IMG/VR virus record: IMGVR_UViG_3300023435_000020
Location: 1-52,315 of that record
Source of the DNA: a virus
Direction: 5' to 3' (one strand)
DNA length: 52,315 nucleotides
The notes beneath the pieces were generated by a model. The model searched no databases and was not told the origin of the DNA. It was given only the letters and a program-made list of their open reading frames with translations. Positions 1-52,315 of this stretch are shown here, one piece after another. Made by a program: the position numbers and the translations under genes. Position 1 is the stretch's first letter. The number at the start of each line of letters is the position of its first letter.

Positions 1-2
1 TC

Positions 3-221
3 AAGTTGACCGACTACGCTCACACCGCACTTTCGGACAACCGGCTTCGCATCGGGTTCACGAACCCAAAGGCCAAGAGGGCCGGACACGTGTGGCTCAT
101 CTTCAACAGGGCGAGCATCGAATGCTATGGCGGGCGTGGGGCGGGTCGCCGAGCCTGGGACACTTCGGTCTTGGCGGACAGGGCGGACTTCTGCTTTGTT
201 CTGACCGAGCCGATTCAGTAA
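3..221 (+). CDS. C-terminal part of a possible cell-wall hydrolase (left-truncated)
   Basis: The reading frame is open from the window edge (first full codon at 3) and ends in TAA at 219-221, so only the last 72 or so residues are visible. A TTG at 6 could serve as a start, but no ribosome site can be seen because the edge is so close. The segment GHVWLIF followed by SIECYGGRGAGRR resembles the strand arrangement around the catalytic His in NlpC/P60- or CHAP-like peptidoglycan hydrolases. A lysin beside an integrase module would fit a temperate phage. The resemblance is loose and no catalytic Cys is in view, so the role is a guess. Confidence 0.4.
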   Translation, partial: KLTDYAHTALSDNRLRIGFTNPKAKRAGHVWLIFNRASIECYGGRGAGRRAWDTSVLADRADFCFVLTEPIQ

Positions 222-409
222 GACGGCGGCGGGGCACTGACGATTAGGTTGGCGACACATAGCAACGTGACACCGATCCCAGCAAGGGCGAGCAGAGTCA
301 ACACAACGGTTTCCGCCCAGTGCATCTTGGTGCGGCCGCATTCCATGATCCGTTCGACGTATCGAAAGATGGTGTAGCAGGCTATGATGATCCCAATACT
401 GGCGAGCAT
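215..409 (-). CDS. small two-helix membrane protein
   Basis: 64 residues starting at ATG 409, chosen because AAGGAGA lies 8-9 bases upstream; longer upstream extensions would run deep into the recombinase gene. Two hydrophobic helices are visible, roughly residues 2-16 and 34-56, separated by a basic, polar loop. The length and topology are holin-like, and the gene lies tail-to-tail with the lysin-like fragment, overlapping it by 7 bases. However it is transcribed in the opposite direction and together with the recombinase, which argues against a simple lysis pair. The start overlaps the recombinase 3' end by 28 bases. Function unknown. Confidence 0.55.
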   Translation of the reverse strand: MLASIGIIIACYTIFRYVERIMECGRTKMHWAETVVLTLLALAGIGVTLLCVANLIVSAPPPSY

Positions 410-984
410 GACGATTCTTCTCCTTGCTTCCGTGTATTGTCTGCCGCTGCAAGCGGGTCGTGCGCATCCATCACGGCGTGCACGACCCGCTTGTCCGCCT
501 GGACATACATTCGTGTAGTTTCGAGACATTCGTGGCCCGCCTGCGCTTGGGCAGCAAACACGTTGAATCGGGCCATTTCTGTAATACAATACCTGCGCCC
601 GGAGTGGGATGTCAATTTGATTCCGACGTTGCTGGCCGCGCGTTGTAGAGATCGTGCGAGGGTTGTGCTCGTGTAGGGCGTGCCATTCCGGGAGACAAAC
701 AGGTTGTCGTTTGGCACGTCCATTGCTTCGCGCGCCGCAAGGTATTGGATCAACACCGTTGCGACCGTCTCCGGAAACGCGACAACACGCGGCTTGTGTG
801 TCTTGGACGTTCGCACCGTGATCTCTTTGCAGTCCAGGTCAATGTCGGCTATGCGCAGTCCGCTCGCTTCGGAGATTCGGAGTCCAACACCGAACAGCAA
901 TGCAGCCACGGTCCAATCGCGCAGGGGGCGATAGCGCGTCGTGCTCTTCTGCTCGCTCTGGATGTGGGCGAATAGCCGCCCCAC
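382..984 (-). CDS. tyrosine recombinase, catalytic domain only
   Basis: 200 residues from a GTG start; an in-frame stop just upstream prevents extension. The catalytic set of the tyrosine recombinase family is present: Arg in GLRISEASGL, HxxR in SHSGRR, a later His in GHE, and the Tyr nucleophile in TTRMYV. Such enzymes cut and rejoin DNA through a 3'-phosphotyrosine link. The usual N-terminal SAM-like core-binding domain (about 90-100 residues) is absent, so this is either a minimal recombinase, a decayed integrase, or the distal part of a gene interrupted by a frameshift. The upstream HTH gene overlaps it by about 146 bases in another frame. A complete second integrase lies at 14160-15062, so this copy may act in resolution instead of integration, or be vestigial. 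Confidence 0.8.
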   Translation of the reverse strand: MGRLFAHIQSEQKSTTRYRPLRDWTVAALLFGVGLRISEASGLRIADIDLDCKEITVRTSKTHKPRVVAFPETVATVLIQYLAAREAMDVPNDNLFVSRNGTPYTSTTLARSLQRAASNVGIKLTSHSGRRYCITEMARFNVFAAQAQAGHECLETTRMYVQADKRVVHAVMDAHDPLAAADNTRKQGEESSCSPVLGSS

Positions 985-1243
985 ATGCGGTCTGGATCAG
1001 GTCCTCGCTTGCGACAACTTCGTCATTCACATTACCGGCCAGTTGAAATAGCCGCTGGGTTTGATCTGGTGACAGATCGAAACCACGGGCGAACCTCGCG
1101 TTGATCTTGGACGACGGAACATGCCCCTGTAGCATCCGGCTGATATACGCCTCGGAAATGCCCGTCTGAGATGCCGCCTGTGCCAACCCTACCGGCCTGG
1201 TAACGTCGCGGATGAATTGCGCGTATTCCTCTGAGATTGCCAC
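839..1243 (-). CDS. XRE-family HTH regulator
   Basis: 134 residues from GTG 1243, preferred because AAAGGAGG lies about 11 bases upstream; an ATG at 1276 with GAGGT upstream is an alternative giving 145 residues. A lambda-repressor-type helix-turn-helix is visible near residues 20-45 (LAQAASQTGISEAYISRML). The last 50 or so residues are rich in Arg, Pro and Ala, look random, and are read out of frame over the recombinase start. Either the natural protein is shorter, or a frameshift has altered this end. It sits next to a divergent promoter region with a palindrome at 1344-1354, the arrangement expected of an autoregulated phage repressor or Cro-like protein. Confidence 0.65.
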   Translation of the reverse strand: MAISEEYAQFIRDVTRPVGLAQAASQTGISEAYISRMLQGHVPSSKINARFARGFDLSPDQTQRLFQLAGNVNDEVVASEDLIQTACGAAIRPHPERAEEHDALSPPARLDRGCIAVRCWTPNLRSERTAHSRH

Positions 1244-1320
1244 GATTATCTTCCCACCTCCTTTCCCTGTCAGCATTCTAGTTACCTCTGTTGCCCTCTG
1301 TTGTCGCTCTAAACCACACT

Positions 1321-1326
1321 ATTATA
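1321..1326 (-). promoter_or_regulatory. candidate -10 box for the leftward HTH gene
   Basis: Read on the minus strand this is TATAAT, a perfect sigma-70 -10 hexamer, about 45 bases before the earliest possible start of the HTH gene. No convincing -35 hexamer is seen; the region where it should lie is covered by the palindrome at 1344-1354, which suggests control by a bound regulator. Confidence 0.4.
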
Positions 1327-1343
1327 CCCCCCTGACAAAAGTT

Positions 1344-1354
1344 TACCACTGGTA
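1344..1354. promoter_or_regulatory. palindromic operator candidate TACCA-C-TGGTA
   Basis: An 11-base perfect palindrome between the two divergent promoters. It would overlap the -35 region of the leftward promoter and lies 25 bases upstream of the rightward -35 box. Its reverse complement matches 10 consecutive bases (GTACCAGTGG) of the first iteron-like repeat at 8039-8049 in the replication initiator gene. Confidence 0.45.
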
Positions 1355-1379
1355 CAATTACCTGTTTTGAAAAAACCTG

Positions 1380-1408
1380 TTGACAGCGAACCTCGGCTGT
1401 GGTATATT
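1380..1408 (+). promoter_or_regulatory. strong sigma-70-like early promoter
   Basis: TTGACA at 1380-1385 and TATATT at 1403-1408 are separated by exactly 17 bases, with a TGG extended -10 element just before the -10 box. The first downstream start codon is at 1455. This is probably the main rightward early promoter for the recombination and replication genes. Confidence 0.8.
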
Positions 1409-1454
1409 TTCACCAACATGGGCCCCGCTGCAACGTGCTACACGGAGGTAACCC

Positions 1455-1682
1455 TTGACTGAACGGAGTCGCAAGCGTCCCCTCGATACAGTGATAAAGC
1501 TGATTACCGGCACGGAGGCCGATGCCTACCTCCACACCCAGATTCAAGCAGGCAGATCCTCACGGGAAATCGCCCAACAACTCGACAACAACTGCACGTA
1601 CGCGGCAATACTGCATCGCATCAAGGGGTTGGGATATACCTGGGATGGCGAGCGGTGGATTCAGGCAAAGGTCGCCGCATAG
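1455..1682 (+). CDS. small HTH-like early protein
   Basis: 75 residues from TTG 1455, selected because GGAGGT lies 5-6 bases upstream. Residues 33-60 (SSREIAQQLDNNCTYAAIL and following) read like a recognition-helix segment of a small winged or resolvase-type helix-turn-helix: a short helix, a turn after Asn, then a second helix. It is the first gene after the strong promoter at 1380-1408, the position where early phage regulators are often found. Family not recognised. Confidence 0.6.
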   Translation: MTERSRKRPLDTVIKLITGTEADAYLHTQIQAGRSSREIAQQLDNNCTYAAILHRIKGLGYTWDGERWIQAKVAA

Positions 1683-1694
1683 AAAGGAGTCCTT

Positions 1695-1805
1695 GTGCAC
1701 ACTAGGGTCGTGAGCAGAATCGGGTTCGTCGCTGGTGTCGTTGTGGGAGTAACGGCACTGTGGGTGGGCATCTACGCGATCGTCGCCCACGCGTTCGCAC
1801 ACTAA
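1695..1805 (+). CDS. 36-residue single-helix membrane peptide
   Basis: A short gene starting at GTG 1695 with AAAGGAGT five bases upstream and ending in TAA at 1803-1805. The translation has a basic start (MHTRVVSRIG), then an uninterrupted hydrophobic stretch of about 22 residues rich in Val, Gly and Ala ending in His-Ala-His. It falls between two well supported genes with normal spacing. The strong ribosome site and clean membrane segment are the only evidence. Role unknown. Confidence 0.5.
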   Translation: MHTRVVSRIGFVAGVVVGVTALWVGIYAIVAHAFAH

Positions 1806-1822
1806 CACACAAACGGGAGAAT
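1805..1822 (+). repeat. conserved leader copy (ACACACAAACGGGAGAAT)
   Basis: Plus-strand copy of the leader that recurs upstream of several minus-strand genes between 15 and 20.2 kb. It contains the ribosome site for the start at 1826. Confidence 0.6.
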
Positions 1823-1825
1823 CAC

Positions 1826-2281
1826 ATGGCTACTACCGCAATAGTTGATGGGAGGATCGTCCGCAGAACCAAACGAATGCCGCGCCGTCGGGCCGATTCG
1901 TTTGCCCGGATGCTCCAACACAACAGCCGCCTGCCCTTGACCGGCATCGAGGTTGTGATCGAGGGTGACTACGGCACGGTCGAGTTCTGTCCGACCGGGA
2001 ACCTGCAAAAGCGGCTCATCGATGAACAGCAGCAACGGCGGCTCGCCAAGGTGCCCGACGTCAAGAGATACAAATGGCGACGCATCGGCACCCGCGCCTG
2101 GCATTGCACGAGCTCCGAGGACAACCACTACAGCATCTTTCTGGACGCGCCCAAGTGCACGTGTCCGGACTGGTCGAGAATGCACGCTCTGGACAAGAAG
2201 TGCAAACACTTCCTCGCGGCCGAGCTCGGCGAAGCGAACTGGCAGAGAGATCACACAGGTGAATCGAATGGCGCTCGGTAG
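1826..2281 (+). CDS. SWIM zinc-finger protein
   Basis: 151 residues. ATG 1826 is preferred to upstream GTG codons because the conserved leader with GGGAGA lies directly before it. Around residues 111-128 the protein has CTCPDW followed 12-14 residues later by CKHF, the CxCx(n)CxH signature of the SWIM domain, a zinc-binding module found in DNA-binding and recombination-associated proteins. The N-terminal third is very basic (RIVRRTKRMPRRR), consistent with nucleic acid binding. It opens the stretch leading to the nuclease and annealase genes, so a role in phage DNA recombination is plausible but inferred. Confidence 0.75.
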   Translation: MATTAIVDGRIVRRTKRMPRRRADSFARMLQHNSRLPLTGIEVVIEGDYGTVEFCPTGNLQKRLIDEQQQRRLAKVPDVKRYKWRRIGTRAWHCTSSEDNHYSIFLDAPKCTCPDWSRMHALDKKCKHFLAAELGEANWQRDHTGESNGAR

Positions 2282-2525
2282 ATGCATCGCATGGGACTAT
2301 GCGCGGGACTATTTGATCATCGTCGGGTGTGTGGTTGTCGGTATGTATATCACATTCTTCGCGGCCCCGGCAGTATGGAGAGCGATCGCAAACTGGTTCG
2401 AGGCACGGCGGATGAACCCATTTCTCAAACGGATACGGCAGCAACCGGACATCATCGGTTGGCTGATGGATAACAAAACGCCAAGGAGGGAACGATGGGG
2501 CAACACATTTCGCACTCGCAGATAG
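2268..2525 (+). CDS. membrane protein of unknown function
   Basis: 85 residues from ATG 2268, overlapping the SWIM gene by 14 bases and the next gene by 31. A single long hydrophobic segment (about residues 13-34, YLIIVGCVVVGMYITFFAA) is followed by a Trp- and Arg-rich amphipathic stretch and a basic tail. A GGTGAAT sequence lies just upstream. Nothing in it identifies a function; tight packing with its neighbours and the clear membrane helix support a real gene. Confidence 0.5.
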   Translation: MALGRCIAWDYARDYLIIVGCVVVGMYITFFAAPAVWRAIANWFEARRMNPFLKRIRQQPDIIGWLMDNKTPRRERWGNTFRTRR

Positions 2526-3256
2526 GTAAGATGCTATCGTGCGCGCGGCAATACCAATACTCGTATATCGACAAACTCGATTCACTGTGGGGATATCCGT
2601 TCCTGCTGGGGCAATCCTACCACGCCGCGATCGAGCGGAACTTCCGCGCCAAACTCAACACTGGAGAGGATCTGGCTGTTGAGGATTGTGTTGCGGCGTT
2701 CGAATCGTACTGGAACTCCGAACTTGGTAGCCGGGAGTGGAACTGGAAAGACCAGAAGCCCGGAGATATCTACGATCACGGCGTCGGGCTTGTCAGGCTC
2801 TACCTCGCAACGACGGCGCCGTTTGTGATGCCTGCGCAGGTCGAAGTTCCGTTCAACATCCCGTTCCCCGAACTGACAGGCCGCACACTCAAGGGCCGGA
2901 TCGACCTGATAACCGACAAGGGCGTGGTTGTCGACCACAAGACCTCGACCAAGGCAAAAAGCGAGAAGATGATCCACAAGGAGATCCAGTTCTCCGCCTA
3001 CGCCGCAGTGGTACTCGCGGACCCCGCGCTGGACGTGGTTCCGTGTGCGTGGCACACCGCGATCTATAAAAGCAAGCCCGAGATACAGGAACTCGGGACG
3101 GAGCGAAACCGCGCTGATGTTGCGTGGTATCTGGCGCTGTGCGAGCAGGTGATACGGCAGATCGATTCGGGCATCTTCCCGCCGAACCCCACGTCGATGT
3201 TCTGCTCCCCGGACAACTGCGGGTTCTGGGATAGATGCAAGGCAGGTGCGCGCTGA
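2495..3256 (+). CDS. PD-(D/E)XK nuclease of the Cas4/RecB type with Fe-S cysteines
   Basis: 253 residues; AAGGAGG lies 6 bases before ATG 2495. The nuclease core is visible: GRIDLI near residue 134, VVDHKT near 146 (the D-x-K pair) and the QxxxY-type helix IQFSAYA near 163. A Cys near residue 16 and a C-terminal cluster CSPDNCGFWDRC match the four-cysteine iron-sulphur arrangement of Cas4 and AddB/RecB-like nucleases. It is directly followed, with TGATG overlap, by the RecT-like gene. By analogy with lambda Exo/Bet and RecE/RecT it likely resects DNA ends to 3' single strands for annealing. Confidence 0.85.
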   Translation: MGQHISHSQIGKMLSCARQYQYSYIDKLDSLWGYPFLLGQSYHAAIERNFRAKLNTGEDLAVEDCVAAFESYWNSELGSREWNWKDQKPGDIYDHGVGLVRLYLATTAPFVMPAQVEVPFNIPFPELTGRTLKGRIDLITDKGVVVDHKTSTKAKSEKMIHKEIQFSAYAAVVLADPALDVVPCAWHTAIYKSKPEIQELGTERNRADVAWYLALCEQVIRQIDSGIFPPNPTSMFCSPDNCGFWDRCKAGAR

Positions 3257-4443
3257 TGGCCTACACCAAAGATCAGCAGGCACTCCTCGATAGGTGGAAG
3301 AAGCACGCGAACATCGCCCTGCGTCAGAAGACCAGAGATGGGTGGGTAATGCCGTCGAAAGCAGAGCAGGATTACCTCTTCGACATGGCGCTCGACTACG
3401 GCCTCGATCCACTAAAGAAAGAGATTTGCCTGGTGTTCGGCAATATCTACTTCACCGTCGGCGGGCTCTACCGAATCGCCAACCGGGACGACATACTGAA
3501 CGGGGTGGAAACGACTGACGCGCAGTATGTCAATCCGATCGACCCGGAAGTCGAGACATCGCGCAGGTGGATCATCACGGTGCGGATGTGGAAAAAAGGC
3601 GCAGAGCATCCATTCGAAGGGGTTGTCGACGAACTCGAGTACCGCAACAGCAAGAGTGATATCTGGCAGAAGTGCCCGCGCCGAATGACTACCAAGTGTG
3701 GCGAAGCACTCGTGCTGCGAATGATGCTCAATGTCGGCATTCCTACGATCGAGGAAATGGGATACGACGAAGCGACGGGAACAACGGCCGAAGAAGCGAT
3801 CGTGGAAACCCGCGCCGTCGAGCAGGTCGAGAAAGCAACGGACAACGCAGAAGCGGCCAAAGAGAAGAAAGAGGCCGCAACAACAGAGAAGAAAGAGGCC
3901 AAGGCCGAGAAGAGCACCAAGACGCAGCTTGAGATGATCGGGTCGCTCTACAAACGAATGGGGCTCAAGCGCGCGGGCGACGACGGCAGCGAGGCACTGT
4001 TCAAGAAGCAGTTCCCCGAGCTTGACCGCGAACAGTATCTCACCAAAGACCCGGCCGACACCTACATCCGGTTCCTCTACGGAAGACTATTGGCGTTCAC
4101 GATCAAGCAATCGGGTCTGCCAAAGGAACTTATTGAGAAAACCATCGGCGACACGATCAAGGATACCAAGAACCTTACGCCGGAAGAGGCGGACGCGTGT
4201 ATCCTCGCTCTGAAACACCACGTGATCGACCAGTTCTACACCAAGCTCGGTTGGAGTGAGGACGAGCGCACGAAGCACTGGGGCGTGCACAGTCCGGACA
4301 TCGCGTCAGTCTCCGATGCGAGTGTCGATCAACTCGAGGGCTACATTGCCGAACTCGAAGCGGCGCTGGAGGAATCTCAGAAGTCCCCTGCCACGGATGG
4401 CAAGCCCACGGATGGCGCGGGACAGGGCAGCCTAGTCGAATAG
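3256..4443 (+). CDS. recT: RecT/Bet-like single-strand annealing protein
   Basis: 395 residues. ATG 3256 overlaps the nuclease stop (TGATG), implying translational coupling. Residues 1-180 follow the RecT pattern: NIYFTVGGLYRIA, then a tryptophan-containing IWQKCPRRMTTKCGEALVLR, close to the conserved W...P..M..K.A..RALR segment of the family. Residues 190-225 are a highly charged Ala/Glu/Lys linker, and the last 170 residues form an extra helical domain ending in an acidic coiled coil (QLEGYIAELEAALEES). The fused C-terminal domain makes it longer than typical RecT (about 270-320 residues). It should anneal complementary strands made by the adjacent nuclease. Confidence 0.8.
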   Translation: MAYTKDQQALLDRWKKHANIALRQKTRDGWVMPSKAEQDYLFDMALDYGLDPLKKEICLVFGNIYFTVGGLYRIANRDDILNGVETTDAQYVNPIDPEVETSRRWIITVRMWKKGAEHPFEGVVDELEYRNSKSDIWQKCPRRMTTKCGEALVLRMMLNVGIPTIEEMGYDEATGTTAEEAIVETRAVEQVEKATDNAEAAKEKKEAATTEKKEAKAEKSTKTQLEMIGSLYKRMGLKRAGDDGSEALFKKQFPELDREQYLTKDPADTYIRFLYGRLLAFTIKQSGLPKELIEKTIGDTIKDTKNLTPEEADACILALKHHVIDQFYTKLGWSEDERTKHWGVHSPDIASVSDASVDQLEGYIAELEAALEESQKSPATDGKPTDGAGQGSLVE

Positions 4444-4451
4444 GCGACTCG

Positions 4452-4485
4452 CAAGGGGTGCGGGACAGGACGTTTCGCGCCCCTT
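4452..4485 (+). other. strong RNA hairpin after the annealase gene
   Basis: CAAGGGGTGCG (4452-4462) pairs with CGCGCCCCTTG (4475-4485 within one base), giving an 11-pair stem with one G-U pair and a loop of about 12 bases. No U-run follows, so it is more likely an mRNA stability, processing or attenuation element than a simple intrinsic terminator. Confidence 0.55.
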
Positions 4486-4511
4486 GAACTTCACACAAGC
4501 GGGAGCAGATT

Positions 4512-5108
4512 ATGGAAATCCATAAGACGGAAGTAGACCAAGGCGACTCAAAGTCGAGCGTAACGATAATCAGAATCAAGCCGGACTGCGAAAGGGGCAA
4601 CCTAGCTGCATTCCGGAACGCAGTGGCCATTGCGCTTACTCAACGTGGCTGGGAGACTGATTCCGACTGTAAGTTCTTCCGGCTCAAGATTGCTGGCTTC
4701 CCCCCTCACGTTCGTCATGAATGGAATGCGCGGTGGGAAGAGGGAGCGTTTAGGATCGATGGGTGCGCGCTTACGCGGACCCACCCGCAGGCCATGAGTA
4801 AGGCGATGCGCGAGGTCGAGGAAGTCTGCAAGGCGGCCGAAAGAGTGTTGCCGATCTGCGCGCTTATCGCCGCGGAACACGAAGCCGCGGTGATCGAGGT
4901 AGCTGAAGGGGTGCTGAATCAGGCCAATGGCCTACAGAGGCAGATATCCTCGAACACTGGCTGCATCGGTGCGATCGAGTCCGAACTCACTGACCACATC
5001 CAGGAGATGCACCGACCGTGGTGGCAGAAGGCATGGGAAGCGTGGGCAAGCATCTGGAACCCGCCCGCGCCGCCGCGTGAAACAGACGACCTCGGGGACA
5101 TCGCGTAA
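4512..5108 (+). CDS. hypothetical early protein with helical C-terminus
   Basis: 198 residues from ATG 4512, preceded by GGGAG within a variant of the conserved leader (TCACACAAGCGGGAG, 4491-4505). The N-terminal half is mixed alpha/beta. Residues 95-165 look like a long helical, partly coiled-coil stretch, and the end is tryptophan-rich (WWQKAWEAWASIW) with a Pro/Asp tail. No enzyme motif was recognised. It lies between the annealase and small zinc-knuckle genes, so it belongs to the early block, but no function can be assigned. Confidence 0.6.
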   Translation: MEIHKTEVDQGDSKSSVTIIRIKPDCERGNLAAFRNAVAIALTQRGWETDSDCKFFRLKIAGFPPHVRHEWNARWEEGAFRIDGCALTRTHPQAMSKAMREVEEVCKAAERVLPICALIAAEHEAAVIEVAEGVLNQANGLQRQISSNTGCIGAIESELTDHIQEMHRPWWQKAWEAWASIWNPPAPPRETDDLGDIA

Positions 5109-5112
5109 ACTT

Positions 5113-5180
5113 TCGCCGCCCCGTTCCTGCTTGAATCTATTACATCAGGTGGATCTACTGTCACACCAGCGGGGCGGCGA
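5113..5180 (+). other. intergenic structured element closed by an 11-bp stem
   Basis: TCGCCGCCCCG (5113-5123) is perfectly complementary to CGGGGCGGCGA (5170-5180). The 46-base interior has smaller pairings, such as GGTG with CACC. It fills the gap before the gene at 5201, whose own AAGGAG ribosome site lies just outside the stem. Confidence 0.5.
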
Positions 5181-5200
5181 TTCGATTCAAGGAGAAAAGC

Positions 5201-5404
5201 ATGGACGACGCGACCATCATGGTTTTTCACTGCGACCGCGCCCAATCCGACTACGAATTACCGCTCGATGAATGGCGGAGCGTGTCGGATCGGAACGCGA
5301 CGTGTCCGGGTTGCGGGCAGCGGATCTGGCTCACATCGTATCCGGGCGAACGAGTGACCGATCGTGCGAAGGCACCCAAACACTACAGAGTCGAGGCGAA
5401 GTGA
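5201..5404 (+). CDS. small zinc-knuckle protein
   Basis: 67 residues with AAGGAGA upstream of ATG 5201. It has a CPGC pair near residue 35, preceded by a His-Cys pair at residues 10-11, which could form a small zinc site; the rest is polar. It overlaps the next gene by one base (TGATG). Short zinc-binding proteins of this kind are common among phage early genes and this one cannot be assigned a specific role. Confidence 0.6.
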   Translation: MDDATIMVFHCDRAQSDYELPLDEWRSVSDRNATCPGCGQRIWLTSYPGERVTDRAKAPKHYRVEAK

Positions 5405-5631
5405 TGGCTTTCATATCTCGGATCTCATACAACCGCGTTGTCTCCGACGGCAACTTCGGCAACGACTCGATCCGGGCGGAAATGGAGTTGAGCGAGACAG
5501 ACGACCCTTGCGTTGCGGCTCAGGAGTTGCGGCACTTTGTGAACGAGCAGATATACAACGCGCGGTGCGATCGGCTGAACGGAACCGAGGTGGACTCAGA
5601 CTACGATGATCCGTTCACTGAAGAGGGATAG
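5404..5631 (+). CDS. conserved small phage protein
   Basis: 75 residues from ATG 5404, which overlaps the preceding stop codon. The N-terminus (SRISYNRVVSDGNFGNDSIRA) and the central AAQELRHFVNEQI helix match the general shape of a small phage family found near recombination genes: a two-strand start, an acidic turn, then one helix. No catalytic residues are visible. The strongly acidic tail (DSDYDDPFTEE) ends 20 bases before the helicase gene. Function unknown; membership in the same operon as the helicase is clear from spacing. Confidence 0.6.
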   Translation: MAFISRISYNRVVSDGNFGNDSIRAEMELSETDDPCVAAQELRHFVNEQIYNARCDRLNGTEVDSDYDDPFTEEG

Positions 5632-5651
5632 GGCATAACAAGGGGGCGAAC

Positions 5652-7658
5652 ATGGTTGACCTGGAGGGACTGAACACACAGCAGTTGGAGGCCGTGAATC
5701 ACGGGCGCGGGCCGTGCCTCGTGTTGGCAACCGCGGGTTCGGGCAAGACTCGTGTTTTGACACTACGCGCGGGGCGGCTGATCGAGGATGGTTATGTAGA
5801 TCCCACGCGATTGCTGCTCGCGACATTCACGCGCAAAGCCGCCGACGAGATGCGGTCGCGACTCAAGACGTTCATCGGCGAGGAGGCGGACCGGGCGTGG
5901 ATCGGCACGTTTCACTCGCACTGCCTGCGCATACTCAAGATCACGTATCACGAGCTCGGATACCCGACGTTCGAAACGCTGGCGCCCGGACAGGCGATAC
6001 GGCTGGCGCGGGACATTCTCGGGCCGCGCGATGCAAAACACACCTACGCGATGGAATGGGATACCGACCCGAAGGCCGTGCTGTCGACGATATCCCGCGC
6101 GAAAGCAGATCTGGTCGATGTCGATATTTGCGAGCCCTACTTCGAACGGCTCGGGCTATTGCCGATTGTCGATCGCACAATTGATTTCTGGCACAGGTAC
6201 GAAGACCAGAAGCGGCAACGCCGATTGCTCGACTTCGACGACTTTCTGCTTCGAACGCATCAACTGATGGCAAAGCAGCCGGAGGTCTTGGATCGATGGC
6301 AATCGTCGTTCGACTTCATCCTCGAGGACGAGGTGCAGGACACGATGATAGCCCAACATGCCATAGTCACGGCGCTCGCGGCCGGGCACCGGAACTACTT
6401 TGCCGTCGGGGATGCAAATCAGTCGATCTACGGGTTCCGCGGGTCGGCGCCGGATCTGACTGTGCTGTCGTTCCAGAAGCAGTATCCGGACGGCGTGATT
6501 ATCAAGTTGCCGAAGAACTATCGGTCGCAAGCGGAGATCGTCGACGCGGGCGCCAGTCTGATCCAGTGCAATCCGATGTCGGCAAACTACAGCCTGGAGC
6601 CCAACGCCCATCGACCCGCCGGCGACGACCCCGTGGTGATCGAATCGGTCGACGAGGACGAAGAGGCCGAGCACGCCGCCGACATAATACGGCATCATCG
6701 GTCTATCGGGGTGAAGTATGGAGACATCGCTATACTCTACCGCACGAACGCGCAGTCGCGGGCTCTCGAGGACGCGATGGTCAGACACGACATCCCCTAC
6801 ATCGTCTACGGCAGTTGTGGGTTCTACTCGCGCCGAGAGATCATGGATCTGCTTGCGTATCTCCAGCTTGCACACGATGCGAATTGCCCGGTCGGTGATG
6901 ACGCCCTGAAGCGGGTTATCAATGTTGCGTCGATCTGGTTCGGCACTCGCAACGGCATGCCTAAGACCACGCACTTTCTCGGGCGGGCTTTCCTGGATGA
7001 ACTGAAGCGCACCGCGAAAGCGTCCGGTTGTTCGATGTCCCAAGCGCTCAGTGCCGGCATGTGGAAGCCCTGGCAATCGGATGGGGTAGATGATTGTCTT
7101 GATATCGTCAGCAGCGTTCGACACGCCGGGCCGAGGCCGGTGCAGATGATACAGAAGGCGCGGGGGATTGCCTACGATGCGTATTTGGCGCGCGAAGAGG
7201 GCGCCGCGGACAACGACAACGAGGGCACCCGATCCGACAACCTCGACGAACTGGAGCGCGCCGCGGACGGATTCAGCAATGTTGCGGCGTTCCTAGCGTT
7301 CGTCGAGAAACAGCAGTCCAAGGCGAAGAAGCCGAAGAAAGATGAGGATTGCGTGCAACTGCTCACGCTGCACCGCGCAAAGGGTCTTGAGTGGCCGATA
7401 GTCTTCCTTTCCGGTGTCGCGCACGGCTTATTGCCTCACAAACGCTCTCTGCGCTATCTGGACGCGCTCAAGCGCATTGTGGACCCGGCGTCGATCGAGG
7501 AAGAGCGGCGGCTTTGTTACGTCGGCATCACTCGCGCGATGGACAACCTGTATGTGTCGCGACTGCTCACCCGGAACGGGCAGGAGATGCCGCTATCGAC
7601 GTTTCTTGTCGAAGCCGGCGTGGTCGATGAAAAGGAACTCTTGCAGGAGGTTAGTTGA
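5652..7658 (+). CDS. UvrD/Rep/PcrA-type superfamily 1 helicase
   Basis: 668 residues. All SF1A motifs can be read: Walker A ATAGSGKT (26-33), Ia (LLATFTRKAADEMRSRL), Ib (GTFHSHCLRIL), a motif II variant ILEDEVQDT in place of the usual VDE(F/Y)QDT, motif III (GDANQSIYGFRGS), IV (KLPKNYRSQAEIV), V (LLTLHRAKGLEWPIVF) and VI (RRLCYVGITRAMDNLYVS). The family unwinds DNA 3' to 5' with ATP. An acidic Asn/Asp-rich insertion lies before motif V. It sits between the annealase block and the replication initiator, so it probably serves phage replication or recombination. TGATG overlap links it to the next gene. Confidence 0.95.
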   Translation: MVDLEGLNTQQLEAVNHGRGPCLVLATAGSGKTRVLTLRAGRLIEDGYVDPTRLLLATFTRKAADEMRSRLKTFIGEEADRAWIGTFHSHCLRILKITYHELGYPTFETLAPGQAIRLARDILGPRDAKHTYAMEWDTDPKAVLSTISRAKADLVDVDICEPYFERLGLLPIVDRTIDFWHRYEDQKRQRRLLDFDDFLLRTHQLMAKQPEVLDRWQSSFDFILEDEVQDTMIAQHAIVTALAAGHRNYFAVGDANQSIYGFRGSAPDLTVLSFQKQYPDGVIIKLPKNYRSQAEIVDAGASLIQCNPMSANYSLEPNAHRPAGDDPVVIESVDEDEEAEHAADIIRHHRSIGVKYGDIAILYRTNAQSRALEDAMVRHDIPYIVYGSCGFYSRREIMDLLAYLQLAHDANCPVGDDALKRVINVASIWFGTRNGMPKTTHFLGRAFLDELKRTAKASGCSMSQALSAGMWKPWQSDGVDDCLDIVSSVRHAGPRPVQMIQKARGIAYDAYLAREEGAADNDNEGTRSDNLDELERAADGFSNVAAFLAFVEKQQSKAKKPKKDEDCVQLLTLHRAKGLEWPIVFLSGVAHGLLPHKRSLRYLDALKRIVDPASIEEERRLCYVGITRAMDNLYVSRLLTRNGQEMPLSTFLVEAGVVDEKELLQEVS

Positions 7659-8569
7659 TGGCCAGGATACGCACGATCCACCCATCGGTGTGGGACGATG
7701 AGGATGTCGGCTCGTTTTCGGATGGCGCTTTCCGCGCACTCATCGTGCTTATCTCAAACGCCGACGACGAAGGCCGGGTGCAAGCGTCGGCTCGATATGT
7801 GCGGGGTATCGCGTGGAGATATCAGGAAAATTACTTGATAGCGACGGTGCAAGCACACATCGAAGAGGTAGATAAGGGAATGCGGAGTTTCGTCCGGTAC
7901 GTCGTGGACGGCCGTGAATACGCGGTGTTCTTGAAGTATCGTGACTGGCAGACACCAAAGAAACCCCAGCCCTCCAAGCTGCCTCCCCCTCCTGCCGCCG
8001 CAATAGAATCTAAGCGGGAACTAGTGAAGAACCGGTGTGGTACCAGTGGGTTACCAGTGGCGGACGACGGCGGAACCGTTGTGTTACCAGTTCCCCCAGG
8101 GTTACCCATTGGTGTGGAAAAGGTAACCACAAGTAGAAGTAAAGTAAAGCATGTAGAAGATATAGAAGGGAAGGGTGTGGGAAGGGATTCGGAGGAACTG
8201 TTCCCTCTTGCATGCACCATTAACGCAAGTATACGTCAGTGTTTCGAGGTTCTATCCGACATCAAGGGTTATCCCTACGACGCGCAGAAGGACGGAGATC
8301 ACATCGGAAAGCTCATGGCTGAGTTCCCGAATGCAGATCCCGTCAAGGTCTGTCGCGACTTCGCAACTTACGTGCTCGACAAACCCTTGAAGAAAAAAGC
8401 GAACCCACGCCTGCAACTACGGCGCTTCTTTAGCAACGCGAACGATTGGCATGTCCGGGACAATGGCAGTGGAACTCCCGTCGCATCAGCAGGTGCGGAT
8501 GAACCTCGCTACACCGATAGCGAGGATATGATAGCAGCCATAAGGGGGGCCACCGATGCCGACGAGTGA
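7658..8569 (+). CDS. phage replication initiator (Rep/replisome organiser)
   Basis: 303 residues from ATG 7658, overlapping the helicase stop. The N-terminus (MARIRTIHPSVWDDEDVGSF, then a winged-helix region with NADDEGRVQAS and a YAVFLKYRDWQ segment) follows the pattern of phage replication initiators such as those with DnaD-like or lambda O-like roles. Residues 127-172 are a low-complexity Gly/Val/Pro/Ser linker encoded by DNA carrying GGTTACC repeats. The C-terminal 90 residues form a helical domain (LQLRRFFSNANDW) likely to contact the helicase. It overlaps the DnaB-type gene by 14 bases, the usual initiator-helicase order. Confidence 0.8.
   Translation: MARIRTIHPSVWDDEDVGSFSDGAFRALIVLISNADDEGRVQASARYVRGIAWRYQENYLIATVQAHIEEVDKGMRSFVRYVVDGREYAVFLKYRDWQTPKKPQPSKLPPPPAAAIESKRELVKNRCGTSGLPVADDGGTVVLPVPPGLPIGVEKVTTSRSKVKHVEDIEGKGVGRDSEELFPLACTINASIRQCFEVLSDIKGYPYDAQKDGDHIGKLMAEFPNADPVKVCRDFATYVLDKPLKKKANPRLQLRRFFSNANDWHVRDNGSGTPVASAGADEPRYTDSEDMIAAIRGATDADE
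8039..8175 (+). other. candidate phage replication origin with iterons inside the initiator gene
   Basis: Repeats sharing a GGTTACC core: GGTACCAGTGG (8039-8049), GGTTACCAGTGG (8049-8060), TGTTACCAGTTCC (8082-8094), GGTTACCCATTGG (8100-8112) and an inverted GGTAACC (8122-8128). They are followed by a purine- and AT-rich tract at about 8129-8175. Iterons plus an AT-rich stretch in the middle of the initiator gene is the architecture of the lambda origin inside gene O. Confidence 0.6.
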
Positions 8570-9884
8570 GAGTGACACCATCACCCGGGTTCCTCCACAA
8601 AGCCTCGAGGCGGAGCAGGCAGTGTTGGGCTCGATGATGATAGATAAAGATGCATGCGATATTGGCCTTGAAATGCTGCATCCGGATGACTTCTATCGCC
8701 CGGCGCATCAAGAGGTTTTTCGGGCGCTCGGGGCGACGATCGCACGAAACGAGCCCAACGACCTGATTGCGATACAGGAGGAGTTACGCGATCGAGATCA
8801 ACTCGCAAACTGCGGTGGAACGGAATATCTGATGGCGCTGATAGACACGGTGCCGACTGCCGCGAACATCCAATACTACTCCAACATCGTGCGGCAGAAG
8901 GGCTTGCTTCGCTCATTGATCCACGCCGGCACACGGATTGTGGAGATTGTGCACAAAGAAGAGGGCAACCGTGAAGCCGAAGAGATACTGGCGGCGGCGG
9001 AGAACCTGATTCTACGGATCGGGGAACGTAAGAGCGGCGACGACATCGCGGAACTCGATGATGTCTACGACGAGATATACGCCAAGCTGCCGACGATGAA
9101 GACGAACTACGGAGCGCCAATCTGCCTGCCGAAGCTCGCGGACGCCTGTATCAGCATGGCCTACGGCGAACACATCGTGATAGGCGCCCGGCCGATGGTC
9201 GGAAAGAGCGCGTTTGTGTGGCAACTGCTAACCCACGCCGTGCGAAAAGATTGCCCGGCGGCGATATTCTCGCTTGAGATGTCCAAGGAGCAATTTGTGC
9301 TGCGCGACCTCGCGGGCGAGTCGGGGATACACCTGTGGCGGATGCTGTCGGAAGAGATGGACGACAACGAATACGCGCGAGTAGGATCGGCTGCTAACCG
9401 GGCTAAGGGGAACCGACCAATCATCGTGAATGCCGCGGGCTGGACGACGGCGGAGATAGCGGCATGCGCCCGGCGGCTTGTGCGGAAGGGCGTGAAGATC
9501 ATTGCGGTCGATCACATCCAGTTGGTGAGTAGTTCGGCGTCGAGTGAGCACGAGCAGATCAAGCAGATATCTCGAGATCTGCAAACCCTGGCTGCCCGCC
9601 TGAATATCAGCGTTATCAGTCTGTCTCAGTTCAACCGCAACATCGAACGCCGCGGGCCGGACGCCCGTCCGCGCCTCAGCGACTTGATGGGCTCTGGTGC
9701 GATCGAGGCCAACGCCGATATCATCTGGATGCTCTGGCGCAAACTCAACCCCGAGGAGCAATCGTCGATGGGTGTAACCGAGGCAGAGATCATCGTCGCC
9801 AAGAACAGGATGCTACCGTCCGCAGTCGTGAAATGCGGGTTCCTCGGGCGCAAGTTCCGGTTCGTAGAAAGGGCGGCGGCATGA
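8556..9884 (+). CDS. dnaB: DnaB-type replicative helicase
   Basis: 442 residues. The N-terminal domain (SLEAEQAVLGSMMIDKDA, then FYRPAHQEVFRA) matches the DnaB N-terminal fold. The RecA-like domain has Walker A GARPMVGKSAF near 210-220, where the usual SMGKT is MVGKS, then FSLEMSKEQ, the Walker B segment IIAVDHIQLV, and the late ISLSQFNR and LMGSGAIEANAD motifs. It unwinds the phage fork 5' to 3' as a hexamer loaded by the initiator encoded just upstream. The gene overlaps both neighbours. No separate primase gene was found nearby. Confidence 0.95.
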   Translation: MPTSESDTITRVPPQSLEAEQAVLGSMMIDKDACDIGLEMLHPDDFYRPAHQEVFRALGATIARNEPNDLIAIQEELRDRDQLANCGGTEYLMALIDTVPTAANIQYYSNIVRQKGLLRSLIHAGTRIVEIVHKEEGNREAEEILAAAENLILRIGERKSGDDIAELDDVYDEIYAKLPTMKTNYGAPICLPKLADACISMAYGEHIVIGARPMVGKSAFVWQLLTHAVRKDCPAAIFSLEMSKEQFVLRDLAGESGIHLWRMLSEEMDDNEYARVGSAANRAKGNRPIIVNAAGWTTAEIAACARRLVRKGVKIIAVDHIQLVSSSASSEHEQIKQISRDLQTLAARLNISVISLSQFNRNIERRGPDARPRLSDLMGSGAIEANADIIWMLWRKLNPEEQSSMGVTEAEIIVAKNRMLPSAVVKCGFLGRKFRFVERAAA

Positions 9885-10255
9885 TCAGAGTCAAACTCAA
9901 GGCGTTGTCGCTTAAGCAGCCGTGGGCGTGGGCGATTTTCCACGGCAAGGACGTCGAGAACCGAACGTGGTCGACCCCGTATAGTGGAAAGCTGCTGATC
10001 CACGCGTCCAAGACCGTCGATGAGGCGGGCTATCTGTTTCTCGCAAGCAGAGGCATAGTCCCGCCCCCGAACCTTCCCCGCGGGCAGTTCGTTGGCGAGG
10101 TCAACATGGTGGACTGTCGCAGCGTTGATACCGTGGTGTCGATGTGGGCGTTCGGTCCATACTGCTGGATCTTCGCGAACGCAAAAGAATACGAAAAACC
10201 CTTTATCGGACGTGGGAAACTTGGTATCTTTGAAGTAGTGGTTGACAATGAGTGA
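9881..10255 (+). CDS. ASCH-domain protein
   Basis: 124 residues; ATG 9881 overlaps the helicase stop as ATGA, which decides the start over an upstream in-frame codon. The sequence ALSLKQPWAWAIFHGKDVENR followed by the segment GKLLIHASK is diagnostic of the ASCH fold, a PUA-like RNA-binding domain; later GEVNMVDC and GRGKLGIFEV complete the barrel. ASCH proteins bind RNA or modified nucleotides and some are hydrolases, so an RNA-related or nucleotide-related role is likely but the substrate cannot be read from the sequence. It lies between two replication genes. Confidence 0.85.
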   Translation: MIRVKLKALSLKQPWAWAIFHGKDVENRTWSTPYSGKLLIHASKTVDEAGYLFLASRGIVPPPNLPRGQFVGEVNMVDCRSVDTVVSMWAFGPYCWIFANAKEYEKPFIGRGKLGIFEVVVDNE

Positions 10256-10622
10256 CGCCCCTCCGTTGACTATAAGTGAGGCCGCTTTTCAGCAGCAGTT
10301 CATCGACCTGGCGCACTGGCTGGGCTGGCTGGTCGCACACTTCAGGCCCGCGCGAACTGCAAAGGGGTGGCGCACCCCAGTTGCGGCTGATGGCAAGGGG
10401 TTTCCCGATAATGTGCTCTGTCGCGAGCGAACGATCTACGTCGAACTCAAATGCGGCAGTGGCCGGCCGTCCCCGGAACAGAAAGAATGGATAGCCGGCC
10501 TGAAAGCGGCCGGGGAAGAGGTCTACGTTTGGCGCCCATCCGACTGGGATCTGATGGTTTCTGTTCTGACCAGGAAAGAGGCAGAAAATGACACGAATAC
10601 CGTTTCCACCGTTGGTCGCTGA
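10248..10622 (+). CDS. VRR-NUC family nuclease
   Basis: 124 residues from ATG 10248, overlapping the ASCH gene by 8 bases. The segment GFPDNVLCRERTIYVELKCG carries the Asp and the E-x-K pair of the PD-(D/E)XK fold, followed by RPSPEQKEWIAGLKAAG and VYVWRPSDWD, as in stand-alone VRR-NUC proteins of phages. These small nucleases may act on branched DNA such as Holliday junctions or flaps. Gene order after the replicative helicase supports a role in processing replication or recombination intermediates. Confidence 0.85.
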   Translation: MSDAPPLTISEAAFQQQFIDLAHWLGWLVAHFRPARTAKGWRTPVAADGKGFPDNVLCRERTIYVELKCGSGRPSPEQKEWIAGLKAAGEEVYVWRPSDWDLMVSVLTRKEAENDTNTVSTVGR

Positions 10623-11079
10623 TGGTGTTTCCGCCGCGGGTGCGCTCGCCACGGAAAGCCGACCTCGGGGTTACGCCATGTCTGCGAGCATCAAGCTCAG
10701 CCACGATGCAGCAGTTGAGAAAGGCATTACTCTCGATGAAGCGGATTGGGCGACAGGTGGATTCGACGATGGCGCGTTAGCCACTGACCAGAAGCTGCTC
10801 TTCGGCATCAAGGCCGAGCTGATCGAGATTGAAGTGTCTCTCGGTGGCGGAACCGCGCCGACGATCACGTTCGGCGAAGACGCGGACAGCGACGCAAACG
10901 CTGACGCGATCACCTTCGCGGACACGTCTGTTGGTCAGCTTATCGTCGTTCGGAGACACATGGACAGCGACGAGCTGAGCTATCCGAACTGCGCGTTTGT
11001 AAGCTGGGCAGACGATGCAATGAATATAGCCGCGACGGCGACGATCCGCATCTACGGTAATTCAGTGGTGGAGGCGTAG
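10588..11079 (+). CDS. hypothetical protein, beta-rich
   Basis: 163 residues from ATG 10588 (AAAGAGG upstream); an internal ATG at 10678 would give a 133-residue protein starting MSASIKLSHDAA. The central part alternates short hydrophobic strands with Asp/Gly/Ala turns (GGGTAPTITFGEDADSDANA), typical of a beta-sandwich, and the C-terminus reads like a virion or adhesion domain (ATIRIYGNSVVEA). It lies 2 bases before the lectin/phosphoesterase gene, so the two may work together. No family recognised. Confidence 0.6.
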   Translation: MTRIPFPPLVADGVSAAGALATESRPRGYAMSASIKLSHDAAVEKGITLDEADWATGGFDDGALATDQKLLFGIKAELIEIEVSLGGGTAPTITFGEDADSDANADAITFADTSVGQLIVVRRHMDSDELSYPNCAFVSWADDAMNIAATATIRIYGNSVVEA

Positions 11080-11081
11080 CT

Positions 11082-12992
11082 GTGAGACTGATAAAAGAAG
11101 TCTTTCCCGACAAGTCGCTTCAACCGCCTGGATGCACGTTCGATGCCTATGACTACGCAACATTCGGCAAGGATGTGTCGGATCAGGATGAGGTCGAAGG
11201 CGCGACGTGTCTCAACATTGCGCCGACCGTCGATGGGCGCACAGGCTACGTGAAGCGCTTTTTCTTGCCAACACAAACATTGATGTTCGAGAAAGTGATC
11301 AGGTTTGCTTCGCTTGCGCATGCTGACTCGCCCACTAGCTCAGAGACGTTCCTTGCGTTTTCGTGCCCATACAACGGCGGGCAGACGACTGGATACAAGG
11401 GCATTCTGTTACAGCATGTCGTATCCAGTGACCCGGCGACGTTCAGGCTTCGTTGGGTGCAAAACAACGACAGCGCCTACGTAACGGCGATTACGCACGC
11501 TACTGTATGCGATCTCGATGCCTGGTATCGCGTTCGTGTTTTCGTGGACGTGGCTGCGGCCACATGCAAGCTCCAGGTCGCTGAATGGACTGAAGGCGCG
11601 TGGGTAGACGGCACAGCGGTCACTCACACAGGCACTCCAGGGGATTATGGCGTGCAGCCGTTCAGTGCTGTGTCGTGGATGGCGAAATACGACTCTACTC
11701 AATGCGACGTGGACTTCGCCGATTGCGAAATACGCAGTGATGCGGCCTACGATACCGACCTTCCCGGTGTCTGGAACGTCGAGCCTTACGATCCCGACAC
11801 GTTGAAGGGCACGGGCAAGGTGCTGGTGGTCACTGACCGAGACGACTGCGATGTGACCGTTGAGTATTGCGTCGAGGCCGATACGCCCGCGTGGGATAAG
11901 ACAGCGACCCTGCTATTGAGCGAACTGTCAGACCGAGCGCATCGATTCCAGTTTACGGATCTGGTTCCGGGCGAGAGCTACCTCTATCGAGTCAAGATAG
12001 ACGACGGGGTTCTCGCCGAGACGACGGTTGGGGACGCATCGAACAAGTGGTGTGGCAACGATGCGTGGGGGTTCACGTTCCCAAGCAGCGCCGACGTTCT
12101 CCACATCGGCGGCGCGGCGGACACCCAAGGACTAGCCTATCTGGGCGGGAACGTTGTTGCTGCTCAGGCAAAAGACCTCTACTCTAACAGCCGGATCGGC
12201 AGACCAAGCGTGTTCCTTCACGGCGGCGACAATCATGAGAACATATCAGGCGGGCGCGCTCCGAACACGGCGTATTTGCCGGATTGGTGTGTGCCCGACT
12301 GGGTTGCGGAGATGGAGATCACGCCGTATTCGTGGAAGTTCGTGTGGACTGGTAATCACGATGATGCGGACGGGTCGAGCCACATATATGCCGCCCTGTC
12401 CAGTGCCGACCCAACGGCGAGCGGCTACAAGCGCAACCGGATAGGGCATACAGAGTTGTTCGCGCTGAACTATCCGGGAAGCGGCGCGATACCAGCGGCA
12501 CAACTTGCTTGGCTAGAAGCTGCCCTGGCGGACAGCACGGCCACAACGAAGCTCGTAGGCAACCACGTTCAGTTGTTGGGCACGCCGGCGGACCCGGCGA
12601 CACCGAACAACGAGCCTCCGTCCAATGCATCCGACCTGTTCGACATCTGTATTGCCGCAGGGGTAAAGCTGGTCGTTTGGGCTCATACGCATCGAATCGG
12701 ACTGCACTATTACGAGGGCACGGGTGGAGGTATATGGTGTCTCAACTTGCCGCGACTCGACTTCGGGACGGACGCCAACGCATGGGAAGGATACACCGTC
12801 GAGGACGCGGAGGTTATCGGACAAGAGTTTACTCGGTCGAGCCTTAGTAGTGGCAGCGCGCTCGCTGCCCGTGGTTATGCGAGCATTATGATAAGCCCCA
12901 AAGGAGGGCTGCTCGTGCGAGTATGGCTGATCGATGACCCCGGATCGGCGTATACGCGTCGGCTTGCGGCGCAGGCGTCGATAGGGGCTTAG
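11082..12992 (+). CDS. lectin-like domain fused to calcineurin-like metallophosphoesterase
   Basis: 636 residues from GTG 11082. Residues 1-225 look like a concanavalin/LamG-type beta-sandwich. About residues 228-325 form a fibronectin-III or purple-acid-phosphatase-type domain (VPGESYLYRVKIDDGV). The last half is a metallophosphoesterase: a GGDNHEN metal site near 380, GNHDD near 424, GNHVQL near 493 and AHTH near 534, where the usual last motif is GHxH. Such enzymes hydrolyse phosphomonoesters or diesters with two metals. No signal peptide is evident. A carbohydrate-binding phosphatase could act on cell-surface or capsular polymers if virion-bound, but that is inference. Confidence 0.75.
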   Translation: MRLIKEVFPDKSLQPPGCTFDAYDYATFGKDVSDQDEVEGATCLNIAPTVDGRTGYVKRFFLPTQTLMFEKVIRFASLAHADSPTSSETFLAFSCPYNGGQTTGYKGILLQHVVSSDPATFRLRWVQNNDSAYVTAITHATVCDLDAWYRVRVFVDVAAATCKLQVAEWTEGAWVDGTAVTHTGTPGDYGVQPFSAVSWMAKYDSTQCDVDFADCEIRSDAAYDTDLPGVWNVEPYDPDTLKGTGKVLVVTDRDDCDVTVEYCVEADTPAWDKTATLLLSELSDRAHRFQFTDLVPGESYLYRVKIDDGVLAETTVGDASNKWCGNDAWGFTFPSSADVLHIGGAADTQGLAYLGGNVVAAQAKDLYSNSRIGRPSVFLHGGDNHENISGGRAPNTAYLPDWCVPDWVAEMEITPYSWKFVWTGNHDDADGSSHIYAALSSADPTASGYKRNRIGHTELFALNYPGSGAIPAAQLAWLEAALADSTATTKLVGNHVQLLGTPADPATPNNEPPSNASDLFDICIAAGVKLVVWAHTHRIGLHYYEGTGGGIWCLNLPRLDFGTDANAWEGYTVEDAEVIGQEFTRSSLSSGSALAARGYASIMISPKGGLLVRVWLIDDPGSAYTRRLAAQASIGA

Positions 12993-13041
12993 ATCGCGCG
13001 TGAACTACACGGTGAGGGCGCAATAAGGGGGGCAACCACGG

Positions 13042-13686
13042 ATGGGGCGAACAATTCAGGATGCCGAACGGATCAACGAGAAAGTGCGAGCACTGGCCAG
13101 GCGGGTCGTGGAACATCCCGACGACCCGGAAATCGAGCAAGAGTTGTCCGAACTGTGCACGATGCACGGCAGTTGGATTCGCGATCAATTCATCGACTAC
13201 CTGACCGCCGACGACCCCACGTCTTACCCCCAATCCCTACAGGATAAACTCAGGTCTTCGAACCGAACTGTGAGCCCCGAACTGGCGGGGATCTCGGGGC
13301 GCAACCGGATACCCATCCTCAGCCTCGATGCGATCGACGGCGGCAATCAGTATGTCGTGTCGGACGTGTTGGGCACGATCATCCAGTTGGTGCTGGCCGA
13401 CTACCATAGACTGCGCGCCGAAGCGCGATTGAGCGGCATCGAGTGGGATGTATGGTACTACTGGCTCAGGGGCTACCAGGTCGCAAAGATGGCCACCTGG
13501 CTCTGTAAACCCGATGGCCAACTCTACAGGCCCAATAGTGTGCGAAAGATACTGTATCGAGTGTGGGACAAGGTTCAGAAGACACCGTATCTTGCGATCG
13601 TGACCTGCCGCGCGGAGGATCAGACCCGCGGCAAGCATGCCAACCCACCCACGTATGTATCATGGAGCGAGATCACTGACTTGTAG
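13042..13686 (+). CDS. possible transcription regulator
   Basis: 214 residues; AAGGGGGG lies about 12 bases before ATG 13042. The N-terminal 60 residues are helical and charged. Residues 130-185 (WYYWLRGYQVAKMATWLC, then RPNSVRKILYRVWDKVQ) resemble a sigma region-4 or late-regulator helix-turn-helix. It is the last plus-strand gene of the early block and converges on the excisionase-like gene, overlapping it by 14 bases. A role as an early-to-late switch is possible but rests only on the helix pattern and position. Confidence 0.5.
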   Translation: MGRTIQDAERINEKVRALARRVVEHPDDPEIEQELSELCTMHGSWIRDQFIDYLTADDPTSYPQSLQDKLRSSNRTVSPELAGISGRNRIPILSLDAIDGGNQYVVSDVLGTIIQLVLADYHRLRAEARLSGIEWDVWYYWLRGYQVAKMATWLCKPDGQLYRPNSVRKILYRVWDKVQKTPYLAIVTCRAEDQTRGKHANPPTYVSWSEITDL

Positions 13687-14158
13687 GTTCTTCGACGGTC
13701 GCGTGTGTCTCGATCGTCGCGATGATCTCTTCGACCTGCCCGTCCGTCCAGGTTTCCGGCAGTTCCCCCTCCGGATACGGGACTAACCCCAAGCTCTTGA
13801 TGTAGTCCCAGCGGCCGCGATCGATTGTGATACCTGTCCGACGCTTTATCTCATCCATCACCTCGCTTCGGCGCCATAGTCCGGGTCGGCGCCACCGGAT
13901 CTTTCCGTTCCGCGGCGGCTTTATCTGCTGCGCAATACGTGCCATAATCATTTCCACCTCATCTAACGATAGCCGTGCCTCATACCGGTCTTTCCAACCG
14001 GGCTCGGGTTCGGGCACGATGCCGAGTTGCTGCAAATACCGATATCGGCGCGGCGTGCAATCCCAGCCGAACCGCCGGGTAATTTCCTCCCGGATGTCTC
14101 GCACTCGCCAATAGAGACGCACCCCGAACTGGTTTACCCGCTCGTGAGCTTCAATCAT
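13673..14158 (-). CDS. tandem MerR-like winged-helix protein, candidate excisionase
   Basis: 161 residues from ATG 14158, one base after the integrase stop. The protein contains two similar halves: RVRDIREEITRRFGWDCTPR with RYLQQLGIVPEPEPG and LSLDEVEMIMARI, then RRSEVMDEIKRRTGITIDRG with YIKSLGLVPYPEG and WTDGQVEEIIATI. Each has a helix-turn-helix plus a wing ending in LG(I/L)VP, as in MerR-type DNA-binding domains. Small winged-helix proteins encoded next to integrases are commonly excisionases (recombination directionality factors), and a duplicated domain would suit binding to adjacent att arm sites. This role is inferred. Confidence 0.6.
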   Translation of the reverse strand: MIEAHERVNQFGVRLYWRVRDIREEITRRFGWDCTPRRYRYLQQLGIVPEPEPGWKDRYEARLSLDEVEMIMARIAQQIKPPRNGKIRWRRPGLWRRSEVMDEIKRRTGITIDRGRWDYIKSLGLVPYPEGELPETWTDGQVEEIIATIETHATVEEPTSQ

Positions 14159-14159
14159 G

Positions 14160-15062
14160 TCAGAACTCCACGTAGTTGGCCGCGGAACTGTCGAGATCTT
14201 CGCGCGCCCGGTTGTAGCGCTCGGTCGTGCGCGGGTCGGCATGCCCGAGCCAACGCTGAACTGTGTAGATATCGCACCCGCGGCGCAAAAGCTCGGTCGC
14301 GTTGAAATGCCTCAAACTGTGCGGGCTACAACCCTCGATTCCAACTGCATCGAACCGCTGCGTGACGACGTGGTAGATCCCGCGCGTGCCGATCGCCCGC
14401 CCAGTTAGATGATACCCACCGTTGTGTGTGATGCCCTGGAAAACCGGGCAATCATCGCGGAACTGCGCCGCGGCGATCCACTTGCGAACGGACGCGAGCA
14501 CCTTGCTGGGAATCGGGTTGCGTCGACGCTTCGCGCCCTTGCCGTGGATCGTCAAGACCGTGTAGCCCTGATCCTCTGTTATATCCGACAACCGGACACG
14601 GGCGACCTCCTCACATCGCAAGCCCATTGCGGCCATGAGGTGAATCATCGCCCGGTCGCGCATGTCGGGAAGCGTGTCGCCCGAAAGGGATTCAAGCAGC
14701 GTTCCGAACTGCTGAAAACTCGGGGCTTTCGTCGAACTGCCCGACCCGTCGGACTTATGCCCACGGATACCCTCCGTAGGGTTATGTGATATCACACCGT
14801 GCCGGACCGCTTCGACGAACAATTGCCGAAGCGAACTGAGCTTCCGGTTCACACTGGCAGGCGCAAACTGCTCGACCAGATGGGCGCGAAAGCGGTAGAT
14901 GTCCTCCCGCCGAACCGCGGGAAGATCGTCGGACCCAAGCCAGTCAAGGAACTGCCGGATATCCGACCGGTAGGCGCGGGCGGTGTGGCCGGACAATTGC
15001 CCGGCCAACCAATCCGCGGTGAATGTCACGGGCCGAACGTCGGCCCTGCGTGCAAGCTCCAT
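14160..15062 (-). CDS. int: tyrosine integrase (XerC/D-like)
   Basis: 300 residues. ATG 15062 is chosen because the conserved leader with CGGAGGA lies just upstream; longer frames run into the operator. An N-terminal SAM-like core-binding domain (LSGHTARAYRSDIRQFLDWL) is followed by the catalytic domain with Arg in GLRCEEVARVRL, Lys in GKGAKRRRNP, HSLRH, GHADPRT and the Tyr of TTERYNRA. It should integrate and excise the phage genome at att sites. The candidate excisionase follows immediately. A TTGTAC palindrome at 15087-15106 lies 25 bases upstream and probably controls it. No att core could be recognised without a genome end or host sequence to compare. Confidence 0.95.
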   Translation of the reverse strand: MELARRADVRPVTFTADWLAGQLSGHTARAYRSDIRQFLDWLGSDDLPAVRREDIYRFRAHLVEQFAPASVNRKLSSLRQLFVEAVRHGVISHNPTEGIRGHKSDGSGSSTKAPSFQQFGTLLESLSGDTLPDMRDRAMIHLMAAMGLRCEEVARVRLSDITEDQGYTVLTIHGKGAKRRRNPIPSKVLASVRKWIAAAQFRDDCPVFQGITHNGGYHLTGRAIGTRGIYHVVTQRFDAVGIEGCSPHSLRHFNATELLRRGCDIYTVQRWLGHADPRTTERYNRAREDLDSSAANYVEF

Positions 15063-15066
15063 GTGT

Positions 15067-15082
15067 TCCTCCGTTCGTGTGT
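15067..15082 (-). repeat. conserved leader copy before the integrase
   Basis: Minus-strand ACACACGAACGGAGGAA, a one-base variant of the shared leader; it includes the integrase ribosome site. Confidence 0.7.
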
Positions 15083-15086
15083 GAGA

Positions 15087-15106
15087 TTGTACCGTCGGCA
15101 GTACAA
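15087..15106 (-). promoter_or_regulatory. TTGTAC palindromic operator upstream of the integrase
   Basis: TTGTACCGTCGGCAGTACAA has 8-base near-perfect arms (TTGTACyG/CrGTACAA) around 4 bases. Read on the minus strand it ends in TACAAT, a good -10 hexamer, about 25 bases before the start codon. A nearly identical copy lies at 18916-18935. Confidence 0.6.
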
Positions 15107-15108
15107 CC

Positions 15109-15450
15109 TTACCTTCTGCCCGCCAGGGCGATAACTGCCTTGACGATCCCCTCCGCGTCATCCGGCGCGTTGGGTCCGTCCATGACCTCATCAACTGATA
15201 CCGCGGCATCCTTCACGCCGCACCCAAACAGGTTAGCGATACCCTGAACTGCCGTACGGCGTTCGGTCGGGTCTATCGTCGGGGCAAGCTCAACTTCCGG
15301 CCCCTCGATAACCTCGAATACCTCATCGGAGTCGGTTTGCACCCGCGCCATGCGCGCGTTGTATTGCCGACTCATCACTTCCAGGGCGATAGCGGCCAAC
15401 ACGACCACTATCCACCCTGCGCACCCTATCAACGCTGTAAATAATATCAT
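15109..15450 (-). CDS. membrane-anchored hypothetical protein
   Basis: 113 residues from ATG 15450 with GGGAGG about 6 bases upstream. Residues 2-24 (a stretch with LIGCAGWIVVVLAAIALEV) form one transmembrane helix near the N-terminus; the remainder is a soluble, acidic cytoplasmic or periplasmic tail without cysteines. It is coupled to the preceding gene by a 4-base ATGA overlap and ends just before the integrase operator. Function unknown. Confidence 0.6.
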   Translation of the reverse strand: MILFTALIGCAGWIVVVLAAIALEVMSRQYNARMARVQTDSDEVFEVIEGPEVELAPTIDPTERRTAVQGIANLFGCGVKDAAVSVDEVMDGPNAPDDAEGIVKAVIALAGRR

Positions 15451-15929
15451 GCCCCACCTCCCTCCGCACCCTCCGCAGGGCGTTCCTTGTCAGTCGCTAT
15501 CCGGCACCATTTCCGCCGTAGTGCATCACAAAAGGCGTACGCCTCACTGGTAGGCCATTCGTCGTGTTCACAGCTCTGGTATTCGTACTTGCCAATGAGA
15601 TCGAACACCATGCCCGGTGTCAAATCTTGGCGGCTGTCGAACTCGAACCCGTATACAAAGTCCTCGCCAATCGGACCGGGCATATCATCGCGCGTGCAAT
15701 CAGGATAGCGATAGAGCACGCTTTTAATGTTCTCTTCCCGGAGCATTTGTCCGAGAGTGGTCGCGGCCTCCATGTCGCCGTCGTGAAGGCTGTTACTGTC
15801 ATACGTTCCCGCGCCACGGTCGATGTTCCAGAGCCAGCGCAGTGCCGCGCTATACGTCCGGCCAGACGAACTCAAAGCCGCCCTAACCAGTGTGTGAATG
15901 TCCTCGCGGTCTACTACATAAGCACTCAT
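15447..15929 (-). CDS. conserved accessory protein of mobile elements
   Basis: 160 residues from ATG 15929, where TGGAGGGTGAC gives a good ribosome site. The start MSAYVVDREDIHTLVRAAL and the segments GQMLREENIKSVLYRYPD and YEYQSCEHDEWPTSEAYAFC match, from memory, an uncharacterised family often found on plasmids and prophages. It contains a conserved Cys-Glu-His near the C-terminus that could bind metal. The biochemical role is not known to me. Overlaps with both neighbours suggest one transcript. Confidence 0.65.
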   Translation of the reverse strand: MSAYVVDREDIHTLVRAALSSSGRTYSAALRWLWNIDRGAGTYDSNSLHDGDMEAATTLGQMLREENIKSVLYRYPDCTRDDMPGPIGEDFVYGFEFDSRQDLTPGMVFDLIGKYEYQSCEHDEWPTSEAYAFCDALRRKWCRIATDKERPAEGAEGGGA

Positions 15930-16075
15930 GTCACCCTCCAATCTCTGACTAAATCTCTGATCGTGTCCGCGGCAACGGACGCACACCATGCGATAACCGC
16001 GACTCCTGCGACTATGCACAGGATATTAGTGTAACACTCGATGCGCAAGAGTTCATTTGCGATATGTAGGCTCAT
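15926..16075 (-). CDS. 49-residue membrane protein
   Basis: ATG 16075 lies one base after the sliding-clamp stop codon and the stop at 15926-15928 overlaps the next start as ATGA. The translation begins MSLHIANELLRIECY, continues with a single hydrophobic helix of about 18 residues (NILCIVAGVAVIAWCASVAA) and ends in a charged amphipathic tail. Tight packing on both sides is the main support. Role unknown. Confidence 0.5.
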   Translation of the reverse strand: MSLHIANELLRIECYTNILCIVAGVAVIAWCASVAADTIRDLVRDWRVT

Positions 16076-16076
16076 C

Positions 16077-17576
16077 TTATCCTGCCTCTTGCATGGGCAT
16101 CACGACCGCGAGGTAACCCGGCGCGGATTCGCACGTGACGCTTGCCTGTGAGTACTTGCCCATGAGGTGTAGGTCGGCGGCCGGTGCGTCCTTGACCGGT
16201 CGAAGCGCATCCAACATATACCGGGCGTTGAATGCCAAACTGTCAATGCCCGAACCGGCAAGCACCTTCACCGGTTGCGTGCTTGCGCCAAGTCTTCCCG
16301 ATTCGGCACTCAAGATAAGCTCATCTTCGCGCCGCGTGTATTTGACGCGCCTGGAATCCTCGCCCGCGACCGTATCGAGGTTTTCGAGTGCGGCAATAAG
16401 TTCCGCGGGCCGGACCCGCCAGCATCCGGCGGCAAGTGCACGGTCTGGTATCACCTTATCCACGTTCGGGAACATGCCGTCGATTATGCGCGTGGTCAAC
16501 TCCATGCCGTGCGCCACGAACGTGATAGTGGTCGGCACATCCGAATCGCTCAGTGATGAGAAGTGGATGCCGACCTCATCGTCTTCCTTGACCGCAAGCG
16601 CCTTTGCCAGTTTCGTGAGCGGGAACCCGGGTACTATCACCTGCAAATCCTTCGGGCAGTCCGGGAATACTATGTCCGCGCCAATCAGATCGCATACATG
16701 CACTCGGTGGGCATCCGTTGTGACAAGCCGCATGCCCGGCATGTCGAAGAATACGCCTGTGAGGATTGGGCGCGATTCATCGGGCGATACGGCGGGTAGG
16801 ACCTGCTTCAAGGCCGCCACAAGGCCCGGGAACCGGCCCGTGTCGCCAACTGCGTGCGGATGCTTTACGAACTCCTCCGCAAGCATACCAAGCAGGGAAT
16901 GACGCGCGCCGCCAACTGATACGGTTACCTCGGGCACGCTTCTATCCGGGTCCTGGTATGACGCGATTGTAACCGTGCCGGACTGCTTCCGAAGGATCTT
17001 CGCTAACTCTTTGGCAGGCACGCACACAGGTTCAAACGAGCTTGCCGCACAGGGTATCCGCACGGTCGCGAACTGCTCTAAATCCGTCCGTGACATAACG
17101 AGTTCATCGCCGTCGACGGACAGGTGCACGCTATCGAGTATCGGCAGGTTTGTGCGACCGGTTGCGACTACGGCGTTAAGGCGTGACATGGCGTCGGCAA
17201 TGGTCTTTGCGTGCACGGATACGCCTACCTCGGGGGCATCCAACTCCGACACGTCAAGCGTCTTGCTGGTAGATCGGCGCGCGGGCTTGTCCGGTTCGGT
17301 CGCCAACTGCCGGACCCGGGGCAGTGCTGAAAGCGGAATCCCCAGCAATTCGGCGGCCATGCGGTCGCGTGTCCGTGTCGGGGCCGTCCTTACGGCGAAT
17401 AGAGCCCGCCGGTAGGTTCGGCACATACTGTGCACGAACAATGCCGCGCAGTATGCCATGCGCTTCGACGCCCGCGCAGGGGCCGCGAGTATCCACGCGT
17501 GGATTGCTAGAATCCACTGATACGAAAGTGCGAACTCACATCTCAAGATTGCTTCCGATTGTCTCAACTGTACCAT
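16077..17576 (-). CDS. DNA sliding clamp (DnaN-like) with N-terminal extension
   Basis: 499 residues from ATG 17576, set by the conserved leader immediately upstream. The clamp proper starts near residue 119 (VHAKTIADAMSRLNAVV) and continues through LPILDSVHLSV, MSRTDLEQFATVRI, TTDAHRVHVCDL and the C-terminal GYLAVVMPMQ, matching three clamp domains of the beta-clamp family. Clamps encircle DNA and hold polymerases on it. The first 118 residues are an unusual addition with a hydrophobic run (YQWILAIHAWILAAPA) and a basic linker. A second, shorter clamp is encoded on the other strand at 24716-25849. Whether the extension tethers the ring or is a start-site artefact is open. Confidence 0.85.
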   Translation of the reverse strand: MVQLRQSEAILRCEFALSYQWILAIHAWILAAPARASKRMAYCAALFVHSMCRTYRRALFAVRTAPTRTRDRMAAELLGIPLSALPRVRQLATEPDKPARRSTSKTLDVSELDAPEVGVSVHAKTIADAMSRLNAVVATGRTNLPILDSVHLSVDGDELVMSRTDLEQFATVRIPCAASSFEPVCVPAKELAKILRKQSGTVTIASYQDPDRSVPEVTVSVGGARHSLLGMLAEEFVKHPHAVGDTGRFPGLVAALKQVLPAVSPDESRPILTGVFFDMPGMRLVTTDAHRVHVCDLIGADIVFPDCPKDLQVIVPGFPLTKLAKALAVKEDDEVGIHFSSLSDSDVPTTITFVAHGMELTTRIIDGMFPNVDKVIPDRALAAGCWRVRPAELIAALENLDTVAGEDSRRVKYTRREDELILSAESGRLGASTQPVKVLAGSGIDSLAFNARYMLDALRPVKDAPAADLHLMGKYSQASVTCESAPGYLAVVMPMQEAG

Positions 17577-17580
17577 TTGA

Positions 17581-17597
17581 ATCCTCCGTTTGTGTGT
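17581..17597 (-). repeat. conserved leader copy before the sliding clamp
   Basis: Minus-strand ACACACAAACGGAGGAT. This 17-base sequence, including the Shine-Dalgarno GGAGG, is repeated almost unchanged before the starts at 18560, 18888, 19400, 19944 and 20189, with variants before 15062, 1826 and 4512. The upstream ACACACAAAC part has no role in base pairing with 16S rRNA, so the conservation suggests a shared 5'-leader function or recent spread of the leader. Confidence 0.75.
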
Positions 17598-17641
17598 TTG
17601 GCACGCTTTCAAACGCGGCGCGCGCCGGGCCGAAACCGCTT

Positions 17642-17992
17642 CTAGTAGTGGCCTATAGCGTACCAATCGCCGTCTTCATCTTGGGCCGCGCGCCCTTCCG
17701 CGGCATCCGCTTCAAGTTCGTCGGGGCTTGACCCTTCCATATCATAATCGTGCACCTCCGCGGGTATATCGAAGGGGTTGTCAACGCCCTGGACTACCCC
17801 GCCTTGCACCGTTATGACGACACGCGCGTTATCGACCTCCCCGCCGCCTTTCGCTTCGTTCGCGGCAAGTCGAAGGTCGTTAACTGCCCCAGCGAGATCG
17901 CCGGATTCCCAGTTAAGCAGGACCCCGTCCGCCGCTTCTATCAACGCGGCCAATCGTGCATCGGGGTTGTTGGATACGTTTTGCTGATTCAT
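17642..17992 (-). CDS. conserved small accessory protein
   Basis: 116 residues. ATG 17992 (MNQQNV) is preferred since AAAGGAG lies 7 bases before it; an ATG two codons earlier is too close to the ribosome site. The first half is helical (DARLAALIEAADGVLLNWESG), and the second half has a strand pair VVITVQGGVVQGV followed by an acidic DYDMEG turn, a pattern I recall from small plasmid and phage proteins. The C-terminus is very acidic. No catalytic motif. Confidence 0.6.
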   Translation of the reverse strand: MNQQNVSNNPDARLAALIEAADGVLLNWESGDLAGAVNDLRLAANEAKGGGEVDNARVVITVQGGVVQGVDNPFDIPAEVHDYDMEGSSPDELEADAAEGRAAQDEDGDWYAIGHY

Positions 17993-18005
17993 GCTCATGC
18001 TCCTT

Positions 18006-18560
18006 TCAAGCAAACTGAACGGTTCGGTAGTCAATCCCGAACTGATCTTTGACATGTGCGAGTGCGGCGACCTTGATATCGACCATGCAAAGGTCGCGCT
18101 TGTCCGCCGTCTCGAAGAAGTTGTAACGTTCGGCCTGCTCGTGCGCCCAACGGTTTGCTTTGATAGAGTCGAACACGTATTCCGAACTGCAAAGGTATTC
18201 GACCTCGCGCCGAACTGCCTTCTCGAAGCACGCCCAGGCGTTCAACTGTACCCCATCCCAGTCCGACACTTCGGGCAACCCCTCAACAATCAGCCAACCG
18301 TCGGAACTGCCCGCCGAATAGACCTTGCCGTCGGGCAGGTAGTGAGTCGCGGTTTCCTGTATATCGCGCCAGAAGTGCTCACAGGATGCTTCAATCGCAA
18401 GTTCCCCTGCCCGTTCCGCGGCCTTCTCACTACATCCGAACTGCGCCATGATATCCTGCGCGGTCGGGAACCGATTGACCTTGACGTTCACCGCTGGGAA
18501 TGCATGCCCGCCGTATCCGACACGGTGATAATCGACATTCGACTTCGTGTGACCCTTCAT
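18006..18560 (-). CDS. hypothetical accessory protein
   Basis: 184 residues from ATG 18560, directly preceded by the conserved leader. The N-terminus is His/Gly-rich (KSNVDYHRVGYGGHAFP). The central and C-terminal parts are helical with conserved-looking Trp, Cys and Glu residues (AIEASCEHFWRDIQE, WLIVEGLPEVSDWDG, NRWAHEQAERYNFFE). It reads as a real, structured protein but no family was recognised. It is the third gene downstream of the promoter-proximal group in this leftward block. Confidence 0.6.
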   Translation of the reverse strand: MKGHTKSNVDYHRVGYGGHAFPAVNVKVNRFPTAQDIMAQFGCSEKAAERAGELAIEASCEHFWRDIQETATHYLPDGKVYSAGSSDGWLIVEGLPEVSDWDGVQLNAWACFEKAVRREVEYLCSSEYVFDSIKANRWAHEQAERYNFFETADKRDLCMVDIKVAALAHVKDQFGIDYRTVQFA

Positions 18561-18566
18561 ACTGAT

Positions 18567-18583
18567 ATCCTCCGTTTGTGTGT
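18567..18583 (-). repeat. conserved leader copy
   Basis: Minus-strand ACACACAAACGGAGGAT, the ribosome-site leader for the start at 18560. Confidence 0.7.
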
Positions 18584-18594
18584 GTTCGTACTTA

Positions 18595-18888
18595 CTAAAG
18601 GTCTTTCTTGCGCGCAACGTCCGAAGCGGTCGCGTGATATTCGATGCCGGTCCGGTCGGCCCATTGCCACATTGCCTCATGCCCGCCGTTTGGATACTCT
18701 TCAAGGTCGGCAAGATATCCGTTCGCCAGTAACCATGCAGTTGCACTTTGGACGTATTGGTTATCGTATCCATAGGACATTGGCACAGTGTGCACGAGCT
18801 TGCCGTCGATGAGTATGCCGCACGTATGATAGGTGTTCCCGTATGTCCTATCAAACCACCTCCGACCGATAATCGTGAGTGCTTTCAT
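18595..18888 (-). CDS. conserved small accessory protein (GRRWF family)
   Basis: 97 residues from ATG 18888, 8 bases after the leader's GGAGG. The sequence ALTIIGRRWFDRTYGNTYHT, then VPMSYGYDNQYVQSATAWLL, reads like a small conserved protein family that I have seen annotated as hypothetical on plasmids and prophages. It probably folds as an alpha/beta domain with two strands at the N-terminus. No active-site signature. A TTGTAC palindrome lies about 28 bases upstream and is the likely control site for this gene and those downstream. Confidence 0.65.
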   Translation of the reverse strand: MKALTIIGRRWFDRTYGNTYHTCGILIDGKLVHTVPMSYGYDNQYVQSATAWLLANGYLADLEEYPNGGHEAMWQWADRTGIEYHATASDVARKKDL

Positions 18889-18896
18889 CGTTTCAA

Positions 18897-18914
18897 ATCC
18901 TCCGTTTTGTGATG
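18897..18914 (-). repeat. conserved leader variant
   Basis: Minus-strand CATCACAAAACGGAGGAT: the GGAGGAT part is kept but the ACACA part is altered. It precedes the start at 18888. Confidence 0.6.
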
Positions 18915-18915
18915 A

Positions 18916-18935
18916 TTGTACCGTTGGCAGTACAA
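18916..18935 (-). promoter_or_regulatory. TTGTAC palindromic operator, second copy
   Basis: TTGTACCGTTGGCAGTACAA, differing from the integrase copy at 15087-15106 in one base. On the minus strand it contains TACAAT in -10 position relative to the gene starting at 18888. No good -35 hexamer is present, so expression may need an activator or be blocked by a repressor. Confidence 0.6.
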
Positions 18936-19010
18936 CCGGCGTCCTGGTAGCTACCAGCGTGCCATGCCCGTGCACGGTAGCATCCGCCATGCACGGACTC
19001 GCAAGCCGGA

Positions 19011-19400
19011 TTAACTGAAGTACGACTTGCCGCAATCCGCCGAACATACCAGTTGACCGTTGATATCCGGCTTGAATGTCGTACCGCACCATGCACACTC
19101 GCGCGGTTCCCGCCATGCGTTCGGGCATCCTGTTTCGTGACACTTCACACCATTGATGTAAAGCAATTCGCATTGATCGCATGTCCGTTCGGCAAGCAAT
19201 TCTGCGCCGTACGAAGTCAAGCTCATATAGTCGTGTTCGCACCCACACGAGTCACATGCCGGGTAGCAATCGGCTTCTGCCGAAGCGAACACTGATGACA
19301 CTTCTTCTAAATCGACTGTGATACCCTCGGGCAAGCAATCGGCATCCGCACAGTAGATCGCTCCGCCATAAGCTACTGCCTCAAAGTCAAACGCATGCAT
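19011..19400 (-). CDS. multi-zinc-ribbon protein
   Basis: 129 residues from ATG 19400 with the conserved leader. Cysteine pairs are dense: CDSCGCEH, CDQC, CHETGCPN, CAWCGTTF and CSADCGKSYF, enough for two or three zinc ribbons. The segment with ETGCPNAWREPRECAWCG is recognisable as a small conserved family of mobile elements. Zinc ribbons usually mediate nucleic acid or protein contacts; no enzyme motif is present. The N-terminal third (FEAVAYGGAIYCADADC) has its own cysteines. Confidence 0.7.
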   Translation of the reverse strand: MHAFDFEAVAYGGAIYCADADCLPEGITVDLEEVSSVFASAEADCYPACDSCGCEHDYMSLTSYGAELLAERTCDQCELLYINGVKCHETGCPNAWREPRECAWCGTTFKPDINGQLVCSADCGKSYFS

Positions 19401-19408
19401 TGTCTTGG

Positions 19409-19425
19409 ATCCTCCGTTTGTGTGT
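19409..19425 (-). repeat. conserved leader copy
   Basis: Minus-strand ACACACAAACGGAGGAT preceding the start at 19400. Confidence 0.7.
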
Positions 19426-19447
19426 ATTAGGGCTTGATACCCTACCC

Positions 19448-19475
19448 TTGCCCGTTCGGGATTCCAAACGGGCAA
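19448..19475 (-). other. intercistronic hairpin
   Basis: TTGCCCGTT (19448-19456) pairs perfectly with AACGGGCAA (19467-19475) around a 10-base loop. It lies between the stop at 19486 and the next leader, without a U-run, so it may mark mRNA processing or partial termination between two leftward genes. A looser TGCCCG/CGGGCA pair occupies the next gap near 19990-20030. Confidence 0.5.
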
Positions 19476-19485
19476 TCGTAGACCA

Positions 19486-19944
19486 TCATGCCTTGAATAT
19501 GCGCGCGCGAAGTTCCGTTGATTGCGGGCACTCATTCCCGATAACAGACGGCGGCAGTGAAAACGCTAGGGCGACGCCGCCCGTATCCGCATCGACTTGC
19601 CCAGGATAGCAAGGGGAACACAACGCGCCTCTAATGCGCCAGTCCGAAGCGGTTACCTGTATGTTGCCCGTGCCGTACGACACAATGGCACTGTATTCAG
19701 CCATGCTATTGTGCTCATACTTCTCGGTTTCTTGACACCACACGTGCCCAATCAGGAAAACAGGCGTATCATCTTCATACGTGCCAGTGTCTTCGATGCC
19801 TGGATTATCCCGCAGGTAATCTTCAAAGTGCATGTCAATCCCCGCGTCACACTCTTCGTGTATCCATGCCGCGTTCTGAATCGCGAATACACCGGTGGTA
19901 GGGATATCCGAATCAAGCGGTATCCCGTAGTGATTGCGTCTCAT
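19486..19944 (-). CDS. conserved accessory protein with CSPCYPGQ motif
   Basis: 152 residues from ATG 19944 with the conserved leader. The first half begins MRRNHYGIPLDSDIPTTGVF and is polar; the second half contains ALCSPCYPGQVDADTGG, a motif I recall from uncharacterised plasmid and phage proteins. A Cys in HVWCQETEKYEH could pair with the CxxC for metal binding. The short hydrophobic C-terminus may be structural. No function known. Confidence 0.65.
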   Translation of the reverse strand: MRRNHYGIPLDSDIPTTGVFAIQNAAWIHEECDAGIDMHFEDYLRDNPGIEDTGTYEDDTPVFLIGHVWCQETEKYEHNSMAEYSAIVSYGTGNIQVTASDWRIRGALCSPCYPGQVDADTGGVALAFSLPPSVIGNECPQSTELRARIFKA

Positions 19945-19952
19945 TATCGTGA

Positions 19953-19969
19953 ATCCTCCGTTTGTGTGT
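19953..19969 (-). repeat. conserved leader copy
   Basis: Minus-strand ACACACAAACGGAGGAT preceding the start at 19944. Confidence 0.7.
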
Positions 19970-20039
19970 ATTAGGCATAAATGCCTGCCCTTGCCCGCAC
20001 AACCCGCTTCCACGGCATCACACGGGCATTGACAGGGAT

Positions 20040-20189
20040 TCAGAGAGAGAACACAAGGAACCCTTCGCTTGAATTGTGCTTGGTTTCGATAAGCATGCCG
20101 TGCCGTCGATGCCATATCCCGCCAAAGTTCTCATGCCATGCAAGCGTCAAGGTCATACCAAAGGGTAGCGTGATGTATACGGGCATCAT
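20040..20189 (-). CDS. 49-residue protein, first gene of the leftward block
   Basis: Starts at ATG 20189 (or 20186, two ATGs in a row) right after the conserved leader and ends in TGA at 20040-20042. Translation begins MMPVYITLPFGMTLTLAWHE and continues with a Trp/His-rich stretch (NFGGIWHRRHGML) and a hydrophobic end. It is short, but the strong leader and its place as the first gene behind the promoter at 20265-20293 support it. Function unknown. Confidence 0.55.
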   Translation of the reverse strand: MMPVYITLPFGMTLTLAWHENFGGIWHRRHGMLIETKHNSSEGFLVFSL

Positions 20190-20192
20190 TCA

Positions 20193-20209
20193 ATCCTCCG
20201 TTTGTGTGT
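20193..20209 (-). repeat. conserved leader copy
   Basis: Minus-strand ACACACAAACGGAGGAT preceding the start at 20189; the first copy in the leftward operon. Confidence 0.7.
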
Positions 20210-20264
20210 CGATAAGCTCACTTGATGCCTTGCCTGCTGTCAAGTTATGCCATACCGTGACTGA

Positions 20265-20293
20265 ATACTACCATGCTTTTGTGGTGGTGTCAA
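20265..20293 (-). promoter_or_regulatory. strong leftward sigma-70-like promoter
   Basis: On the minus strand TTGACA (20288-20293) and TAGTAT (20265-20270) are spaced by 17 bases with TGG directly before the -10 box. It is 75 bases upstream of the first leftward gene and should drive the accessory, clamp and integrase block. Confidence 0.75.
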
Positions 20294-21059
20294 GCGGGTA
20301 GGAGAAGATTCTTGAAAAAGTTTCCCCATGCCCGGCATACCCTATTAGTACGCGACCGATTCCCGCGCGCCTACCCGCACGGCTGTACTGTCACCAAGCC
20401 GGACACGCACGGGATGAGACTGAATGAGGGTAGGGAATGAATCGACGTGAACCAGAGAGTGAGCGTAGTACTGCCGCCAGTGGGCTTGACGGCGCGCCTA
20501 CCCGCCTCTCGTGCACGCGCCAGCCTGCCCGCCGAAGCACTTCTGATAATATCCATTATCGGAAGCCGTGAGCACCCTGGGGCAAATCCCATGCCGAGCA
20601 CGCGTCGGGCACGGGCAGGTCAGCTCACAGTGCACCCTAATTCCGTGTGAAAAAGGGCGGGTTTCCCCCAATGCGGGTGGATTAGGCAGTGAGGTGCTAC
20701 GGTTCGTTACGGTTTTGCGGGGTTAGGCGTGACGGCGGGTGGATTCGGGCCGGATATTGTACTGTTGGCGGTACGTCGGGGGTGATTCCTGTACTGCCAC
20801 CGAGGATCGGGGCTTATTTGCGGCACAGGGGCGGGATTATGGGTGGGTTTCTGTACTGTTGGCGAGGATTCGTCACGGGTTGTAACGGTTCTTGCGGGTT
20901 AGGGGTAGCGGGGGTGTGTACCGGTGGCGAGGCGGGGTTTGGGGCCGTGCTACGGTTTGCTACTTTTTTCTTGGGAAAGGGGTTGCGTTGTCGTGGGTGG
21001 TTATGGTATAGTGTGGTGGTGCGTGTATGGGCAAGCGGGATCGGAACAGGAGGGTCCGG
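20294..21059. other. gene-free divergent control region with G-rich strand and TGTAC repeats
   Basis: About 770 bases without a convincing gene. The plus strand from about 20640 to 21030 is unusually G/T-rich. It holds degenerate copies of the operator: TTGTACTGTTGGCGGTAC (20757-20774), TGTACTGCCACCG (20790-20802), TGTACTGTTGGCG (20852-20864) and TGTACCGGTGGCG (20917-20929), plus AGTACTGCCGCC near 20467. Divergent operons start on both sides, so it is probably the main regulatory switch or an additional origin region. Confidence 0.55.
20983..21012 (+). promoter_or_regulatory. rightward promoter of the second plus-strand block
   Basis: TTGCGT at 20983-20988 and TATAGT at 21007-21012, spacer 18, with TGG before the -10 (extended -10 form TGGTATAGT). 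It lies about 45 bases before the ribosome site of the gene at 21060. Confidence 0.55.
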
Positions 21060-21812
21060 ATGAGCGCACAAACGAAGAGGATTAAGAAGATGGAGAAGAC
21101 GGTCAAGGATCACGCCAGGCTACACGAACTGGACAACATCGTGTTTGCGACAATGCAGGAGGAAATCGAGGTTCTGGCGCGGCACATCGGAGGGCTTGCG
21201 GATACGGCCGGCGAGGTTGCTGCCGGACTGAACAAGCGGCTGGTGGACGTCGAAGAGGACGAGAAGATCGGGAAGCAGTGCATCAATCTTCTCGTAGATG
21301 CCATGGAAACGGAACTTGCCTGCAAGGCGTGCCAGGCTCCTCCCGACCCCCCGCGTGATGTGCTGTCGGTATGCAAGTGGAAAGAGACGGCGTGCCCGGA
21401 GTGGCACGATAGCACCGGTTGGGTGCCGAAGAACCTGCGCAAAGGAGATCTCATCGGCCAACATGGAAACTCCTCGGCTTGGCGTGTCATAGCGGCCACC
21501 CGCAAGAGGATATCCTTCCAAGGTGGGCGGAGTGGGGATAGCGACTCGCTGTATACCAACGAACGGAATGAAATGGCGAGCCTCGACCTCTACCTTATCG
21601 CACGCGCGGAACTGCACAGTATCGTGCACATCGGAACGCAACTCAGGGATAGGCATAGCCCTACTGTCACCTGGCATGTTATCGAGATCAACGGCCGCAA
21701 GAATGAGGAGTGCATCGAGGTAAACAACGGGCTGATTACAAAGACTATTCGGCCCGAGGACTACCACCACTGGGAGAGCGTTGGGGACAGAAAGATAAGG
21801 AGCAAGGTATGA
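21060..21812 (+). CDS. hypothetical protein with N-terminal coiled coil
   Basis: 250 residues from ATG 21060, chosen for AGGAGGG 6 bases upstream over an ATG at 21027 that lacks a ribosome site. Residues 4-95 are strongly helical and heptad-like (TKRIKKMEKTVKDHARLHEL, then VLARHIGGLADTAGEVAAGL). A cysteine pair (CKAC) and another (CKWKETAC) follow. The C-terminal half looks like a small beta-barrel (NLRKGDLIGQHGNSSAWRVI). Function not recognised. First gene of the block and coupled to the next by ATGA. Confidence 0.6.
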   Translation: MSAQTKRIKKMEKTVKDHARLHELDNIVFATMQEEIEVLARHIGGLADTAGEVAAGLNKRLVDVEEDEKIGKQCINLLVDAMETELACKACQAPPDPPRDVLSVCKWKETACPEWHDSTGWVPKNLRKGDLIGQHGNSSAWRVIAATRKRISFQGGRSGDSDSLYTNERNEMASLDLYLIARAELHSIVHIGTQLRDRHSPTVTWHVIEINGRKNEECIEVNNGLITKTIRPEDYHHWESVGDRKIRSKV

Positions 21813-22366
21813 ACACGACGTATGAAGTTGGTTCGTTGATCGTCGAGCAGATAATGGGCACGCGGCCTGTGGCGTGCGAGGGATTGGATGATTTGGCGCA
21901 GGAATGCGGGCTGCCAGAGCAGGCTGTAATCACCACTGCTGGCAAGCGGGTACAGAAGGCGATTGATGCGGGCTATCGCAAGCTGGCGGATATCTACTAC
22001 CTCGATAGGTTCATGTTGACCCAGAGCGACCTAGACGATTTCGTTGCGGGGAAGCTCGCGTTGGAAATGGTCGGGCAGGTCGAGATCTCTAGCGAGTGGC
22101 GTTTCCTGTGGTTCCGCGGCAAGGGGACACGAAAGGAAGCACGCCACTATCTATGTGTCATAGCCACCCGCTACAACCGCAAGCCCATGCCTGCCCACGT
22201 TCTGCTCAGTTACAAACAGGCAAACCAGAGCGGGTTGTTTGACATGATCACGGTCTGGGGGCGGAATGCCGAAACCGACCCGTATGTAGTCGGCATCATA
22301 AAGAGGTGCAAGACGTGGCACTACTTCCTGATCGACCAATGGGATGAGGACGAGGAACTTCAGTAG
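21809..22366 (+). CDS. hypothetical protein
   Basis: 185 residues from ATG 21809 (AAGGAG upstream, overlap with the previous stop). The N-terminal part contains a possible helix-turn-helix around residues 25-60 (GLDDLAQECGLPEQAVITTA), the rest is mixed alpha/beta with many aromatic residues (EWRFLWFRGKGTRKEARHYL) and an acidic C-terminus. No family recognised. Confidence 0.55.
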   Translation: MNTTYEVGSLIVEQIMGTRPVACEGLDDLAQECGLPEQAVITTAGKRVQKAIDAGYRKLADIYYLDRFMLTQSDLDDFVAGKLALEMVGQVEISSEWRFLWFRGKGTRKEARHYLCVIATRYNRKPMPAHVLLSYKQANQSGLFDMITVWGRNAETDPYVVGIIKRCKTWHYFLIDQWDEDEELQ

Positions 22367-22394
22367 ATCCGGTGAGGAGAGGGGTGATATCGAG

Positions 22395-22664
22395 ATGATC
22401 GAGATGGGCGTAAAGGCACGGGATGTGGTGTCGAAGTACACAGGGATAGTGATGGGCCGGACGGAGTATGTGTTCGGGTGCTCCCGTGTTCTGATCCACG
22501 CTGAGGAGACGCGGGACGGGAAGCCGGTAGACGGCTACTGGTTCGATGAGCCGCAGGTAGAGGTCATTGGGCCGAGCGTGCTCGCGTCGCAGACTGCTGT
22601 TCCGCCGGCGCCGCGTGGCGGTCCGGCACCGGACCCGGCGCGACGGGCAGATCCGGCGAGGTAG
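22395..22664 (+). CDS. conserved small phage protein (KYTGIV... YVFGC family)
   Basis: 89 residues from ATG 22395, with GGTGAT six bases upstream; ATG 22344 is an alternative but sits inside the previous gene without a ribosome site. The segment VKARDVVSKYTGIVMGRTEY followed by FGCSRVLIHAEE, GKPVDGYWFDEPQVEVI matches a small beta-barrel-like family frequently seen in phages near virion or accessory genes. The tail is Pro/Arg-rich. Precise function unknown. Confidence 0.65.
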   Translation: MIEMGVKARDVVSKYTGIVMGRTEYVFGCSRVLIHAEETRDGKPVDGYWFDEPQVEVIGPSVLASQTAVPPAPRGGPAPDPARRADPAR

Positions 22665-22708
22665 GTCTTTCGATTTGTCGGGCTTGCGTTGTCTACTGCA
22701 ACAAGCCG

Positions 22709-22909
22709 ATGCTCCTTGGCGCAGGCCCGGCATTCAGTTTCCCGATCCGGCGGGATGTGTCTCGCGGGCGCACGTTAAACTGCCCGCTGTCGGGGGCGAC
22801 CGGATATTGCCCTTGGTGGGATCTTCGGGTTCCACAAGCCGGGGGCTGGCATCTCCCCGCAAGGGTTGAGTGTAAGTCCGGTTTCCCCGCCAAAGGTTGG
22901 AGGAAGTAA
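22709..22909 (+). CDS. doubtful small cysteine-containing frame
   Basis: The gap 22665-22912 has an open frame whose best start is ATG 22709 (66 residues, no ribosome site). The translation has LNCPLSGATGYCPWWDL and VECKSGFPAKGW, with more cysteines encoded just upstream of the ATG (CRACVVYC), as if the real start were lost or used a rare codon. A GCGGGC/GCCCGC hairpin at 22764-22787 overlaps it. Could be a decayed zinc-ribbon gene or non-coding DNA. Confidence 0.25.
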   Translation: MLLGAGPAFSFPIRRDVSRGRTLNCPLSGATGYCPWWDLRVPQAGGWHLPARVECKSGFPAKGWRK

Positions 22910-22912
22910 CGG

Positions 22913-23293
22913 ATGGTCGAGGTTAAGTTTTTCGAGGTTCGGGACAAAGGGACGTTTATCCCTGTGGTGTGTCTCTACGGCAACATGGTAGAGACAGAGG
23001 AACCGGAGCGGTGGCTACTGGCGCGCGCCGGATGGGGCGAGGATCAGACGTTCTGCTACCTGGCTCCGCTTACCGGCCGGAACGAGATACACTACGATCC
23101 CTACAAGTGGCAGGGGTCGCGGACGTTTGCCGTGGCGCATGAGCACATCCGGGAGAACTGGGGTGAACTGGAGAATGGATCGGTGATCGACGTGGAGTTC
23201 ATTCTGGGGCTCACGGATGCCCCGAAAGAAAGCGAGCGGCACACAGATCCGTTGTCATTCATGATAACAACCAGTAGTGAAACGGAGGAGTGA
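22913..23293 (+). CDS. conserved phage protein of unknown function
   Basis: 126 residues from ATG 22913 with GGAGG upstream. The pattern KFFEVRDKGTFIPVVCLYG, then WLLARAGWG, and RTFAVAHEHIRENWGELENG with VIDVEFILGLTDAPKESE is one I recall from a widespread uncharacterised phage family. It is probably a compact alpha/beta protein. The C-terminus is acidic and polar. TGATG links it to the next gene. Confidence 0.65.
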   Translation: MVEVKFFEVRDKGTFIPVVCLYGNMVETEEPERWLLARAGWGEDQTFCYLAPLTGRNEIHYDPYKWQGSRTFAVAHEHIRENWGELENGSVIDVEFILGLTDAPKESERHTDPLSFMITTSSETEE

Positions 23294-23667
23294 TGATTAC
23301 TTGGCTGAAGGAATGGTGGGACATCAATGTAGTTGCGCCGCGAGTTGCCCCATTGGCCTATCGGTTGGTCTGTTGCCTTGCCAAACGCGTCCCTCAGCAT
23401 GGGAGGCAGGAGTTGAGATGCGGAGACGATCTGCGCGTTCAGGTTGATGGGAAGTGGTCGTTGAACGAGGTAACGCGCGTTACCTGGGCAGGGCACATCG
23501 TTCTGGAGCAAAAAACAGGTGGGTTGGGCGGGAACTCCATAGTCCGGTTCCACTCAGGAGAATGGATCGGCCAACTGATGCGTTACAAGAAAACCGTCCA
23601 GAAGAATGAACGCACGTTGCGTGCGCCGTGCCTGGCCAAGGGACGGTCGAAAGACGCCTACCAATGA
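23293..23667 (+). CDS. hypothetical protein
   Basis: 124 residues from ATG 23293, overlapping the previous stop, with GGAGG five bases upstream. The N-terminus (TWLKEWWDINVVAPRVAPLA) is amphipathic and may associate with membrane; the middle is a probable beta-rich domain (WAGHIVLEQKTGGLG) and the C-terminus is basic. No function recognised. Confidence 0.55.
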   Translation: MITWLKEWWDINVVAPRVAPLAYRLVCCLAKRVPQHGRQELRCGDDLRVQVDGKWSLNEVTRVTWAGHIVLEQKTGGLGGNSIVRFHSGEWIGQLMRYKKTVQKNERTLRAPCLAKGRSKDAYQ

Positions 23668-23777
23668 GGTTTGTGCCCCTGCGGTGCTGCGATATGAAGC
23701 GCGCCCGGAGGTCTGAGTCGGACGCCGGGGGGATACGGAGCGGGAGTTCTGTGCGACTCGACGGTAAACCGCTCTAA
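23664..23777 (+). CDS. possible 37-residue basic peptide
   Basis: ATG 23664 overlaps the previous stop as ATGA and the frame ends in TAA at 23775-23777. The product (MRFVPLRCCDMKRARRSE and a Gly/Ser-rich tail) is basic with a Cys-Cys pair. Translational coupling is the only support, and the gap 23778-23824 beyond it is short and contains a run of seven T without a convincing stem. Confidence 0.3.
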   Translation: MRFVPLRCCDMKRARRSESDAGGIRSGSSVRLDGKPL

Positions 23778-23824
23778 GCCGGGGAGGGGCCGGCCAGGGG
23801 CAGCTGTTTTTTTGGAGACTGACG

Positions 23825-24010
23825 ATGAGCAAAGATGATCCTTATCACGACATAAAGGTCTATCACAAGGCGGCGCAGGTGAACGCAAAGGGCGAGGCGT
23901 CGGCGCTGTGCTTCAAGCGTCCTAGACCAATCAATTTGCGCGTTGCATGTTGGACCAACCGATGGGAGGCAGTAACGTGCCCGAAGTGCTTGAGACTGAA
24001 ACCTGAATAG
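23825..24010 (+). CDS. small zinc-binding phage protein
   Basis: 61 residues; GGAGA lies upstream of ATG 23825. The layout His in YHDIKVYHKAAQ, Cys in SALCF, Cys in RVACW and a final TCPKC is a single zinc site frequently seen in very short phage proteins of the same length. It lies just before the structured intergenic element at 24016-24115. Role unknown. Confidence 0.6.
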   Translation: MSKDDPYHDIKVYHKAAQVNAKGEASALCFKRPRPINLRVACWTNRWEAVTCPKCLRLKPE

Positions 24011-24015
24011 TAGAT

Positions 24016-24115
24016 GTGGGCGGCGCCCGAGTGAAGGCCCGGCGCCAAGTGCATGCGGTGGCGATACATCACCCGCGGGAACCGTTCCGGGCGTAGTAGG
24101 TTCTCCGCCGCCCAC
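24016..24115 (+). ncRNA. candidate structured RNA closed by a 10-bp stem
   Basis: GTGGGCGGCG (24016-24025) and CGCCGCCCAC (24106-24115) are perfect complements. Inside, CGCCCG (24024-24029) can pair with CGGGCG (24088-24093), GGTG with CACC, and CGGGAAC with GTTCCGG except for one mismatch, making a multi-branched fold of about 100 bases. It lies in a 133-base gap free of genes. Confidence 0.45.
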
Positions 24116-24143
24116 TGGGGTTTGTTGGAGACGGGAGGTTGCG

Positions 24144-24719
24144 ATGACGGTGATTGAGGCGGCAAAGAGATCAGTAGGGCAGGCACGGTCTTTGCGGTTT
24201 TTCCGCGAGGTCGAACTCGGGGAACGCAGTCCGCGCGGGTTTGGACTTGCGTATCGGAAGATCGACAGCCTGAGTGTGATCTGTTGCCCGGTGCCGTTCA
24301 ACTGGATCGTGTGGCTTATCCGGGAGGCGTATTGGCACTTGTGGCGGGGTCCGCGCGGCGGGTTCGCGAGCGAACTTCGCAAACTGGCCACTAAGAAGGC
24401 GGACACTGCATACCGCGAGGGGTATCGTAACGCGATGAAAGAGATGGGCTTGCGAGATCTGACACCTGAGATAGTCGATGTCTGGGATGCGGATACCCGG
24501 ACGAAAGAAGGGCGGGCACACAAGTCAAAACAAGTCACCGCAATAACCGCCAGTCACCCGAACGTGATGAGGTTTGCGCACGAGATGTTGCTGACGAGAC
24601 ACAAGAACGGGTTCGTGCATATCAGGCATGCCGAGGCCGCTGTTGCGGCGGTGATCTATGAACTCGAACGGGCAAACGAGAAGCCGCCATTTGAGATACA
24701 GGAGGAGAATCAGGGATGA
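24144..24719 (+). CDS. probable membrane-associated protein
   Basis: 191 residues with GGGAGG about 6 bases before ATG 24144. Around residues 38-62 (YRKIDSLSVICCPVPFNWIV and WLIREAYWHLWRG) there is a hydrophobic, Trp-rich stretch typical of a small phage family with one reentrant or transmembrane helix. The C-terminal two thirds are soluble and helical with scattered His. ATGA overlap couples it to the clamp gene. No function can be assigned. Confidence 0.55.
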   Translation: MTVIEAAKRSVGQARSLRFFREVELGERSPRGFGLAYRKIDSLSVICCPVPFNWIVWLIREAYWHLWRGPRGGFASELRKLATKKADTAYREGYRNAMKEMGLRDLTPEIVDVWDADTRTKEGRAHKSKQVTAITASHPNVMRFAHEMLLTRHKNGFVHIRHAEAAVAAVIYELERANEKPPFEIQEENQG

Positions 24720-25849
24720 GCGTAACACTGAATGCGAGGACTTTGCACCGTTGCCTGAAGCGCGTAAACGTGCTGTTTCCAAGGATGTCCAGTCTGCCGG
24801 TTCTGGACCACGTGCTCTTGAGCACGGAAGGCGACTGCGATTTTGTTATGCGACGCACCGATCTGTCCGCGCAGGTCATGGGGCGGATACCGTGCAATGA
24901 GGTCAGCGGAACACTTGATCCGGTTTGCGTGCCCGCCGATATGCTCCGGCGGGTTATAGCGGGGCATAAGGGAGACGTCGAGATCGGCGCGGACGTGGAC
25001 AATGGCGTGGAACTGAAGATCGGGAGCATGCGGCATGTGTTGTATGGGCGCCCCGTTGATGAGTTTCCGAAATACGTGGATGCCGGGGATATGTCCGTTC
25101 GCTACAAGCACCTGATCCGCACCTTGAGGCCCGTTCTTGTGTCTATGTGCCCGCCCTGTGACAGCCGGGTGCTACTGAACGCAGTGCTGTTCGATTTCAA
25201 CAACGTGCAAGTACTATCGACCGACACACACCGACTGCACATGAACAGTCTCCACCCGAGAGAACAGCCTTCGGAGGCGTGGGGCGGGCGGCACGTCGTG
25301 CCGGGAGATGTGTGCCAGAATCTCGGGAGTGTGCTTGGTGTCAAGGATAACGATCCGGTCTGCATCACCATCGGCGAAAAGAAGCAGTTGGTGTCGTTCA
25401 GCGCGCCGAACTGGGAGGTCCTTACGCGATTGATCGAAGGCACATATCCAAATCCGGGCAAGGTGATCGAGGGCGTGATGCAGACGCCCGGACACTGGAT
25501 TGTCGATCCCTGCGAACTCACAGGTGCCTTGATGGGTCTGTCTGTGATCGCCCGCGGCAACAGCGATGGTGTCGAGTTTGTCGCAAAGGGCCAAAAGCTG
25601 ATACTGACTACGCGCTCACCAGTGTTCGGCGAAAGCGAGTGCGAGGTCGATCTGCTGGAAGCCGGCGGCATCGGCGAGGGCATGCGCACCAAGTTCAGCT
25701 ATAGGTATTTGCGGGATGCCATGCAACCGCTTCTGGGCAGCAAGCAGATCCGGATCTCGCTGAAAGGGAAGCAGGACCAGGCGTTTGTGACCGCGCCCGA
25801 GAACCGGGACTACATGGCGGTCGTGATGCCGATGCAGATAGCGGAGTGA
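24716..25849 (+). CDS. second DNA sliding clamp (DnaN-like)
   Basis: 377 residues, the normal length for a beta clamp. Clamp landmarks: LNARTLHRCLKRVN at the start, LPVLDHVLLSTEG, MRRTDLSAQVMGRIPC, STDTHRLHMNSL and the C-terminal YMAVVMPMQIAE. It is clearly homologous to the clamp core encoded at 16077-17576 but differs through most of its length and lacks the extension. The ring should load a polymerase, yet no polymerase or clamp loader is visible in the window, so it may recruit host Pol III or a polymerase gene lies outside. Confidence 0.85.
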   Translation: MSVTLNARTLHRCLKRVNVLFPRMSSLPVLDHVLLSTEGDCDFVMRRTDLSAQVMGRIPCNEVSGTLDPVCVPADMLRRVIAGHKGDVEIGADVDNGVELKIGSMRHVLYGRPVDEFPKYVDAGDMSVRYKHLIRTLRPVLVSMCPPCDSRVLLNAVLFDFNNVQVLSTDTHRLHMNSLHPREQPSEAWGGRHVVPGDVCQNLGSVLGVKDNDPVCITIGEKKQLVSFSAPNWEVLTRLIEGTYPNPGKVIEGVMQTPGHWIVDPCELTGALMGLSVIARGNSDGVEFVAKGQKLILTTRSPVFGESECEVDLLEAGGIGEGMRTKFSYRYLRDAMQPLLGSKQIRISLKGKQDQAFVTAPENRDYMAVVMPMQIAE

Positions 25850-25853
25850 TGTA

Positions 25854-26234
25854 ATGAAGAACGAACTTACGGTTGCTAATATTGCCGAAAACATGAGTTG
25901 TGGCCCTGAATCGCCGGTCTATCCGACGCGCAAGGATGCTCTGGACGCATTGGTGTTGTCCGCCTCCTGCAAGCGGATTCCGATCCAGGATATCCCCATT
26001 GTGTCCGGGCCTCCGGCATTGAGGAATGGGGTGTTTCGGAAGCCGGAGTGGTATTGCCTGGAGATCTGGATGCAGGGGAAACGGACACACGTGGTGTCCT
26101 ATGAGATGTACAAGTATTCCAGTCTCAACCCTGCGGTCCTGTTCTATTCCATGCTCAAGCCGCTGATGGATACGCCGAGGAAGGTAGTGTTGGTGGGGCA
26201 GACACTCTACCCATGGACGGGGAGACTCATTTGA
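25854..26234 (+). CDS. hypothetical protein
   Basis: 126 residues from ATG 25854. The first 30 residues are polar; then YPTRKDALDALVLSASCK and a beta-rich segment (PEWYCLEIWMQGKRTHVVSY) suggest a small alpha/beta protein. It has two cysteines but no metal motif. The 3' end overlaps the methyltransferase start by 22 bases, implying co-expression. No family recognised. Confidence 0.5.
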   Translation: MKNELTVANIAENMSCGPESPVYPTRKDALDALVLSASCKRIPIQDIPIVSGPPALRNGVFRKPEWYCLEIWMQGKRTHVVSYEMYKYSSLNPAVLFYSMLKPLMDTPRKVVLVGQTLYPWTGRLI

Positions 26235-27310
26235 ATGGCCTTTCTCTTTGTGCCGGAATTGGCGGGCTCGAACTGGGACTTAGGCTCGCTCTCGGCGCTC
26301 GGTATCGAACTGTGTGCTACGTCGAACGGGAAGTCTCAGCCGCGTGCATGCTCGTGGCGAGGATGGCGGACGCGGCCCTGGATTCGGCTCCTGTATGGGA
26401 CGATCTCACGACATTCGATGGCCGAAGATGGAGTGGAGTCGTGGATATCATCACTGCGGGGTTTCCGTGTCAGCCATGGTCCGTTGCCGGAGAGCGGCGG
26501 GGAACCGAAGATGAGCGGTGGGTCTGGCCGGAGATTGCACGTATCATTCGCGAGGTGGAACCCGGAATCGTCTTCTTGGAAAACGTGCCCGGTCTTGCCA
26601 ATGGCGGGGTTGGACACGTTCTTGGCGACCTGGCCGAAGCGGGGTTCGATGCGGAATGGGATCTCGTTTCGGCTGCCGAATGTGGCGCGCCACACAAACG
26701 GGAACGGCTCTTCATCCTGGCCTACAGTGCGGGCGCACGAGGTCGGGGACTACCAGAAGCAGAGGGACGGAACGACACAGCGGACGTTGACGGGTGTATC
26801 CCGGATGTGGATGACTCCGAATACTCCCAACGGCGGGCGGTCAATGTCTGCGGAGGATGTGGAACGCAAGGGTGCGACATCGGTGGGCAAGCGGCAAGTG
26901 GGCCTCGAATCGCAGACTCGGTTCTGGCCGACGCCGAAGACACCGACGGGCGGACCAGAGGGCCGCGTGTCGCTCGCGACACGCGGGAGCGGCGGAGAGG
27001 ACTTGCAGGCGACGGCGAAGACTTGGGCAACGCCTCTGGGCAGGGACTCGAAGGACGGGAACGGCAATGCGCCGACGAACTCCCACCTTTCCCGCCAGGC
27101 CCCACGGACACCGATGCCTGGGGAGGAGTGCTCGAACTCGACCCGACGCTTGAACCCGCGATTTGTGATGTGGCTGATGGGGTTCCCGCCGGGGTGGACT
27201 TCTCTCGCACCGATCGACTCCGGGCCGGCGGGAACGCAGTCGTTCCAATCGTGGCGGCGAAAGCATTTGTCGCTCTTGCGGAGAGGGCGGGGATAGGTAT
27301 TGATGATTGA
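26213..27310 (+). CDS. C5-cytosine DNA methyltransferase
   Basis: 365 residues from ATG 26213; TTG 26231, six bases after GGGGAGA, is a second candidate. Motif I (SLCAGIGGLELGL), motif IV with the catalytic cysteine (GFPCQPWSVAGERRG), motif VI (VFLENVPGL), motif VIII (KRERLFILA) and motif X (GGNAVVPIVAAKAF) are all present, so the enzyme should be active. The region before motif X, normally the target recognition domain, is an acidic, Gly/Arg/Asp-rich stretch with VLADAEDT-like repeats. It probably protects phage DNA from restriction. A second long frame overlaps almost all of it. Confidence 0.95.
   Translation: MDGETHLNGLSLCAGIGGLELGLRLALGARYRTVCYVEREVSAACMLVARMADAALDSAPVWDDLTTFDGRRWSGVVDIITAGFPCQPWSVAGERRGTEDERWVWPEIARIIREVEPGIVFLENVPGLANGGVGHVLGDLAEAGFDAEWDLVSAAECGAPHKRERLFILAYSAGARGRGLPEAEGRNDTADVDGCIPDVDDSEYSQRRAVNVCGGCGTQGCDIGGQAASGPRIADSVLADAEDTDGRTRGPRVARDTRERRRGLAGDGEDLGNASGQGLEGRERQCADELPPFPPGPTDTDAWGGVLELDPTLEPAICDVADGVPAGVDFSRTDRLRAGGNAVVPIVAAKAFVALAERAGIGIDD
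26235..27296 (+). CDS. overlapping +1-frame open reading frame (WPTP-type), coding status uncertain
   Basis: 353 codons run open inside the cytosine methyltransferase gene. Codons such as GTG-GCC-GAC-GCC (VADA) in the methyltransferase frame read W-P-T-P in this frame. The product has SFARWNPESSSWKTC, TFLATWPKRGSMRNG, FWPTPKTPTGG and LNPRFVMWLMGFPPGWTSL, which resemble, from memory, a recurrent protein annotated in phage genomes, sometimes itself labelled a methyltransferase. The start lacks a clear ribosome site and GC-rich sequences often keep extra frames open, so this may be a byproduct of codon bias in the true gene. Confidence 0.35.
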   Translation: MAFLFVPELAGSNWDLGSLSALGIELCATSNGKSQPRACSWRGWRTRPWIRLLYGTISRHSMAEDGVESWISSLRGFRVSHGPLPESGGEPKMSGGSGRRLHVSFARWNPESSSWKTCPVLPMAGLDTFLATWPKRGSMRNGISFRLPNVARHTNGNGSSSWPTVRAHEVGDYQKQRDGTTQRTLTGVSRMWMTPNTPNGGRSMSAEDVERKGATSVGKRQVGLESQTRFWPTPKTPTGGPEGRVSLATRGSGGEDLQATAKTWATPLGRDSKDGNGNAPTNSHLSRQAPRTPMPGEECSNSTRRLNPRFVMWLMGFPPGWTSLAPIDSGPAGTQSFQSWRRKHLSLLRRGRG

Positions 27311-27533
27311 TTGGTTCGTGGTGGGAGTGGTTGTTGGCATTGTGCTGGTTGTGCTGGTGGGGTCGAAGTGTCGCGCGACAGGGGGCGGCTATGAGGCGAC
27401 TGGCACTGTAGACAGAGATAATCCGCCGACTGGCGGAACGGCCGCGATGGAGCCTCGGTACGGATATCAGCCGCGGGGCAACGGCACTAGCGAGGGGCAG
27501 AATCCGCCGACTGGCGGGTCGAATGTGACATAG
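27303..27533 (+). CDS. single-pass membrane protein with repeated NPPTGG tail
   Basis: 76 residues from ATG 27303, overlapping the methyltransferase stop by 8 bases. Residues 2-22 are a Val-rich transmembrane helix (WFVVGVVVGIVLVVLVG). The tail after it carries NPPTGG twice and is rich in Gly, Thr and Pro, likely unstructured. There is no lipobox. It resembles small phage membrane anchors but no role can be assigned. Confidence 0.5.
   Translation: MIDWFVVGVVVGIVLVVLVGSKCRATGGGYEATGTVDRDNPPTGGTAAMEPRYGYQPRGNGTSEGQNPPTGGSNVT
27423..27436 (+). repeat. first copy of CCGCC-GACT-GGCGG hairpin repeat
   Basis: A 17-base direct repeat AATCCGCCGACTGGCGG that is also a 5-pair hairpin with a 4-base loop; it encodes the NPPTGG peptide repeat. 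Confidence 0.6.
27504..27517 (+). repeat. second copy of CCGCC-GACT-GGCGG hairpin repeat
   Basis: Identical to the copy at 27423-27436, 81 bases downstream in the same frame; again encodes NPPTGG. Confidence 0.6.
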
Positions 27534-27543
27534 AGGTTTAGTA

Positions 27544-28521
27544 GTGATTATAGTTCAGACCCCATTGCGGATCAGTTTCGCCGGCGGCGGGACGGATTTC
27601 AAGGAGTTCTACCGAGAAACACACGGGATGGTTGTCTCGACGGCGATCGACAAGTATGTCTTCGTGGTTGTCAAGGAACGGTTTGACGACAAGATCCGGG
27701 TGAGCTACACGAAGACCGAGATTGTCGATGAGGTGGACGAGATCCAGCATGATCTCGTGCGCGAGGCTCTTCGATTGGTTGGCGTGGACAAGGGGATCGA
27801 GATTGTAACGCTGGCCGACATCTCGTCGGAGGGCTCCGGACTGGGGTCGTCGAGCGCACTCACGGTCGGGCTCCTGAACGCCCTATACGCACACAGGGGG
27901 ATAAGTGTATCGACCGAGGCGGTTGCGCGGGAAGCGTGTGAGATCGAGATAGAAATCCTCGGGAAGCCGATCGGTAAACAGGATCAGTATATCGCGGCCT
28001 ACGGCGGGTTGAGATCGTTCACGTTTATCGGAAACGGCACGGTAGAGACTGAGCCCATCAAGCTGAACCAAGCGGCACAACAGAATCTATGCGATAGCCT
28101 GATGCTGTTCTATACTGGCGTAACCCGTCAGTCGGCGTCCATACTTGGCGAACAGAGAGCGATGGTCGGCGGGAACATGTCGGCACTCAAGGCGATCCGG
28201 CAACAGGCTCGTGCGGCAGCCTGGGAGCTCGCGACCGGCAGGGTTGAGGATCTGGGTCACATCCTGGCGACGGGGTGGTTGCACAAGAAGACGCTTGCAA
28301 GCGGGATCACAAACCCGCAGATAGACGAGATGTATGATCGTGCAATGTGTGTGGGCGCCGTTGGCGGCAAGATAACAGGGGCGGGCGGTGGCGGATTCTT
28401 TCTTGTGGTCGCCCCGCCGGAGAGACGGGCGGCGGTGCGGGAGGAACTGGCGGAGCTTACGGAGTTGCCGATACGGATCGGATGCGACGGGTCGAAGATC
28501 ATATTCAACGGAAGACGATAG
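27544..28521 (+). CDS. hddA: GHMP kinase, heptose-7-phosphate kinase-like (HddA type)
   Basis: 325 residues from GTG 27544 with AGAGGT upstream. The N-terminus VQTPLRISFAGGGTDF, the ATP loop GSGLGSSSALTVGLL near residues 97-111 and the C-terminal GKITGAGGGGFFLVV are GHMP kinase motifs, and the overall sequence matches D-glycero-D-manno-heptose 7-phosphate kinases, which phosphorylate C1 on the route to GDP-heptose. The match to HddA is by recollection; a fucokinase or galactokinase-like substrate is less likely. It may feed the sugar enzymes encoded after the capsid gene. No isomerase or phosphatase of the pathway is in the window. Confidence 0.8.
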   Translation: MIIVQTPLRISFAGGGTDFKEFYRETHGMVVSTAIDKYVFVVVKERFDDKIRVSYTKTEIVDEVDEIQHDLVREALRLVGVDKGIEIVTLADISSEGSGLGSSSALTVGLLNALYAHRGISVSTEAVAREACEIEIEILGKPIGKQDQYIAAYGGLRSFTFIGNGTVETEPIKLNQAAQQNLCDSLMLFYTGVTRQSASILGEQRAMVGGNMSALKAIRQQARAAAWELATGRVEDLGHILATGWLHKKTLASGITNPQIDEMYDRAMCVGAVGGKITGAGGGGFFLVVAPPERRAAVREELAELTELPIRIGCDGSKIIFNGRR

Positions 28522-28528
28522 ATAGGTT

Positions 28529-28612
28529 TGCCGTCCGGGGTTCCCCGTTAATATCCTCCTGATTCCTTTCAAGTCCAGGCAGGACACGGGACTCATCAGG
28601 CTCCGGACGGCA
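28529..28612 (+). ncRNA. candidate structured RNA closed by a 10-bp stem
   Basis: TGCCGTCCGG (28529-28538) pairs perfectly with CCGGACGGCA (28603-28612). Nested inside are CCTGAT/ATCAGG (28558-28563 with 28595-28600) and GTCC/GGAC (28573-28576 with 28582-28585). It fills the gap between the kinase and the next start. Minus-strand reading contains a CTGATGAG string discussed under rejected items. Confidence 0.45.
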
Positions 28613-28631
28613 CTTCCAAAGCGAGGTGCTT

Positions 28632-28967
28632 ATGAAGCCCAGTAAGATCGGACACCAGACGGACATTGTGAGGCCATATATAGAGGCTGTCACGAGATGT
28701 GGGACCGTAGCGGCCTTGATCGAGGAGATCGAGGCCAATTGGAGTGAGCTGTGCCCCGATGCGCTCGAGCACGCCAAGACGCTGACCGACAAGGATTGGC
28801 AGTATGCGGTGAAGAACAAAGGCCGCAATGCCTCAGCCAAGCGTGTTGTGGATATCGCCGGCAAGGTTCTGATGCCCGAACAACTGCTCAAGGTGGGACT
28901 AATCGCAACTCAGTTCAAGGTGCCAGACGGATGCGCGTATATACGGATTCACGAGTGCGCCGAATGA
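28632..28967 (+). CDS. hypothetical protein
   Basis: 111 residues from ATG 28632, GCGAGGTG about 8 bases upstream. Mostly helical: VRPYIEAVTRCGTVAALIEE, then CPDALEHAKTLTDKDWQYAV, and a beta-hairpin near the end (GCAYIRIHE). The start MKPSKIGHQTD could be a DNA-binding arm. No family recognised. Its stop overlaps the start of the methyltransferase, which suggests co-translation and perhaps a partner role. Confidence 0.55.
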   Translation: MKPSKIGHQTDIVRPYIEAVTRCGTVAALIEEIEANWSELCPDALEHAKTLTDKDWQYAVKNKGRNASAKRVVDIAGKVLMPEQLLKVGLIATQFKVPDGCAYIRIHECAE

Positions 28968-30358
28968 CGCCTTACTACGAGGGACATGGGGTCACGCTCT
29001 ATCACGGAGATGCGCGGGAGGTGCTTTCGGCGCTGCCGGACGCATGTGCGCACTGCGCGGTGACATCCCCACCCTACTGGGGCTTGAGAGATTATTCGAC
29101 CGACGGTCAACTCGGTTTGGAGAAGACCCCGGATGAGTTTGTCGGCAATCTGGTGGGAGTGTTCGGTGAGTTGCGACGGGTCCTGCGACCCGAAGGCACG
29201 TTCTGGCTGAACCTCGGTGAGACTTATGCAACGGGCGCGGGAAAAGTCGGGGACTGCCCGGGCGGAGGCGAACAGGGCGAGCGCTGGGCTGGATTTCGTG
29301 GGGTCAACGAACCGAGCTCGAAGCGGGTGAAGTATAAGACGGCGGCCGTCGGCCCGACGATGCAGCCGAACCGGATGCCGATCGAGGGATTGAAACCGAA
29401 GGACATGTGCATGATCCCCGCGCGGGTCGCGATTGCCCTTCAGGAAAACGGCTGGTGGGTCCGGAGCGAGATAAGCTGGTGCAAACGCGTGCCGATGTGT
29501 GAATCCGTCGAGGATCGACCAACGAACGCAGTCGAGAAGATCTATCTGTTGGCGCAGTCGAAAGACTACTACTACGACCGCTATGCGGTGATGGAGTCCG
29601 CGCAAGACTGGGGCAAGCGGGACAGATCGGCGTATCGTAACGGCACGCATGATCTCAAACTCAAACAGCACGGGATGAGCAACTGCGACTTCGCGGAAAC
29701 CGGCCGGAACATGCGGAACTACTGGGTTCTGAAGCCGGGATATGAGCAGTATGCGTTCTGTGGGCACTGCCGGAAGCTGTTTGTCGGGCGCGCGTATCAC
29801 AAGATCCCAACGAGGATCATCGACGGCGAAAAGGTGCGGGTCTGCCCATTGTGCGATTCGAACGAGTGGATAGATCACTTCGCGACGTTCCCGCGGGAAG
29901 TGCCGAGGCGGGCGATCCGGGCGGGCACGAGTTGGATGGGATGCTGCTTCGAGTGCGAGTCGCCCCTGGAACGGGTTGTAGAGAAAGGCGGAAAGGTGAT
30001 TGCCTGGGGCAAGGCTTGCGGGGGCGGGAAGACGGCTTCATATCACGGTTCGGGGCGTAAGGACTATGTGGGCGCGAAAGTGCAGAACCCCAGCGATGTG
30101 AAAGCTCGTGTGCTCGAGGGGATGCGGGAAGTCGAGACTGTCGACTGGAAGCGGACGTGCAAGTGCGAGACTGACAAGATCCGATCGTGCGTGGTGATCG
30201 ATCCGTTCCACGGGAGCGGACAAACGATGCTCGTGGCGATCGACGAGGGTCGCAGGTATATCGGGGTCGACATCAACCGGGACTATCTGGATATGAGCAT
30301 CGCGAGGCTGGAAGAGGCCGTTTCGCAGGTGAAGTTGCCAATGGAGGTGGGGGTGTAA
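28964..30358 (+). CDS. beta-class DNA methyltransferase (N4-cytosine or N6-adenine) with zinc-ribbon insert
   Basis: 464 residues from ATG 28964, coupled by ATGA. Motif IV TSPPYWGLRDY sits near residue 33 and motif I-like FHGSG with the segment RRYIGVDINRDYL near 415-435, the permuted order of beta-class methyltransferases; SPPY favours N4-cytosine but N6-adenine cannot be excluded. Between them is an insertion with CGHC, CPLC, CCFEC and CKC pairs (about residues 265-400), apparently two zinc ribbons, which could form the target recognition part. Probably an anti-restriction or epigenetic enzyme. Confidence 0.85.
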   Translation: MTPYYEGHGVTLYHGDAREVLSALPDACAHCAVTSPPYWGLRDYSTDGQLGLEKTPDEFVGNLVGVFGELRRVLRPEGTFWLNLGETYATGAGKVGDCPGGGEQGERWAGFRGVNEPSSKRVKYKTAAVGPTMQPNRMPIEGLKPKDMCMIPARVAIALQENGWWVRSEISWCKRVPMCESVEDRPTNAVEKIYLLAQSKDYYYDRYAVMESAQDWGKRDRSAYRNGTHDLKLKQHGMSNCDFAETGRNMRNYWVLKPGYEQYAFCGHCRKLFVGRAYHKIPTRIIDGEKVRVCPLCDSNEWIDHFATFPREVPRRAIRAGTSWMGCCFECESPLERVVEKGGKVIAWGKACGGGKTASYHGSGRKDYVGAKVQNPSDVKARVLEGMREVETVDWKRTCKCETDKIRSCVVIDPFHGSGQTMLVAIDEGRRYIGVDINRDYLDMSIARLEEAVSQVKLPMEVGV

Positions 30359-30906
30359 TGGCCGTCGTGCGCAACAAGAGCCAGATGTATGAACTTTTGC
30401 GTGCCGACAAGTTCGGCAACCATTTCCCATGGGTGAGTTACGAAGAGTGGCTACATGAGCTGCATGAGGATGCGGAGTACTCGCTACGTTTCGGACTGCA
30501 ACTGAACGCGCCTTGGGAATACCACCTGTCTTATCACAAGGCTTTGGTTGCCGCGAACTACAACACCTATGGCTGCGCCAAATCGCAGATCAGTGTGGTC
30601 ACGATGCCTATCGGCATACAGCCCGTAATCAACGCGGAGGTGCAGTGGTCTGAAATAGGCGTAGAGCTGCACTACTCGACAGTGCAGGATGTGATGAGAC
30701 GGTCGTTGGCCAGGGGCGGCAGGACTGTTGCCGGCATTGTGTCGGTAGAGATCATGCGGCATTATTGCGACCCGTGCAGCTACGACGACATCCGGGCGTT
30801 ACTGAGTGAATACGACGGATCGGTGATCGAGTTCACCGTGTTCGACCGCGATGTAGGTGTGTTTCCGCATCGCAACACGATTATCTGGGAAGTGCGGAAC
30901 TACTGA
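30358..30906 (+). CDS. hypothetical protein
   Basis: 182 residues; ATG 30358 overlaps the methyltransferase stop by one base and GGAGGTGGGGGTG, part of the preceding coding end, is the ribosome site. The first 50 residues are aromatic-rich (GNHFPWVSYEEWLHELHED), the middle has CAKSQISVVTMPIGIQPVIN, and the C-terminus ends with a beta-rich segment (GSVIEFTVFDRDVGVFPHR). It may be a small alpha/beta protein; no family or active site was recognised. Confidence 0.55.
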   Translation: MAVVRNKSQMYELLRADKFGNHFPWVSYEEWLHELHEDAEYSLRFGLQLNAPWEYHLSYHKALVAANYNTYGCAKSQISVVTMPIGIQPVINAEVQWSEIGVELHYSTVQDVMRRSLARGGRTVAGIVSVEIMRHYCDPCSYDDIRALLSEYDGSVIEFTVFDRDVGVFPHRNTIIWEVRNY

Positions 30907-30919
30907 TGGAGGTGGGGGT

Positions 30920-31399
30920 TTGAGTCGATACGCAGCGGACACGGAAGTGAGCGTCGACAAGTCGCGGGCGGAGATCGAGAGGATATTGCAGAGATACGGA
31001 TCTCCGGAGGATGGGTTTGCCTACAGACGGAAGGGCAATCGCGCTTCGACCGAGTTTGAGTTCCGCGACATCACGTTTCGGCTCGTGCTTCCCCTGCCCG
31101 ACCCCAATGCGGAGAAGTTCCAGTGGACACCATCCAGGCGCAAGAAGCGAACCGACGAGGGCGCTCAAGAGGCGTGGGAGCAAGCGTGTAAGCAATCCTG
31201 GCGGGCGCTCGCGCTCGTGGTCAAGGCGAAGCTGGAAGCTGTTGAGTCGGGCATAGCGACATTCGGCGATGAGTTTCTGGCGTATCGTGTGTTGCCGAAC
31301 GGATTGACGGTCAGCGAGGAGATCGGGCCGAAACTGGATGGGTTACCGTCGGGCGGGACTATGTTGGCACTGTTGCCGAAGTTTGAGGTGAAAACTTGA
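30920..31399 (+). CDS. conserved phage protein of unknown function
   Basis: 159 residues from TTG 30920, eight bases after GGAGGTG (the same ATGGAGGTGGGGGT sequence that precedes the previous gene). The pattern SRYAADTEVSVDKSRAEIER, ILQRYGSPEDGFAYRR, and WRALALVVKAKLEAVESGI with FLAYRVLPNG belongs, from memory, to a common uncharacterised family in phages and prophages. It is probably a compact mixed-fold protein. Overlaps the next start as TTGA. Confidence 0.7.
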   Translation: MSRYAADTEVSVDKSRAEIERILQRYGSPEDGFAYRRKGNRASTEFEFRDITFRLVLPLPDPNAEKFQWTPSRRKKRTDEGAQEAWEQACKQSWRALALVVKAKLEAVESGIATFGDEFLAYRVLPNGLTVSEEIGPKLDGLPSGGTMLALLPKFEVKT

Positions 31400-32490
31400 G
31401 CAAGAGCAAGATCGAGTGGGTATTGAACCCAGACGGAACACTAGGGGTCGGTTGGCCGGTCGTAACGGGCTGCACGAAATGCAGTCCCGGTTGCCAGAGG
31501 TGTTTTGCCGCGAAACTGGCAGCCACGCGGCTCAGGAACCATCCGCACTACGCGGGACTTGCCGTGCGTGACGGCGACACCTACAACTGGACGGGCGAGG
31601 TGCGCTGTAACGAAGACGAGCTGGACAAGCCGCTGCGTTGGCGCAAACCGCGCACGGTGTTTGTCTCCCCGACCGGCGATCTGTTCCACGAGGATGTGCC
31701 GGACGATTTCATTGATAGGGCGTTGGCTATCGCGGCGCTCTGCTCACGACACACATTCCTGCTGCTTACGAAGCGAGCAGAGCGGCAACGCGATCACATG
31801 AAGCGGGTCGGGTATGTCGACGGGCGAGCAAAGCAGATTGCGCGGCAGATGGGCAATCCAATACCGTCAGGCATGGTGCTGCAATGGCCGCTTCCAAACG
31901 TTGTGCCGATGGTCACTGCCTGCAACCAGAAAGAGGTCAACGAAAATGTGCCGATCCTGCTGGATACCCCGGCGGTAACCAGAGGTGTCTCGATAGAGCC
32001 GATGTTGGGGCCGGTTGATTTGACCGAGATTCGCAACCCGAATCATTTCCCCGGCTGCATGTATACCGACGCGTTGCGCGGGCGCGATGTTCACGAGGAT
32101 GATGATTACCTCGCGACTGCCAATGAACGCCTCGACTGGGTGATCTGTGGCGGCGAAACTGGCCCCGGCGCGCGACCTATGCACCCGGACTGGGCGAGGA
32201 GCCTGAGAGATCAGTGCCAAGATGCGTCCGTGCCGTTCTTTTTCAAGCAGTGGGGGGAGTGGATGCCGGTCGCTGGCGGCGGCGTCGGAATGATATCCAA
32301 CAATGGAGGCAGTAAGCAGAGGCACACGTTTACGCGATGGGATGGTTCTGCGTTCGTGGTGAACGACCCCGAGCGTGTCGGCGAGTACCCGCATGACATG
32401 TACCGCGTCGGCAAGAAGCGCGCCGGTCATCTCCTCGACGGGCGCGAGCACAGGGAAAGGCCGGAGGTGGAAACCGATGAGCTGGGGTGA
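31396..32490 (+). CDS. DUF5131 / phage Gp37-Gp68 family protein, radical-SAM-like
   Basis: 364 residues from TTG 31396, overlapping the previous stop. The N-terminal cysteine set CTKCSPGCQRCFA fits the CxxxCxxC pattern of a radical SAM iron-sulphur cluster. Family landmarks GVSIEPMLGPVDLTEI, LDWVICGGETGPGARPM and LRDQCQDASVPFFFKQWG follow in order. This family is widespread in phages; its reaction is not established. It contains a long C-terminal extension with EVETDELG. The gene is close to the sugar and methylation genes, so a modification role is possible. Confidence 0.85.
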   Translation: MSKSKIEWVLNPDGTLGVGWPVVTGCTKCSPGCQRCFAAKLAATRLRNHPHYAGLAVRDGDTYNWTGEVRCNEDELDKPLRWRKPRTVFVSPTGDLFHEDVPDDFIDRALAIAALCSRHTFLLLTKRAERQRDHMKRVGYVDGRAKQIARQMGNPIPSGMVLQWPLPNVVPMVTACNQKEVNENVPILLDTPAVTRGVSIEPMLGPVDLTEIRNPNHFPGCMYTDALRGRDVHEDDDYLATANERLDWVICGGETGPGARPMHPDWARSLRDQCQDASVPFFFKQWGEWMPVAGGGVGMISNNGGSKQRHTFTRWDGSAFVVNDPERVGEYPHDMYRVGKKRAGHLLDGREHRERPEVETDELG

Positions 32491-32638
32491 GCGGAGCTGC
32501 ACGCACTATGCGGACGATACATACCCGTGCCAACCGGCATTTAACACCTGTAATGTGGACTGCCCGCACTACGAGCCTAACGGGAAGCCGCCGGACTCAC
32601 GATCACTGAAAGAGGCAGAGGAGACACCCGATGAGTGA
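32477..32638 (+). CDS. 53-residue cysteine-rich protein
   Basis: ATG 32477 lies seven bases after GGAGGTG and overlaps the previous gene by 14 bases. The sequence contains SCTHYADDTYPCQPAF and TCNVDCPHYEPNG, so four to five Cys and three His residues could hold one zinc ion. The C-terminus is acidic. Size and metal-binding pattern suggest a small nucleic-acid or protein adaptor; no family recognised. Confidence 0.55.
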   Translation: MSWGERSCTHYADDTYPCQPAFNTCNVDCPHYEPNGKPPDSRSLKEAEETPDE

Positions 32639-33062
32639 CGAATGTCCGGAAGACACTACCATTCTCATCTCGCGTGGGTGCGTGGAAGTGCATTGGCTGG
32701 ATATTGCTAATGAGATATGCAACCAGGCCCGTGGTCCATCATCACTGATAGGTGGCCCTGAGTTTTGCAGATCGTGTAGGCGCAGTAACGATTGCCCACT
32801 AGCGCGATACCGGGAACTGGTAGAGTACGCACAAGGCAGTCTGCAACGGCAATATAATGATGGTTTTGAAACCCCGCCATCGGCATTAGATCATTTGCAT
32901 AAAGCACTCTATTATGCCTGTGTCGATGCAAAGGAGCAGCACATTCTGATGGCGGTGGCCTCAGAATTGGCGTCCAAGTGGAGAGAATACATAGAACTCG
33001 AGATACTGAACGGATTGCTGGACACTGGATTTCGCAATGAAGCACAAGATCATCTACGCTGA
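32631..33062 (+). CDS. hypothetical protein with cysteine cluster
   Basis: 143 residues from ATG 32631, GAGGAGA about 9 bases upstream, overlapping both neighbours. A cluster FCRSCRRSNDCPLARYRELV near residues 46-64 may bind zinc; the rest is a helical domain (LHKALYYACVDAKEQHILMA). Its 3' end overlaps the adenine methyltransferase start by 26 bases. No known function. Confidence 0.55.
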   Translation: MSDECPEDTTILISRGCVEVHWLDIANEICNQARGPSSLIGGPEFCRSCRRSNDCPLARYRELVEYAQGSLQRQYNDGFETPPSALDHLHKALYYACVDAKEQHILMAVASELASKWREYIELEILNGLLDTGFRNEAQDHLR

Positions 33063-33612
33063 TCCGCCGTGGTGGTATAACAACCGCCGGATGTCCGGGA
33101 AACGGACTCGGTTCGGCGGCGGGGCATGCGCGCACTATAAGCTGATGCGCGATAAAGAGATCGTCGGGATGGGAGAGTTTGTGCAGTCGATCGCGGACGA
33201 GAACTGTGCGCTTTTCCTCTGGACGACGTGCCCGCGGCTGGATGTCGGCATACGCGTGATCGAAGCGTGGGGGTTTCGTTACTGCACCGTTGCGTTCCAT
33301 TGGGTGAAGACGCGGCCGAACGGACTGCCGATATTCGGGCCTGGCTACTACACTTCGAGCAACGCCGAACTCTGCCTGCTCGGGGTCAAGGGATCGATGC
33401 CGCCCGAGAACAAGATGGTGCCGTCGCTTGTGATGTATCCGCGATCGCAACACTCGGAGAAGCCGGCGGTCGTGCGGGAGCGAATCGAGAAGATGTATGG
33501 CGATGTGCCGCGGATCGAACTGTTTGCGCGGCACCGGGTCGCCGGCTGGGAAGCCTGGGGAGATCAAGTGGGACAACTACCCGAGACTACGCCAATGCTG
33601 GCGATGCAGTGA
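33037..33612 (+). CDS. MT-A70 family N6-adenine methyltransferase
   Basis: 191 residues. DPPW near residues 9-12 (IYADPPWWYNNR) is the catalytic motif of MT-A70 enzymes; the following LFLWTTCPRLDVGIRVIEAW and VAFHWVKTRPNG segments, with GYYTSSNAELCLLGVKG and QHSEKP, match phage members of the family, which methylate adenine in DNA (or RNA) from S-adenosylmethionine. Short length and the absence of an added domain are normal. Probably helps phage DNA evade restriction. It is the third methyltransferase in the block. Confidence 0.9.
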   Translation: MKHKIIYADPPWWYNNRRMSGKRTRFGGGACAHYKLMRDKEIVGMGEFVQSIADENCALFLWTTCPRLDVGIRVIEAWGFRYCTVAFHWVKTRPNGLPIFGPGYYTSSNAELCLLGVKGSMPPENKMVPSLVMYPRSQHSEKPAVVRERIEKMYGDVPRIELFARHRVAGWEAWGDQVGQLPETTPMLAMQ

Positions 33613-33619
33613 GGTTACG

Positions 33620-33811
33620 ATGAACGAGGTTGTGGAGCGCGTGGATGCGCTTGAAACGGATGTAGCGGCGCTGAAGAAGGCGGTCGGCACTCGGACTTGC
33701 CCGGTCTGCGGCCGGGCGGTTTCCGGGCGCGTGGACAAGAAATACTGCGGATCTGGATGTAAGTCGAAGGCTTATAGGAGGAGACACATAGCAGGAGGCG
33801 AGGATGTCTGA
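33620..33811 (+). CDS. 63-residue zinc-ribbon protein
   Basis: Starts at ATG 33620 with GTGAGGT upstream. The first 25 residues are helical (EVVERVDALETDVAALKKAV), followed by RTCPVCGRAV and KKYCGSGCKSKAYRRRH, a treble-clef or ribbon of four cysteines with a basic tail like that of small phage and plasmid DNA-binding proteins. Its stop overlaps the next start by 8 bases. Confidence 0.65.
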   Translation: MNEVVERVDALETDVAALKKAVGTRTCPVCGRAVSGRVDKKYCGSGCKSKAYRRRHIAGGEDV

Positions 33812-34553
33812 GAATGCGATAGTTGAAAACGAAGAGGCGCAGACCCATGTGCCCGCGAGCACAGGTACCGCATGGAGCAAGATTTCGTGCCGGCGGACCG
33901 GGTTGGTGGTCAAGAAGAAACTCGATTTCGATGAATGGGAGCAGGTCGGGACCTACATGCGTGAGATGAACCGCGCGATCGGGTTTGTGCTTGGTGATTG
34001 GCTGAACTGGGGTGAGGAGACGTATGGAGAGAAGTATTCCCAGGCGTTCGATGGCGACAGCACTGAGTTTGAGTATCAGACGCTACGGAACTACGCCTGG
34101 GTGTGCGCCGCGATCCCGATGAAGAGACGCAGGGAAAGCCTCAGTTTCAGTCATCACATGGAAGTGGCGGCGTGCGAACCCGATCAGCAGGATGCGTTGC
34201 TGACGCAGGCAGAGGAAGAGGGCTGGAACACGAAAGAGCTTCGGCGCGCGGTTTCGGACCTGCGTGTTTCCGAAGGGCAAAAGGCTCTACCCGCGGCGAA
34301 GTTCGATGAGATCAAGCAGGTGTGGGAGAACTACGGTCTGCCGATGCCCAAAGTGCCCAACGATGGTTGCCTGGCGCCCGTCGCGAAGGCGATCCGGAAA
34401 CTGGAGTCCAATGCGATTCCGATCGGGCATGTGCCGATAAGAAATGAGCATATCAGCACACTGATCGAGCGGTGCAAGGAATACCCGTTCTCGGACTGCG
34501 ATGAGTGCGAGCACAAAGCTGAGTGCGAGAGGGCGAATGGCGATGAGGTATAA
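33804..34553 (+). CDS. conserved phage/plasmid protein, ParB-like neighbourhood family
   Basis: 249 residues from ATG 33804, GGAGG about 5-6 bases upstream. The order RTGLVVKKKLDFDEWEQVGT, then FVLGDWLNWGEETYGEKYSQ, LRNYAWVCAAIPMKRRRES and LSFSHHMEVAACEPDQQDAL matches a family common in phages and plasmids that I associate with helix-turn-helix partition-like proteins. A C-terminal CDECEHKAECE cysteine cluster may bind metal. Role in partition, regulation or DNA binding is inferred. Confidence 0.65.
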   Translation: MSENAIVENEEAQTHVPASTGTAWSKISCRRTGLVVKKKLDFDEWEQVGTYMREMNRAIGFVLGDWLNWGEETYGEKYSQAFDGDSTEFEYQTLRNYAWVCAAIPMKRRRESLSFSHHMEVAACEPDQQDALLTQAEEEGWNTKELRRAVSDLRVSEGQKALPAAKFDEIKQVWENYGLPMPKVPNDGCLAPVAKAIRKLESNAIPIGHVPIRNEHISTLIERCKEYPFSDCDECEHKAECERANGDEV

Positions 34554-35322
34554 GCATCGCCATAGAGTCACAACTGCCGTGGTTCCCGCGGCCGGGCGTG
34601 GAACCAGGTTGGCATCGCTGTTGGAACCGGGCAAGGCCAAGGAAATGCTGCCGTTGGGCGGAAAGCCGGTTATCGAACACGTGATGGAAGAGCTTGCCGC
34701 GTCTGGGATTCATGATGTCCTGTTGGTGCTATCGCGCGACAAGATAGACGGGTTCCGCGAGCGCTTCGGCAGGTCGGTGCTTGGAATGACGGTTGGCTAT
34801 ATTCTTCAGCGGAAGCAGAACGGGCTGGCGGGCGCTATCTACCGCGCGAAGGAGTATGTTGGCAAGGTAGAGCCGTTTGCCGTGGCGCTGGGTGACACGA
34901 TAATCGACACGGGTCGGGACTACGTGCCGTTGCGCCGGATGATAGATGTGTCCGCAAGTGTGTTCGGCATGGTGATGGTCGAAAAGAAGCCGCGCGAGGA
35001 ACTGTTTCGCTATGGCGTCGTGAAGCCGAACTTGGAGACGTTCCCGGTGTTTCGGGCCGAAGCGATTGTCGAGAAGCCAGATCCCGCGAACGCCCCGAGC
35101 GACTTTGCGATCGCCGGACGCTATGTGTTTGACCCATCCGTTTTCGATTATATCGAACGCACCGCGCCCGGGGCAGGCGGCGAGCGCCAGATCACGGATA
35201 CAATCGGCCTGATGCTGCAAGACAAGCGGGATATCTGGTGCCTGCCGATAGACAGAAACGAATCGATGATTGACATCGGGACAGTAGAGGCTTACGAAGA
35301 GGCCAAACGGAGGTTTCCATGA
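34537..35322 (+). CDS. GalU-like sugar nucleotidyltransferase
   Basis: 261 residues from ATG 34537, overlapping the previous gene by 17 bases. The nucleotide-binding start VVPAAGRGTRLASLLEPGKA and KEMLPLGGKPVIEHVMEELA, then YGVVKP, AIVEKPDPANAPSDFAIAGR and GGERQITDTIGLML, follow UTP-glucose-1-phosphate uridylyltransferases and related thymidylyltransferases. It would make an NDP-sugar for the glycosyltransferases after the capsid gene. The base and sugar cannot be read from the sequence; GalU is the closest in pattern, and a heptose-1-phosphate nucleotidyltransferase partner for the kinase is possible but not indicated. Confidence 0.8.
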   Translation: MAMRYKHRHRVTTAVVPAAGRGTRLASLLEPGKAKEMLPLGGKPVIEHVMEELAASGIHDVLLVLSRDKIDGFRERFGRSVLGMTVGYILQRKQNGLAGAIYRAKEYVGKVEPFAVALGDTIIDTGRDYVPLRRMIDVSASVFGMVMVEKKPREELFRYGVVKPNLETFPVFRAEAIVEKPDPANAPSDFAIAGRYVFDPSVFDYIERTAPGAGGERQITDTIGLMLQDKRDIWCLPIDRNESMIDIGTVEAYEEAKRRFP

Positions 35323-36089
35323 CCGATCTTGAGAAACGACAGATGATGGTTCCGCTGGGGCCGTGGTTGGAGTTATGCAAGAATGCGGGTATTCCGCATG
35401 TGTCCGCGATGTTCTCGCCCGAGTTTCCGATCGAGCAGATATACATAGCGTTGAATGGCCCGGGTTCCGGTCCTACGCGTCAGTTGGATGCGGCGTTCAG
35501 GTGGTATGAGTCCGAAAAGCTCAAACGACTCAAAGCGGGACACAGGTTCAGCGCGAGATGGGAGTGCTGCTCGAACTCGATGGCGAAGGAAGCAGCGGGG
35601 AATGGCTGGGAGTGGGATTCTGACTACTATGAGCTTACCTGTGATGATTCGCGCGTAATGGATTGTACCGCGGGCAACACTACTACGACGCGGCTTTGCG
35701 TGAGGCCGTGGATGGATACTCCGCGAGCTGACGATTATCCCGTAGAGTGTCGGGTGTTTGTAGACTATAGGTACGGGATCATTGGCATTAGTAACTACTA
35801 CCCGCAACGGCCGCTCACGTTTCAGGATTGCGACGGACAGGTGCTCGCCTGGATGCACCTCGTGTTACAGCGCACGCGGCGGCTCGCGGATGCTGTAAGG
35901 GACAAGCACGGCGAGGGCATGGGTTTCACTGCCGATTGGTTGTTGACCGGCGTTTCCGACTGTGTTTTCCTGGAGGGTGGCCCGCCGCACGAGGAATCAG
36001 GGCACGTATCGGCGCACCCGTGTTGCTTTGCGCCGGGGAAGATCGAAGGGATAGCGCTGGCGCGGAGAGAAGGGGCGTTGGAGTATTGA
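35319..36089 (+). CDS. conserved hypothetical phage protein
   Basis: 256 residues from ATG 35319 (ATGA overlap). The region VECRVFVDYRYGIIGISNYY with PQRPL, and the C-terminal GFTADWLLTGVSDCVFLEGG followed by AHPCCF, recalls an uncharacterised phage family that resembles ATP-grasp or amidoligase-type proteins in strand pattern. No catalytic assignment can be made. It is the last gene before the late promoter. Confidence 0.5.
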   Translation: MTDLEKRQMMVPLGPWLELCKNAGIPHVSAMFSPEFPIEQIYIALNGPGSGPTRQLDAAFRWYESEKLKRLKAGHRFSARWECCSNSMAKEAAGNGWEWDSDYYELTCDDSRVMDCTAGNTTTTRLCVRPWMDTPRADDYPVECRVFVDYRYGIIGISNYYPQRPLTFQDCDGQVLAWMHLVLQRTRRLADAVRDKHGEGMGFTADWLLTGVSDCVFLEGGPPHEESGHVSAHPCCFAPGKIEGIALARREGALEY

Positions 36090-36115
36090 CAAATGACCCG
36101 GATTTGGTGTATGAT
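36086..36115 (+). promoter_or_regulatory. late sigma-70-like promoter before the virion genes
   Basis: TTGACA (36086-36091), 18-base spacer, TATGAT (36110-36115). It is the only clean promoter before the terminase, portal and capsid block and starts inside the 3' end of the preceding gene. Confidence 0.75.
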
Positions 36116-36138
36116 ATTGGCGGATGAACCCCTCAACT

Positions 36139-36204
36139 CCGGCGCCTTAGCCGGGAATTGTGTGAGTTCTCCGTTTGTGTGGGGGGCGGCTCGTTACCGC
36201 CCCC
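36139..36204 (+). promoter_or_regulatory. two-hairpin 5' leader of the late transcript
   Basis: CCGGC (36139-36143) with GCCGG (36150-36154), then a stable GGGGGCGG (36182-36189) with CCGCCCCC (36197-36204) around a 7-base loop. Between them lies TTCTCCGTTTGTGTG (36167-36181), a reverse-oriented copy of the common leader. The strong second hairpin sits just before the ribosome site of the gene at 36228 and has no U-run, suggesting attenuation or antitermination control. Confidence 0.5.
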
Positions 36205-36227
36205 ATTAGCTTGTACGGGAGGTAACT

Positions 36228-36404
36228 ATGTCTGCCCCCGGATTCCTTGAACGTCACAACCCCTGCCCACTACACTCCACTGCTCGGAAGCGTAGGACAC
36301 AGATCCTCACCAAGAAGCGGGACGGCAAGCCCGGCACCAAGATCGCCGCCGTGTGCGCGGAATGCGGTCGTCTTCTCGATGTAACCCCCGACAAGACCCG
36401 GTAA
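36228..36404 (+). CDS. 58-residue zinc-binding protein
   Basis: ATG 36228 is 5-6 bases after GGGAGGT and the frame ends TAA at 36402-36404. The translation starts MSAPGFLERHNPCPLHSTAR, continues with a basic segment and VCAECGRLLDV; CPLH with CAEC could bind one zinc ion. As the first gene of the late transcript it may be a small regulator or virion factor. Function unknown. Confidence 0.55.
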   Translation: MSAPGFLERHNPCPLHSTARKRRTQILTKKRDGKPGTKIAAVCAECGRLLDVTPDKTR

Positions 36405-36523
36405 CTCTTTACCACTATTCCCCACTACTCTATGTTTCTTTTATGACTTTCGTCACCCTGTATCTTCGCTCCACGCTCAAAACCGGCCTCTTTACCGTGT
36501 ATATATAGGAGGCTTTGCGTGTA

Positions 36524-36742
36524 ATGGAGGAAAGATGGGTCGGCGTCGACTGCGAGGGCAACAAACTCCAGGATGGGGACACCGTGGTCGTTACGGCCGG
36601 GCCTCACGAGAGGTTGCAGGGCACATTGCGCGACCATACGTCCGATAGAGCTATTGTCCAGACGGACACACAGCGTGGTCGCGTAGTGGAATATTGCTTT
36701 CTGCGCCTGGTAGAACGCAAAGCCGGGATGATGACTCAATAA
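36524..36742 (+). CDS. small KOW-like protein
   Basis: 72 residues from ATG 36524, AGGAGG 11 bases upstream; a TTG at 36515 is too close to the ribosome site. The central GNKLQDGDTVVVTAGPHERL and the GTLRDHTSDRAIVQT stretch suggest a small SH3/KOW-like barrel, a nucleic-acid or ribosome-associated fold. It overlaps the small terminase gene by one base (TAATGG). Role unknown. Confidence 0.5.
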   Translation: MEERWVGVDCEGNKLQDGDTVVVTAGPHERLQGTLRDHTSDRAIVQTDTQRGRVVEYCFLRLVERKAGMMTQ

Positions 36743-37452
36743 TGGATCGGCAACCCTGGGAAAGACTCGACAACGAAACCGACACCGCCTACGAAGCCTT
36801 CAGTCAATACCTCGAACTACCCAAATGCGGCAAGAGCCACGATCACGGCAAACCCGGCGGGCGCAGGTTCAAGTCTGATCTTGCGCGTCTGCGTGGGATC
36901 AAGACCCCGACGATCGAGGGCTGGTATCGCAAGTATAACTGGGTCGGACGTGCCCAAGCCTACGACAAGTTCATGTCCGCCGGCATCCAACCCATCGCCG
37001 AACTCGACGCGCGGAAGGACTTCGTGCGCGAGATCCGAGATGCGGCCAACAAGTTCCGAGTAGCGGCAGCCAAGGCACTTGACGGCGCCAAAGATATCAC
37101 GGTCGACAACGCCATAAAGCTATACAAGCTCGGGATGGACCTTGAGAAGCAGGCCGAAGAGATCGAGGCACCGGCGCTAGAGAGCAAACGTGACGAACTC
37201 AAATCCGGCATTACAAGACTTCTCGGATCTATTACCGCCCAATTGGGAGGAGATGCCCGAGGAAGCGCTCGCGGAACTATACGAGCAACTGAAAAAGAAG
37301 TATGTTTCGACATTCCGCTCGGAAGCGAAGACGGATCAACACAACCCGTTCAGGAAATACCGGAACTGCCCGGAAAAGTTTGCGAGCGAAGTGCTGGGAG
37401 TGACCTGGTGGAGCAAGCAGATCCAGTTGTGCCACCTGATCCGGGACTATGA
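36742..37452 (+). CDS. terS: terminase small subunit
   Basis: 236 residues from ATG 36742, overlapping the previous stop. The start PWERLDNETDTAYEAFSQYL, then IKTPTIEGWYRKYNWVGRAQ and AYDKFMSAG, is the signature of phage small terminases; a helical, coiled-coil-prone middle (AIKLYKLGMDLEKQAEEIEA) supports oligomer formation. It recognises the pac or cos site and presents DNA to the large subunit. The last 70 or so codons overlap the large subunit gene in another frame, an unusually long shared stretch. Confidence 0.75.
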   Translation: MDRQPWERLDNETDTAYEAFSQYLELPKCGKSHDHGKPGGRRFKSDLARLRGIKTPTIEGWYRKYNWVGRAQAYDKFMSAGIQPIAELDARKDFVREIRDAANKFRVAAAKALDGAKDITVDNAIKLYKLGMDLEKQAEEIEAPALESKRDELKSGITRLLGSITAQLGGDARGSARGTIRATEKEVCFDIPLGSEDGSTQPVQEIPELPGKVCERSAGSDLVEQADPVVPPDPGL

Positions 37453-38818
37453 TAGAGTTGCCGCAAAAGCAGGGCACTCGGTAGGGAAAACGCACGGTGT
37501 GGCGGGCGCCGTTATATGGTTTCTGCATGCATTTGATCCGGCGATAATCGTTACGACCGCTCCGTCTACCGAGCAGGTCATAAACGAGATCTGGATGGAG
37601 ATCCGCAAGCAGGCGGCGGGCGCCAAGGTGCCCTTGTTCAAGGGTCTGCTTCCGGCGAAACCTTTCTGGCGGGTGTCTCCCCACTGGTATGCGACCGGGT
37701 TTTCAACAGACAAGGGCGACCGGTTTCGTGGCAAGCACGGCCCGAACATGCTCTTCGTTTTCGATGAGGCGACCGGCATTCCTCCCTTTGTGTGGGAGGA
37801 AACCGAGAACATGTGCACCGTGCCGGGCAACAAGATCCTCGCGCTTGGCAACCCGATCAATCCCTCCGGTGACTTCTACGACGCATTCAAGTCCGGTTCC
37901 GGCTGGGCTCAACTGAAGATCAGTTGTCTCGATCACCCGAACGTCGTGCACGGCAAGCAGATATTCCCGGGTGCGGTGTCTCGCCAATGGGTCGAGAAAC
38001 GGATAGCGAAGTATTGCACGCCGATCACGGCGGCTGATGTAGATCCCGCTGTCGATTTCGAGTATCCCAAACAGAGCGGCCAATGGTATCGGCCGTCTGC
38101 TACGTTCATGTGCCGAGTTTTGGGCGAGTTTCCGCAGGAAGGCCCGGACGTCCTCATCACATTCGCGCAGGTTGTCTATGCCCGGACGCGCGCGCCGATA
38201 CCCATCGACGAACTTTCAAGCGTTGATATAGGACTGGACGTTGCCTATCAAGGCGGGGATGCCTGCGTGCTGTTTGCGCGGCGCGGCCCGTGTGTGATCG
38301 CGCGCGAGAAGTGGTATGGGCGCGACACCGAGTTTACGATCAGGCGCACGGCGGCGTTTTGCAGGAAGCTGCACATACAGGGGTATCGGGTCGGCACGGT
38401 CGCGGTCGATGCGATCGGTATTGGATCGGGCGTGGCGGCTGGACTCCAGGGACTACAGAACGACGGCGAACTCTCCGTGGGGCGGGTGCTTGCTATCCAG
38501 GTCAGCGAGAAGGCCGTCAGCGTCGAGAAATACGAGAATCAGCGCGCCGAACTCGCATTCGCTCTAGCGGAACGGTTTGCCCAAGGCAGCATCGACATGA
38601 CGCGACTTGGCGAGGCCGGGGAAGATTTCGAGAACCAGGCGCCGCTTATCAAGTGGGACTACTCCAGAAACGGACGGTATCGCATTGAATCCAAAGACAA
38701 AATCCGCGCCAGGATCGGCTTGTCTCCGGACGACTTCGACGCCATGTGTCTGTGCTTCGTCGACACGGCCGATGCGTTCGCGGAGAACTACGCCGCCGTC
38801 ATGGAGGCCGCTGCCTGA
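37190..38818 (+). CDS. terL: terminase large subunit
   Basis: 542 residues from GTG 37190; ATG 37253, immediately after GGGAGG, is a shorter alternative. The ATPase has Walker A GHSVGKT near residue 94, Walker B NMLFVFDEATG and the coupling motif LALGNP; the nuclease has SVDIGLDVAYQGGDACVLFA, VAVDAIGIGSG and DDFDAMC, with the metal-binding aspartates. It packages DNA into the prohead and cuts the concatemer. The small subunit gene precedes it and the sigma factor follows, overlapping as TGATG. Confidence 0.95.
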   Translation: MTNSNPALQDFSDLLPPNWEEMPEEALAELYEQLKKKYVSTFRSEAKTDQHNPFRKYRNCPEKFASEVLGVTWWSKQIQLCHLIRDYDRVAAKAGHSVGKTHGVAGAVIWFLHAFDPAIIVTTAPSTEQVINEIWMEIRKQAAGAKVPLFKGLLPAKPFWRVSPHWYATGFSTDKGDRFRGKHGPNMLFVFDEATGIPPFVWEETENMCTVPGNKILALGNPINPSGDFYDAFKSGSGWAQLKISCLDHPNVVHGKQIFPGAVSRQWVEKRIAKYCTPITAADVDPAVDFEYPKQSGQWYRPSATFMCRVLGEFPQEGPDVLITFAQVVYARTRAPIPIDELSSVDIGLDVAYQGGDACVLFARRGPCVIAREKWYGRDTEFTIRRTAAFCRKLHIQGYRVGTVAVDAIGIGSGVAAGLQGLQNDGELSVGRVLAIQVSEKAVSVEKYENQRAELAFALAERFAQGSIDMTRLGEAGEDFENQAPLIKWDYSRNGRYRIESKDKIRARIGLSPDDFDAMCLCFVDTADAFAENYAAVMEAAA

Positions 38819-39462
38819 TGCCTGATATCGATTGGGAGAAAGTCTCGACAAATGCCGGCCAACGGGCGCTGTGGATGCGGTATTGGCAACTACGCACGCC
38901 GGAATCACGCGACCTGCTCATTATGAGCTACAAGGGTCTTGTATATAGCCGGTCCCGAAAACTGAGCGATGTGGTAAGGGCGGTTGGGTTGGAGGAGGGA
39001 GACATCACAGGGGCGGCGTGGGCTGCGCTTGTGAGCGCGGTCGATCTCTACGATCCATGCCGAGGCAAATCGTCTTTCGCGACCTACGCATGCACGCGGA
39101 TTGACGGCACAATCAAGAATTACATCCGGGACCACGGAACCCACGGGGGCAGCAACTACAGGCGGTGTCAGCGCGGTGCCGTCGATCCGCCCGAACTTGT
39201 GTCCTTCGACGCGCTACAGTTAGACGACAAACTCAGCGAAACATTCGATGTGGACGCTTGCCTTGACCGCGTTATGGTGAGCGACCTGATTGGAAAGTTG
39301 CCGGAAGACGAGGCGGAGTTGATCGAGCAGCGCTATCGGCGCAGGATGCGGTTTGTTGACATCGGGCGGATGCACAATTACACGGGAGCGTGGGCAGGCC
39401 GACGGCATGAGCAGATCATAGAAAAGATGGCACGTATGGCGGGGTGTGATGAGTCTAGTTAG
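38818..39462 (+). CDS. phage-encoded sigma-70 family factor
   Basis: 214 residues from ATG 38818. Region 2 is recognisable: LVYSRSRKLSDVV, EEGDITGAAWAALVSAVDLY and DPCRGKSSFATYACTRIDGTI, matching the FDPxxGxxFxTYAxxxIxG core that binds polymerase and the -10 box. Region 4 near the C-terminus (LPEDEAELIEQRYRRRMRFV and GRMHNYTGAWAGRRHEQI) contacts -35. It lies between terminase and portal genes, an unusual place, and could redirect host RNA polymerase to late or late-late genes. No matching non-sigma-70 promoter set was found in the window. Confidence 0.85.
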   Translation: MPDIDWEKVSTNAGQRALWMRYWQLRTPESRDLLIMSYKGLVYSRSRKLSDVVRAVGLEEGDITGAAWAALVSAVDLYDPCRGKSSFATYACTRIDGTIKNYIRDHGTHGGSNYRRCQRGAVDPPELVSFDALQLDDKLSETFDVDACLDRVMVSDLIGKLPEDEAELIEQRYRRRMRFVDIGRMHNYTGAWAGRRHEQIIEKMARMAGCDESS

Positions 39463-40942
39463 CCAGGCGCGAACAAGAACGCGGGCGGCAGTCGCGGCAC
39501 TGCTGGGGAGAAACCCCGTACAGACCACCGAGGTCGGGCGGGGCGCAACGGCGGCAACGCTGGAAACCATCCTCGCCAGGCAGTTCCAGGTGTCGTATGC
39601 GCGGACTCAAATACACAAGGATTTGCATCGGATGGATAGGGCGGACGAGATTGTGTCGTTCGCGTTCAACACGATCGCTAATCGTGCTGTGGGGATGGAA
39701 GATCCCACCCTCGATGCGTTTGAGGTGACAGTTCAGGCGGAAGGTGATGCCGGCAAGCGCGCACTCAAGACCGCCCAACGCGAGATCGACGATCTGGTGC
39801 GGCGTCTGAAGCTGCGCGGAGAGGCATGGCAAATAGTCCGGCGGTTCGTCAAATGGGGAAACGAGTTCCGCGAAGTGCTCATCGACTCCAAGACGATGGA
39901 TATCGTGGGCTTGAAAGAGTTGCCCGAGCATACGCTGTGGCCCATGACGGACGACAAGGGAAACAAGCTCCCCGGCTACTTCCAACGGCCCGAGAACACG
40001 CCGGCTGACACGAAAAACCAGATCCAGTTCGCTGAATGGGAGGTATTGCACTTTCCTTTCGGGGAACTCGACGGGTATATCGGGACTCCGCTTCTGGGCT
40101 GTGCGCGGCACAACTGGAAGCGAATCAATATGGCGGAGGACTCGACCGCCGCGGCGCGGATAGTGCGCGCGTTTGCAAAGCTAATCCACAAGGTGCCCAC
40201 GAGATCCGACTGGAATGTCCCTCAGCAGTTGTCCGCGATCAACATGTATAAGGACGCGATGGCAAAGCGCCCTGTGTTTAACCAGGACCTCTCGACCGTT
40301 GACCTGGTGAACGACCCGACGAGCATCAACACGGATTACTACATTCCGGATGATGGTTCCGGGCGGGGCGGCGTGGAAATGATCGACCCCGAAAACGCGC
40401 AACTCCAGAACATCAAGGATATCGAGCATTTCATCGACCGTCTGATAACCGCGACCAGCATCCCGAAGCGGTATTTCCCGTTCGAGGGATCTATCCCGAA
40501 GCTGTCCGAGGGCGGCGGGCAGGCGGAAGACAAGCATTATGCCTGCACGTTGATGTTCTGTCAGCAGATCCTCAAGGAAGGGCTATCGACACTTTTCGAT
40601 CGTCAGCTTGTCCTCAAGGGCATAGACCCCAACTCCGTTCGCTACGTGATTCGGATGGCTGACATCAACACGACCGACGCGCTTCGGGGCGCTCAGACGC
40701 AGATGGCGCTTGCAAAGACAATGGACACGCTTCTTGAGCGCTACCCCGAGATGCGACCGCACCTCGAAGTCGTGTTGCGCGAGTTCACAAGGATGAGCGA
40801 TGCGTCCAAGAATACGCTGATCTCCGGGATTACGATCAGCGAAGAGCAACCGCCGGAGGAACCCGGCAAGAACGGGGACGGGAAGGACGATCGAATCCAA
40901 TTGCCGGGCGCGGGCAATAAAGACGCCCGAGAGAAGGTCTGA
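39449..40942 (+). CDS. portal protein
   Basis: 497 residues from ATG 39449, overlapping the sigma gene. The order FQVSYARTQIHKDLHRMDRA, FAFNTIANRAV, VRRFVKWGNEFREVLID, WEVLHFPFGELDGYIGTP and the later LITATSIPKRYFPFEG with the YACTLMFCQQILKEGLSTLF segment matches large HK97/T4-like portal proteins that form the dodecameric ring at one capsid vertex. The C-terminus is Pro/Glu/Gly-rich and probably disordered. It follows the terminase genes as in most tailed phages. Confidence 0.9.
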   Translation: MSLVSQARTRTRAAVAALLGRNPVQTTEVGRGATAATLETILARQFQVSYARTQIHKDLHRMDRADEIVSFAFNTIANRAVGMEDPTLDAFEVTVQAEGDAGKRALKTAQREIDDLVRRLKLRGEAWQIVRRFVKWGNEFREVLIDSKTMDIVGLKELPEHTLWPMTDDKGNKLPGYFQRPENTPADTKNQIQFAEWEVLHFPFGELDGYIGTPLLGCARHNWKRINMAEDSTAAARIVRAFAKLIHKVPTRSDWNVPQQLSAINMYKDAMAKRPVFNQDLSTVDLVNDPTSINTDYYIPDDGSGRGGVEMIDPENAQLQNIKDIEHFIDRLITATSIPKRYFPFEGSIPKLSEGGGQAEDKHYACTLMFCQQILKEGLSTLFDRQLVLKGIDPNSVRYVIRMADINTTDALRGAQTQMALAKTMDTLLERYPEMRPHLEVVLREFTRMSDASKNTLISGITISEEQPPEEPGKNGDGKDDRIQLPGAGNKDAREKV

Positions 40943-40955
40943 GGAGGAAAACCAG

Positions 40956-41432
40956 ATGGTTGACGAGCCGGGTCAGGAAGAACTTGTGCAAATCCGCTGC
41001 CTGAAAGGGCCGCAGGTCGTGGGGCATTACACCTACCAGACGCACGAAGTCGCAATGATGCCGAATGGATGCGCGACGTTCCTTGCGGCACGCGGGGTCG
41101 TGGAGATATTGCCGGTGCCGGTTGCACAAATCACGATCATCGACGAGGTGCCCACGGAGACAGATTACGACGAGCCCGAGGCTGCTGACGCCGCGGAAGA
41201 GTCCGCGCCGCCGCCCGTTCCGAGAGGCGTGCCGCTGGTTACTCGCTATGACCCGGACGCGGAAGCCGATGAGCAGATCGATGCGCACATCGAGTCGGTG
41301 ATCGGTGCCGAGTCGGACGACTCCGAATCGGAAGATGCTGAAGTCGAGCCGCCCAAGCCAGAGAAGAAGCCCAAATCCAGAAAGGGACGAAAGCCCGGTC
41401 GCCCGCGCGGAGGCCACAAGCCGCGTGGTTAG
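40956..41432 (+). CDS. acidic protein with shared N-terminal module and AT-hook-like tail
   Basis: 158 residues from ATG 40956, with GAGGA about 7 bases upstream. Residues 9-50 (VQIRCLKGPQVVGHYTYQTH and MPNGCATFLAARGVVEIL) resemble the small N-terminal module of both glycosyltransferases at 45174 and 47465 and of the next protein. The middle is very acidic. The C-terminus is basic with GRKPGRPRGGHKPRG, an AT-hook-like motif able to bind AT-rich DNA in the minor groove. It lies directly after the portal gene, so head-DNA contact or a scaffold role is plausible but unproven. Confidence 0.6.
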   Translation: MVDEPGQEELVQIRCLKGPQVVGHYTYQTHEVAMMPNGCATFLAARGVVEILPVPVAQITIIDEVPTETDYDEPEAADAAEESAPPPVPRGVPLVTRYDPDAEADEQIDAHIESVIGAESDDSESEDAEVEPPKPEKKPKSRKGRKPGRPRGGHKPRG

Positions 41433-41931
41433 CAGGGTCTTTCGCCGGGCACACCCCGCTTCGCCCCCGGAACGCAGGGTGCTTGCGAGATCCACATATC
41501 ATCTGATCGAAGTGGTCGGCGAGACTGTTCTGGAGCCGGGCGGGACTGGCTGGATTAGCTGGGGGATGGCCCAACGGCTTCGTGATCTGGGCCGGATTGA
41601 AATACTGGAATACGAACGAACCCTGGTAGACGAGATGTGTTCGAACGCGCGTGTCGAGAACATCCCGGATCTGCCGGGGTTTTTCTGTCAGAAGTGTCTT
41701 GTGCAAGGGGTTGCTAGGGCGTTCCCCACGAAGCTCGCACGGCACGGACACATCATGCACGCGCACGGCAACTACAGGAGGTCAAATGGTGGGACTAGCC
41801 GACAAGAAACGAAAGCAAAAGGAAGAAAAACCCGAGCACGAACCGGTCTTGAAGATGGTTCAAAACGTAACCCGCGTTCCCCAAAGCGTCGGGCGGGGGA
41901 TGCTGCGGCCCGGCGCGTCGGACGTGATTGA
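41425..41931 (+). CDS. C2H2 zinc-finger protein, module-bearing
   Basis: 168 residues from GTG 41425; the weak ribosome site leaves the start uncertain and a GTG near 41471 is possible. An N-terminal stretch (YHLIEVVGETVLEPGGTGWI and RLRDLGRIEIL) resembles the small module seen in the neighbouring proteins. A zinc finger follows: FFCQKCLVQGVARAFPTKLA, then HGHIMHAH, with CxxC and HxxxxH ligands. The last 50 residues are highly basic and overlap the next gene by 146 bases in another frame. Zinc-finger proteins are unusual between portal and capsid genes. Confidence 0.6.
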   Translation: MVSRVFRRAHPASPPERRVLARSTYHLIEVVGETVLEPGGTGWISWGMAQRLRDLGRIEILEYERTLVDEMCSNARVENIPDLPGFFCQKCLVQGVARAFPTKLARHGHIMHAHGNYRRSNGGTSRQETKAKGRKTRARTGLEDGSKRNPRSPKRRAGDAAARRVGRD

Positions 41932-42226
41932 CTGCGCCAAGGGCACACTGGGCGAACGGCTGGTGCAAACGGGCGTGCTTGAAATTGCGAGCGAAACTCC
42001 CGGACTGGACATGCTCGAAGGGCGCGTACCGGCACCGGTACAATACGACTCTTCGCAACCGACGAAGCAATATCAATGCCCGTTCTGCCAGGAGGTATTC
42101 GAACAGGCCGAAGGTCTGGTTCTGCACCTGGCGGACACGCATGTGGCGGCGGTCAACAAGGTCGCAACGGATATGGCGGCCGCAGAAGAAGTGCGCGCGA
42201 TGACAGGTGAAGGAGCTGCACTCTGA
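41786..42226 (+). CDS. second C2H2 zinc-finger protein
   Basis: 146 residues from ATG 41786, with AGGAGGT seven bases upstream. The N-terminus is extremely basic (GLADKKRKQKEEKPEHEP). The C-terminal zinc finger YQCPFCQEVFEQAEGLVLHL followed by DTH has CxxC and HxxxH ligands like eukaryotic-type fingers. A central segment (GASDVIDCAKGTLGERLVQT) has no recognisable motif. Together with the previous gene it suggests a small DNA- or protein-binding pair acting in head assembly; function inferred only from position. Confidence 0.6.
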   Translation: MVGLADKKRKQKEEKPEHEPVLKMVQNVTRVPQSVGRGMLRPGASDVIDCAKGTLGERLVQTGVLEIASETPGLDMLEGRVPAPVQYDSSQPTKQYQCPFCQEVFEQAEGLVLHLADTHVAAVNKVATDMAAAEEVRAMTGEGAAL

Positions 42227-42242
42227 TCGACAGGAGGCCGAT

Positions 42243-45083
42243 ATGATTGACCTGCTCAAAGCCCGGATATCCGGGCTTGATTCGTTTCTAGGGCAAACAC
42301 GGGAGATACTGCCGTCCGAACTGGTCGAACCTATCCGCACGACTATGGTTGGGCTCGAAAAACTGGCGCAGGACGACAAGATCGACGAATCCGCCCTGGA
42401 AGAGAGCATGTCGGCACTTCTGCAAGGGGCGGTGATCTCGGGCGAAAGCACGGACGATGCGTATGAGAAGTTGATCCGCCGTCTGAATCGGGCGATTCAA
42501 GCGAACGACTCGATTCCGGGCGAATACAAGTGGACCGTATTCACCATGCCGGAGTCGGTTGTTATCTCAAGCGAGATCCGGAACCAGTCCGGCAAGTGGG
42601 AATCTCGCTACTATCAGGCCGATTGGACTCGCGATGGGGATGCGTTCACGTTCTCCGATGTCCGCGAGGTCGAGATCAAGCAGATCATCACGATCGTTCA
42701 GCAGGCGATCGGCGGGTTGGCGAACGCGGAACATACGCCGCCAGACATTGAACTACAAGAAACCCCGGTCGGGGCGGTGATCGAACAAGGCGGCGAAAAG
42801 CCGCCTTTTTTGATGCAGCAGGTCCGTGCTCCGATACGGCTACTCGATCAAGGCAAAGCACAGAAAGATGGGACTGTGCGCTTTGGCGGCGTGGCCACGG
42901 TCGGTGATGTTGTCAATACGCAAGGACAGGTGTACCCCGCTGAACTGTGGTGCCAACAGGTTGATCTGGCGCAAATCAGCCTTCCCATGGGCAGGGTGAT
43001 CGGCGCATCAGGTCACAAGGCCGACGGACAGGGCTTTCCCCGTCCGCCTGATCCGCATGAAGTATCCCAGAAGTTCACGAAGCTGGAAATGCGAGGCAAC
43101 CAAGTCGCATTTGAAGCTGTCACGACCAAGACGCGAGAGGGCAACGACTTGGCCGCAACGCTGATTGCCGGTATCGGGTTCGACATGAGCACGCTGGTAA
43201 TCGCCACAACGAAGCCGGGAGAGTTCCAGGGACAGAAAGTCGATATTGTGCAGGCGGATGGGTTCCGCCTCATCTCTATCGATGTTGTTCTGAACGGTGC
43301 GAGTCCAGGCTCCGCCGTTGAATACGCCCGGCTCCAGGCCAACAAACATCCGGAGCCGCGAAAGGAGACATCAATGGACCCCGATGAGGTCACAAACAAG
43401 CAGAACGCCGATGTCGATGGCGGCGGCCCGGATGGAACGGCGACGCCACCGCAGGTATTGCCGCAGGCGGCGCCCGTGGCGGCGCCCGCGGGACTGACGG
43501 ACGATGATCGGGCAGTGCTCGATCAGGCCCGTGGAGTAACGGCGCAGGCGCAGGCGATCATCGACAGAGACGCGTCGCGTGAACTGGTTCAGAAGCGCAA
43601 CGCCGCTGTGAGCGCACGGATCGCGCAGATGGTAACGGACAAGGAACTGCCCGAGCAGTTCAGTGACTCCGCTCGGACGATGTTGCAGAACATGTGCGCT
43701 ACGGACGAGGGGATCGAGGCGGTGATGCCGGCGCTGCGGCAGTCGATACAGCCGTTCCTCGATAGTCACGCTCGCCTTGCGAGCAAGGGGATGTATACCC
43801 CGGAGTACAAGGACGACGGTACTTCGGTGGACGCCCCGCAGAGTTACGAAGCGGCCGTCGAGGAATTGATCCAGTCGGCGACCGAACGCGGAATACTGCA
43901 CGAGGGGAATAGCTCGTGGGTGCCCGGCGCTCTTCCCGACTTCTCCGACACGCGTCTGTGCATGCGGATCATGCTCCAGAACTTCGTCAAGGAGAAGCCG
44001 GAACTGGCCGATGCGTGGCTGATGATGCGCAACGGCATGATGAAGAGAGTCGAGGATGCCGAGCAGTTCAGCCGCGACCGGATGTCCGTGCTGCGGCAGG
44101 GCGCGAGGGGACAGGCGATTCCCACCGGCGCCACCACGACCGGCGACGTCGCGGCGGCGATCCCGTATGTGATGCCGCTGATGGTCGACATCTTCCCGCA
44201 GTTGATCGCGACCCAACTCGGAACGCTTCAGCCGTTGAAGCAGTCGACCGGCCGCGTCTACCACTGGAAGATCACCGACGAGGACGACGCCGATATGTCG
44301 GCCGTCGCGAACTTCACTGGCTCGTATGCCAACGACCCGGGTGAGAAGGAAGAGATCAAGCGGCTCAAGGGCAGCTTGACTTCGACCAATGTCACCTGCC
44401 TCATCAAAAAGCTCGGTTACGACCTGTCGGTCGAGGTGATGCGGCACCTGCACTCCGACTTCGGCATCGACGGCACCGGCACGATGATCTCCGCGTGCGC
44501 CGACCAGGTTGCGCGGGAATGGAACTACAACATTCTCGCGGAGATGGTCAGCGGCGCGACCGCCGGCAACGTCAACTACGGCACTCTGCCGCCCGCTACC
44601 GGGAACTACGACGGCGAGCAGTGGCAGAAGCAGATCATCACCCACATCAAGAAAGCCCGCAACCTGATCTACAAGTCGAGGTTCGCGGACACGGTGTGGA
44701 TCATCGGTGACCCGGATTCGATCGATCGCATCGTTTGGCTGGCTCAGGCCGCCGGCGACTACAAGGGCGATGGCCAGGGGCGAGTCGCCGAGGGAATCGA
44801 CATCGCCGGTTCTCTGAGCACTGGCGAGCGGCTGGTCAAGGTCGGCTGGTGGGACAGCCTCCAGACAAACACCTTGCTGGTCGGCGCCAAGGGTAAGCAG
44901 TGGCCGCAGACGGGCTACGTCATTGCGCCGTATCTCGGTCTGTTCGTGACTCCGATCTGGATCGACCCCGGCACACAGGATGTCGAGCAATCCCTCCAGA
45001 GCGAGGTCGCGCATCAGATGCTTGACGGTAAGTATTTCGCGACCGTCACGATGCAGCCTGGTGTGGCCGGCTCAGATCCGTAG
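42243..45083 (+). CDS. fused N-terminal domain, prohead protease and scaffold/major capsid protein
   Basis: 946 residues from ATG 42243, AGGAGG upstream. Residues 1-190 form a domain of unknown role with a coiled-coil start. From about residue 191 (ATG 42813) VRAPIRLLDQGKAQKDGTVR, MGRVIGASGHKADGQG and TLIAGIGFDMSTLVIA resemble a prohead protease with a His near 260 and a Ser near 325. After an internal start at 43374 come an acidic Pro/Ala scaffold part and an HK97/T4-like capsid (IPYVMPLMVDIFPQLIATQL, TLQPLKQSTGRVYHWKI, LGYDLSVEVMRHL, VGWWDSLQTNTLLVGAKG). Fusion of all three in one frame is unusual; the internal ribosome site suggests that capsid protein is also made separately. Confidence 0.85.
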   Translation: MIDLLKARISGLDSFLGQTREILPSELVEPIRTTMVGLEKLAQDDKIDESALEESMSALLQGAVISGESTDDAYEKLIRRLNRAIQANDSIPGEYKWTVFTMPESVVISSEIRNQSGKWESRYYQADWTRDGDAFTFSDVREVEIKQIITIVQQAIGGLANAEHTPPDIELQETPVGAVIEQGGEKPPFLMQQVRAPIRLLDQGKAQKDGTVRFGGVATVGDVVNTQGQVYPAELWCQQVDLAQISLPMGRVIGASGHKADGQGFPRPPDPHEVSQKFTKLEMRGNQVAFEAVTTKTREGNDLAATLIAGIGFDMSTLVIATTKPGEFQGQKVDIVQADGFRLISIDVVLNGASPGSAVEYARLQANKHPEPRKETSMDPDEVTNKQNADVDGGGPDGTATPPQVLPQAAPVAAPAGLTDDDRAVLDQARGVTAQAQAIIDRDASRELVQKRNAAVSARIAQMVTDKELPEQFSDSARTMLQNMCATDEGIEAVMPALRQSIQPFLDSHARLASKGMYTPEYKDDGTSVDAPQSYEAAVEELIQSATERGILHEGNSSWVPGALPDFSDTRLCMRIMLQNFVKEKPELADAWLMMRNGMMKRVEDAEQFSRDRMSVLRQGARGQAIPTGATTTGDVAAAIPYVMPLMVDIFPQLIATQLGTLQPLKQSTGRVYHWKITDEDDADMSAVANFTGSYANDPGEKEEIKRLKGSLTSTNVTCLIKKLGYDLSVEVMRHLHSDFGIDGTGTMISACADQVAREWNYNILAEMVSGATAGNVNYGTLPPATGNYDGEQWQKQIITHIKKARNLIYKSRFADTVWIIGDPDSIDRIVWLAQAAGDYKGDGQGRVAEGIDIAGSLSTGERLVKVGWWDSLQTNTLLVGAKGKQWPQTGYVIAPYLGLFVTPIWIDPGTQDVEQSLQSEVAHQMLDGKYFATVTMQPGVAGSDP
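42787..42811 (+). terminator. terminator-like hairpin inside the protease-capsid gene
   Basis: AAGGCGGC (42787-42794) pairs with GCCGCCTT (42800-42807) around GAAAA, followed directly by a six-T run (42806-42811). This has the form of a strong intrinsic terminator but lies within an open frame; the in-frame ATG 42813 begins the protease part. Confidence 0.6.
43361..43376 (+). promoter_or_regulatory. internal ribosome site and start of the scaffold-capsid protein
   Basis: AAAGGAG (43361-43367) is followed six bases later by ATG 43374, in the same frame as the long fused gene. Initiation here gives a 569-residue scaffold-capsid protein, comparable in logic to the nested lambda C/Nu3 genes. Confidence 0.65.
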
Positions 45084-45114
45084 AACAGACGGATCAACTA
45101 CGATAACTAACACT

Positions 45115-45148
45115 GGCGGAGGGATGGCATCCGAGTCGTTCCTCCGCC
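45115..45148 (+). terminator. hairpin after the capsid gene, possible terminator
   Basis: GGCGGAGG (45115-45122) pairs with CCTCCGCC (45141-45148) in the 90-base gap after the capsid stop. No T-run follows, so it may be an RNA stability element or a partial terminator separating the abundant capsid transcript from the sugar cassette. Confidence 0.45.
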
Positions 45149-45173
45149 GATTGCATGAGGCATACGGGAGCAC

Positions 45174-46484
45174 ATGATACCGGTTTTGAACCTTACTCGT
45201 GTCCCGCAGGTGTTTGGGCATCACTACCTGCGGCCGGGCGAATGGACGGAAGTCCCGCGAGCGTTGGCGCGGCAGTTGGCGACAAATCCCGACTACCGCA
45301 TCGACAGCAACGATCTGGCCGAGGACTTTCTGTTCCTGGAAGACGGCGGACACATATTTCTTGGGTGGAGCAGTCCGTTCCACTACTGTGACGGCTACGG
45401 CAGTGTTGCGCAGGAGATCGCGCGGACTCTGATCGAATCCGGCGTCAATCTCTCGATCTACACGCGAGACTACGACCCCGGCAAGCCGCAGTTCGGCGGG
45501 ATTCCTCTCGACCAATGGAGCGAGAGAGCGTTCGTGCCGAAAGCGATCGTCGAATGCCTGCGCCGACCGCAACAGCCCGAGTGCTGCTACGGAATCAACA
45601 TGACCTGGCCTCGGGACATCCACCATCATCCGTTCCTGCGCGGGATCGGACTGACGATGTTCGAGACTACCACGCCCCCGGCGGCATGGTCGATCGAGAT
45701 GAACAAGTGCCGGCGGATAATCGTGCCGTGTCGCCAGAACAAAGAGGCGTTCGAGAGGCAGGGGGTTACTACCCCAATCGATGTCGTGTGTCTGGGCGTA
45801 GATCCCGACAAGTGGCCGGTTCCGGAACTCAAGCGAACGGAGTATCGGCCATATTTCACGTTCCTGATGGCGGCCGGACTCACGCATCGCAAGAACCCCG
45901 TGGGAGCGGCAAGGGCATTTGTAGCCGCGTTTCCACGTGCGCAGTATCCGGACGTGCGATTCGTGTTGAAGACACGGGGTGAACAGACTTCGGGCGGGTT
46001 CTGGGACTGGAACAAACGCCTGCCGTCCGATGATCGGATTCGATTTGTGGCCGAGGAATCGACGCCCGCGCAGATGGTGCAGTGGATGCACGACGCCGAC
46101 GCGTTCGTGTTCCCCTCGCGCGGCGAGGGGTTCGGACTGACACCGTTGCAGGCAATGTCCACGGGCCTGCCGGTGATCGTGAGCAACAACTCCGGGATGA
46201 GCGAGTATTGCGACCCGCGCTACAACTATCCGGTGTCGTGCTTCGAAACGAAAGTGCCGCACGTTTCCAAAGGCGGCTACCCCCCAGACTGGGGCGATGT
46301 CGGAAACTGGTGGGAGCCCAACTTCGATGAACTGGTTGCCCGCTATCGGCAGGTTTACGAGAAGAGGGAGAGCGCGCGAAAGACTGGGCTTGCCGCGGCG
46401 AAGTGGGTGCGCGAGCAGTGGACAGTCAAACGAACGTGCGAGTCGCTGTTGCGGGTCGTGATGAATGATGCGGGAGGGGCATAG
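45174..46484 (+). CDS. GT4-like glycosyltransferase with shared N-terminal module
   Basis: 436 residues from ATG 45174 with GGGAG upstream. Residues 1-45 (MIPVLNLTRVPQVFGHHYLR and onward) form a small module also found in the GT2 protein at 47465. The catalytic part is GT-B/GT4-like: a donor-binding loop FTFLMAAGLTHRKNP, VFPSRGEGFGLTPLQAMSTG near residue 310-330, then GLPVIVSNNSG. The usual E-x7-E pair reads E-x7-Q here. It should transfer a nucleotide-activated sugar; the acceptor is unknown. Directly after the capsid gene, the virion or a phage-specific glycan is a plausible target. Confidence 0.85.
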   Translation: MIPVLNLTRVPQVFGHHYLRPGEWTEVPRALARQLATNPDYRIDSNDLAEDFLFLEDGGHIFLGWSSPFHYCDGYGSVAQEIARTLIESGVNLSIYTRDYDPGKPQFGGIPLDQWSERAFVPKAIVECLRRPQQPECCYGINMTWPRDIHHHPFLRGIGLTMFETTTPPAAWSIEMNKCRRIIVPCRQNKEAFERQGVTTPIDVVCLGVDPDKWPVPELKRTEYRPYFTFLMAAGLTHRKNPVGAARAFVAAFPRAQYPDVRFVLKTRGEQTSGGFWDWNKRLPSDDRIRFVAEESTPAQMVQWMHDADAFVFPSRGEGFGLTPLQAMSTGLPVIVSNNSGMSEYCDPRYNYPVSCFETKVPHVSKGGYPPDWGDVGNWWEPNFDELVARYRQVYEKRESARKTGLAAAKWVREQWTVKRTCESLLRVVMNDAGGA

Positions 46485-47465
46485 ATGCGGGTTCTTGTAA
46501 CGGGAGCGACCGGGTTTGTAGGGCAATACCTCATTGACGAACTACTGAACTCCGGCGATTATCAGGTCTGCGCGCTAACGCGGGTGCGGTCGAACGATGC
46601 AGTTGTCGATCGACTGAAGCGCAAGGGCGTCCATTGCATCCCGGGCGATGTGACGGACGTGCTCAGTGTATCGGCGACGATCCTAGAGTCGCAACCGGAT
46701 GCGATCTTCAATCTGGCGGCTCAGTCGTTTGTCCCGGCCAGTTGGCACGAGCCGGAAGCGACACTACGTACTAACCTGAACGGCACACTGAACGTGTTGG
46801 AGATGGCGAAGCGGCACGTGCCCGACTGCGTTGTGCACGTGTGCGGTTCCAGCGAGGAATACGGGCTGGTGCACGAGGCGGAGATCCCGATTACCGAATC
46901 CAACCCGCTTCGACCGAGGTCGCCCTATGGCGTCTCGAAAATCGCGGCGGATCTGTTGGGTTATCAGTATGCGCAGTCGTTCGGCATGAGTGTTGTGCGG
47001 ACGCGAGCGTTTAATCATACGGGCGTGGGTCGTGGGTTGGCTTTCGTCGAAGCGGCAATTGCGCGTCAGACCGCGGAAATAGTGCTCGGGAAGCGAGAGC
47101 AGTATTCCCTTGGCAACACGGGAGCGGTTCGGGATTATACAGATGTCAGGGACACCGTTCGTGCCTACCGACTTCTCGTGGAGGCGCATAACGAGGGCGT
47201 TATCAAGAACGGCGATGTGTTTAACATCTGTAGTGGCAAGGGTTGCCCGATCAGCCGAATCGTGACGATTGCATCAGAGTGCGCTTCGATCCCAGAAGCC
47301 AAGATCAATCGTGACGCGGACAAGATGCGGCCGTCCGATGTCCCCACGCTTATCGGCGATGCCTCGAAACTCCGCATTGCAATCGACTGGGAACCGCGAT
47401 TTAAGATCGAGGACACGATCAAAGAAATGGTCGGCTGGCAGATTACGGAGGTCGATCGAGACTGA
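46485..47465 (+). CDS. NDP-sugar 4,6-dehydratase/reductase, GDP-mannose 4,6-dehydratase-like
   Basis: 326 residues starting immediately after the GT4 stop. The NAD(P) Rossmann motif VTGATGFVGQYLIDELL is at the N-terminus; CGSSEEYGLVHEAEIP, SPYGVSKIAADLLGYQYAQS (with the YxxxK catalytic pair) and RAFNHTGVGRG match GDP-mannose 4,6-dehydratase and GDP-4-keto-6-deoxymannose reductase relatives. It likely makes a deoxy-hexose or 6-deoxy-heptose nucleotide for the neighbouring transferases. With the heptose-kinase-like gene at 27544, a GDP-heptose 4,6-dehydratase (DmhA-type) role is an attractive but unproven option. Confidence 0.85.
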   Translation: MRVLVTGATGFVGQYLIDELLNSGDYQVCALTRVRSNDAVVDRLKRKGVHCIPGDVTDVLSVSATILESQPDAIFNLAAQSFVPASWHEPEATLRTNLNGTLNVLEMAKRHVPDCVVHVCGSSEEYGLVHEAEIPITESNPLRPRSPYGVSKIAADLLGYQYAQSFGMSVVRTRAFNHTGVGRGLAFVEAAIARQTAEIVLGKREQYSLGNTGAVRDYTDVRDTVRAYRLLVEAHNEGVIKNGDVFNICSGKGCPISRIVTIASECASIPEAKINRDADKMRPSDVPTLIGDASKLRIAIDWEPRFKIEDTIKEMVGWQITEVDRD

Positions 47466-48979
47466 TGGTAAACGCGATTCGAAGGCGTAGTAGGATGCGC
47501 AAGGCAAAGCAGCCAACGGCAACCGAGGCAATGGTTCCTGTGTTGAACATGACCGGGCGAACACAGGTGCACGGGGTCTATACGCTGCCGGCCGATCAAT
47601 ACACGCCGATTCCGTCGAGTTTGGCCGAACGGCTGATTGCGGACAATGCCGGCTATCAGACAGGTTGCCAGAGTGACACAGAGGTTCGTTGCGGGGGACT
47701 GGCCTACGGTTATCGCATTCCAGCGCGGAGCGTAGCTTACCGGAATGTGGGCACTTGGCCTTCTGTCGCTGTCGTCGTTCCTGTTTATAACTGCCCGGAT
47801 CTGTTAAGTAGATGTATCGACGGGCTCAGAAAGACATCCTACGCGGGCAACGTCGTCTTCGTGTGGGTGGACAATGGCAGCACCAACGATGCCACACGAG
47901 CCCTCCTGAAAGACGCGCCAGGCAGAGTATTGAGACTGGACAAGCGGATGGGCTTTGCCGCTGCGGTCAACCGGGGGATCGAGTGTGCAGATGCGAGCCA
48001 CTACGTGCTTTTCAATCAAGATTGCGAGGTGTGCGATGCCGGGTGGCTGACGGCGTTGATGAGTTGGATGCAATTACGGCCTCAATGTGGGGTCGCGGGA
48101 GCCAAACTGCTCTACCCGGATGGAAAGATCCAGCACGTAGGGTTGGAGTTCCCGAAGGGTTCCTGTGGGATTCATCGCTACAAGCGTGCTGAACTATCTG
48201 CTGTGGATGCGGGCGATTACGAACTGGTCCCGGCCGTGACGGGCGCGGTGTTTGCGCTTCGTCGTTCCGTGTATGAGGAACTGCGGGGCTTTGATACGGC
48301 ATACGTCTTCGGGAACGAGGACACCGATTTCTGTTTCCGTGCGATGCTGCATGGCTGGGAAGTCTGGTATGTTCCGGGTTGTGTCGTGACGCACATCGAC
48401 AACGGGGTGCGGAAGTCATCTGCGCGCACTGCTGCGTGGGCTCAAACAGAAACGACAAAGGGCGAAGGGGTGTTCCGTGAACGCTGGGGCGACGTCGTTG
48501 ATCGGTGTGCTGAAGAAACCGTCAGGTTCCTATTACCACGCTATGATGATTCCGAGCGATGCAGGCTGGTAATGTTGATCGCCAACCGGCTGGTGTCCTG
48601 CGGCCAGAAGACTACCGTGCACACGTTCGAAGGGCGTACTCCGCCCACGGACGCTCTGTTTGGTTCCGGGCGGATAGACAGATTGCAGAGGGCCGACACC
48701 CTCGTAGCAACCGGATGGGAGACTGTTGGAGTCGCCGGTCCGATACAGGCAAAGCGGGCGTATTATCTGGCTTGCACCGAGGATGACAATGAGGCAGCCT
48801 CGTTCCTTGGACAAGCCGCCGTTCGGCGTCAACGCGCACCCGAAGATTACGAGATCGTGTCTCTGACTGGCTCGCCCGTGACAGTGGTCGGCGATGCGGA
48901 TACGGTCATAGACAAGGCCGAAGCTGTCGTCAGAGGCGCAAGCGAACTTCTGGGGGTGCGTTATCATGTGTCCTCATAA
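47465..48979 (+). CDS. GT2 glycosyltransferase with shared N-terminal module and C-terminal extension
   Basis: 504 residues from ATG 47465 (overlap TGATG). After a basic start, residues 23-70 (MVPVLNMTGRTQVHGVYTLP) repeat the module of the GT4 protein. The GT-A core has VAVVVPVYNCPDLLSRCIDG, VWVDNGSTND, FNQDCEVCDAGW in place of a DxD motif, GAVFALRRSVYEELRGFD and GNEDTDFCFRAMLHG with later His. It resembles GT2 enzymes that add deoxysugars to O-antigen-like chains. About 190 C-terminal residues (from SARTAAWAQTE) match nothing recognised. It overlaps the radical SAM gene by 14 bases. Confidence 0.85.
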   Translation: MVNAIRRRSRMRKAKQPTATEAMVPVLNMTGRTQVHGVYTLPADQYTPIPSSLAERLIADNAGYQTGCQSDTEVRCGGLAYGYRIPARSVAYRNVGTWPSVAVVVPVYNCPDLLSRCIDGLRKTSYAGNVVFVWVDNGSTNDATRALLKDAPGRVLRLDKRMGFAAAVNRGIECADASHYVLFNQDCEVCDAGWLTALMSWMQLRPQCGVAGAKLLYPDGKIQHVGLEFPKGSCGIHRYKRAELSAVDAGDYELVPAVTGAVFALRRSVYEELRGFDTAYVFGNEDTDFCFRAMLHGWEVWYVPGCVVTHIDNGVRKSSARTAAWAQTETTKGEGVFRERWGDVVDRCAEETVRFLLPRYDDSERCRLVMLIANRLVSCGQKTTVHTFEGRTPPTDALFGSGRIDRLQRADTLVATGWETVGVAGPIQAKRAYYLACTEDDNEAASFLGQAAVRRQRAPEDYEIVSLTGSPVTVVGDADTVIDKAEAVVRGASELLGVRYHVSS

Positions 48980-50432
48980 CGTCCTTTTGGTCGGCCCCAG
49001 CAAGAAGACAAGTTCGGTTGCGAACTGGAGCGCGCCACACATCGGGTTGCACAGGCTCGCGGCGTGGCTTCGCGCAGAAATACCCGGTATACGAGTAGAC
49101 GTGCACGATCCCTGCAAGGATGGCATGCCGGGCGACGATCTATTCGAACACCGCACGACTATCGGGTTCTCGCCTCTTTCGGAAACACTGGCGTCGGACA
49201 TTGCGCTGATAAACCAGGCCAGCCGCGCCAACCCCGGCGCCGACTTGGTTGTCGGCGGCGTGGAAGCGACCCTGAACTACCAGGAGATCCTTGACAAGTC
49301 ACCAGTGCAGTGGGTCGTGTTGGGGACGGGCGAACGTGCACTTGCCGGCATTGTGCAGGGAGAGGCGCCGGAGGATATACCAGGAATCATCTACCGACGG
49401 TGGAATAACCCGACGCTCAACTCCGATCTTTGGGACTTCTACGAACAACTCGACTTCTCCGTTATGGGCTACGAAGACTACTGGCAACAGACCGCCAGAT
49501 TGTATGCGAAGCCCAACTACCGGGATATACGGACCGTCCGTCTCGTTACGAGCACGCACTGTAACCGCGGATGTGCGTTTTGCAGCGTGACTCAGTGGCA
49601 GCGATTGGCCGTTGGGCGCCTGACGAAGCCTGCGATGCTAAATGCCGAGCAGCTATTGAGTCTGTGTGCACGCGTGAAGCGCGAGGTGCCGGAAACCGAG
49701 ACGATATACTTCTGCGAAGATGATTTCTGCCACTCTCGAGAACGGGTCGAACACTTCTGCGAGAAGTCGGCGTCACTCGGGTTGTCCTACCTCGTGCAGA
49801 CCCATAGTTCAAGGGTTGACTTGGATCTGGTTCGCACGCTGGCCCGGGGCGGCGCAAGGCATCTGACGCTGGGGATCGAGAACGCAAGCAAGAATGTGCT
49901 GGCGAGCTTCAATAAGCCGCAAGACCTGGCGCGCATACCCGATATCATCTGGTGGTGCGAGGACAACAGGATCACGCCATATCTGCTCATCATCCTGTTC
50001 GCACCGAGCGCGACCGTTGCCGACTTGCAGGAAAACGTGAGTGCTGTTCTTGAGTGGGCGCGGATGGGCGCGACTATATCGGTGGAACCCTACACGATGC
50101 CTTACCGCGGCGCTCCTCTCTACGAATCAGCGCACGAGTTCGGCTGGTGCGTGACGGAGATCGAGGGCACAGACCTCAAGATCAAGCAGCCAACCGTCAT
50201 TCTGCCGGACGATCTTCAAGTCCGCGCGATCATGCTGGCATTCAACCGAATGTGGCCGGCATATCGAGACAAGCATGCGCCGTCTCACTCGTTCAAGGGC
50301 ACGACCGGCATACTGATGGTGGGGTTGCTGCAAGAGATCCTGGCAGACCCTCCTCCTGTCGCTGCTGGTTCTGGCGCGGCGACATGGCAGCAGATCACAT
50401 CGGACAGGCAGGCCAAAGAGGTGTCACCGTGA
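48966..50432 (+). CDS. B12-type radical SAM enzyme
   Basis: 488 residues from ATG 48966. The N-terminal 150 residues fit a cobalamin-binding Rossmann domain (NVLLVGPSKKTSSVANWSAP, GADLVVGGVEATLNYQEIL, WVVLGTGERALAGIV), and the middle has the radical SAM cluster THCNRGCAFCSVTQW (CxxxCxxC), followed by the TIM-barrel strands LGLSYLVQTHSSRVDLDLV and RHLTLGIENASK. Such enzymes methylate or rearrange sugars, lipids or peptides. Paired with a second similar gene and within a glycan cassette, a modification of a sugar or of a virion component is likely but the substrate is unknown. Confidence 0.85.
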   Translation: MCPHNVLLVGPSKKTSSVANWSAPHIGLHRLAAWLRAEIPGIRVDVHDPCKDGMPGDDLFEHRTTIGFSPLSETLASDIALINQASRANPGADLVVGGVEATLNYQEILDKSPVQWVVLGTGERALAGIVQGEAPEDIPGIIYRRWNNPTLNSDLWDFYEQLDFSVMGYEDYWQQTARLYAKPNYRDIRTVRLVTSTHCNRGCAFCSVTQWQRLAVGRLTKPAMLNAEQLLSLCARVKREVPETETIYFCEDDFCHSRERVEHFCEKSASLGLSYLVQTHSSRVDLDLVRTLARGGARHLTLGIENASKNVLASFNKPQDLARIPDIIWWCEDNRITPYLLIILFAPSATVADLQENVSAVLEWARMGATISVEPYTMPYRGAPLYESAHEFGWCVTEIEGTDLKIKQPTVILPDDLQVRAIMLAFNRMWPAYRDKHAPSHSFKGTTGILMVGLLQEILADPPPVAAGSGAATWQQITSDRQAKEVSP

Positions 50433-51742
50433 GGATACTCTGTGTTTACCCCGCATTGATGAGCGGCTGGTCGTCATACAACGAGCACGGCGGCAGTGAT
50501 TCTACTTACATCAATCACGGGTTTGCTATGCTGTCCGCCGTCTTGAAGCGCGCGGGGCATGACCCGTTCTTGGTGGACTTGCGATCGTTCTCCAGTTGGG
50601 ATCAATTCGAGGATGTGGTCAAGAAAGCCGACTACGACTGGAGCATGATGAGTTGGCTTACGTGTGATGATGCTCACGCACGGCGTGCTGCTGAGATCGT
50701 CAAGCGATGCGCGCCGAACAAACCGCTCATTGGTGGCGGCATCCACCTATCGGTGACTCAAGCGCGGGAATACCCGAACATCGACTGCATCGTGTGGGGC
50801 GAGGGCGAGGAGCGGATACTCGATATCGCCAATACCATTGACGCCGGCGGATCTCTGGAAACCGTCTACGAATTGAAAGCCGTGGAAGATCTCGACTCAT
50901 TGCCGTTTGTGGACCGGGGCTTCTTTAATCCACGAATGGAAGAGACGTCCCCTATCCTTCCCCTGCTTCCCGAACCGTTCGTGACTCTGGTGGCAGGCAG
51001 AGGATGCCCGGGGAAGTGCACGTTCTGCGCTCCGAGCAGAGAATTGATCTCTGGGAAGCGTGTGCGGATACGCAGTGCCAAGCACGTCATTGAGGAAATA
51101 TGTCTGCTCAACTCGCGTCCGGGCGGCATCGGCAGCCTGATGATCCACGATGATCTATTCGGGTCGCGGCGCTGGATGCAAGAGTTCGTCGAGTTGTGGA
51201 AAGAACGACTTCCGCGAATACCGTTCTGGTGTCAGTTGCGGGCAGACAACATCCTGCGTCTTGGCGAACTGATCCCCGAGATGGCAGAAATTGGGTTCAC
51301 GTGGGTCAGTCTTGGACTGGAGTCCGGTTCCCAACGAATGCTCGACTTTCTAAAAAAGGGCACAACGGTCGAGCAGAACATCGAAGCGAGCGCTCTCTTG
51401 CACGCAAGCGATGTCAACATTTTCGGCAACTACATCATCGGACTGCCGACCGAGACTACGGCCGATCTGGATGCTACAGAACGAATGCTGGCCGAGATCA
51501 AGCCGGAATACCACGCGCGGTCGGTCTACACCTCGTATCCGGGCGCGCACCTCTATGACTGGGTTCGCGCGAATAACTACTGGGCTACGGATGTCGGCGC
51601 CCCGGATGGTCATTACGGGGTCGGCCCCTATCCTTACGATCGCAAGATCAAGGGCGTGGACTACGAGTATGTATTCAGCCGGGCGGCTGATTGGTGTGCC
51701 AACTACACCTCGCCACTGAGAGAATATAGAGGGAGAGGGTAG
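50429..51742 (+). CDS. second B12-type radical SAM enzyme
   Basis: 437 residues from GTG 50429, with GTGA overlap over the previous stop; this start is decided by the ILCVYPALMSGW strand of the B12 domain. N-terminal cobalamin-domain features include IGGGIHLSVTQAREYPNIDC and VWGEGEERILDIA. The cluster GRGCPGKCTFCAPSRELISG gives CxxxCxxC, and FTWVSLGLESGSQRMLDFLK with GNYIIGLPTETTADL follows the radical SAM barrel. Closely related in order to the preceding protein but divergent, it probably carries out a linked or successive step. Confidence 0.85.
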   Translation: MRILCVYPALMSGWSSYNEHGGSDSTYINHGFAMLSAVLKRAGHDPFLVDLRSFSSWDQFEDVVKKADYDWSMMSWLTCDDAHARRAAEIVKRCAPNKPLIGGGIHLSVTQAREYPNIDCIVWGEGEERILDIANTIDAGGSLETVYELKAVEDLDSLPFVDRGFFNPRMEETSPILPLLPEPFVTLVAGRGCPGKCTFCAPSRELISGKRVRIRSAKHVIEEICLLNSRPGGIGSLMIHDDLFGSRRWMQEFVELWKERLPRIPFWCQLRADNILRLGELIPEMAEIGFTWVSLGLESGSQRMLDFLKKGTTVEQNIEASALLHASDVNIFGNYIIGLPTETTADLDATERMLAEIKPEYHARSVYTSYPGAHLYDWVRANNYWATDVGAPDGHYGVGPYPYDRKIKGVDYEYVFSRAADWCANYTSPLREYRGRG

Positions 51743-51748
51743 GCGCGT

Positions 51749-52315
51749 ATGCCGGAAGAACGACAGTGCTCGGTTTCAATCATAGTTGTCAGTCATAACA
51801 GGCCGAAGTATCTGACCGAAGCGTTGGATTCCATCTTCAAGCAGACTATTGATGACTGGGAAATCATCATTGTCGAGAACAGCGATCCCGACAATGAGGC
51901 CCGAAGAATCTGCCGAGAAGCGGAAAAGGACTCGCGGATTCGGGTCATCTACCACGACCGCAACGTCGACAACATAGCCGCATGTTGGAACGAAGCTCTT
52001 GATGTGATGAACGGGCGCTACTGGGCCACCCTTGATGACGACAACCGCAAGTGCGACACGTTCTGCGAAGAAGCCATCCGTTGTTTTGAGTCTGACTCCG
52101 CGTTGTATGCCGTCGTATCGGGTAGCAGGAACTTTGGCGACCATACCGGGATACACATCCCGAACCCGATCCAGATCCGCACACTGAGAAAGGACAACTT
52201 CATCGACAGTGGCGAGATCGTGTATCGCAGAGAAACGCTTGAGAAGGTCGGTTACTTCGACGAGCGGATGGTCAGCCAGGAAGACTGGGATTACACCGTT
52301 CGATTCTTCGGCATT
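51749..52315 (+). CDS. GT2 glycosyltransferase (right-truncated)
   Basis: The first 189 residues only; the frame is open to the window edge. ATG 51749 follows GGGAGAGGG. The GT-A core is present: SVSIIVVSHNRPKYLTEALD, WEIIIVENSDPDNEARR, the DxD-like LDDDNRKCD and VSQEDWDYTVRFFG. GT2 enzymes of this type add sugars to growing surface glycans or proteins. It extends the cassette beyond the right edge of the window, so more genes of this kind probably follow. Confidence 0.85.
   Translation, partial: MPEERQCSVSIIVVSHNRPKYLTEALDSIFKQTIDDWEIIIVENSDPDNEARRICREAEKDSRIRVIYHDRNVDNIAACWNEALDVMNGRYWATLDDDNRKCDTFCEEAIRCFESDSALYAVVSGSRNFGDHTGIHIPNPIQIRTLRKDNFIDSGEIVYRRETLEKVGYFDERMVSQEDWDYTVRFFGI

Follow-up and report, generated by a model that had tools for sequence, protein, structure and literature searches.

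Do the TTGTAC...GTACAA repeats that run through the middle of this phage genome mark the binding sites of a single regulator? We addressed this question in a 52,315-base viral record from a temperate-type phage, referred to here as the window. A contig that is identical over the overlap (G001) extends 7.8 kb beyond the window end, so the window is a fragment. It contains a rightward replication operon at ~1.4-13.7 kb (exonuclease, RecT-like protein, helicase, initiator and DnaB), a leftward block spanning 20.2 to 13.7 kb, and, starting at 21.0 kb, a rightward block that carries clamp, methyltransferase, terminase and capsid genes. The leader ACACAAACGGAGGA is repeated before six of the leftward genes, one copy having a single mismatch.

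Two full palindromes within the leftward block

We observed that TTGTAC-N8-GTACAA occurs exactly twice in the window, at 15087-15106 and 18916-18935. These are the palindromes described in the first-pass annotation, and they are the sole exact matches to TTGTAC-N4..10-GTACAA in the window; none appeared in 100 dinucleotide shuffles. The shared sequence extends to 24 bases, GATTGTACCGT[C/T]GGCAGTACAACC, with the two copies identical at 23/24 positions, and as a degenerate palindrome the two sites read TTGTACYGYYRRCRGTACAA. Palindromes are generally common in the window, where dozens have arms of at least 7 bases. The unusual feature is that one sequence recurs, not palindromy as such.

Both full sites are intergenic, on the minus strand. 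Site 1 (15085..15108; coding strand GGTTGTACTGCCGACGGTACAATC) precedes a tyrosine integrase gene (14160..15062, minus strand; Pfam Phage_integrase 3.5e-26, phrog_1 2.5e-48) and lies directly 5' of the leader ACACAAACGGAGGA. Site 2 (18914..18937; coding strand GGTTGTACTGCCAACGGTACAATC) precedes a gene for a 97-aa protein (18595..18888, minus strand; phrog_6246 9.7e-17) that belongs to a widespread phage family with 176 phage records, and at 18916 it lies 5' of a diverged leader, CACAAAACGGAGGA. The unit after site 2 also encodes a DNA polymerase sliding clamp with an N-terminal extension (16077..17576, minus strand). The palindromes had been described as equally distant from their gene starts and as ending in TACAAT on the coding strand. 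The second point is correct, and the first holds approximately: the gaps from the palindrome edge to the start codon are near each other, at 24 nt for the integrase (15063-15086, gene at 15062) and 27 nt for the 97-aa gene (18889-18915, gene at 18888).

The tetranucleotide GTAC is avoided genome-wide, with 55 occurrences against 191 expected from base composition and a ratio of 0.37 to the second-order expectation. This may be ordinary palindrome avoidance, because CTAG is avoided too. Conservation of GTAC in the sites against this background is a second sign of selection. GTAC-N8-GTAC occurs as four pairs (15089, 18918, 20759 and 42026), and there are none at spacings 0-7 and 9. Random placement predicts 0.058 pairs per spacing, so that four have P ~4e-7 when the choice of spacing is left uncorrected. 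The weakest of the four pairs is that at 42026, which as a single pair is compatible with chance. It belongs to a doubtful fourth full site (GCGTACCGGCACCGGTACAA, 42024..42043, plus strand) that lies inside a coding ORF (41651-42226), about 165 nt upstream of a capsid-protease gene.

Half-sites in the central gap and nearby promoters

The gene-free central gap holds six related sites, all on the plus strand, at 20385, 20468, 20759, 20791, 20853 and 20918. The degenerate copies first listed at 20757, 20790, 20852 and 20917 are real, and two further copies in the same orientation, at 20385 and 20468, had been omitted. Both GTAC arms are kept only at 20759 (TTGTACTGTTGGCGGTACGT, 20757..20776). 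The other five are half-sites: GTACTGTCACCA (20385..20396), GTACTGCCGCCA (20468..20479), GTACTGCCACCG (20791..20802) and GTACTGTTGGCG (20853..20864) carry the exact core, and GTACCGGTGGCG (20918..20929) has one mismatch to it. The half-sites retain the inner YG..CR positions without the second arm, and the last four central sites are spaced 32, 62 and 65. G-quadruplex potential at 20828 was not above the composition expectation.

The core GTACYGYYRSCR was drawn from the sites after they had been viewed, and since it was taken from the sites themselves, the following comparisons with shuffled sequence are somewhat optimistic: the gap (20250-21026) holds five exact matches and one single-mismatch match, all on the plus strand, compared to a mean of 0.013 exact matches and a maximum of 1 in 300 shuffles of the gap, and the window holds seven exact matches, compared to a mean of 0.37 and a maximum of 2 in 60 window shuffles. 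All seven are in the leftward block or the central gap. The choice of core does not affect the 24-base repeat or the preferred GTAC spacing in the same way.

We then compared the sites with nearby promoters. At 20265..20293 (minus strand), a promoter scan placed TTGACA-17-TAGTAT, the sigma-70-like promoter from which the leftward block starts; this promoter and the one at 1379-1408 are clear, with 6/6 matches to TTGACA and 17 bp spacing. Before the first rightward gene, a weak promoter-like TTGCGT-18-TATAGT can be read at 20983..21012 (plus strand), which the scan did not flag. The central sites overlap neither promoter core. At the full sites, TACAAT is a good -10 hexamer, and 15-19 nt from it we found at most 3/6 matches to TTGACA. 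Judged by sequence, a standard sigma-70 promoter was not seen at the sites, and another type may be conceivable. Since no site has a recognisable -35, there is no evident promoter for the sites to control; they may be an unusual promoter, may act on read-through transcription, or may belong to an activated promoter. The earlier proposal of one phage regulon was upheld in part. The statistics speak well for one binding specificity that is common to the central gap and the leftward block; whether the sites also control transcription starts is more doubtful, as no -35 is recognisable.

One regulator or another function

We consider it somewhat probable that the palindromes and the central half-sites are binding sites of one phage-encoded DNA-binding regulator. 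A single regulator is suggested by a recurrence far above chance, by conservation of the sites despite GTAC avoidance, by the preference for spacing 8, and by the location of the full sites, intergenic and before start codons. It is further suggested by the common orientation of the central copies, by the YG..CR positions kept in the half-sites, and by a plausible DNA-binding protein encoded in the unit under site 1. Genomes and other viral contigs are nearly free of the motif, which points indirectly to a regulator that is encoded by the phage. The sites themselves, the way they recur and face, and the genes around them are observed; that a protein binds them, that it represses rather than activates, and that the phage encodes it are inferred from this.

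Such a regulator, either a dimer or a monomer with two domains, would read GTACYG-N4-CRGTAC. The leftward block contains two internal units headed by the full sites, the first comprising the integrase and a tandem winged-helix protein and the second running from the 97-aa gene through the clamp. Bound at these sites, the regulator would keep transcription from initiating at the start of a unit or from elongating through it. The six central sites, all facing the same way and mostly half-sites, are flanked by the leftward promoter on one side and the first rightward gene on the other; several regulator copies bound there could together silence divergent transcription or license it. Against a single regulator, no site has a recognisable -35, the central sites miss the promoter cores, most of the central copies keep one half only, and the candidate protein described below has no detected relatives and a poor structure model.

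Alternatively, the locus could be an origin or centromere, in which the central copies would serve as iterons or for partition and the palindromes would be autoregulatory operators derived from the same half-site. We regard this as unlikely. Iteron origins combine direct half-sites with full-palindrome autoregulatory operators that share the half-site, and the window likewise has direct half-sites and full palindromes from one half-site. The same-facing array, its spacing in roughly 32-bp multiples and its gene-free location also fit. However, the window palindromes precede the integrase and the 97-aa gene rather than an initiator, and the central gap is without a strongly AT-rich segment. The initiator gene (7655-8569) has repeats of its own, GTTACCAGT, in three copies at 8040-8092 that are followed by a purine-rich stretch. 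This layout resembles the lambda O arrangement, in which repeats within the initiator gene are followed by purine-rich DNA. Because iteron-like repeats sit inside the initiator gene, the central gap is less likely to be the origin, and by this analogy the origin of the window probably lies inside 7655-8569.

A distant relative bears on the same question. Searches with the terminase, portal, clamp, integrase, 13673-14158 and 13042-13686 proteins found no relative that covers the site region; they returned two overlapping near-identical contigs, which stop short of it, and a distant contig, G003, whose structural proteins are 37-54% identical to those of the window. G003 has seven GTTCAC-N5-GTGAAC sites, 25-36 bp apart (L017 10580-10790), in a gene-free stretch between a D5/Prim-Pol helicase gene and the clamp operon. 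This array may be an origin and keeps an origin reading alive for the central array of the window, but the G003 sites differ from those of the window in sequence and spacing. We rejected the G003 array as evidence that the window sites are conserved, as it is a different palindrome and perhaps an origin. A core common to one G003 site and the window, ACTGTTGGCG, is absent from the other G003 sites and was dismissed as coincidence.

The palindromes could instead act as RNA, forming hairpins in the leftward transcript 5' of the ribosome site that serve processing, stability or translational control. In coding-strand RNA, both full sites fold into 10-11 bp stems (-14.4 and -12.7 kcal/mol) with CCGA and CCAA loops, the two asymmetric positions becoming G-U pairs, and both stems would stand just 5' of ACACAAACGGAGGA or a close version. 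These energies are nevertheless ordinary compared to shuffles (z -1.6 and -0.6), and five of the central copies lack the second arm although they keep the core, and so cannot fold. That half-sites unable to form a hairpin still keep YG..CR favors recognition of DNA over RNA, and we find a role as RNA elements decidedly unlikely. The terminator scan raised no flag at 15087 or 18916; there is no T-run in the sequence, so the palindromes are not an intrinsic terminator.

In a further reading, which we judge very unlikely, a phage-modified RNA polymerase would use the sites as middle or late promoters, TACAAT serving as the -10 and the palindrome as an activator site in place of the -35. GTACAAT is present on one side of all four GTAC-N8-GTAC sites, in three cases on the strand that codes for the following gene, and the leader comes a few bases after TACAAT. 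Against this, the palindrome overlaps the would-be -10, which is unusual for an activator, and a T after GTACAA is partly expected by chance. The copy at 20757 faces away from the rightward genes, and that at 42024 is inside a gene. The protein encoded at 13042-13686, considered as a possible late activator, gave a structure model with pLDDT 46.

We scanned 84,980 genomes of bacteria and archaea for TTGTACYGYYRRCRGTACAA and obtained 11 matches scattered over phyla, compared to ~15 predicted by a rough calculation from 34 bits and 257 Gb; the eleven matching genomes have 1-3 looser sites each. With matches at chance level, a host regulon is unlikely in the sampled taxa. It is thus highly improbable that the phage has borrowed the boxes of LexA or another host regulator, sensible as it would be to place an integrase under a host stress regulator. 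The earlier attribution of the sites to a phage regulator gains indirect support from this result. Pattern scans of viral contigs found four loci, without related proteins near the sites. A host search with the portal profile gave no match in 788 genomes from two arbitrary phyla, and the operators that a literature search turned up for the exact arms were all either unrelated or spaced differently.

Candidate regulators and related systems

If one regulator does read these sites, the best candidate in the window, as regulator or excisionase, is a 161-aa protein with two tandem winged-helix-like repeats (13673..14158, minus strand), by its location and weak fold evidence. Its gene is the second after site 1 and directly follows the integrase, and as regulator it would then control its own unit. 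It matches Pfam HTH_33 above the cut-off (4.4e-07), and its internal repeats are 42% identical over 36 residues. The structure model is of low confidence (mean pLDDT 66); MerR winged-helix chains are prominent among its matches (Z 3.5-5.3), and EF-hand proteins occur at similar scores. Searches detected no relatives and no sequence relation to any solved structure. These data suggest that it is probably a tandem winged-helix protein. With no detectable relatives and a poor model, it is tied to the sites by adjacency, as a putative regulator.

The HTH protein at 839-1243, which the first-pass annotation had named among the proteins to match with the motif, is a poor candidate. The ORF (839-1276) has a weak match to an HTH family, and an integrase catalytic domain that begins at 984 overlaps it in another frame (382-984), so that the two look like one frameshifted HTH-integrase of which 839-1243 is the front part; the frameshift may be programmed, or it may reflect decay or a sequencing error. 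No GntR protein was found in the scanned ORFs of the window, and no CI- or Cro-like gene was found adjoining the central gap.

Lambdoid CI/Cro systems have related palindromic operators between divergent units, plus distant sites. The window also has related sites between divergent units and distant ones, but its sites miss the promoter cores and its central copies are mostly half-sites. Operators of the GntR/FadR type (DgoR IR1, AraR) share TTGTA/TACAA arms with the window sites, and DgoR IR1 contains TTGTAGTACAA (PMC12288454). Their arms are almost adjacent, whereas those of the window are 8 bp apart.

In the cluster A mycobacteriophages L5 and TipsytheTRex, the repressor carries two DNA-binding domains on a single chain, and its operators and stoperators, 20-30 per genome, are 13-14 bp sites without dyad symmetry that face one way relative to transcription and are mostly promoter-less (PMC9283540, PMC6550527). 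The window sites are similarly repeated, same-facing and mostly without a promoter. With two 24-bp palindromes and about six central copies, they differ from the L5 type in symmetry and number. On this comparison, the L5-type operator/stoperator system is the nearest functional parallel. It is very doubtful that the likeness extends to a single-chain regulator with two winged helices, encoded with the integrase, that reads the pseudo-palindrome as a monomer, giving a stoperator-like system of promoter-less operon sites and a half-site array that arose independently of the mycobacteriophage one.

In conclusion, the layout is most likely an ordinary, familiar kind of phage control in an unstudied phage, and the general principle is already familiar. 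If binding by one phage regulator is right, these are control sites of an uncultured temperate-type phage without a studied close relative, and they come with a short list of regulators to test. The leftward block would then be split into separately controlled units, with the integrase in one of them.

Repeated leader, G+T-rich centre and motif usage

We observed that the leader ACACAAACGGAGGA recurs directly 5′ of start codons at 1807, 15067, 17582, 18568, 19410, 19954 and 20194, with two mismatches in the copy at 1807 and one in that at 15067. It is predicted to be a ribosome-site module common to several genes. The non-coding stretch 20690-21020 has the window's highest G+T content over 330 bases (73%) and holds a second repeat family, with TACGGTTYGYTACGGTT-like copies at 20699, 20875 and 20952. 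Across the whole window, CTAG and GTAC are strongly avoided, at 0.13 and 0.29 of base-composition expectation, respectively. The distant relative G003 carries seven GTTCAC-N5-GTGAAC palindromes at 25-36 bp spacing (locus L017, 10580-10790), in ~1.4 kb without genes after a D5/Prim-Pol helicase gene.

Recombinase, sliding clamps and capsid gene

On the minus strand, an HTH N-terminus (839-1276) and a tyrosine-integrase catalytic domain (382-984) lie in overlapping ORFs of different frame, apparently a single HTH-integrase gene with a frameshift (382-1276). This is a second recombinase, additional to that at 14160-15062. The phage also has two DNA polymerase sliding clamps, at 16077-17576 (minus strand; additional N-terminal region of ~120 residues) and 24716-25849 (plus strand). 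The 958-aa plus-strand ORF at 42207-45083 matches both a head maturation protease and a major head protein and is a predicted protease-capsid fusion.

Initiator-gene repeats and candidate origin

Within the initiator gene, GTTACCAGT repeats followed by purine-rich DNA (8029-8186) form a candidate lambda-O-like origin. A minus-strand TTGTACCAGTGGTAAAC element lies within 1341-1408, between the HTH-integrase and the strong rightward promoter (TTGACA-17-TATATT, plus strand, same interval). Since GTACCAGTGG is common to this element and the initiator-gene repeats, the element may be an autoregulatory site.
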